Shown here piece after piece: positions 1-32,248 of a stretch of 32,248 nt of DNA. The notes below the pieces were generated by a model. The model was not told the DNA's origin. It saw nothing but the letters and a program-made list of their open reading frames with translations, and did no database searches. Within the stretch, counting starts at the first letter, position 1; every line of letters starts with the position of its first letter. Source of the DNA: a candidate division Zixibacteria bacterium RBG_16_53_22 (lineage in GTDB: Bacteria; Zixibacteria; MSB-5A5; UBA10806). The position numbers were made by a program, and so were the translations under genes. The stretch is from assembly GCA_001775395.1 (NCBI GenBank), contig MEWP01000033.1, positions 19,674 to 51,921 of the forward strand, in the 5' to 3' direction.

Positions 1-1
1 G

Positions 2-773
<772 letters not shown>

Positions 774-797
774 TCGTGTCTTCTTCTATTTCTTGCA

Positions 798-847
798 GGT
801 TATGAGCCCGACCAGCTACTCCGGCGGCTGCCGGACTCCACCCCGCG
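798..847 (-). pseudogene. Partial copy of the initiator tRNA-Met (5' half)
   Basis: 24 bases upstream of the intact tRNA on the same strand lies a second copy of its 5' half. It has the acceptor 5' strand and following bases CGCGGGGTGGAG, then an altered D-arm, then GTAGCT and the anticodon arm up to CATAAC, where similarity stops. No T-arm or 3' acceptor strand follows. The D-arm is replaced by a perfect 6-bp hairpin (TCCGGC, loop AGCC, GCCGGA). It cannot form a tRNA. It may be the relic of an earlier recombination at this locus or a partial tandem duplication; which one cannot be told from this window. Confidence 0.75.
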
Positions 848-975
848 CCGAATTTTGGCGCATCGCCCATGGACCTGCGACAGAAGCCAAATATACCGCT
901 CACGCGTTTCATGTCAAGTCTATTCAGACTAATGCGGGAAAATTATCCACCCGGCTACAAATGCCCGAAATGAAC

Positions 976-1002
976 GCCGCCCGGAGATCGCCTCCAGGCG
1001 GC
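976..1002 (-). terminator. Hairpin downstream of norB, possible terminator
   Basis: An 11-bp stem with one G-U pair and a 5-base loop sits 23 bases past the norB stop. On the minus strand the bases after the stem are GTTCATTT, a poor U-tract, so this may be a weak terminator or an RNA-stabilising 3' hairpin. Confidence 0.45.
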
Positions 1003-1025
1003 AAAAAACCAATATAGCAGAGCGA

Positions 1026-2360
1026 TCAGGCAGTTTCCGGAGCAGCCGGGCGCATGCGCAGCAAGTCGTAGATAATGATAATCACGCCGATCAGGAAACA
1101 GACCCCGAAGAAGATCACGATTTTGAACCACAACTGCATTGTCAGTTGTGTGGTCATATATCCCATCCCCAGGAACCGCTCGAGATACGATTGAAGCACA
1201 CCGGCCACGCCAAATGCGAGCCCCATGAGGAACATGGCGATTCCCGTAATCCAGAATCCCCAATACCCCAGATTCTGATTGAAGCGTCCGATCCCCTTAA
1301 GACGCGGGAATGCGTAATAGAATATGGTTAAGTTCAGGAGGGCGTAAGCGCCGAAAAACGCCATGTGGCCATGAGAGACAGTCACCTGACTGCCATGAGT
1401 GTAATAGTTGATTTGCGGGAGGGTGTGCAGAAATCCCCAGAGGCCGGCGCCGATAAAGTGATAGATTGCCAACCCCACTGCCAAGGTCCAAACGATAGGA
1501 TTGGTAATCGGTTTCTGCCGTTCCTTCACATTGCGATAAGTATCCCACATCATGAAAATTATCGGGACAGGTTCCAGGGCGCTGAAAATTCCGCCAATCC
1601 ATAGCCAGTACCTGGGGGCGCCGAGCCAGTAATAATGGTGCCCGGTACCGGCGATACCGGTGAAAAGGAAAAGCCCAATCACAATATAGAGCCATTTCTC
1701 GACCACCTGACGGTTGACACCGGTGATCTGAAGCAATATCCAGGCAATGATAGCTCCGGTGACAAGCTCCCAGGCGCCCTCGACCCAGAGGTGGATCACC
1801 CACCACCAATAATACCAATCGATCGAGAGGTTCTTATAGAAAGGGATGCCGAATAGATAGAGGAGTGCAAGAAATATCAGGCCTCCCAGCAGCGTGCCCT
1901 GGATAACGGTCCAGTTTTTGGCGCGAATCATTGTTACGCCGACATTGAATAGAAATATCAGAGCTCCGACCACGATAACAAGATCGAGCTCAAAAGGTAT
2001 CTCGAGCAACGGTCGCCCCTGATTCCATCCGAACAAGAAGCCAACCAGGGCGGCAACACCGGCCCCGACCAGAAGTATGAGTTGAATATATGCCAATTTA
2101 GTGCTGAAAAGCTCGGAGCGGGTTTCCTCAGGCACCATGAAATATGTTCCGCCCATGAATCCCAGGAGCATCCAGAGCACCAGCAGATTGGTATGGAATG
2201 CCCTGGCCGTGGAAAACGGGAAAACATCGACAATACTCTGGGGCAGGCCAAAGGCGTAATTTATGGCCAGCCAGAGGCCCAAAATTACCTGTAAGGCAAA
2301 CAGGAACAGGGCCACCACGAAATATGGATAGGCTACCCTCTGTGAATTATATGCGATCAT
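1026..2360 (-). CDS. norB: Nitric oxide reductase, catalytic subunit B
   Basis: The product is the membrane catalytic subunit of a cytochrome c-type nitric oxide reductase, reducing 2 NO to N2O. It is a haem-copper oxidase family protein of about 444 residues with about 12 membrane spans. All diagnostic residues are seen (numbers from the GTG at 2363): the low-spin haem His in AFHTNLLV (57), the FeB ligand and glutamates in HLWVEGAWEL (His191, Glu195, Glu199), GTGHHYYW (His242/243), Glu264 in SALEP, and SHGHM (His331 and His333). The WVEGAWE and ALEP signatures separate NorB from cbb3 oxidase. I chose the ATG at 2360, which overlaps the norC stop as TGATG, with AGAGG 6 bases upstream; the GTG at 2363 is possible. 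It is translationally coupled to norC. No norD or norQ follow, as in many stand-alone NO-detoxifying systems. Confidence 0.95.
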   Translation of the reverse strand: MIAYNSQRVAYPYFVVALFLFALQVILGLWLAINYAFGLPQSIVDVFPFSTARAFHTNLLVLWMLLGFMGGTYFMVPEETRSELFSTKLAYIQLILLVGAGVAALVGFLFGWNQGRPLLEIPFELDLVIVVGALIFLFNVGVTMIRAKNWTVIQGTLLGGLIFLALLYLFGIPFYKNLSIDWYYWWWVIHLWVEGAWELVTGAIIAWILLQITGVNRQVVEKWLYIVIGLFLFTGIAGTGHHYYWLGAPRYWLWIGGIFSALEPVPIIFMMWDTYRNVKERQKPITNPIVWTLAVGLAIYHFIGAGLWGFLHTLPQINYYTHGSQVTVSHGHMAFFGAYALLNLTIFYYAFPRLKGIGRFNQNLGYWGFWITGIAMFLMGLAFGVAGVLQSYLERFLGMGYMTTQLTMQLWFKIVIFFGVCFLIGVIIIIYDLLRMRPAAPETA

Positions 2361-3067
2361 CACTCACCTCTTTGCTTGGCTAAGAATTCCGCCATGGCTT
2401 CGACATCGGATCGTGGCAAATCGAAGGCCGGCATATTGGCATTGGGATTGACAGACTGAGGACTCAAGATAATCTCCTCAATCGTCTTCTCTCCCAATCT
2501 CAGACCGACATCATCGAGAGCGGGGCCGCTATCACCGCCGGTTCCGGCCAATTTGTGGCAATCGAAACAGCCGTTTTCCTTGAACAGCGCGGCACCGGGA
2601 GTCAGCGTGGCCCCCCCCATCAATCGGCGGGCGCCGGCGGGAATCCGTTTCTTGGAATCCTGAGGAGGCCAGTCGTGGGTGTCGATATTGGAGACCCATT
2701 GGAAAAATGCCACCAAATTATCGATTTCCGGCTGGCTCAAATGTTGTTGCGGCATCCTGCGGAAAGAATTAGCGAAGAGCGAATCCGGCTTTGCCACCGC
2801 GGTCCGGATATAGGCCTCTCCTCGGCGCGAATAAACCCGGGTCAGATCTGGCGAGTAGTAACCGCCGAATCCGAGCATGGTGTGGCAATCATTGCAATTG
2901 TACCTCTGGAAGACCTTCTTGCCGGCCACGACCTGGTCGGTCAGCTGATCGGCATGCGTCAGGGCTTCCACTTGTCGATGGGTATCGACAGTGAGAACCA
3001 AAAATAATATGGCGGACGACAACGTGCCGCTATAAAAAATGATCCTGGCCGTCCTGGTGGTCATCAT
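2360..3067 (-). CDS. norC: Nitric oxide reductase subunit C with an added second cytochrome c domain
   Basis: This is the electron-donating subunit, anchored by one N-terminal membrane helix (about residues 8-27). Residues 45-135 are the usual NorC domain: haem-binding CNDCH (58-62), a NorC-like stretch GFGGYYSPDL, and a distal Met in RRMP (105). A second monohaem cytochrome c domain follows (about 150-235), with CFDCH (167-171) and a likely axial Met in NMPAF (212). Classical NorC is about 150 residues with one haem, so this protein of 235 residues is extended. AGGAGG at 3069-3074 is only one base from the ATG at 3067, so the second ATG (3064) may be the real start. It overlaps norB and has a good sigma-70-type promoter upstream. 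Confidence 0.92.
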   Translation of the reverse strand: MMTTRTARIIFYSGTLSSAILFLVLTVDTHRQVEALTHADQLTDQVVAGKKVFQRYNCNDCHTMLGFGGYYSPDLTRVYSRRGEAYIRTAVAKPDSLFANSFRRMPQQHLSQPEIDNLVAFFQWVSNIDTHDWPPQDSKKRIPAGARRLMGGATLTPGAALFKENGCFDCHKLAGTGGDSGPALDDVGLRLGEKTIEEIILSPQSVNPNANMPAFDLPRSDVEAMAEFLAKQRGE

Positions 3068-3121
3068 ACCTCCTTTGCCCGTTCACTCTTGCTATTGGAT
3101 TCTATTGATCTTGATGCGTGG

Positions 3122-3151
3122 ATTATATTTTCCAGAAAAGCGATCAGTCAA
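3122..3151 (-). promoter_or_regulatory. Promoter of norCB
   Basis: On the minus strand TTGACT (3151-3146) and a perfect TATAAT (3127-3122) are separated by 18 bases. Transcription would begin near 3115, giving a leader of about 48 bases before norC. The -35 element extends into TTGACTGAT, half of an Fnr-type site, but no matching second half is seen. Confidence 0.65.
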
Positions 3152-3180
3152 TTCTTTATTCTCCTTTTCACAAGCGTATG

Positions 3181-3585
3181 CTATGGGAAAAAGTATCTGA
3201 TGAACAGATCCGGGCGGCCGGATTTAATGAGTTTCATTCCGAAATAGCGCAATGCCAAATTAACAGTGACTCTGTATTCACCGGCATAGCACGGGCGCCT
3301 GCAATGTTTGCCACCGGGCATGGTCTCGAATGGGCAATTAGCAAGCCTGGCCCGGCCGTGTGTCAGCAGCCTCGAGCATTTTTGGCACAGGACACCGGGA
3401 TCGATAAGGAGGCTGTTCAGAATGCCTCGAAATGCGGGTTGGGCCTTGACTCGGCCGTCACGATGGTCGGCGCCGTGGATTCCGACCATGCCGATCAGCG
3501 CGACAGCCTCTTTCTGCTTTTTTCCGCTGAATATCGACGTCAGGCAATAAAAAAACCCCGGCATAGACCGGAGGCATTGACTCAA
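3181..3585 (-). CDS. YgbA-family protein (nitrous oxide-stimulated promoter family)
   Basis: The protein matches the small cysteine-rich YgbA_NO family, members of which are NO-inducible in enterobacteria. Visible landmarks are LCQKC (Cys67, Cys70), ANCPF (Cys84), KHCRRPCY (Cys95, Cys99) and the C-terminal LRYFGMKLI segment; the five cysteines suggest metal or cluster binding (inference). The biochemical role of the family is not established. The start is uncertain. The ATG at 3585 lies within the Fnr-type box and ahead of a terminator-like hairpin, whereas a promoter driven by that box would start near 3542, beyond which the first ATG is 3489. That later start would remove a conserved N-terminal helix. 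It sits between the Crp/Fnr gene and norC on the same strand. Confidence 0.75.
   Translation of the reverse strand: MSQCLRSMPGFFYCLTSIFSGKKQKEAVALIGMVGIHGADHRDGRVKAQPAFRGILNSLLIDPGVLCQKCSRLLTHGRARLANCPFETMPGGKHCRRPCYAGEYRVTVNLALRYFGMKLIKSGRPDLFIRYFFP
3549..3573 (-). terminator. Terminator-like hairpin after the Crp/Fnr gene
   Basis: On the minus strand CTCCGG and CCGGGG pair over a 6-base loop and are followed by seven T (3555-3549). It would end the Crp/Fnr transcript and lies immediately downstream of the Fnr-type box, before the likely ygbA start point. Confidence 0.65.
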
Positions 3586-3590
3586 GTCAA
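3577..3590. promoter_or_regulatory. Fnr/Dnr/NnrR-type operator, perfect palindrome
   Basis: TTGACTCAAGTCAA is TTGAC-N4-GTCAA, an exact inverted repeat fitting the TTG-N8-CAA consensus of Fnr, Dnr and NnrR regulators. It lies 12 bases after the stop of the local Crp/Fnr gene and upstream of the ygbA coding region. A class II position (-41.5) would put the minus-strand start point near 3542. Confidence 0.7.
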
Positions 3591-3602
3591 TTCCGATGGC
3601 TA

Positions 3603-4289
3603 TTAATCGGGGCTGGCGGCGACCTCCTCCAGAAGCTGGCGATCGTTGATATGGATTTTGGTCTCAATCTCCCTGATAAGGCCATTGGCTTTCAGCTTGG
3701 CCAGCGCTCGCGATAGAGTCTCCGGCACCGTGCCCAAAAATGAGGCGAGCTCCGACTTGGGTATGTTCAGTGCTATATCACAATTGCTATCGGCATGTTC
3801 AAGAAGATACTCGGCGAGACGGGGCACGACCCCCATCAGGGAAAGCTGCTCGATCTTGCCGGCGAAAAGCCTGAGGCGTTCGGCCATCTGGGCGATCATG
3901 TTGAGCGCCACCTGGGGATGGTGCTCGACAAACTTCAGGAATCTGTTCTTGTCGATCACGACGATTTCGGAAGCGTCCAGAGCGGAACAATATGCCGGAT
4001 AACGCTTGTCGGCAAAGAGGGCGGCCTCGGCGAATGAGGTTCCCGGCATGGGGGTGACAAGTGTCTGCTCTCGTCCGTGGGCGGACAACTTATAGACACG
4101 CATGCGACCGCTGGCCAGAACGAAAAAGGACTGGGCCAGGTCGCCCTGCGAAAATAGCAACTGCCCTTTATCGAGCCGCCGGATCTCGGCTATTGCGCCT
4201 ATCTCCTCGATCTCGCCTTTTTTCAGACCCGCAAAAAGGGGGCAGACCTGGAGGATATTAGTTATTCTTTGATGGTCATTTCTGGTCAT
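3603..4289 (-). CDS. Crp/Fnr-family transcription regulator, probably NO-responsive
   Basis: The protein of 228 residues has an N-terminal cyclic-nucleotide-binding-like beta-barrel (GQLLFSQGDLAQSFFVLASGRMRVY), a long dimerisation helix and a C-terminal winged helix (LASFLGTVPETLSRALAKLKANGLI). The recognition helix residues E-xx-SR match the Fnr/Dnr pattern that reads TTGA half-sites, in agreement with the TTGAC-N4-GTCAA box just downstream of the gene. It lacks the N-terminal cysteine cluster of Fnr, so it is not an O2-sensing Fe-S Fnr. Next to norCB and ygbA, a Dnr/NnrR-type NO response is the most likely role (inference from context). The ATG at 4289 gives the usual family length but has a weak ribosome site; an in-frame TTG at 4340 would add 17 residues. 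Confidence 0.88.
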   Translation of the reverse strand: MTRNDHQRITNILQVCPLFAGLKKGEIEEIGAIAEIRRLDKGQLLFSQGDLAQSFFVLASGRMRVYKLSAHGREQTLVTPMPGTSFAEAALFADKRYPAYCSALDASEIVVIDKNRFLKFVEHHPQVALNMIAQMAERLRLFAGKIEQLSLMGVVPRLAEYLLEHADSNCDIALNIPKSELASFLGTVPETLSRALAKLKANGLIREIETKIHINDRQLLEEVAASPD

Positions 4290-4405
4290 TGTATCGTCAC
4301 AGATTCCGACTGATATGGTCTGCCATACCTCCAAATTCAAGCCCCTGTCGTGGAGCCATAATTCGCGTCTGGGACCCGGAGCGGATCATCTGCCGGCCGA
4401 CAGCA

Positions 4406-4645
4406 TTAATCGTCGGTATCCCGGACGGCCACGACACGCTTGACCTCAGGGATTCGCTGCTTAACGACTCGCTCGACACCCATCTGAAGTGTCATCTGGG
4501 ACATGGGGCATCCTTGGCAAGCTCCGGTCAACCTTACTTTGACAATGCCCTCATCCTCGATAATATCAACCAATTCGATATCGCCACCATCGGCCTGAAG
4601 GGCGGCGCGCACCGATTTCAGAACCTCAATTACCTTTTCCCTCAC
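4406..4645 (-). CDS. NifU C-terminal-like Fe-S cluster scaffold protein
   Basis: This small protein of 79 residues is a stand-alone Nfu domain. It starts with the typical helix REKVIEVLKSVRAALQADGGDIELVDI and carries the cluster-holding CxxC in GACQGCPM (Cys43, Cys46). Nfu proteins hold a 4Fe-4S cluster at a dimer interface and pass it to target enzymes. The start is a GTG at 4645 with AGGAG 7 bases upstream (4653-4657). It lies 116 bases ahead of the Crp/Fnr gene on the same strand, so the two may share a transcript. NO destroys Fe-S clusters, so a place beside an NO-defence set is plausible but not proof of a functional link. Confidence 0.9.
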   Translation of the reverse strand: MREKVIEVLKSVRAALQADGGDIELVDIIEDEGIVKVRLTGACQGCPMSQMTLQMGVERVVKQRIPEVKRVVAVRDTDD

Positions 4646-4992
4646 CTAAGCACTCCTTGAAAATTAATGAACACTTAATACCGCGTGCAACTATCGCCGG
4701 ATCCCCTGAATAGATAATATAAACAATGGCAAATTGAGGGCAAGCAAATTGCCGGTCCGCCCGGCCGGCAGAGAGGCGGCAAATCAGGAAAATGATGGGG
4801 CAAAAATCACCGGGGTCGATTCGATGAATCCCCGATTGCTGGCAGGCGTTATACACGCTGAGCGACCAGATAGTCATGGGAATGAACTGGTCGGCATTGT
4901 AGTGGTGGAACTTATTTTACATTATAATTTTAGAAAATCGACGAAATTGCCGGACATAGGCCAAAACAGGAAAAATTACTAATATTTTTTCC
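4646..4992. other. Intergenic stretch between divergent nfu-like gene and rex
   Basis: No convincing gene was found. It must contain the nfu-like promoter on the minus strand and ends at the rex promoter. A hairpin is present at 4811-4833 (CGGGG and CCCCG outside ATTC and GAAT, with a 3-base bulge). A GC-rich inverted segment lies near 4750-4770. The function of both is unknown. Confidence 0.5.
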
Positions 4993-5022
4993 TTGACTGA
5001 ACCTTGGTGTCTTGCGTAAATT
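4993..5022 (+). promoter_or_regulatory. Promoter of rex
   Basis: TTGACT (4993-4998) and TAAATT (5017-5022) are spaced 18 bases apart. The predicted start near 5029 falls in the Rex operator, so Rex binding would block initiation. Confidence 0.6.
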
Positions 5023-5027
5023 AATTA

Positions 5028-5045
5028 TTGTGAATGAATTCACAT
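5028..5045. promoter_or_regulatory. Rex operator (autoregulatory)
   Basis: TTGTGAATGAATTCACAT matches the Rex consensus TTGTGAA-N4-TTCACAA with a single mismatch at the last positions. It lies between the rex -10 element and the rex start codon, which points to autorepression released by high NADH. Confidence 0.8.
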
Positions 5046-5069
5046 TAATTTTAAAATGGGAGTATAGAT

Positions 5070-5723
5070 TTGGCCAGAAGAATTTCGCGTAAGATTTCCA
5101 ATTCGACAATACACAGGTTGTCTATCTATTACAGGGCGCTGATGGGGCTGGAGCGTGAGGGATATGACACCATATCGTCGAAAGAGTTGGCCAAGCGTGA
5201 GAAGCTCACGCCCGCCCAGGTCAGAAAGGACCTATCGTTTTTTGGCAGCTTTGGCACCCGGGGCCTGGGTTATCCGGTCAAGGAGCTAAAGCAGAGGATC
5301 GCCGAAATTCTCGGCCTGAACAGGCTGTGGAATGTAGCCATGGTGGGAGTCGGCAATGTCGGATCGGCGCTGGTCAGCTATAAGGAGTTTGCCCGCCAGG
5401 GATTCATAATTAAGTTGTTGTTCGACAACGACCAGCGCAAGATCGGCTCTAATCATAAAGGGATAATCATCTCCGACATAGCCAATATGAAGTCGCAACT
5501 AAAGGAAAACGAAATAACGATCGTGATTCTGACCGTGCCGGCCTCGGCGGCGCAAAAGGTTTGTGACGACATAGTTGAGGCTGGGGTCAAGGCGATTCTG
5601 AATTTCGCGCCGGTTAGCCTGAAGGTACCCGATGATGTCAATTTGCTTAACGAAAACATGGCCATAGAGCTTGAGCACCTGTCGTTTTCGCTGACCAATC
5701 GCAACATGGTGATGTTCGACTAA
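5070..5723 (+). CDS. rex: Redox-sensing transcriptional repressor Rex
   Basis: Rex binds DNA when the NADH/NAD+ ratio is low and is released by NADH, controlling respiration and fermentation genes. The protein of 217 residues shows the N-terminal winged helix (AQVRKDLSFFGSFGTRGLGY, about 49-68), the Rossmann nucleotide loop GVGNVG (93-98) and the C-terminal domain-swapped helix. Length and order match the family. The start is a TTG at 5070, preceded by GGGAG at 5058-5062; no better ATG exists near the conserved N-terminus. It stands alone on the plus strand, divergent from the NO-defence genes, with its own promoter and Rex operator. NorCB could be part of the same redox regulation, but no Rex site was seen at norC. 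Confidence 0.95.
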   Translation: MARRISRKISNSTIHRLSIYYRALMGLEREGYDTISSKELAKREKLTPAQVRKDLSFFGSFGTRGLGYPVKELKQRIAEILGLNRLWNVAMVGVGNVGSALVSYKEFARQGFIIKLLFDNDQRKIGSNHKGIIISDIANMKSQLKENEITIVILTVPASAAQKVCDDIVEAGVKAILNFAPVSLKVPDDVNLLNENMAIELEHLSFSLTNRNMVMFD

Positions 5724-5806
5724 GAGATGCGCTGCAACTTAAACTCGACGCGCCTGGCAAGTTGTTATTCAAAAATATAAAAATGTCGGAAATTTCTATT
5801 TTTCAC

Positions 5807-5835
5807 TTGACATCGATTACATCGGCGCCGATATT
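5807..5835 (+). promoter_or_regulatory. Possible promoter of the secreted protein gene
   Basis: A perfect TTGACA (5807-5812) is followed after 17 bases by GATATT (5830-5835), four of six matching TATAAT. The start point would fall about 5842, leaving almost no leader before the ATG at 5845. The -10 match is modest. Confidence 0.4.
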
Positions 5836-5844
5836 GATTAATGT

Positions 5845-6261
5845 ATGATTAGGTCCCTGTACTTTAGGCTGCTGATACCGGTAATTTTCTTCATCGTCAT
5901 AGGCAACGGAGTTGAGGCCCAAGTCGTATTAGGGACGGCCTGTGAGCCGTACGGCTCCGTCACTATCGAGGGCCAGCCGGCCGCCAATAATCTCTTGGTT
6001 ATCGCCTATGTTGGAGACGTGGAACTGGCGCGGACACACACGTTTGGCGGCCAGTATTCGCTGGTTATTCCTCTGGACGATCCGGCGACACCTCATCGCG
6101 ACGGTTACCGGGCCGGCGAAATTATAAGTATCCGGATCAACGGCAGCCCGGCGACGCCATCATTCGAGGCTTTCCAGGGGCGACAGCGGCGGGATATCGA
6201 GGTGGCGACATTGTCGATCAGAATCGAGACCTGGGGCCGGATCAAGGCGCTGTTTAGGTAA
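5845..6261 (+). CDS. Secreted protein of unknown function
   Basis: The product of 138 residues has a clear N-terminal signal peptide (RSLYFRLLIPVIFFIVIGNG, likely cleaved after VEA at about residue 25). The mature part has one cysteine (about residue 33) and a beta-rich pattern: GSVTIEGQPA, then a GGQYSLVIPL strand and a GEIISIRINGSPA segment. This resembles small carboxypeptidase-regulatory or Ig-like beta-sandwich domains found in envelope proteins (resemblance only). No catalytic motif is seen. There is no clear ribosome site before the ATG. Neighbours are rex upstream and a STAS gene 247 bases downstream, which give no functional clue. 6262-6508 holds only a short hairpin (CCGCGC/GCGCGG near 6422-6438). 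Confidence 0.65.
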   Translation: MIRSLYFRLLIPVIFFIVIGNGVEAQVVLGTACEPYGSVTIEGQPAANNLLVIAYVGDVELARTHTFGGQYSLVIPLDDPATPHRDGYRAGEIISIRINGSPATPSFEAFQGRQRRDIEVATLSIRIETWGRIKALFR

Positions 6262-6508
6262 ATAGAAGCCAGCTTCATTAGCATCAAATCGACCATCAGA
6301 AGCTATTCATCTGTGAGATATGCCATCAATTGAACGGGCCTTTTATTATCTTGCCATTTGGGGCAAAATCGATTACAAATAAGGGGTGAAAATACCAATC
6401 CAGGCGTAAAAAAGGCGGATATCCGCGCATTGGGCGCGGAATCGGCGAGACGGCAACAGCATATAGGAATCTTTTCAATATTCAATATCGTAGATTAGGG
6501 AGGAAGTA

Positions 6509-6847
6509 ATGAAGCTGACCAGTCGCGAGGAAAACGGTGTAGTCATTCTGGAACCCAAGGGTAAAATCATGGGCGGGCCCGATGCCACGATGCTGCATGA
6601 CTTCTTGCACGACCTCATAAATCAGAACAAGAAGAAGGTCGTGATCGACCTGTCCAAAGTGGAATGGATGAACTCCACCGGTTTGGGAATACTCATCTCC
6701 GGCCTGACCACACTGCGCAACAACGGCGGCGAACTGAAGCTGGCTAGCGTGACTGAGAAGATCGAGTCGCTTCTGACGATAACCAAGCTCATCACGGTCT
6801 TCGAGAATTACGACAAGGTCGAGGAGGCGGTGAAGAGTTTTTCATGA
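6509..6847 (+). CDS. STAS-domain anti-sigma factor antagonist (RsbV/SpoIIAA type)
   Basis: The single STAS domain of 112 residues has the standard order: strand VVILEPKGKIMG, helix, strand KKVVIDLSKVEWMNSTGLG and the C-terminal helix. The phosphorylation loop reads MNSTGLG; the usual DSSGLG serine position is taken by Thr57, with Ser56 beside it. In partner switching the unphosphorylated antagonist sequesters the kinase/anti-sigma factor and frees its target. AGGGAGGAAG precedes the ATG. The partner kinase gene follows after a strong terminator, and the SpoIIE phosphatase follows that. No sigma factor gene is in the window, so the output may be elsewhere or not transcriptional. Confidence 0.92.
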   Translation: MKLTSREENGVVILEPKGKIMGGPDATMLHDFLHDLINQNKKKVVIDLSKVEWMNSTGLGILISGLTTLRNNGGELKLASVTEKIESLLTITKLITVFENYDKVEEAVKSFS

Positions 6848-6908
6848 GCAACCCTGATGAGAAGTTGGGGCAAATCATCATGATTGAAAATTAGCCCTCG
6901 GGGGCACG

Positions 6909-6936
6909 GGTGGGTCGATTTGGTCCCACCTTTTTT
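6909..6936 (+). terminator. Rho-independent terminator between the antagonist and kinase genes
   Basis: GGTGGG (6909-6914) and CCCACC (6925-6930) form a perfect stem with a 10-base loop, followed by six T (6931-6936). It lies between two genes of one functional set, so it may end the STAS transcript or work as partial readthrough to keep kinase lower than antagonist. Confidence 0.8.
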
Positions 6937-6962
6937 ATTAAATAGCCTTAAAGGGAAAGCAA

Positions 6963-7385
6963 ATGGGCGAAATCGAAAGAACCAGCGATACCATCAGAAT
7001 CCCCAGCTCGACCGACCATATTGCGGTAGTCGACGAGTTCCTCGAGGAGTGGTTGAGAATAAGACGGGTCCCCGAGGATACCATAGCAGATCTCGCCATC
7101 GCTATAACCGAGCTTGTCAATAATGCCATAAAGCATGGCAATAAGAAGAACCAGGCCAAGAAAGTGACAATCCGCCTGTTTATGGAAAATGGCGAGGCCG
7201 GGGCCACGATCGCCGACGAGGGGACCGGATTCGATCCGGGCGCCATCCCCGACCCAGTGGCCGAGGAAAATCTTATGAAGGAGATCGGGCGGGGTATTTT
7301 CATAGTCAGATCACTCATGGATGAAGTGGAGTTCAGCTTTCCTCCGGAGGGAGGCACGAAAGTAACCATTACGAAAAGGCTTTAA
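6963..7385 (+). CDS. Serine kinase / anti-sigma factor (RsbW/SpoIIAB type)
   Basis: The protein of 140 residues is a GHKL-type ATPase of the anti-sigma kinase family. It has the N-box ELVNNAIKHGN (about 50-60, catalytic Glu50 and Mg-binding Asn53/54), the G1 box DEGTGFDP (85-92) and the G2 box GRGIFIV (109-115). It would phosphorylate the STAS protein and bind a sigma factor or other partner. AAAGGG at 6951-6956 precedes the ATG. The phosphatase gene follows 19 bases later and is probably co-transcribed. The target is not in the window. Confidence 0.92.
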   Translation: MGEIERTSDTIRIPSSTDHIAVVDEFLEEWLRIRRVPEDTIADLAIAITELVNNAIKHGNKKNQAKKVTIRLFMENGEAGATIADEGTGFDPGAIPDPVAEENLMKEIGRGIFIVRSLMDEVEFSFPPEGGTKVTITKRL

Positions 7386-7404
7386 CAATTTCGGATAGAA
7401 CGCT

Positions 7405-9672
7405 GTGAATTTAGGGCAGCTGACCTCATTTATATTCATGGCCTCGGGCCTTATATTATTCGTGCTGGCGGTGATAATTTACCGCGAGAATGCCGGAAAC
7501 CGCCTCAATCGGGTGGTGGCGGCGATGCTCTCTTTGGCGGGTATTGCGCCCTTTTCCGCCGCCATTTACAAGTCGGTGATCGAGGGGGCCACGGGCGTGC
7601 CGGCCTGGGTCGGCAACATGTATTATATCTGGGAGCTCTTCTTCCCGGCTTTGCTCTACTTTTCGGCGATCTTTCCAGAGCCGCAACCAATCTACCGTCA
7701 GCACAAGCGTCTGCTTCAGTTAGCGTTCCTGCCGCATGTTATTCACCTGTTGATGGTCTTGCTGTTGGCCGATCCCGACAGGGTATTGGGGCTGCTGGAT
7801 TTCGAATCGCAGATTCCGATTGTGGGACAGCTACTGAAAGTAGTCTTCAGTCTGCTTCGGATTATAACGTCATTCCTGGGATTTCTGCTCCTCTTCCACA
7901 CGCGCTTTTTCTCGCTGATAAATCTCTTTTACGTGGTGGCGGCAATTTACCTGCTTTACTCCGGATATAGAAAAATCGAAAATCCCCGGCTGAAGCAGCA
8001 GGTCAGGCTTGTCATACTGGGGATATTGGGAGCCATGGGGTTATACGTGGTCGGGTTCCTGGTGCCGGATATATTATCCACGCGGATGCCATCGGCAATG
8101 CGCGACCTTCTGGCGGTGAGCGCCCTGATAGTCGGCCCGGGGACTATCGCCTGGGCAATTGTACGGTATCAATTCCTGGATATCGGATTGATCGCGCGGC
8201 GCTCGCTGGTTTACTCGATCACGACCGCGATCGTGGTGGGTGGCTATATTTTGGTGGTGGTCGAGCTGGGGTCGGCCCTCAGGAGCATAGTTGGACAGGA
8301 TTCGCAGGTGCTGAACATATTGATCATCATCATTATGCTTTTGTTCTTCCAGCCAATTTACAACCAGGTCGATGATTTTGTCAGACGCATCTTCATCCGC
8401 ACGAGAGCCGACTACAGCCAGTTGGTGGAATCGTTTTCGCGCGAGATATTGACCATATTCCAGGCCGACAAACTGGCCACGACCGTCTCGGACTCGCTCA
8501 GGCGGGAGATGTTTATCGAGAATGCCGAGATTAGTTTCCGCGATTCGGATGGGCAATTTCGGATTAGACTGATCGGCGGACAGGGGAATGTGGCGATTGA
8601 GATCGAGCCGGCGGTTTCCGGATACCTGTTGTCGAAAAGGGTACCGACTTTCACCGAGGAGTTCTCGGGGCACGCTGAAAGCGGCCGGCTGGGAGGCGAG
8701 GTTATCGCCCGGGGATTCCAAATAGCGGTGCCGCTTATCAGACAGGATAGACTGGCCGGGCTCCTGCTGTTATCGGCGAAAGTGGCGGGGTTCAGGTATA
8801 GATCGGAAGACATCACATTTCTCTCGATCCTGGGAAACCATATCGTGGTGGCCATGGAGAATGCCGAGCTTTACGCCGAGGCCCTGGAGAAACAGAGGCT
8901 CGAGGAAGAACTGGCGGTGGCCAAGCAGATTCAAACCGGCCTGTTGCCCAAAAATCTTCCGGCCCTAAGGCAATTCGAATTCGCGACTTATATAGAGCCC
9001 TCGCGGCAGGTGGGCGGAGACTACTTCGACTTTATCCACATGGGTGACGGGCGGCTGGGAATAGTAATCGCGGACGCCTCCGGCAAGGGGGTGCCGGCGG
9101 CCCTGCTTATCGCCAGGATGCAGGCTATTATCCAGAGCGAGGCCCGATTCGGCAAAAATGTCAATGAGATCATGACAGCGGTTAATCAATTCATCAGCCA
9201 ATCGATCAGTCCGGACCGGTTCGCGACCTGCTTTTACGGGGAGCTCGATGAAACAACCATGCGGCTTCACTACTGCAACGCCGGGCATAACTACCCATTG
9301 CTGGTCAAGGGCGATGGCAAGATTCACCAGCTTGATATCGGCGGGCTGCTCCTGGGGGCGTTTCCCAACGCAGTTTACCAATGCGGGGTAGTCGAGTTCG
9401 CCCCCGGCGACCTGCTGGTCATGTATACCGACGGTCTTTCGGAGATGATGGATGCCGATGAACGAGAGTTTGGCGATAAGAGAATTGGCGAACATGCCAT
9501 TAAATACCGCCATCAGCCGGTTGACGCGATATGTAGCAAGATGATTAATAGCGTCAAGCAGTTCGCCGCGGACCCCGCACCAAAGCCGGGGACAAGCCCC
9601 ATCGAGATCGACGACATGACGCTGGTGATTATCAAGGCCCTGGAAGAAGGCGGCGATCGTGCCATTGGATAA
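7405..9672 (+). CDS. Membrane-bound 7TM-GAF-SpoIIE (PP2C-type) serine phosphatase
   Basis: The protein of 755 residues would dephosphorylate the STAS antagonist in response to a signal. The N-terminal third holds about eight to nine hydrophobic segments (between residues 5 and 317), like the 7TM sensor region of some histidine kinases, ending in a YNQVDDFVRRIF linker. A GAF-like domain follows (about 340-490), then a coiled segment EKQRLEEELAVAKQIQ and the SpoIIE phosphatase (about 515-750). The metal-binding motifs GGDYFDF, DASGKGVPAALL, NAGHNYP and YTDGLSE are all present. The start is a GTG at 7405, needed to keep the first membrane segment whole; its ribosome site is weak. It has no kinase domain, unlike several fused homologues. 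Confidence 0.9.
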   Translation: MNLGQLTSFIFMASGLILFVLAVIIYRENAGNRLNRVVAAMLSLAGIAPFSAAIYKSVIEGATGVPAWVGNMYYIWELFFPALLYFSAIFPEPQPIYRQHKRLLQLAFLPHVIHLLMVLLLADPDRVLGLLDFESQIPIVGQLLKVVFSLLRIITSFLGFLLLFHTRFFSLINLFYVVAAIYLLYSGYRKIENPRLKQQVRLVILGILGAMGLYVVGFLVPDILSTRMPSAMRDLLAVSALIVGPGTIAWAIVRYQFLDIGLIARRSLVYSITTAIVVGGYILVVVELGSALRSIVGQDSQVLNILIIIIMLLFFQPIYNQVDDFVRRIFIRTRADYSQLVESFSREILTIFQADKLATTVSDSLRREMFIENAEISFRDSDGQFRIRLIGGQGNVAIEIEPAVSGYLLSKRVPTFTEEFSGHAESGRLGGEVIARGFQIAVPLIRQDRLAGLLLLSAKVAGFRYRSEDITFLSILGNHIVVAMENAELYAEALEKQRLEEELAVAKQIQTGLLPKNLPALRQFEFATYIEPSRQVGGDYFDFIHMGDGRLGIVIADASGKGVPAALLIARMQAIIQSEARFGKNVNEIMTAVNQFISQSISPDRFATCFYGELDETTMRLHYCNAGHNYPLLVKGDGKIHQLDIGGLLLGAFPNAVYQCGVVEFAPGDLLVMYTDGLSEMMDADEREFGDKRIGEHAIKYRHQPVDAICSKMINSVKQFAADPAPKPGTSPIEIDDMTLVIIKALEEGGDRAIG

Positions 9673-9676
9673 AGAC

Positions 9677-9787
9677 ATGGAAGAAGAAAAATATATCTGC
9701 GATATTTGCCGGCGAGAGATGATCGATCTTAATTGCGAGCTGATATGTCCCAATTGCGGATATAGAAGAGATTGTACGGACCCGTAA
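9677..9787 (+). CDS. 36-residue zinc-ribbon microprotein
   Basis: A very short frame begins 5 bases after the phosphatase stop. It encodes 36 residues with two CxxC knuckles, CDIC and CPNC, then GYRRDC. A further Cys lies at residue 20 before the second knuckle. The pattern is typical of a rubredoxin-like zinc ribbon: four Cys suffice for one Zn. Short proteins with a CPNCGY..DCSD ending are, from memory, common as unannotated genes in uncultured bacteria; no function is known to me. The tight linkage to the phosphatase gene suggests co-translation, but GAAGAAG-like sequence upstream is a poor ribosome site. Confidence 0.65.
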   Translation: MEEEKYICDICRREMIDLNCELICPNCGYRRDCTDP

Positions 9788-9791
9788 AAGG

Positions 9792-9842
9792 GAGTTGCGA
9801 GTTGTGAGTTGCGAGTTGGAAGGAATGCGGATTGCGGAATGC
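9792..9842 (+). repeat. Seven-base tandem repeats
   Basis: Four units of GAGTTGN (9792-9819) are followed, after two bases, by three units GGAATGC, GGATTGC, GGAATGC (9822-9842). The period is exactly 7 in both blocks. They lie directly after the microprotein stop and before the next gene. Period 7 would frameshift any reading through it, so it is probably non-coding. Confidence 0.7.
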
Positions 9843-9953
9843 GTGGAGAAAGAAAAAGGACTGAGTGGGTTGGAGGAGTCAGGTCAGGAGACCAGACGGC
9901 ACCGGGGCCGTAATAAGAGCAAAGACAAACGAAGTGATAGATTGGAGCATGCA

Positions 9954-10298
9954 ATGCGAGAGCTGACACCGGATGTTATCAAGTCGCTGACACCAGACCA
10001 GGCTGAGCTTCTGGTGGAGCTGGGCGAGTTGGCCAAGAAGGAAGAGGAGCTGACCAGGGCTATCGAGGCGATCAGGCGGCAGGAGGAGAAGGTTGGCTTG
10101 AAATCGGACAGTCGCCTCATGAAGGCCATCTATGAAGATTCGGAATTTGACGAGCTCTTGTCGCTCAGGGCGGTGAGGGAGAGATTCGCTGTCCAGGACA
10201 AGATAGGTGGAATATTGCGTTCGCTGGCGGCGGCCGGGCTCGGCGACCTGACAATCGTCCGTCGCCAGGCGCCCCATTACGGCGTCAAGCTCGATTAG
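9954..10298 (+). CDS. Small helical protein of unknown function
   Basis: The product of 114 residues is highly charged and helical. It has a likely coiled-coil stretch around residues 15-45 (QAELLVELGELAKKEEEL) and a C-terminal part with VQDKIGGILRSLAAAGLG that could be a compact domain. I chose the ATG at 9954, which has GGAG 7 bases upstream; an in-frame ATG at 9795 would drag the 7-base repeats and low-complexity sequence into the protein and is unlikely. No signal peptide or recognised motif is present. It lies 32 bases before the GWxTD lipoprotein gene and could be in the same transcript. Confidence 0.7.
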   Translation: MRELTPDVIKSLTPDQAELLVELGELAKKEEELTRAIEAIRRQEEKVGLKSDSRLMKAIYEDSEFDELLSLRAVRERFAVQDKIGGILRSLAAAGLGDLTIVRRQAPHYGVKLD

Positions 10299-10330
10299 GA
10301 ATATTCCGACGCCTGGCCTGTATTTTTATT

Positions 10331-12391
10331 ATGAGCGCGATGGTGAAAATATTGCTTATGGCATTCCCCCTCGCGCTCTTATGTTGTTCCGGGCCGATGA
10401 CCGGCGGGCAGAAAACTATGCTCAATGACAACTATGCCACGGCCCTATCGTTTTTCGAGGCCGGCAGTTTTGACTCCACCCTTGTCTATCTCGACAAATG
10501 CCTCGAATTGGACCGCGATTTCGCCCAGGCAAATTACCTTCTGGGCAAGATCTACCTTCAAAAAGACGGCATATACAACAGGCGGCTCTCGGCGCTTTCT
10601 CTTAAGGAGGCTGTCAAGGCCGACCGGGGTAATCCCGAATATCATTACTCGCTGGGTTTGACCCTGGAGAAGCAGACATTTTATCTCAATGCCCTTGATG
10701 AGTACCGGGAGGCGGCCAGGTTTGATTCGACCGACCCCAGGCCATTTGTCGGGATTTCGAGACTTTATGAACGGATGGGGCTTCGTTACGACGACGACAA
10801 ATACTTCCAGCGCTCCCTGGAGGCCTCGGCCAGAGCGGCGATCCTCTCCGACGATCCGGCGCAATTCTATCGCCAAGCGGCGGCACTCTACCAGATGGGG
10901 AAGTATGATTCATCGTCAAAAGTACTTTCCCTCGCAATCGCCAAGGCCGAGAGCGCCATAATCTCGGCGTCATGTTGGCTGCTCCTGGGGGCGGTGCAGG
11001 TGCTCGAGAGGCGGTTCGACTCGGCGCACTTTTGTTTCGAGAGGGGACGGGAACAGATGAGTGAGTTGTCGCGCGACGAAATGGACGATATGAGCTACTT
11101 GATGACGGCCGAGCAATACAAGGCGTACCTGAACGAGGGCCCGATTGCGCAAGGGAGAACCGCGCGCTTTTTCTGGGGACAGATAGACCCGGACCCGACA
11201 ACGCAAATCAACGAACGGAGGTTGGAGCATTATGCCAGGTTTGTCCATGCGCAGGCCACGTTTTCTCTTCCGGAAAAAAAGATCGACGGTTGGAAAACCA
11301 AGCGCGGTGAGCTTTATATCCGCTACGGGGCGCCCTCCGAGCAGGAGTTCTCGCTTGGTGTGGGGCCGAGCGACCCGCCGCGCTGGACCTGGACATACGA
11401 CAGGTTCGGCGCCCAGCCAACCATCTTTTATTTCGAGGATACCTTCCTGAACGGTGATTTCAACTTCCCGTTCCCCAACAGCAATTGGACAGCGGATGAT
11501 TTTGCCAGGGATCCCAGCCGACTGGCTTACGAATTGGGATCGGCGATTCCGCAGGATTTCGCTTTCTCTCCGGGGAGCGGCCCGCTGGAGTTCGATTACA
11601 TGCCCAGGCAGTTCAAGGGGCACGGGGGGAAAACGGACCTCGAGATATTCGTGGCGATTGCCAATAATCAGTTGCGATTCACCCGCGATGGCGAATACGC
11701 CACGGCGGCAGTAAGCTGGCGTCAGGTATTGCGATATCCGAGTTGGCAGGTGGCCGATTCAGCCACGGCGATCCGGACATATAGTATCCGGGCTTCCCAG
11801 GCGGAAAATCCGGATTACTCGATGTCGAGCCGGATGAAGTTGACCGGACTACCGGACTCCCTGCTTTTCTCAATTTCCATACGGGATACGTTATCTGACC
11901 ATGTCGGCATTTCAACCAACGGGATCAGGCTTCGCAATTTTTACAGCGGCCAGGTGGAAGTTTCCGATATCGTGCTGGCGCGGCGAATCGACCAGCCGCC
12001 GGGTGAACTGAGTTTCCGGCGCGAGCAACTGAGCATCCTATCGAGCCTCGACAATCGTTACTTCGTTGGCGAGCCGATCTGGCTATATTTCGAAATCTAC
12101 AACCTCGAGTTGGGTCCTGACGGCAAGACGTCGTATTCCATCAAGCAGGTCATCTCGGAGAAGCGGACGAGGAATCTACTGGGGGCGTTCAAAGACGCCG
12201 TTACGGGGAAGGACCTGCACGAGGTCACCACGACCTACGAGGGAGGCAGCGTCAATACTTATGAGAATCGCGTGCTGAGGGTTGATGTCTCGGAATTCCG
12301 CGAGGGAGTTTATACTCTGGCCATTGAAATCGAGGACCTGCTAACGGGCCGGATCGCCACGACGTCGGAGGAGATTGTCATTTACCGGTAG
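10331..12391 (+). CDS. TPR and GWxTD-type lipoprotein
   Basis: The protein of 686 residues begins with a lipoprotein-like signal (PLALLCCSGP, Cys18 or 19). Residues 30-260 form tetratricopeptide-like helical repeats (GSFDSTLVYLDKCLELD; GNPEYHYSLGLTLEKQ). A GWxTD-type domain follows at about 275-400, with the family's WGQIDPDPTTQINER segment and the core read as GWKTKRGELYIRYGAP (about 319). The C-terminal third is beta-rich. GWxTD proteins are restricted mainly to Bacteroidetes, Calditrichaeota and related phyla and are poorly understood; envelope location is expected. The TD of the motif is replaced here by TK. The start at 10331 has no clear ribosome site; ATG at 10340 is the alternative. 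Confidence 0.82.
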   Translation: MSAMVKILLMAFPLALLCCSGPMTGGQKTMLNDNYATALSFFEAGSFDSTLVYLDKCLELDRDFAQANYLLGKIYLQKDGIYNRRLSALSLKEAVKADRGNPEYHYSLGLTLEKQTFYLNALDEYREAARFDSTDPRPFVGISRLYERMGLRYDDDKYFQRSLEASARAAILSDDPAQFYRQAAALYQMGKYDSSSKVLSLAIAKAESAIISASCWLLLGAVQVLERRFDSAHFCFERGREQMSELSRDEMDDMSYLMTAEQYKAYLNEGPIAQGRTARFFWGQIDPDPTTQINERRLEHYARFVHAQATFSLPEKKIDGWKTKRGELYIRYGAPSEQEFSLGVGPSDPPRWTWTYDRFGAQPTIFYFEDTFLNGDFNFPFPNSNWTADDFARDPSRLAYELGSAIPQDFAFSPGSGPLEFDYMPRQFKGHGGKTDLEIFVAIANNQLRFTRDGEYATAAVSWRQVLRYPSWQVADSATAIRTYSIRASQAENPDYSMSSRMKLTGLPDSLLFSISIRDTLSDHVGISTNGIRLRNFYSGQVEVSDIVLARRIDQPPGELSFRREQLSILSSLDNRYFVGEPIWLYFEIYNLELGPDGKTSYSIKQVISEKRTRNLLGAFKDAVTGKDLHEVTTTYEGGSVNTYENRVLRVDVSEFREGVYTLAIEIEDLLTGRIATTSEEIVIYR

Positions 12392-12545
12392 CCACCCGCC
12401 GAAAAAATCTTTGAAAATCCGTTCAAGAAATGGCATTATAACCTTGATATTTCGGGCGTGTTCATTTATTATTTCGCTTCAATTTTGTAATCGAGAATAG
12501 GGGTCTGGAGGGGTCTCGGCCTCGACAGAGAGGAGAGCGCGAAAG

Positions 12546-13097
12546 ATGGCAATAGTACCAAAAAAATTGTTTCTGACCAAGGGTGTGGGCCGGCATAAGG
12601 AGCACCTCTCCAGTTTTGAGCTTGCCTTACGCTCGGCCGGGATCGCCCAATACAACCTTGTGCATGTCTCGAGCATATTTCCGCCGGGGTGCAAGGTAAT
12701 TACGAAAACCCAGGGCATATCCCTTCTAACTCCGGGGCAGATAGTCTACAGTGTCCTGACGCGCAACTCGACTAACGAGCCCAACCGGTTGATCTCGGCC
12801 TCGGTTGGCCTGGCGATTCCCCAGGACCGTCGGCAATACGGCTACCTTTCCGAGCATGCCGCATTCGGCCAGAACGAGAAGATCTCCGGCGACTATGCCG
12901 AGGACCTGGCGGCCACCATGCTATCATCGACGCTGGGGATCGACCTCGATATCGACAAGTCGTTCGACGAGAAGAAGGAAATCTGGAAAATTTCCGGCAA
13001 GATCGTGCGGACGGCCAACATCACGCAATCGGCCGCCGGCGACAAGCGCGGCCTCTGGACTACAGTGATTGCCGCCGCGGTCCTGATCACCGATTGA
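12546..13097 (+). CDS. Pyruvoyl-dependent arginine decarboxylase
   Basis: The enzyme converts arginine to agmatine and CO2, the first step toward putrescine. The proenzyme of 183 residues is expected to cleave itself between the two serines of VSSIFPP (Ser42-Ser43), turning Ser43 into the pyruvoyl group. Further family segments are [25 protein letters not shown] and HAAFGQNEK. The length matches archaeal and chlamydial homologues. GAGGAGAG lies before the ATG at 12546. Agmatinase, the next enzyme of the pathway, is encoded 1 kb downstream on the same strand, which supports a polyamine role over acid resistance. Confidence 0.93.
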
Positions 13098-13180
13098 GGC
13101 CCCTCGGCGATAAAACAGGATGATCCGGAGTTTGGAAGCCCCGGCTATCAAGGCGAATATATTTTAATTTCCTGCCTCGT

Positions 13181-13909
13181 ATGAACAACGCTTATGGCGA
13201 ATTCTCCCAATATTACGATCTGTTGGGCTGGGGCGCATTTGCCCGCAATTGCGCAGTCAGACTTAGAGCCTTCTTTAAGCTGCGCGGCGCGAAACCCCAG
13301 AATATCCTTGACCTGGCCTGTGGCACTGGAGAGCTTGAGAAAGCGCTCGGCATGAGTAAGATCGCGTTTACCGGAGTAGACCTCTCCCCCGGCATGATCC
13401 GTGAGGCCGGGAGGAAATACCCCCGCGGCAAATTCATTGTCGGTGACGCCGCCTCGGTGCGGTTGCGCGAGAAGTTCGAGATGGTGGTTTTGCTTTTCGA
13501 TTCCGCCAATCACATGAAGTCATTTTCGCACCTATCGCAGGTTTTCCGTAATGCTCGAAGACATCTGGCGCCGGGCGGGTATTTCATATTCGACTTCTTA
13601 ACGGAGCGGGGCTTGGAAACCTGGGAGCAGTTGGATATCCGCCGGACCAAGAGATACACCCTTTTCTGGTATGGACATTATTACTCTGAGGAACAACTGG
13701 CGGATATTTTCATCGAGGCATTCATCAAGCAAGAGGATGGGAATTACCGGCGGATTTTTCAGAAAATAGTTGAGAAAACATATCCGGTCAGCGATATTGT
13801 CTCATCTTTGCGAAAATGCGGTTTTTCCAGAATCATGGCCAGCCCGTTCGATATCGATGAGGAGATCGAGGAGGCTACCAGGCTCTGGTTTGTATGCCAA
13901 TTAAGTTAA
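13181..13909 (+). CDS. Class I SAM-dependent methyltransferase
   Basis: The protein of 242 residues has a Rossmann-type methyltransferase fold: motif I ILDLACGTGELEKAL (about 43-57), motif II VDLSPGM, motif III VGDAASV and the post-motif LAPGGYFIFDFL. The N-terminal YGEFSQYYDLL opening is common in this superfamily. The substrate cannot be told. It lies between the arginine decarboxylase and agmatinase genes, but the second methyltransferase downstream is only distantly similar, and nothing ties either to polyamine methylation. The ribosome site is weak (CCTGCCTCGT precedes the ATG at 13181). Confidence 0.85.
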   Translation: MNNAYGEFSQYYDLLGWGAFARNCAVRLRAFFKLRGAKPQNILDLACGTGELEKALGMSKIAFTGVDLSPGMIREAGRKYPRGKFIVGDAASVRLREKFEMVVLLFDSANHMKSFSHLSQVFRNARRHLAPGGYFIFDFLTERGLETWEQLDIRRTKRYTLFWYGHYYSEEQLADIFIEAFIKQEDGNYRRIFQKIVEKTYPVSDIVSSLRKCGFSRIMASPFDIDEEIEEATRLWFVCQLS

Positions 13910-13970
13910 TTGGATCAGAAAAATATGATAGAATATTTAATTATGCAAAGTCGACAGGAATTATGTTTGT

Positions 13971-14018
13971 TGTAGGGGCGCCTATACGGATCTAACGATA
14001 TTGCAATATGCCCCTACA
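13971..14018. repeat. Inverted repeat, REP/MITE-like remnant
   Basis: TGTAGGGGC (13971-13979) and GCCCCTACA (14010-14018) are perfect complements 30 bases apart, and the interior holds the palindrome ATATTGCAATAT. The TGTAGGGGC end resembles termini of dispersed intergenic repeats seen in many bacterial genomes. It sits in the gap before agmatinase. Confidence 0.55.
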
Positions 14019-14072
14019 TGATACGCCCGGCTCATAGAAAAATAATTCGAAATCCGATTGGAATTGAAATCA

Positions 14073-14948
14073 ATGAGACCCAAGCACCTTTACCCCTGGA
14101 ATTTCCTGGCGCTGGAAGATACGCTCTCGAATTACGAGACAGCCAAAGCGGTAATCCTCCCAATCCCCTATGAGTCGACTGTCAGCTATGGCGCGGGGAC
14201 ACGCAACGGGCCTCAAGCGATTATCGCGGCCTCTCGTCAGGTGGAGACCTACGACCAGGAATTCGGAGCGGCGCCGTGCAACATGGGGATCGCCACGCTG
14301 GGCGAGCTCGAGCAGGTGGCCAGCGGGCCCGATGCGATGATGAAGCAAATCGAGGAAGCGGCCGCAGGCATTTTGGCCGATGGCAAATTCCTCATGACGT
14401 TGGGCGGCGAGCACTCCATCTCCCCTCCCCTGGTGCGAGCGCACAAAGCCCTGTATCCTAATCTGAGCGTCCTGCAGTTCGATGCCCATACCGATCTGCG
14501 ACCCGAATACCAGGGCTCGAAATATTCGCACGCCTGCGCTATGTCGCGGATTTGGGAGACGTGTGGATTTGTCGGGGTCGGTGTGCGCAATTTTTGCGGC
14601 TCGGAAAATGAAAACCGGGCCTTGCTGGAGGGCCGCTTGATCCAGGCGGTTGATTTTCACAAAAACGTCGATATCGTTCCGAATATCCTTTCCCTGCTTG
14701 CGGATGATGTCTATATTACATTCGACCTGGACGGTCTCGACCCATCGGTTATACCGGCCGTAGGCACACCCGAACCGGGCGGACTCTTTTGGGACGAGAC
14801 AATGGATTTAATAAGAAAGGTATCGAGGCAGAGAAGGATCGTGGGGGCCGATGTCGTGGAGCTGGCGCCGATCCCGGGAATGACATACCCCGATTTTGCA
14901 GCCGCCCGCCTGGCATACAAGATCATGACGTACGCGCTCTGGAAATGA
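14073..14948 (+). CDS. speB: Agmatinase
   Basis: Agmatinase hydrolyses agmatine to putrescine and urea with a dinuclear Mn centre. The ureohydrolase motifs are seen: GGEHSI, FDAHTDLRPEY, HACAMSR and the second metal motif TFDLDGLDPSVIPAVGTPEPGG. The length of 291-296 residues is usual. I prefer the ATG at 14073; a TTG at 14058 in frame would add five residues, and neither has a strong ribosome site. It completes the arginine to putrescine route begun by the pyruvoyl decarboxylase. The next methyltransferase starts one base after its stop, so they are probably co-translated. Confidence 0.93.
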   Translation: MRPKHLYPWNFLALEDTLSNYETAKAVILPIPYESTVSYGAGTRNGPQAIIAASRQVETYDQEFGAAPCNMGIATLGELEQVASGPDAMMKQIEEAAAGILADGKFLMTLGGEHSISPPLVRAHKALYPNLSVLQFDAHTDLRPEYQGSKYSHACAMSRIWETCGFVGVGVRNFCGSENENRALLEGRLIQAVDFHKNVDIVPNILSLLADDVYITFDLDGLDPSVIPAVGTPEPGGLFWDETMDLIRKVSRQRRIVGADVVELAPIPGMTYPDFAAARLAYKIMTYALWK

Positions 14949-14949
14949 G

Positions 14950-15693
14950 ATGACTATGGAATGGTGGCGGAAATATTTCAGCGAGGATTACCTAAAACTT
15001 TATAAACATGACATCGCCGAAACTACCCGCGAGGCTGATTCCATAATAAGGATGCTTCAGCCAGAGCCCGGGGCGCGCATCCTCGATCTGGCTTGCGGAT
15101 TCGGGCGCCACTCGGTGGTTCTGGCGCAAAAAGGATACCAGGTAACCGGGTATGACTTGTCGGAGGGATTCCTCAACAAGGCCAGAGAGCTGGCGGAGAC
15201 TCTGAAGGTCAACATCGAGCTCAAACAGGGCGACATGCGGGAAATCCCCTACGAAAACGAATTTGACGCTATAATCAACATGCTGACCGCATTTGGTTTT
15301 TTTGAAAATGAGCAGGAAGATTTGAAAGTTCTTAAGGGGGTTCACAAGGCCCTTAAACCAGGCGGGCAGTTTTTGCTCGATGTTATAAACCGGGAGGCGG
15401 CCACGCAAATTGCGGTTCCCAGGCAGTGGATACGGGAGAATCACGCTTTTCTCCTCGAGGAGCGCGTATTCGACTTCTTCCGCTCGCGGCTGGAGATGAC
15501 CAGGTTGCTGATCCTGCAGAGCGGCGAGGTCAAGCAGGCCAATTTCTCGATCCGCCTCTACACCTTGACCGAGATACTCGAGCTGTTCAACGCCGCCGGA
15601 TTAGTGCTGATCGACGTTTACGGTGATTTCAGCGGGGCGCTGTACACCGCCGAAAGCCCCCGAATGATACTTGTGGCTCAAAAGGAACAATAG
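14950..15693 (+). CDS. Class I SAM-dependent methyltransferase
   Basis: The protein of 247 residues has motif I RILDLACGFGRHSVVLAQKG (about 38-57), YDLSEGFL, GDMREIPY, INMLTAFGFF and LKPGGQFLLDV, all normal for the superfamily. The substrate is unknown. Its start lies one base beyond the agmatinase stop (TGAG then ATGACTATGG), suggesting translational coupling. A terminator follows, making it the last gene of the polyamine-linked group. Spermidine synthase signatures are absent, so it is not a SpeE. Confidence 0.85.
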   Translation: MTMEWWRKYFSEDYLKLYKHDIAETTREADSIIRMLQPEPGARILDLACGFGRHSVVLAQKGYQVTGYDLSEGFLNKARELAETLKVNIELKQGDMREIPYENEFDAIINMLTAFGFFENEQEDLKVLKGVHKALKPGGQFLLDVINREAATQIAVPRQWIRENHAFLLEERVFDFFRSRLEMTRLLILQSGEVKQANFSIRLYTLTEILELFNAAGLVLIDVYGDFSGALYTAESPRMILVAQKEQ

Positions 15694-15735
15694 TCGGATT
15701 GGGTGATTAGAAAATCTCGGTTGTGGTTACAACAC

Positions 15736-15762
15736 CCCCGTTCCGAACAGGTTCGGGGTTTT
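15736..15762 (+). terminator. Rho-independent terminator before mfd
   Basis: CCCCG (15736-15740) pairs with CGGGG (15754-15758), with CCGAAC/GTTCGG as an alternative inner stem, and is followed by TTTT. It separates the agmatinase/methyltransferase genes from mfd and argues against the earlier in-frame GTG at 15723 as the mfd start. Confidence 0.6.
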
Positions 15763-15794
15763 GGCGTTTGCAGCATAATGGTGAAAGCAAGGTA

Positions 15795-18700
15795 ATGATC
15801 GATAAAATCGGCAGGCTGAATGACATCCATAGTTTTCGCCGCCTGAAAGACCTCCTCGACTCCGGCCATAGCCCGGTGAGTGTCGACGGGCCGGTTTGCT
15901 CATCGCGGGCGTTGCTGGCCGCCTGGCTATTCTTGCAGACCGGCAGGACGGTGCTTTTCGTAACGCCGGACCAGGAATCGGCCGAGAAAGCCAATGATGA
16001 TCTGGAGGCTTTTCTGGGAGCCGAGAAGGTCGCCTATTTCCCATCGTGGGAGGTGCACCCTTACGAGATACGCGCCCCGCACGCCGAAAATGTCGGCGAT
16101 AGGCTGAAAGCCCTGCATGATCTTCACGCGGGAAAGAGGATCGCAATCGCGACAACGGCTGGCGCGCTCATGGAACCGACTATCGCGCCGGGCGGGCTCT
16201 CGCGCCTGGCAATCGAGCTTGCCGACGGACAGATTGCCGACCCGGAAGACCTGAAGGCGCGCCTGGTGCAAATGGGATTTGACCGCCAGCCGGTGGTTGA
16301 ACAACTCGGCGATTTCGCGGCCAGGGGCGGCATTATCGACGTTTTCCCGGCCACCAGTCCCGAGCCGCTCAGGATCGAGTTTTTCGAGGATAAGATCGAA
16401 TCGATACGGACGTTCTCGGTGCTGTCGCAAAGGTCGCTGGCCCGGCAGAAACGGGCCGTGATTCTGCCCCTTCGCGAATTCGTAGTCGACATGGAAACGG
16501 TGGAGATAGTCAGCGGCGAACTCGGGCAGCTGCAGGCGATCGCGTTGCATGATGCCCTGGGGCCGGAACGTCTATTCGACGCCCTGGAGTTTTTCAGACA
16601 CCTGTTCGAGGAGCACCGTCATTCCATTTTCCAGCATCTGCCCGATGACGCCATAATCATCCGCGATGACCCCACGCTGATTAAAGAAGAGATCGACGGC
16701 ATATTCGAGCAGGCCACTCAGCGTTTCGAGGAGCGCGGGGACTACCCGTTCGGCAGGCCGCAGGAAATATATTTCAATTTCAAGGAGATTCAATCGCGCA
16801 TAGAGAAATTTGCCGCGGTCAATATCCAGGGACTTATAAAGGATGAGCGGATAGACGTTCGCATTGCCTCCCTGCCGCAGGAGCCGTCAGGGCCCCATAT
16901 CAAGTCTTTCGCCGAAAAGCTCCAGGGTTACCGGAGACAGGGGCAGTCGGTGATGATCTTCTGCGATGGCGAAGGCCAGAGGCGCAGAATGAGCGAGCTT
17001 CTCTCGGAATATGACGTAGCGGTTCCGATGGAGCCGCGGCGCATTTCGGCCGGTTTCGGCCTGCCGGAGGCCGGGCTATGGTTCCTCTCCGATAGCGAGA
17101 TTTTCCATCGCACCGTGACACGAAAGAAGGCTCGCCGATTCAAGGAGGGAATCGCTCTTTCGAGTTACCAGTCGCTTCAACCCGGTGATTTCGTGGTGCA
17201 TATAGATTATGGAATCGGGCGCTACCACGGCCTGGAAACGATAGTCGTGGACGGCCGCAAGCGCGATTGCCTGCTCATTTTCTATGCCGGCGACGACAAG
17301 GTCTACGTGCCGATCGAGGAGTTCGCCCGGGTTCAGAAATTCGCCGGCAAGGAGGGCGCCCCGACTCTCTCTCATTTGGGCACCGGCGCCTGGGAACGCA
17401 CCAAGGCCCGCGCCAGGAAAGCCATCATGGATATGGCCGAGGAGCTCATTTCGCTTTATGCCAGGAGGCAGGCCTTGCCGGGATTCGCTTTCCCGCCCGA
17501 TTCGGCCTGGCAGAGGGAGCTTGAGGCTTCGTTCCCATACGAGGAGACCCCCGACCAGGAAAGAACTATCGACGAGATCAAGGCCGATATGATGCGCTCG
17601 ATGCCGATGGATCGCCTGGTCTGCGGCGATGTGGGTTACGGCAAGACCGAGGTGGCCATCAGGGCGGCATTCAAAGCTGTCGAGGCCGGAAAGCAGGTGG
17701 CGGTGCTGGTGCCCACTACGATTCTTGCCCAACAGCATCTGAACACTTTCCGGGAGCGGATGGCGCAGTTTCCAGTCAAAATTGAAATGCTGTCGCGATT
17801 CAGGTCGCCAAAAGCAATCAAAACCGAAAAAGAGGGGATAAAAAAAGGCACGGTCGATATCGTTATCGGGACGCATATGCTGTTGCAGAAGAATATCGAA
17901 TTCAAGGACCTGGGGCTTCTGGTGATTGACGAAGAACATCGGTTCGGGGTGGCGCACAAGGAGAAAATAAGACAACTGAAAACACAGGTCGATACCCTGA
18001 CACTGACGGCCACGCCTATCCCACGGACTCTGCAGCTTTCACTGTTGGGCGCCCGCGACATGTCGGTCATCAACACGCCGCCCAGGGATCGATTGCCGAT
18101 CGCCACCGAGGTGGCTCTATTCAACGACCGGGTGATTTTCGAGGCTATCGAGCGGGAGCTGGCGCGCGGCGGCCAGGTCTTCTTCGTTCATAATCGGGTG
18201 GAATCGATTGACGCCATCTACCTCTATTTGAAGAAACTGGTGCCGACGGTGGATATCGTGATTGGGCATGGCCAGATGCCGGAACGGACGTTGGAGCGGG
18301 TCATGTTCGATTTCCTCAACAGAAAATACCAGATGCTATTGGCCACGACAATCATCGAATCGGGCCTGGACATACCCTCAGTCAATACGATTATTGTCAA
18401 TCGCGCCGACAAGCTGGGATTGGCGCAGCTCTATCAACTGCGGGGGCGCGTGGGGCGCTCGAGCCGTCGAGCCTACGCCTTCTTGCTTGTGCCGCCGCTT
18501 AAGATGCTGACTGAAAAGGCCAGGAAGCGTCTGCGGGCGATCGAGGAGTTCACGGAGTTGGGTTCGGGGTATCACCTGGCCCTGCGCGATCTCGAGATTC
18601 GGGGAGCGGGCAACATCCTGGGGGCGCAACAGCACGGTTTCATCGAGGAAATCGGTTTTGACCTCTATTGCAGACTCCTGGAGGAAGCGGTGGCGGAAAT

Positions 18701-19160
18701 AAAGCACAAAGGCCCGGCGCCGGAAAAGATTGAGATGAAGATCATGACCGACCTCGACCTATTTCTGCCTGAAACCTACGTGGAAGACCCCAACCTGCGT
18801 GTCGAAATTTACCGCTCCATCTCCGAGATGCGCGATATGGAGCAATTGGAGGCGTTCGCGGACGAGCTCAAGGACCGTTTCGGCGCTTTCCCCGAGGCCG
18901 TGGAGAACCTGCTCAACCTGGCCAAGGCGCGGCTGGTAGCCGGCAGGCTGGGCGTGGAAAAGCTGACTTTCCGGAACGGCGATATATCGCTTGATTTCCT
19001 CAAGGGCAGAACGTTCGGCAAGGCCGAGATAGAGGGCTGGCATCGAAGGATTCAGGCTAAGATGGAATTTAAGTCGTATGACGGCCTGAAAGTGCAAATA
19101 AGGCTGAAAGATCGGAGCAGCCAGGCCCTCAAAAAGACCTTGCAGGCGCTCGGAGCGTAG
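15795..19160 (+). CDS. mfd: Transcription-repair coupling factor Mfd
   Basis: Mfd pushes stalled RNA polymerase off damaged DNA and recruits UvrA. The protein of about 1121 residues has all the usual modules: an N-terminal UvrB-like region (YFPSWEVHPYEIRAPHAENVGDRL), the RNA polymerase-interacting CarD-like domain (GDFVVHIDYGIGRYHG, near 464), the translocase with Walker A GDVGYGKT (about 610), DEEH box VIDEEHRFG (about 711), TATPIPRTLQ, and motif VI QLRGRVGRSSR, then the C-terminal TRCF domain. I chose ATG 15795 (AAGG upstream) because the longer GTG start would cross a terminator. It is the first gene of a long co-directional operon. Confidence 0.96.
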   Translation: MIDKIGRLNDIHSFRRLKDLLDSGHSPVSVDGPVCSSRALLAAWLFLQTGRTVLFVTPDQESAEKANDDLEAFLGAEKVAYFPSWEVHPYEIRAPHAENVGDRLKALHDLHAGKRIAIATTAGALMEPTIAPGGLSRLAIELADGQIADPEDLKARLVQMGFDRQPVVEQLGDFAARGGIIDVFPATSPEPLRIEFFEDKIESIRTFSVLSQRSLARQKRAVILPLREFVVDMETVEIVSGELGQLQAIALHDALGPERLFDALEFFRHLFEEHRHSIFQHLPDDAIIIRDDPTLIKEEIDGIFEQATQRFEERGDYPFGRPQEIYFNFKEIQSRIEKFAAVNIQGLIKDERIDVRIASLPQEPSGPHIKSFAEKLQGYRRQGQSVMIFCDGEGQRRRMSELLSEYDVAVPMEPRRISAGFGLPEAGLWFLSDSEIFHRTVTRKKARRFKEGIALSSYQSLQPGDFVVHIDYGIGRYHGLETIVVDGRKRDCLLIFYAGDDKVYVPIEEFARVQKFAGKEGAPTLSHLGTGAWERTKARARKAIMDMAEELISLYARRQALPGFAFPPDSAWQRELEASFPYEETPDQERTIDEIKADMMRSMPMDRLVCGDVGYGKTEVAIRAAFKAVEAGKQVAVLVPTTILAQQHLNTFRERMAQFPVKIEMLSRFRSPKAIKTEKEGIKKGTVDIVIGTHMLLQKNIEFKDLGLLVIDEEHRFGVAHKEKIRQLKTQVDTLTLTATPIPRTLQLSLLGARDMSVINTPPRDRLPIATEVALFNDRVIFEAIERELARGGQVFFVHNRVESIDAIYLYLKKLVPTVDIVIGHGQMPERTLERVMFDFLNRKYQMLLATTIIESGLDIPSVNTIIVNRADKLGLAQLYQLRGRVGRSSRRAYAFLLVPPLKMLTEKARKRLRAIEEFTELGSGYHLALRDLEIRGAGNILGAQQHGFIEEIGFDLYCRLLEEAVAEIKHKGPAPEKIEMKIMTDLDLFLPETYVEDPNLRVEIYRSISEMRDMEQLEAFADELKDRFGAFPEAVENLLNLAKARLVAGRLGVEKLTFRNGDISLDFLKGRTFGKAEIEGWHRRIQAKMEFKSYDGLKVQIRLKDRSSQALKKTLQALGA

Positions 19161-19227
19161 ATTAAATTCGAATTTTATGACAGACATCGATAAGCGAACA
19201 GCGTATTTGTTATCGAGGAATCGTCTC

Positions 19228-20940
19228 ATGAAATGTCTTAGGGCGGCGCTTGTATTTGTTTTTGCCATATTGCTTCATGGGTGTTCGAGGACAACCGATA
19301 ACAACCTGGGTGATCAAAGAATCATTCTTCAAGTCGGAACCAGCGAGCTGTCGCTGGGTGACCTGAATAGACAGACACAGGGAGCCGCATTTACGGATGC
19401 CAGGCAGGAATTCGAAACCAAGAAAACCTATGTCGAGCAATATCTGGAGCGGTATCTTCTGATCGAAGGCGCCAAAGAGGCGGGATTGACGGCTGAGCTC
19501 GATTCAACCGCGATAAGACGGAGCCTGATCAAGACCTTCAAAGCTGAAATGCTCGACAAGGTCCCCAAGGCTACCGATTGGGATGCGCTCGAATTCTACG
19601 GGCGGTACGGCGGCGAGATCCAGGCGGGCCACCTTCTGATAAAAAGCCAGAGGCTGGCGGACAGTCTGTATGAGTCTCTTTCCAAAGGCGCAGATTTCGT
19701 GGAATTGGTGAGGCGATTCTCCGAGGACGAAATGACAACTGAAACCGGCGGGACCCTGGGATATTTCCGGTATGGCCGATTTGTCGACAAGTTTGAGGAT
19801 GCCGCGTTCACCCTGAGAATCGGGGAGTATTCGAAGCCGGTCTTAACGAGGTTCGGATGGCATATAATCAAGCTCTACGACAGGAAAAACAATACGCCGG
19901 AAGATTTCGAGAAAAACAAGGGCATGTATCGCGGCCTGTTGCACAGGAAAAATGAAATTGCCGCCAATGAGCAATTCTATGAGCAATTAAAAAACAAGTA
20001 TCATTACAGAATCATACAGCCGACGCTCGATCTGCTTGCGCATAAGGCCGATTCGGCCATGGCCCTGGGAATGAAGCCGGAAGGCCTCCCGAGTTCGGCA
20101 TACTTGGATATCTCGCTTTTCACCGATGTCGAGAAAAATTCCGACGTTGTGGAATATGACGGCGGAGACCTGAAAATTATCGATATCCTGGGACATTTGC
20201 GCAGGTTTGCACCCGAGCGGGCGCCCGATCTTAGAGAGTTCACTATAATGGAGGATTTCCTGGAGGAAGTCTCGATGCCCATTCTCACGGAAAAGATGGC
20301 GTTGGAGGACGGTTTCGACAAAAACCCCCGTTTTCTGAGCGAACTCGAATACCTTCGGGGAACCTCGCTGCTGCAAAAGATGCAAAATGCGATTTACAGC
20401 TCTATAGACCAGATCACCGAGGAAGATATAGCTAAATATTATGATGAGCATAAGGACGAGTTCTATTTCCCCGATGTCATACGCGCCTCGGGTATAGCGG
20501 TTAAAACAGGGCAGGAGGCAGACGCGCTTTTACAACGTATAAGAAATGGCGCCGTATTTAGAGAATTGGCGATGAAATACTCTGTCGACAAGATGACCGG
20601 AGTGAACGGGGGCGATCTCAACTATTTCAGTGTCAAGTTGTATACCCCCGTTTACCAGGCCGCCGAAAGCCTGCGAATAGGCTCGGTGGGGGGGCCGGTC
20701 GAATTCGACGGCAATTGGTGGATATTCAAGCTGACCGAGCGGATGGCCAGGAAACACAAAGAGCTTGACCTTGTCAGGGCCGAGATAAGAAGCCGACTTT
20801 ATGGGGACCGGAGGAATAAAGCCTACGATGAATTTATTTCCAGGATGAAGGAAAAAATCCCCAACAAGATGGACCTGGAGCTTGTCAAAGATAATTTGAG
20901 AATGGGCAAATATCAAGAAGAGGGAGAATCGAAAGGATAA
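19228..20940 (+). CDS. Lipoprotein with two parvulin-type peptidyl-prolyl isomerase domains
   Basis: The protein of 570 residues begins with a lipoprotein signal (LVFVFAILLHGC), so it is probably periplasmic, membrane anchored. It has an N-terminal SurA_N-like helical region and a first parvulin domain near residues 130-220 (QAGHLLIKSQ to GWHIIKLYDRK). A long helical middle follows, and a second parvulin-like domain near 410-510 (SGIAVKTGQ to GNWWIFKLTER) whose sequence is more diverged. The start at ATG 19228 has GAGGAA 8 bases upstream; an earlier ATG at 19177 would bury the signal peptide. It is 67 bases after mfd and 4 before the next isomerase gene. A role in outer-membrane protein folding is inferred from family and setting. 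Confidence 0.85.
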   Translation: MKCLRAALVFVFAILLHGCSRTTDNNLGDQRIILQVGTSELSLGDLNRQTQGAAFTDARQEFETKKTYVEQYLERYLLIEGAKEAGLTAELDSTAIRRSLIKTFKAEMLDKVPKATDWDALEFYGRYGGEIQAGHLLIKSQRLADSLYESLSKGADFVELVRRFSEDEMTTETGGTLGYFRYGRFVDKFEDAAFTLRIGEYSKPVLTRFGWHIIKLYDRKNNTPEDFEKNKGMYRGLLHRKNEIAANEQFYEQLKNKYHYRIIQPTLDLLAHKADSAMALGMKPEGLPSSAYLDISLFTDVEKNSDVVEYDGGDLKIIDILGHLRRFAPERAPDLREFTIMEDFLEEVSMPILTEKMALEDGFDKNPRFLSELEYLRGTSLLQKMQNAIYSSIDQITEEDIAKYYDEHKDEFYFPDVIRASGIAVKTGQEADALLQRIRNGAVFRELAMKYSVDKMTGVNGGDLNYFSVKLYTPVYQAAESLRIGSVGGPVEFDGNWWIFKLTERMARKHKELDLVRAEIRSRLYGDRRNKAYDEFISRMKEKIPNKMDLELVKDNLRMGKYQEEGESKG

Positions 20941-20944
20941 TTCG

Positions 20945-21823
20945 ATGTTGAAAGGAATCTGCATGCTGGCATTGGGTGCGCTCGTATTCTACTCATGCGA
21001 CGGTAAATCGGAAAGCGCCGGCGGCGAAAAGGGCAATGACAAGGGAACGATTCTGGCCAAGGTCAACGACCAGGTGTTAACATATGAGGAGCTGCAATAT
21101 CAATTCCCCGAGGAAGTCAGGAGCCAACTGCGGGGCGCCGATCTCCAGGAGGCGGTCGAGACCTGGATAAATACCATGGTCGTGGCCGAGAAGGGGCGCC
21201 AAATGGGGCTGGAAAAGGACCCGGCGGTTCGGGCCGCAATCGAATTCAGAGAGGCCGATGCCATTGCTCGCAGGGTTTTGGAGCTGGAAATTAAATCCAA
21301 GGCGCAGGTATCGCAATTCGAGATCGATTCCGTGTATCAGGCCGAGAGAGAGTCGTACAGGCTTGACCAGGATCGTTTCAGGGCCAGCCACATCCTGGTC
21401 GGATCGATAGATGAGGCCGAGGCCATATACAGTCGCATTAAGAAAGGCGACGATTTTGCCCAATTGGCGGCCGATTACTCGGCCGACAGGCAAAGCGCGG
21501 CCGGGGGCGGCGATATCGGCTTCTTCACCGAGGATCAGATCGACCCGGAATTCGCCAGGGCGCTCAAAGATATGAAGGTTGGAGATATATCGCAGCCCGT
21601 CAAGACCAACTATGGATTCCACATCATCAAGCTGACCGATCGCCAGCAGGCCGGCAGCGATATCGATTCAACCGAAGTCAAGGGAAGGATATCGGAGATA
21701 CTGACCTCGACACGGCAGGGGCAGGCCTATGGGATTTATCTGGATTCGCTCAAGAAAACGGCTAACATAGAAAGGTATCCGGTTCCGGAACTCGAATTCC
21801 AGCCGCGGCCGGATTCAATGTGA
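20945..21823 (+). CDS. Parvulin-type peptidyl-prolyl isomerase lipoprotein (PpiC/PrsA-like)
   Basis: The lipoprotein of 292 residues has the lipobox FYSC at about residue 18, an N-terminal chaperone helix region (VLTYEELQYQFPEEVRSQL) and one parvulin domain around 150-245, from ASHILVGSIDEAEAIYSRIKKG to YGFHIIKLTDRQ. The GGGDIGFF motif is intact. It starts 4 bases after the preceding isomerase gene and ends overlapping the next frame, as part of one operon. PrsA/PpiC-like proteins assist folding of exported proteins. Confidence 0.9.
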   Translation: MLKGICMLALGALVFYSCDGKSESAGGEKGNDKGTILAKVNDQVLTYEELQYQFPEEVRSQLRGADLQEAVETWINTMVVAEKGRQMGLEKDPAVRAAIEFREADAIARRVLELEIKSKAQVSQFEIDSVYQAERESYRLDQDRFRASHILVGSIDEAEAIYSRIKKGDDFAQLAADYSADRQSAAGGGDIGFFTEDQIDPEFARALKDMKVGDISQPVKTNYGFHIIKLTDRQQAGSDIDSTEVKGRISEILTSTRQGQAYGIYLDSLKKTANIERYPVPELEFQPRPDSM

Positions 21824-21825
21824 TT

Positions 21826-23100
21826 ATGAAACGGATTTTCTCGATTATTCTCGTCGCCATGGCCGCCGTGCCCGCCTGGGCGGAATCTTTGGATCGGATC
21901 GTGGCCGTGGTCGACAAGGAAATTATCCTGGAATCGGAGTTGGAGTCGCAACTTCAAATGCTGGCCATGCAAAACCGGCTCGATTTATCGAAGCAGGCCT
22001 TCAAAGACAGCCTGGCCAACCTGCTTCTCGATAGGATGATCGAGGACAAGGTGATATTGGTCGAGGCCGAACGCGACACGTCGATAAGCGTTACCAACAA
22101 AGAGGTCGAGACTGCCCTGAACAGCCAGATTGATCGTATCAAATCGCAGTTCGCATCGGAGGACGTCTTTCTGACGCAGCTTCAGGCCGAGGGTTTGACG
22201 CTCAAGGAGCTTCGAAACCAATATCGTGACGAGATTCGCAACCAGTTGCTGAAAGAGAAACTCATTCAAAAAAGGCTGGAGAAGGTTCGGGTGTCTTCGG
22301 GCGAGGTCAAGGAGTTTTACGAGGCCAACAAGGATTCGCTTCCAGAGAAGCCGGCCGGGGTCAGGCTGGCGCATATACTCTTGAACACCCAGCCCGGCCC
22401 CCAAACGGAGGACTCCCTCTTCCAATATGCCAGCCTTATTCGCAGAAAAGCCATGGAGGGTGAGGATTTCGCAATCCTGGCCAAGACCTACTCCGAGGAT
22501 CCGACCAGCGAAAATGGCGGCGACCTGGGATGGTTTTCCAAGGGGCAAATGGTCGCGGAATTCGAAGAGGCCGCGTTCATACTGCAACCCGGGCAGATAT
22601 CCGACGTTGTCAGGACACAATTCGGATTTCACGTCATCAAGTGCACGGGGCGGCGCGAGGACAAGGTCCGGGCCAGCCATATCTTGATTCGAGTGGCGCC
22701 ATCGCAGGAAGACATGGATGCCAAGCTCGCGTTGGCCGACAGCATTTACGGGCTTATTCAGAACGGGGCCGGTTTCGGGGAATTGGCGACACAATTTTCC
22801 GATGATGAGAATTCGAACCGCCAGAGTGGCGAGCTTGGCTGGTATGGGGCCGATGATTTGCTTCCGGCGTTCCGCGAGGCCCTGGCTCAAATCGATATCG
22901 GGCAAGTCTCCCGTCCCGTGGTAAGCGATTTCGGAATCCACCTGGTGAAACTCGAGGAGAGACGCGATTCCAGCCCGATCGACCCGAAGGAAGATTACGA
23001 CACGCTCGAGGAGATGGCCCGACGTGACAAGACTCAAAAGCAGATCCAGGAATGGATCTCGCGCATCTCCGAGGGGCTTTATATCGACAAGAGGCTGTGA
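21826..23100 (+). CDS. surA: SurA-like periplasmic chaperone / peptidyl-prolyl isomerase
   Basis: The product of 424 residues has a signal peptide (RIFSIILVAMAAVPAWA), the SurA N-terminal domain beginning LDRIVAVVDKEIILESELE and two parvulin domains, near 180-275 and 280-380. Their ends read FGFHVIKCTGRRE and FGIHLVKLEERRD. That is the SurA layout. The start is probably ATG 21826, 2 bases after the stop of the previous gene; a GTG at 21820 overlaps the stop. SurA escorts outer-membrane proteins to the BAM complex. Third parvulin gene in a row. Confidence 0.9.
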   Translation: MKRIFSIILVAMAAVPAWAESLDRIVAVVDKEIILESELESQLQMLAMQNRLDLSKQAFKDSLANLLLDRMIEDKVILVEAERDTSISVTNKEVETALNSQIDRIKSQFASEDVFLTQLQAEGLTLKELRNQYRDEIRNQLLKEKLIQKRLEKVRVSSGEVKEFYEANKDSLPEKPAGVRLAHILLNTQPGPQTEDSLFQYASLIRRKAMEGEDFAILAKTYSEDPTSENGGDLGWFSKGQMVAEFEEAAFILQPGQISDVVRTQFGFHVIKCTGRREDKVRASHILIRVAPSQEDMDAKLALADSIYGLIQNGAGFGELATQFSDDENSNRQSGELGWYGADDLLPAFREALAQIDIGQVSRPVVSDFGIHLVKLEERRDSSPIDPKEDYDTLEEMARRDKTQKQIQEWISRISEGLYIDKRL

Positions 23101-23360
23101 TGAGAATAGACAGATACCTGTCTGTCGCCCGAATATTCAAGAGCAGATCGCTGGCCGCCGAGGCGGCTTCATCATCGATGGTTTATATAGACAACATGCC
23201 GGCCAAACCGTCAAAAGAAGTCAGGGCCGGCATGATAGTCGAAATAGATACCCCCAGGTTTTATAAGAAGATCAGGATTCTCCTCTCGCCGCGCGGGAAT
23301 GTCGGCAAGAAGGAGGCCGCGGCGTTATTTGAATTGATGGAGGAGAGAACAAAGAATTGA
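23100..23360 (+). CDS. Small S4-domain RNA-binding protein (Hsp15/YlmH-type)
   Basis: The protein of 86 residues is nearly all an S4 domain: MRIDRYLSVARIFKSRSLA, then GMIVEIDTP, like the ribosome-associated Hsp15 family. Its ATG (23100) overlaps the surA stop as TGATG, so it is translationally coupled. It probably binds rRNA or stalled ribosomal subunits; the exact target is not evident. The next gene, hflX, also acts on ribosomes, and the two overlap by four bases. Confidence 0.85.
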   Translation: MRIDRYLSVARIFKSRSLAAEAASSSMVYIDNMPAKPSKEVRAGMIVEIDTPRFYKKIRILLSPRGNVGKKEAAALFELMEERTKN

Positions 23361-24655
23361 GATCTTTCTTCGAAACGTCGAAAAAGAAAGTCAAACAGAG
23401 GGCGATAATCGTCGGGGTTTCCAAGAAAGGAGACAGGGGCGAGACGGATGAGGCCATTCTCGATGAACTGGCCAGCCTCTGCGGGACGGCAGGCGCACTC
23501 GTCGTCGGCAGGATGACCCAATTGCTGGACCGGTTCAACTCAGCCACGATGATCGGGAGCGGAAAGGTCGACGAACTTGCAGCCCATATAGGGGAAAGCA
23601 AGGCCAACCTGGTGGTATTCGATACGATCCTCTCCCCGTCGCAGCAAGCTAATCTCGAGAAACGGCTTGGCACACAGGTGATTGATCGGCCGGCATTGAT
23701 ATTGGACATATTTGCAATCCATGCCAAGACGCGGGAGGCCAGAACCCAGGTGGAGCTGGCCCAGATGCAATATATTCTGCCGCGCCTGGCCGGCGGCTGG
23801 ACACACCTCGAACGTCAGGAAGGCGCCATTGGCACCAGGGGACCGGGCGAAACCCAGCTCGAAACGGACCGACGGCTGGTCAGGAAGCGGATTAAGGATC
23901 TTAAGAAAAAGCTCGAGAATATCGAGGGTGAACGGCATGTCCAGAGGAAAGGGCGCGGTGAGTTTTTCAATCTCTGCCTGGTGGGGTACACTAACGCCGG
24001 GAAATCGACTCTTTTCAACAGGTTGACCGGCGAAGACGTGGTCGCCGAGGATTATCTGTTCGCGACACTCGATTCGACCACCCGCAAAGTTCGCCTGCCC
24101 AGACGGAATACCGTACTGATTTCCGACACGGTCGGTTTCATACGAAATTTGCCGGTGCCCCTGGTAGCATCGTTCAAATCGACATTGCTGGAGGCCTCCG
24201 AGGCCGACTTGCTGATTCACGTGATCGACATATCGGACCGCGATTACGAGGAGAGGATCGGGACCGTGACCCAGGTGCTCGATGATATCGGCTGCCGGGG
24301 AATACCTGTGATGCCGGTTTTCAACAAGATTGACAAGCAAAACGACCCTGACCTGTACATGGGCCTCTTGAAGCAATACCCCGGAGCGCGCTTTGTCTCG
24401 GCGTCGTCCGGCGAGGGCCTGGGCAAGTTGAAAGAGGATATTGAAAATTATATGGAGCAATCGAGGGTAACGATCCTCGCCACGATGAATCCGCACGATT
24501 CTCGGGGATATGGCCTGTTGCAGTCGATCGCCCATGTATCCGAGACAATCTCGATTGACGGCGTCATTCAATTCAAGGCTCGCCTGCCGAAATCGAGGCT
24601 CGGAAAACTGAAAAGCCAGGGGATCGAATTCGAGGTATTGGAAAATCATCTATGA
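23357..24655 (+). CDS. hflX: Ribosome-splitting GTPase HflX
   Basis: HflX splits stalled or stressed ribosomes. The protein of 432 residues has the HflX N-terminal domain with the signature RGPGETQLETDRR, a coiled linker (KKLENIEGERHVQRKGR), and the G domain: G1 GYTNAGKST, G3 DTVGF, G4 NKID and a typical C-terminal domain. The start is TTG at 23357, overlapping the previous stop (TTGA); no upstream alternative exists without entering the S4 gene. It belongs to the mfd-surA-S4 operon. Confidence 0.93.
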   Translation: MRSFFETSKKKVKQRAIIVGVSKKGDRGETDEAILDELASLCGTAGALVVGRMTQLLDRFNSATMIGSGKVDELAAHIGESKANLVVFDTILSPSQQANLEKRLGTQVIDRPALILDIFAIHAKTREARTQVELAQMQYILPRLAGGWTHLERQEGAIGTRGPGETQLETDRRLVRKRIKDLKKKLENIEGERHVQRKGRGEFFNLCLVGYTNAGKSTLFNRLTGEDVVAEDYLFATLDSTTRKVRLPRRNTVLISDTVGFIRNLPVPLVASFKSTLLEASEADLLIHVIDISDRDYEERIGTVTQVLDDIGCRGIPVMPVFNKIDKQNDPDLYMGLLKQYPGARFVSASSGEGLGKLKEDIENYMEQSRVTILATMNPHDSRGYGLLQSIAHVSETISIDGVIQFKARLPKSRLGKLKSQGIEFEVLENHL

Positions 24656-25371
24656 CACTAAGCAACAAGAGAGTCCTGGTCACGGGGGCGTCGCGGGGCA
24701 TCGGGCTGGCAATCGCCGAGAAACTGGCCCGCGAGGGTATGAGGGTCTTCCTGGCCGCGCGCACCGAAAAGGACCTGCAAAAAGCGGCGGATGCCCTCAG
24801 GGCCATTGGGGCCTCGGTCGACTACGCTGTGGTTGACCTGGGCGATAACGAGAATATCGAAAAAATGTTCATCTCGGCCATGAATTTTCTGGGGGGTATC
24901 GATCTGCTGGTCAACAACGCCGGGGCAAATGTCAGGGGCTCGGCGGTCGATTTGAAGATCTCGGATTGGGATCGAATAATGTCGGTCAACCTGCGGGCTG
25001 CGTTCATACTTTCCAAACTCGCCGCCGGAGAGATGATTAGGCAGGGCTCAGGGCATATCATAAATATCGGCTCCGGGGCCTCTCAAACCCCAATAGCCGA
25101 ACATACAGCCTACTGCGCCAGTAAATACGGCCTTCTGGGCTTCTCGGAATCGCTGGCGCTTGAGCTCAGAAATCACGGCATCAAGGTTTCGATCATATTA
25201 CCGGGTTCGACCGCCTCGCATTTCGGGGGTACGACGCCGGAGGCCAAGCTGTCCGCAATGCCGGGCATGCTGAAAGCCGAGGATGTTGCCGACAGCGTGC
25301 TATACCTGCTAAACCAGGCGCCGCACGCCTGGACCTCGATGGTGAACTTGAGGCCGCTCAATCCGAATTAG
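24652..25371 (+). CDS. Short-chain dehydrogenase/reductase (FabG-like)
   Basis: The protein of 239 residues has the classical SDR features: dinucleotide loop TGASRGIG (12-19), NNAG motif, catalytic Ser in INIGSGAS and YxxxK as YCASKYG. The Tyr/Lys pair and the C-terminal end make it an active enzyme, close to 3-oxoacyl-ACP reductases, though substrate cannot be read from sequence. The ATG overlaps the hflX stop by four bases (ATGA). It is the last gene of the operon; a tRNA gene on the opposite strand follows. Confidence 0.9.
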   Translation: MTLSNKRVLVTGASRGIGLAIAEKLAREGMRVFLAARTEKDLQKAADALRAIGASVDYAVVDLGDNENIEKMFISAMNFLGGIDLLVNNAGANVRGSAVDLKISDWDRIMSVNLRAAFILSKLAAGEMIRQGSGHIINIGSGASQTPIAEHTAYCASKYGLLGFSESLALELRNHGIKVSIILPGSTASHFGGTTPEAKLSAMPGMLKAEDVADSVLYLLNQAPHAWTSMVNLRPLNPN

Positions 25372-25434
25372 GCTTTTAAGGCCATGGGAGAGTGAGACTT
25401 GCGGCAAGAATTCGAGGATATCGGGCAAAAAAAA

Positions 25435-25508
<74 letters not shown>

Positions 25509-25871
25509 ATCTTAATATTCTGGATATCGAAACGATGTTTGGTTTCTAAAGAGCCGGCGGGCATATCCGTTGTGCCCAATCAATTAGTCAATTAAGCGTT
25601 ATCGTACCCCGGAAGCAAGCTAAAAATGGCCGGCTTGAATATATCAAAAGCCCTGCAATCATGCATACCATCATAATTCTCGACTTCTGATCCGGCAAAT
25701 GGGGCCTGCCGACTACCCATCCTTGCCACCCCGGCTTTCCTTAGTAGTTATGATTATCGCTTTCGATAAAATAATATGAAAAAAGCCGTTTTTTTCGCTT
25801 GAAAAAAAGGAGGCTGTAAACTATTTTCCTGCGGGAGAAGAACCTTAAACATTTGATTTAGAGGGAGCAAA
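25509..25871. other. Intergenic stretch upstream of the Rrf2 gene
   Basis: No protein-coding potential is convincing. The last 100 bases are AT-rich, with an A6-GCCG-T6 hairpin-like stretch near 25778-25795 and poly-A blocks that may belong to the Rrf2 promoter. I see no known riboswitch fold and no clear operator. Confidence 0.5.
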
Positions 25872-26276
25872 ATGCAGTTATCGAGGAAAGCTGAGTATGC
25901 TTTACACGCGCTGATGTATGTGACTTCTGTCAGCGGGCACCATCACGCCAGCATCAGTGAAATTGCCAGGAACGCGAAAATCCCGCGGGAATACCTGGCC
26001 AAAGTCCTCAAGGGACTCACCAATGCCGGATACTTGATCAGCGTCAGAGGAGTCAATGGAGGCTACAGGCTGGCTAAGGCGAAGGAGAAGATCTCCTTCC
26101 TCGACATCTTGGAAGCAACACAGGGGCCGTTCGTAATTTCGCGTTGTCCAGACAAGAATCGTTGCCCGGATTACCAATTTTGGGATGAGATTACGAAGTA
26201 TCTAAAAAAGATGCTGGGTGACATGAACCTGGGAAAGATCGATTACGAAAAATTCGCCCGCAAGAACAAGAAGTAA
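25872..26276 (+). CDS. Rrf2-family transcription regulator
   Basis: The protein of 134 residues has the Rrf2 winged helix (MQLSRKAEYALHALMYV, then ISEIARNAKIPREYLAKVLKGLTNAGYLISVRGVNGGYRLA). In IscR and NsrR three cysteines hold a Fe-S cluster; here Cys92 and Cys98 are present in RCPDKNRCPDYQFW but position 104, where IscR has its third Cys, is Trp. The sensor site is therefore either lost or uses another ligand. GAGGG lies 7 bases before the ATG. It is followed by a strong terminator and is monocistronic. Confidence 0.9.
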   Translation: MQLSRKAEYALHALMYVTSVSGHHHASISEIARNAKIPREYLAKVLKGLTNAGYLISVRGVNGGYRLAKAKEKISFLDILEATQGPFVISRCPDKNRCPDYQFWDEITKYLKKMLGDMNLGKIDYEKFARKNKK

Positions 26277-26320
26277 TCGGCGCTACAGCGTATAGTCGTA
26301 AAGCCTGCTGGTAAATGCAG

Positions 26321-26347
26321 ACGGCCCGCCTGATGCGGGCCGTTTCA
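26321..26347 (+). terminator. Rho-independent terminator of the Rrf2 gene
   Basis: ACGGCCCGC (26321-26329) and GCGGGCCGT (26335-26343) form a perfect 9-bp stem with loop CTGAT, followed by a short T-rich tail (TTTCAT from 26343). Confidence 0.8.
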
Positions 26348-26409
26348 TGTTCCGAATAATGCAACGCCCCAGAGTGATGGAGTGCCGGGTCGGGGGAAAT
26401 AAGCGCCGG

Positions 26410-28178
26410 TTATCGAGAGCTGTTGACACCAAATCGCCGGGAGCGGCCGTAAGGGGTGGTATCGATAATCTCGCCCCTTTTCAGTTTTCTCTTGGTCTCG
26501 CGCCAGAAGGCCACGGAGAACAGGTCCTCATGGGCCGAAAGGAAGACGCCCCTTAGCGGCTCGGGGATGCCGGAATAGCGGCTGATCTCCTCGACGAAGT
26601 AATCATCCGAGCCGGTCACTATCCAATTCTCCTCGAGCTCCATCTCCTCGTCTCGTCGCGGGGATGCGGCTTGGCCCGGAAATTTATTTTCTCCAGCGGC
26701 AGGACATCGTCATAATCGAATAGGGCGACCCGGCCGCGGCTGGTTACGCCATAATTCCAGGTATTGAAAAGGTCGCTGGGGAAGATCCCTGTGCTGCGAG
26801 GTCTTTCAGGAAATACCCGAAATCTATCACCACCTTGCGGATTGATTCGTGATTCTTGTCATGCAGGACACAGATGGGTAGAGGATTGACTTTCCTCTGC
26901 ACATAGAGGTGGTGGATAACCACGTGGTCCCCCTCGAAAGAAACCAGTCCCTTGGCAGCCGGCGCGAAGTCCCTGAGAAGCGGTTTTGAGAATCTGATCT
27001 TCCCGAAACGCAAGTTCTCGAACTCCTGTGTATCGACCAGGCGGCCGACCCTGTCGCGGTGGCAGACAAAATTGTATTTCTCCACAACTTGCTTTTGGGT
27101 GATCGCCTTGGGGGTAAGCTCCCGGCTTCTGAGGAAGCATGGCCGGTCTTTAACCACCTTGAAAACGAAATTACACCCCGGCATCGTAAAGACGATCATA
27201 ACCGCGCCCTCCTTGCCAGGTGCGATCACGAATTTCTCGTGCGCTTCATGCACGAACCTGTGCAGAGCGCGGTAAAAGACGGTCTTTCCGTGCCGATTGA
27301 ATCCGATACTGGTGCATGGCTCTGAAACCGGCTTGGCCGGAAGGGTTGTCTGCAGGAAAGAAACCAGGGCTTCATGCTTGATAACGTCAACATGGAAATA
27401 CGAATAGGCGAATCCGAGGATGATACTGACCTCGGGTTCGGCCAAAATGACTGTGTCCACATAGACGCCATGTGACCCGTTGTAGATCGGCATGACGATG
27501 GGGATAACTCGGGAGTCGGCTATGATCCTGCCGACTATGTAGCCGGCCTTGTCGCGAAAAAAGACCGGTTCGATCATTTCGAAGGCGCGGGGCTTGTCGA
27601 ATCCGATAACGGGCTACAGACGCAAACTGACCTCGCGGGCGACCAGGGCGGTATCCCGTTCCATATCCTCATACCCGACATTCAGGCTGTGATCGCGCAA
27701 TATCTGCCCGATAAGCACCGGGATATCTCGGCCCGGCGGGTATTTCTTGCGGATACCGCAATTATGGTTGACTTCATGCCGGGTCCGGTCGAGGGTGAAA
27801 AATTCGATTTCGCGGTCAATTCCGACCGTGGAGAAGATTTTTCCTGGTCACCGAATTGTAAGAGGTTCGGGCCCGGTCGGCATCGAACCTGTGCTCTATC
27901 AGAGCCGAGAATCGCTTTCTTATCGATGTCCACAGGGATTTTTCGCAGACTCGCTCTCCTATCAGAGATTTGATATCGGGAGCCAGGCGATCGAGAATCT
28001 TATCGTAAAGGTCGAGCCTTTCGAGAGTATCCGAATGCCTGCCCTTCCAATCGCGGCTCTCGAACCTTCGCCTGGCGCGGCGGGTCATTTCATTGAATTC
28101 ATCGATATAAAGATCAAACCACCTTAAGATTGCGCGGGCGGTCTTGCCCGCAAGCCTGTCATCACCTGTCATCGACAT
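26410..28178 (-). pseudogene. aceK: Decayed isocitrate dehydrogenase kinase/phosphatase
   Basis: AceK switches isocitrate dehydrogenase between active and phosphorylated forms, steering flux to the glyoxylate bypass. The homology runs the whole length: N-terminal ILRWFDLYIDEFNEMTRRA, middle SFHVDV-like and TSIGFNRHGKT segments, ATP-binding VIAPGKEGAVMIVFTMPG, DRVGRLVDTQEFEN and C-terminal HEDLFSVAFWRETKRKL. The frame is broken at least four times: a one-base gain in an A5 run (27838-27842 complement), an in-frame TAG (27614-27616), a one-base loss near 26788-26798 and another shift near 26644-26660. The start is ATG 28178 with AAGGGG upstream. Homopolymer sequencing error could explain one lesion but not four. 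No aceA or aceB is nearby. Confidence 0.88.
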
Positions 28179-28411
28179 GCAGTCCCCTTGTTCGCCACCA
28201 AACCGAGAAAACTTACATAATCGCGGCCTATCGTTCAACAGGATTTTCGAAAGGTCATTATCGAAACCTGATAAGGAAACTCCATTACTGTCGAATTTTT
28301 TATATTAATAAGGGTAATTTTATGATAAAGTATTGGCAAACTTGCCAGGCTTTTCAGCCGGGTGAGGTTGATCGGGGTAATCGGAGCAAATCCTTAAACC
28401 GGGAGAATGTC

Positions 28412-29113
28412 ATGGTTCATGAACACAAGGGATTTATCGATCTGAGGATTATTATAGGATTAGCGATCGCCCTGTTCGGCGCTCTGTTGCTAATCAGGAA
28501 TTTCGATCCGGAACTGGCGCGCAACATCTGGCGCTGGTGGCCGGTATTGCTGGTCGCGGTTGGACTTCGTATCCTAATCCAATCGCCGGAAAGCCGGCAG
28601 CACTTGACAGGCAGCATCATTACGCTGATAGGACTGTTGCTGCTCTTAAACAACCTCGATATAATCGACGTGAGATTCCGCTACATCTGGCCCGCGATCA
28701 TTATCATTATCGGTCTGGCCGTCATATTCCGGAGCGGGCGTGCCGGCCGCCAGGCGATCGGCACCGATTTTGTCAACCTGAACCTGATTTTCGGCGGCGG
28801 CGAATTCCACTATGATTCGCCGAATTTCCGGGGCGGCAAAGTAACCGCCATAATGGGCGGCGGCGTGATCGATCTGCGTGATGCCAGGCCCGAGGCCGAT
28901 GATATTGTGCTCGATGTCATGACTATCATGGGTGGACTGGATATCCGTGTGCCGGTCGGCTGGCGGGTGGCCTTGGAGGGTACTCCGATATTGGGCGGAA
29001 TGGAAAACAAGACGCTTTCGAGCGACAGGGAATTGGGCGCCTCCAGCCAAAGCGGCAAGCGCCTGATAGTCAGGGGCATGACCATTATGGGCGGCCTGGA
29101 AGTGAAGAATTAA
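28412..29113 (+). CDS. LiaF-like membrane protein
   Basis: The protein of 233 residues starts with four hydrophobic helices in the first 110 residues (IIIGLAIALFGALLLI; WWPVLLVAVGLRIL; IITLIGLLLLLNNL; IWPAIIIIIGLAVIF), like LiaF/DUF5668 proteins. A beta-helix-like soluble domain follows, with the repeating IMGGGVIDLRDA, IMGGLDIRVP and ILGGMENKT pattern of the LiaF C-terminal family. LiaF proteins inhibit cell-envelope stress kinases in Gram-positives; the role in this lineage is unknown. ATG 28412 has GGGAGA 5 bases upstream; an in-frame ATG at 28322 would add 30 polar residues. It is divergent from the decayed aceK. Confidence 0.85.
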   Translation: MVHEHKGFIDLRIIIGLAIALFGALLLIRNFDPELARNIWRWWPVLLVAVGLRILIQSPESRQHLTGSIITLIGLLLLLNNLDIIDVRFRYIWPAIIIIIGLAVIFRSGRAGRQAIGTDFVNLNLIFGGGEFHYDSPNFRGGKVTAIMGGGVIDLRDARPEADDIVLDVMTIMGGLDIRVPVGWRVALEGTPILGGMENKTLSSDRELGASSQSGKRLIVRGMTIMGGLEVKN

Positions 29114-29148
29114 TTCGTCATGACAGAGTCACGGGCGCTTTCGGATGG

Positions 29149-29895
29149 CTATTTTAATATTTCAAATCCGTATTCGTGCAACAGGGCGCCATCAGGTTGA
29201 CCCAGGATCTCGATGACTTCAACCTTCGTCTTGCCCAGGATGATTTCGGAATCCACCAGCGAAACCGCCATGGGAAATCGCGCCGCGCCGGTGGCTTTCC
29301 CCCACTTGGTTTTTTTGAATTTCTCTGTGACAATCTTTTCCGGCACGCGCTCGATATTGAAATCACCCACGACGCCATCGATAAAAAATAATATCAGGGC
29401 GCAGTGGTCCGGCTCGCCGACCGGGTATATGACCGCCCTTTTCACTCCGCCGTTAGGCCCCAGGTCGTACCAGAAGAGATCGGTTGTTGCCGAGGGCTTG
29501 GAGCCGAATTTGGTGGCATTCAATTTCTCCAGGGTCATCCGAAGCTGTCGCGCTATCGAATCGCATTCGGGAATTTGAGATCGTTCGGATAATTTTTGCC
29601 CCATGACCGCGCCAAAATAAGTCCCTATGAAAGCGACCTGCTCAAACGAGCAGAGCTTCTTTTCAATCTCCATGAATTTCTGGAAGAAAGGCTTGGTATC
29701 GAGGCTGCATCGACTGGCGCAGGCTACGAGCGCCACGGCCTCCTTGACCCTGGCGATCTCGCTTTGGGGCACCTCGAATTTCTCAGTCTGCGCGTTCGCC
29801 ATCGAGACTGTCGCAAATGCCAGGGCGAGCCCCGGGCAGACCGTTTTTATGATGCGGCCGCGCAAGCCAAATCGGCCATCGAATTGAATATACAT
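29149..29895 (-). CDS. Secreted protein with a C-terminal BamE/SmpA-like motif
   Basis: The protein of 248 residues has an N-terminal signal (IIKTVCPGLALAFATVSMANA). The middle is unrecognised. The last 45 residues carry ILGKTKVEVIEILGQPDGAL, the glycine-loop pattern L-G-kT-x-x-eV-x-x-lLG-x-Pd of SmpA/BamE-type folds, which often occur in envelope proteins. Function is unknown. Its ribosome site is weak. It is the last gene of a minus-strand trio with 21- and 28-base gaps, so it is probably co-transcribed with the membrane protein and alcohol dehydrogenase genes. Confidence 0.7.
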   Translation of the reverse strand: MYIQFDGRFGLRGRIIKTVCPGLALAFATVSMANAQTEKFEVPQSEIARVKEAVALVACASRCSLDTKPFFQKFMEIEKKLCSFEQVAFIGTYFGAVMGQKLSERSQIPECDSIARQLRMTLEKLNATKFGSKPSATTDLFWYDLGPNGGVKRAVIYPVGEPDHCALILFFIDGVVGDFNIERVPEKIVTEKFKKTKWGKATGAARFPMAVSLVDSEIILGKTKVEVIEILGQPDGALLHEYGFEILK

Positions 29896-29916
29896 GTCTG
29901 GAAATATGCCAGATTT

Positions 29917-30213
29917 CTACTGCAAATCAAGCTCGATCCCGCCGACTACCCCCGCAAAGACGTTGTATAGCCAGGCGACTATCGCTCCCATTATGAAACC
30001 GAGGATGCCGTAGAAAATTGGAAGGATTATGATCGCTCCGACACCCAGGAACATCCCAATGATTGGGCTGGAGCTTTCCGAGGTCAATGAGCTGGCAAAA
30101 ACCCCCAGAACGGCGAGCATGCTTATGAATATACCGACCAATAAACCGAGCACTGCGTAAATAATCCCGCCAATTTTGGCCAGTGAAAACGGACCGATTT
30201 TCTTCAAAATCAT
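29917..30213 (-). CDS. Small membrane protein of unknown function
   Basis: The protein of 98 residues has two or three hydrophobic segments: YAVLGLLVGIFISMLAVLGV, GMFLGVGAIIILPIFYGI and LGFIMGAIVAWLYNVFAGVVG. It starts MILKKIGPFSLAKIGG and ends VGGIELDLQ, a pattern I have seen in conserved hypothetical proteins but cannot assign. ATG 30213 has a perfect AGGAGG 7 bases upstream; an earlier in-frame ATG (30240) does not. It lies between the alcohol dehydrogenase and the secreted protein genes. Confidence 0.75.
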   Translation of the reverse strand: MILKKIGPFSLAKIGGIIYAVLGLLVGIFISMLAVLGVFASSLTSESSSPIIGMFLGVGAIIILPIFYGILGFIMGAIVAWLYNVFAGVVGGIELDLQ

Positions 30214-30241
30214 TTGTGACCTCCTTGATTTGCGTATCATG

Positions 30242-31222
30242 TCAGAGTGTTATTACCGCGGCGCCCCGGAAACGGCCATGGCGCAAGTCGTCGAGAGCCT
30301 CGTTGGCCCTTTCGAGCGGATACAGATTGACTTCGGCTCCAATATGCACTTTCGATACCAATTCCATGAATTCGTAGCCGTCCTGACGGGTCAGGTTGGC
30401 GACTGATCTTATCGAGCGCTCGTTCCAGAGGATATGGTACGGAAATGAGGGAATGTCGCTCATGTGAATTCCGGCGCAGATGACAGTTCCTCCCCTGGCG
30501 ACGCTCTTCAGAGCGGCTGGAACGAGTTCCCCTTTAGGGGCGAAGATAATGGCGGCATCGAGCGGCGCCGGGGGAGTTTCCTCCGATGATCCAGCCCAGA
30601 CGGCGCCGAGTCCCAGTGCGAATTCCTGCCCGGCCCGATCGCCCGGTCGCGTAAACGCATAGACCTCGCGTCCCTGGAATTTCGCCACCTGGATCAATAT
30701 ATGAGCGGCGGCGCCGAATCCGTAGAAGCCAAGCCTCTGTCCGTCCCCGGCCATGCGCAGGGAACGATAGCCTATCAGCCCGGCGCACAGGAGGGGTGCG
30801 GCGTGGTTATCGTCATAGCCATTCGGAATCGGAAAGCAAAATCCCTCGTCGGCCACGCAATATTCGGCGAAACCGCCATCGATCTGGTAGCCGGTGTATC
30901 TCGCAAAATCGCAGAGGTTCTCACGCCCGGTCAGGCAGTAGTGACAATGGCCGCAACTTGATCCCAGCCACGGCACACCAACTCGATTCCCGATCCGAAA
31001 TCTGCTGTTTTCGGAGATTTCGGCGACAACGCCGACAATTTGATGCCCTGGAATGAGGGGAAGCTTGGGCTCACCGAGGTCGCCGTCGATAACATGCAGG
31101 TCGGTCCTGCAGACCCCACAGGCGCCTACCCGCAATAGAATTTGGCCCGGCCCCGGTTTGGGGACATTGATATCCCGCAATTGCATCGGCGCCCTCTGAG
31201 ATTCCAATATCATCGCTCGCAT
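30242..31222 (-). CDS. Zinc-dependent alcohol dehydrogenase (medium-chain)
   Basis: The protein of 326 residues is a zinc MDR alcohol dehydrogenase of the AdhA-like type. Zinc ligands are in place: catalytic Cys38 in GVCRTD, His60 in PGHQIVG and Cys146; structural Cys90, Cys93, Cys96 and Cys104 in [17 protein letters not shown]. The usual GxGGxG dinucleotide loop reads GFGAAAH, so cofactor choice is uncertain. It oxidises an alcohol or reduces an aldehyde with NAD(P). First gene of the minus-strand trio. Confidence 0.92.
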
Positions 31223-31374
31223 ATAGATACCCCGCGAATGGTTATATTATTCAATCTTTATACTATCGCATATGGCAATCACAGTCCACCGATTAATTTC
31301 ATCGAAAATAAATTGAATGGCCCTGACTCCTCGTTTATATTGAATCATATCACCTGCATCAATAGGAAGGAACT

Positions 31375-31857
31375 ATGAATCCCGATAGCAAATTGACGCT
31401 AATATTGAACAAGACCGTTATTTCTACGTCCAAACATGCGTTTGAGGCCTTCATTGAACCGGCCGAGATGTCCCAATGGTTTACGACATCGGCCAAGGCT
31501 GATTTGAGGGTAGGTGGAAAGTATTCCAACGCCGATGGCGATCGGGGCGAATTTCTCACGTTGGATCCTCCGAGGGAGGTGGCTTTCACATGGGAGAATT
31601 CCAAACACTGCCCGGGCACGGTGGTGACGGTGTCATTCACATCGGAATCGGCGGGAATGGTCTTGATCTCGCTGGAGCATTCCGGCCTGAGATCACAGGC
31701 AGATTATGAGGATATGCAGGGCGGCTGGTCGTGGGCGCTGGATTCTTTCAAATCATATGTCGAGACCGGGCGACCAATCCCGCATGAGGAATGGCTGAAG
31801 GCGCGGTCGGGAAAAAACAAACAGCCACCGGGCGGGCTTGAACCGTCGACCTGCTGA
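31375..31857 (+). CDS. SRPBCC (AHSA1-like) domain protein
   Basis: The protein of 160 residues has the START-like hydrophobic-cavity fold of the AHSA1/CalC family: VISTSKHAFEAFIEPAEMSQWF, GGKYSNADGDRGEFL, PREVAFTWEN and the final helix MQGGWSWALDSFKSYVE. Its role is unknown. GGAAGG precedes the ATG. The last 15 residues (GKNKQPPGGLEPSTC) are encoded by the tRNA-Thr relic that follows, so the natural end of the protein has probably been altered, or it always overlapped the tRNA gene. Confidence 0.87.
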   Translation: MNPDSKLTLILNKTVISTSKHAFEAFIEPAEMSQWFTTSAKADLRVGGKYSNADGDRGEFLTLDPPREVAFTWENSKHCPGTVVTVSFTSESAGMVLISLEHSGLRSQADYEDMQGGWSWALDSFKSYVETGRPIPHEEWLKARSGKNKQPPGGLEPSTC

Positions 31858-31877
31858 TTACGAATCAAAGGCTCTCC
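31823..31877 (-). pseudogene. 3' fragment of a tRNA-Thr (anticodon CGT), probable attachment site
   Basis: The minus strand carries the 3' two-thirds of a tRNA: end of the D-arm (AGAGC), anticodon arm with loop TTCGTAA, variable loop, T-arm GGTTCAAGCC and the 3' acceptor strand CGGTGGC with U73. No matching 5' acceptor strand or full D-arm follows, and the T-stem has an A-C mismatch. It is the kind of displaced 3' fragment left by an integrase that uses a tRNA 3' end. The integrase gene lies next to it on the truncated side, so the element extends rightwards (inference). Confidence 0.75.
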
Positions 31878-31932
31878 AATAAAAACCTAACTTATTGGAG
31901 GATAACAAAATGAGTGGAACGAGAGCCTTTGA
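31865..31932. repeat. Nested inverted repeats over the integrase start
   Basis: Outer arms TCAAAGGCTCTC (31865-31876) and GAGAGCCTTTGA (31921-31932) are perfect 12-base complements; the left arm is part of the tRNA-Thr relic and the right arm lies in the integrase coding region. Inner arms CTCCAATAA (31874-31882) and TTATTGGAG (31892-31900) are perfect 9-base complements with a 9-base loop and include the ribosome site GGAGG. Confidence 0.75.
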
Positions 31933-32248
31933 CTTGAAGGAGGTCTTCCTTCAGGACTGCAAGTACAGAAACCTGTCTCCCGCCACCCTCAAGGACTACA
32001 ACTGGTTCTTGACCGACCTGGCGAAAAACCTTGGCGAGCCATCCCAGCTCAATAGGCAGGACATCAAGGCCTTCGTGCTAAAAAAGCTCGAAGAGGGACA
32101 ATCCCCTGCCTCTGCCAATCACTACATCAGGGCGCTAAAGGCCTTCTGTTCATTCCTACAAAGGGAAGGTCATATTGAATCAAACGTCATGGCCGGGCTA
32201 TCGCTGATATCGATGCCGGAGAAGCTCAAGCCCGTTTTGGAGCCTGCC
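31910..32248 (+). CDS. Tyrosine recombinase, N-terminal part
   Basis: The frame runs to the window edge; 113 residues are seen. They form the SAM-like core-binding domain of phage-type tyrosine recombinases: a first helix (LKEVFLQDCKYRNLSPATLKDY), LTDLAKNLG, and ANHYIRALKAFCSFLQREGHI. The catalytic domain is outside. GGAGG at 31897-31901 sets ATG 31910 as start. It lies 32 bases from a tRNA-Thr fragment, as expected for an integrated element whose integrase recognises that tRNA. Confidence 0.85.
   Translation, partial: MSGTRAFDLKEVFLQDCKYRNLSPATLKDYNWFLTDLAKNLGEPSQLNRQDIKAFVLKKLEEGQSPASANHYIRALKAFCSFLQREGHIESNVMAGLSLISMPEKLKPVLEPA

Follow-up and report, generated by a model that had tools for sequence, protein, structure and literature searches.

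The question raised by this locus is what two nested inverted repeats and a fragment of a tRNA gene do at the start of an integrase gene (int), which lies at the edge of the window, the whole stretch of 32,248 nt analysed here. A perfect 12-nt inverted repeat with arms 44 nt apart and a perfect 9-nt inverted repeat are found at this place (Table 1). When random 110-bp pieces of the window were scanned for perfect arms, arms of at least 12 nt occurred in 0/3000 pieces and arms of at least 9 nt in 47/3000, and none of 3000 base shuffles of the repeat region attained a 12-nt arm. The random-piece counts thus place the 12-nt repeat beyond chance, which does not hold for the 9-nt repeat alone. As the initial annotation had stated, the second arm of the 12-nt repeat is inside the coding region, downstream of the ATG at 31910. 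The tRNA-Thr fragment that it reported at the integrase start is real as well: a segment of 54 bp on the minus strand is identical to an intact tRNA-Thr(CGT) locus, called by ARAGORN, on contig C161 of the same genome, and it consists of the 3′ half of the tRNA (31822-31867) and 8 bp beyond the tRNA. The claim that this relic supplies the left repeat arm holds for TCA (31865-31867) only; the tRNA identity stops at 31867, and the remaining nine of the 12 bases are element sequence. The tRNA half is followed by a 42-nt leader with GGAGG and then by the ATG of int.

Table 1. Features at the integrase start, in window coordinates; offsets are counted from the anticodon centre as 0.
Feature	Position	Strand	Basis
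Segment identical to the C161 tRNA-Thr(CGT) locus; integrase-side junction (attR)	31814-31867	-	54-bp identity run and ARAGORN
Anticodon loop, centre 31861; presumed crossover region	31858-31864	-	All elements, the inverted L017 among them, have it within their shared segment
TCAAAGGCTCTC, left arm of the 12-nt repeat (+4 to +15) and proposed half-site on the element side of the core	31865-31876	-	Repeat, leader alignment, offsets
Left arm of the 9-nt repeat	31874-31882	+	Sequence; fully paired in 3/7 leaders
Motif M' TAACTTATTG, +27 to +36, sharing bases with the ribosome site	31888-31897	+	Same offset in 6/7 leaders, +26 in L092
Right arm of the 9-nt repeat, over part of the ribosome site	31892-31900	+	Sequence; leader alignment
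GGAGG ribosome-binding site of int	31897-31901	+	Sequence
Xer-like tyrosine recombinase (integrase), first 113 codons, ended by the contig edge	31910-32248	+	Open frame, Pfam Phage_int_SAM_1
GAGAGCCTTTGA, right arm of the 12-nt repeat and proposed accessory half-site within int, +60 to +71	31921-31932	+	Offset +60 in 6/7 leaders, +59 in L092

An AHSA1-like gene (31375-31857), co-directional with int, runs into the tRNA relic; its stop codon is inside the relic (31855-31857), and its last codons are therefore antisense tRNA sequence. A search of six genomes for an empty site by way of this flanking gene gave one weak match (E 1.2e-4), and the pre-insertion state stays unproven.

The same genome carries a second integrase start on contig C6, with 88% protein identity and with an upstream half from tRNA-Arg(TCG). 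Since contigs C33 and C6 both terminate within the integrase, in the same 84-nt identical run, the assembly broke on the integrase repeat. The intact tRNA-Thr on C161 and the intact tRNA-Arg on C120 are each followed by a further motif, P1, described below, and the shared tRNA segment is 54 bp long for Thr and 57 bp for Arg. The window element thus has a 54-bp tRNA repeat at both ends, with the ends on two contigs and the tRNA restored at one of them; that such ends belong together across separate contigs, for example C33 with C161, is what we infer. An element integrated in a tRNA gene is seen whole in the closed chromosome of a relative (G003, whose position and sequence point to CP070742.1, Candidatus Zixiibacteriota), where a 55-bp repeat, 3781 bp apart, delimits the order tRNA-Phe half, integrase, cargo and intact tRNA-Phe. 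The shared segment includes the anticodon arm, and a boundary with the attachment core elsewhere, which the initial annotation had named as counting against its proposal, was not seen. Its main argument, that relic and integrase leader are brought together in the integrated form alone, fails at the intact-tRNA end, which carries the same 54 bp, as the circle should too. Because the circle would place the same tRNA half directly before the leader, the hairpin would exist in both the integrated and the circular state, and a fold coupled to the state of the attachment site, as originally put, falls away. Between the two forms the promoter would differ rather than the hairpin.

Integrase starts of the window type were found at eight places (the window, L002, L017, L018, L020, L035, L049 and L092), and in all eight a tRNA half is flush against the integrase start; five have a source tRNA, or a near copy, called by ARAGORN. 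The halves come from tRNA Thr-CGT (window), Arg-TCG (L002), Thr-CGT again (L017, here the 5′ half in the opposite orientation), a decayed Thr (L018, 95.7% over 46 bp to the tRNA-Thr of G003), Arg-TCT (L020), Phe (L035) and, as judged by eye, Gly-CCC (L049) and Lys-TTT (L092). The leader can be aligned in seven of the eight starts, with a mean column identity of 74% and one internal 1-nt gap, and since the half of L018 matches the tRNA-Thr of G003, these seven leaders stand by five tRNA genes. The leader of L035, the tRNA-Phe element, was not alignable to the other seven. The int gene of L018 has an in-frame stop, that of L092 is mostly N, and the proteins share as little as 43% with the window copy. 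Searching the named genomes with the truncated protein of the window gave no match; with the alignment as query, six loci were found, the named relatives being Candidatus Zixiibacteriota, and a search of viral contigs gave three distant loci.

In six of the seven leaders the coding-region arm and M' (TAACTYRTTG, with one variant base in L002 and L017) each keep one offset, and in L092 each lies one base nearer to the anticodon centre (Table 1). The ATG shifts, from +46 to +49 in six leaders, and L018 has no ATG there. Related leaders lacking the repeats had been named as evidence that would count against the original proposal; the outer repeat is present in the relatives, with the exception of L035. 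That the two arms match by coincidence, with the coding arm conserved for its protein sequence, the leader arm derived from the tRNA and shared ancestry doing the rest, is highly improbable. The coding arm does encode a conserved R-[AT]-x-D, and the leader arm in L002, L020 and L049 resembles the tRNA sequence past the loop. However, the leader has its single gap over seven sequences even though the proteins have diverged so far, the Arg codon is AGA in 7/7 compared with 26/88 of the Arg codons in four of these genes, and three non-coding copies of the repeat (P1) in the window genome are identical to the coding site.

P1, with the pattern TTCACAGAGA[AG]CNN[CT]TGA, is this third copy of the repeat and lies at the far end of the element. 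In 4/4 ends found (C161, C120, a decayed copy on C69 and G003:430040), the distance from the end of P1 to the anticodon centre is 93 bp, and M begins at -62; these four ends were picked by the pattern itself and are not fully independent, because C69 is related to C161. At G003:430040 the 5′ half of the tRNA lies between P1 and the anticodon centre, and there the distance is kept and the sequence is not. The count takes in these four ends only, with no end from L018, L020, L049 or L092. P1 was not found in G004, G005 and G008, nor by eye in the tRNA-Phe element L035, in which M is at -65. Across 129 genomes the P1 pattern gave five matches, four of them at tRNA ends or at the C69 relic and the fifth (G098) without a tRNA nearby, and the control gave 0 among the matches listed. 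All six genomic copies of the 11-mer core CAAAGGCTCTC are at these element loci, compared with one match for the reversed control pattern. The combined P1 and M pattern matched 11 times in 58 genomes, with three matches at known ends and eight at loci without a tRNA, and its control pattern matched four times. In the wider integrase family M is found in antisense at +54 to +56 in 8/15 loci, a count with two substitutions allowed and no null run. We considered and rejected P1 as a displaced piece of int, since the likeness is confined to about 14 bases.

The decayed copy (G000:C69:16662-16778, covered by L004 and L015) holds a tRNA-Thr 3′ half together with P1, M and a weakened promoter but no tRNA 5′ half, and it is the remnant of an older insertion. 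In G003, P1 and an intact tRNA-Thr (L086, C1:430040-430156) are 25.6 kb to the left of the junction of 5′ half and int in L017 (C1:455776), and both point right. This order is the opposite of that expected from a simple insertion and may reflect two elements or a rearrangement. The genes to the left of this P1 include ArdC (428845) and a ResIII helicase (421671).

An RNA switch is an unlikely reading of the same repeats. In that case base pairing between the leader arm and the coding arm of the int mRNA would mask the ribosome site or the start codon and throttle translation, with the P1 copy in the circle able to pair with the leader instead. The leader of the window folds better than its shuffles (z -3.25), as do those of L002 (-2.5), L017 (-3.6), L020 (-3.2) and L092 (-5.5), but those of L018 and L049 do not (-1.1 and -1.2). 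In the outer helix, 85.5% of cells are paired and 4/12 pairs have both sides changed, compared with 30-46% paired in slid controls; equal pairing was reached in 4/500 shuffles and an equal covariation score in 5/500. Yet the helix has unpaired cells in 6/7 leaders, L020 and L049 both having a C-A mismatch at one position, and inverted copies of a single DNA site would pair regardless. The inner hairpin, formed by the 9-nt repeat that the initial annotation saw as hiding the ribosome site, does cover that site in the window; all nine pairs, with G-U allowed, form only in 3/7 leaders (window, L002 and L017), and the other four have 5 or 6 of 9. A modelled circle transcript gave close values for P1-leader pairing (-61.9 kcal/mol) and leader-coding pairing (-64.6 kcal/mol), and in the accessible part of a report on ICEKp1, stem-loops in the int 5′-UTR attenuate int (PMC13023037). 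An RNA switch predicts neither the fixed distances of 93 and 60 bp nor a copy at the far end; an added RNA role beside the DNA sites may nevertheless exist.

The far ends on C120 and C161 carry sigma-70-like promoter sequences aimed at the junction, TTGACA-16-TATAAT (12/12) on C120 and TTGACA-16-TAACAT (10/12) on C161, in scans that expect 0.4 to 0.7 sites per region by chance. At both ends the P1 pattern starts 7 bp past the -10 box. Judged by eye, the C69 end has a weaker promoter (TCGACA-16-TATTAT) and the G003 end a poor one. In a circle, the promoter strand would lead through P1, M and the antisense tRNA half to the leader and int, so that the layout of a state-dependent promoter, which reads from the far end across the junction into int, is present in the sequence at C120 and C161. 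A scan of 31600-31950 in the window found no promoter.

The reading that we favour, with a probability of roughly two in three, is that the repeats in the window are recombinase half-sites of a rigidly spaced attP, seen here at attR, and that int would be driven by a promoter available only in the circle and would repress itself; the same reading takes the integrase start in the window as the integrase-side junction of a small mobile element whose target is the anticodon arm of tRNA genes. Recombinase-binding sites had been the alternative offered by the initial annotation, and the third copy at the far end, the fixed spacing and the relatives argue for it. In the proposed mechanism the two 12-nt arms would be copies of one half-site, one forming the element side of the crossover core and one an accessory site within int. 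The repeat resembles tRNA anticodon-stem/D-stem sequence, a likeness that would fit cutting in the anticodon loop, and in the accessible part of one report this loop is established as the 7-bp overlap region of other integrases (PMC8371274). With P1 and its sigma-70-like promoter across the junction, and with M at -62 and +27, the excised circle would bring P1, M, the tRNA half and the leader together as a full attP, and the far-end promoter would drive int. Integration would leave that promoter beside the restored tRNA and cut int off. Bound at P1, just past the predicted transcription start, and at the coding site, the integrase may repress its own gene and help to build the synapse, in place of the seemingly missing arm-binding domain.

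It is quite unlikely that the sites are real and are bound by a protein other than the recombinase, such as an excisionase, a host factor or an element repressor. The repeat and M at fixed offsets would allow at least two binders, and the position of P1 so close behind the -10 box is operator-like; however, one of the copies itself makes up the element side of the core, and the repeat looks like tRNA stem sequence as a core half-site should. The start region also matches its own tRNA better than swapped tRNAs over 19 loci (mean 10.2 vs 9.7 of 13, p 0.0006; p 0.004 without L050). With type II loci alone the p value was 0.0008, and with the four window-type loci alone it was 0.5, which is not significant; L035, whose region overlaps the tRNA half, was left out of this test. 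In the wider family, which is about 30% identical, an intact tRNA is just upstream on the same strand in 15/18 loci scanned, two of the others (L051 and L058) being cut by the locus edge and one (L067) having no tRNA; in five more distant loci (L069-L073) no tRNA was seen by eye. Some wider-family loci have a tRNA-like word at the ribosome site of the integrase, most clearly L050 with 13/13 bases.

To our knowledge, the control of direction and expression in integrases without arm-binding domains is little understood. The window copy shows, within the 113 codons before the contig edge, a SAM-like domain only (Phage_int_SAM_1), and the relatives L017, L035, L020, L050 and L056 have SAM-like core-binding and catalytic (PF00589) domains only. 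No N-terminal arm-binding domain was matched in Pfam, and too few residues precede the SAM-like domain to hold one (window, L017, L035 and L020). We rejected classical arm-type sites for the array, as no arm domain is seen in the proteins. The closest family is TIGR02224 (E 8e-57) and the closest solved structure XerD (1a0p, E 2.3e-33), the relatives as a group being closest to solved structures of XerD, XerC-like proteins and XerA. L017 nevertheless scores far below the equivalog cut-offs of XerC (192.9 vs 335) and XerD (178.8 vs 329.6), and the attachment sites here are borne by tRNA genes and are not dif. The phage integrase Gp33 (PDB 5vfz, E 5.6e-12) is a sequence relative; we take it to be the Brujita integrase, which has no arm domain and presumably works without accessory sites. 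More tentatively, and with a probability somewhat below one half, an arm-less integrase family may repeat a tRNA-like half-site at -93, +4 and +60 in place of an arm-binding domain, so that one 12-nt word would set recombination geometry, promoter switching and self-repression. If so, one copy of the half-site is written into int and another stands just behind the circle-only promoter, and because the half-site resembles tRNA genes in general, the element could move between different tRNAs and even insert inverted. The layout is compact, its sites are mapped, the distances between them are fixed and it has several tRNA targets; it shows one integrase lineage spreading over different tRNA genes in a little-studied phylum.

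The individual parts are of known kinds and their combination is new; a search of the open-access literature did not find a description of this site array, which does not prove its absence. The nearest known mechanism is that of the accessory sites of integron attI1 (DR1/DR2), where, in the accessible text of PMC8946536, supplementary sites likewise lie beside the core of a tyrosine recombinase. The proteins are weakly related (the IntI profile TIGR02249 gives 78 bits on L017, below its cut-off of 265; IntI4, E 8e-9), and here, in contrast to attI1, the target is a tRNA gene, one accessory site is in the recombinase gene and one is across the core at 93 bp. A promoter switch that is on only in the circle is reported for ICEKp1, ICEclc and ICEEc1 (PMC13023037; Pcirc of ICEclc, PMC2892462). 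As far as the accessible portions of these reports go, a far-end promoter likewise meets int after the ends join and the int 5′-UTR has stem-loops, but the tRNA promoter, on the same strand, transcribes int in the integrated form. In our elements int is directed away from the antisense tRNA half, no promoter was found in 350 bp of the integrated form, and a copy of the proposed recombinase site stands in the promoter region. Autorepression of a tRNA-linked integrase is reported for intS of KplE1, where an integrase-binding region overlaps the integrase promoter with predicted self-repression (PMC2951348, as accessible in part). That overlap is at attL, whereas in our elements promoter and gene are at opposite ends and would meet only in the circle; a promoter switch and self-repression of int may operate in this family too. 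Like L017, the pTN3-type integrase makes use of a tRNA gene's 5′ half; it differs in being archaeal (PMC8371274, again from the accessible part).

In G008, three loci on C49 (45227, 47819 and 63610; L097, L020 and L094) within 18 kb hold two tRNA-Arg(TCT) 3′ halves, a window-type int and an intact tRNA-Arg beside a type-II int (L037), possibly a tandem of elements of both integrase types. No conjugation genes were found among nine proteins scanned, seven of which are in elements (five on C120 and two in the Phe element), the elements of the window genome not being assembled whole. Beside the Arg end, L013:1339-5449 (G000:C120) codes for a GmrSD_N protein that is close to HEC-05, a candidate defence family (E 2e-44), an ASCH protein and three proteins without a clear family, which are likely cargo of the tRNA-Arg element. 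Besides int, the 3.8-kb Phe element encodes a UspA1-repeat/S74 protein and a 238-aa protein without a Pfam match. Elsewhere in the window, a 277-aa open reading frame (26744-27577) matches only parts of both domains of AceK (isocitrate dehydrogenase kinase/phosphatase) and is a shortened or broken gene.
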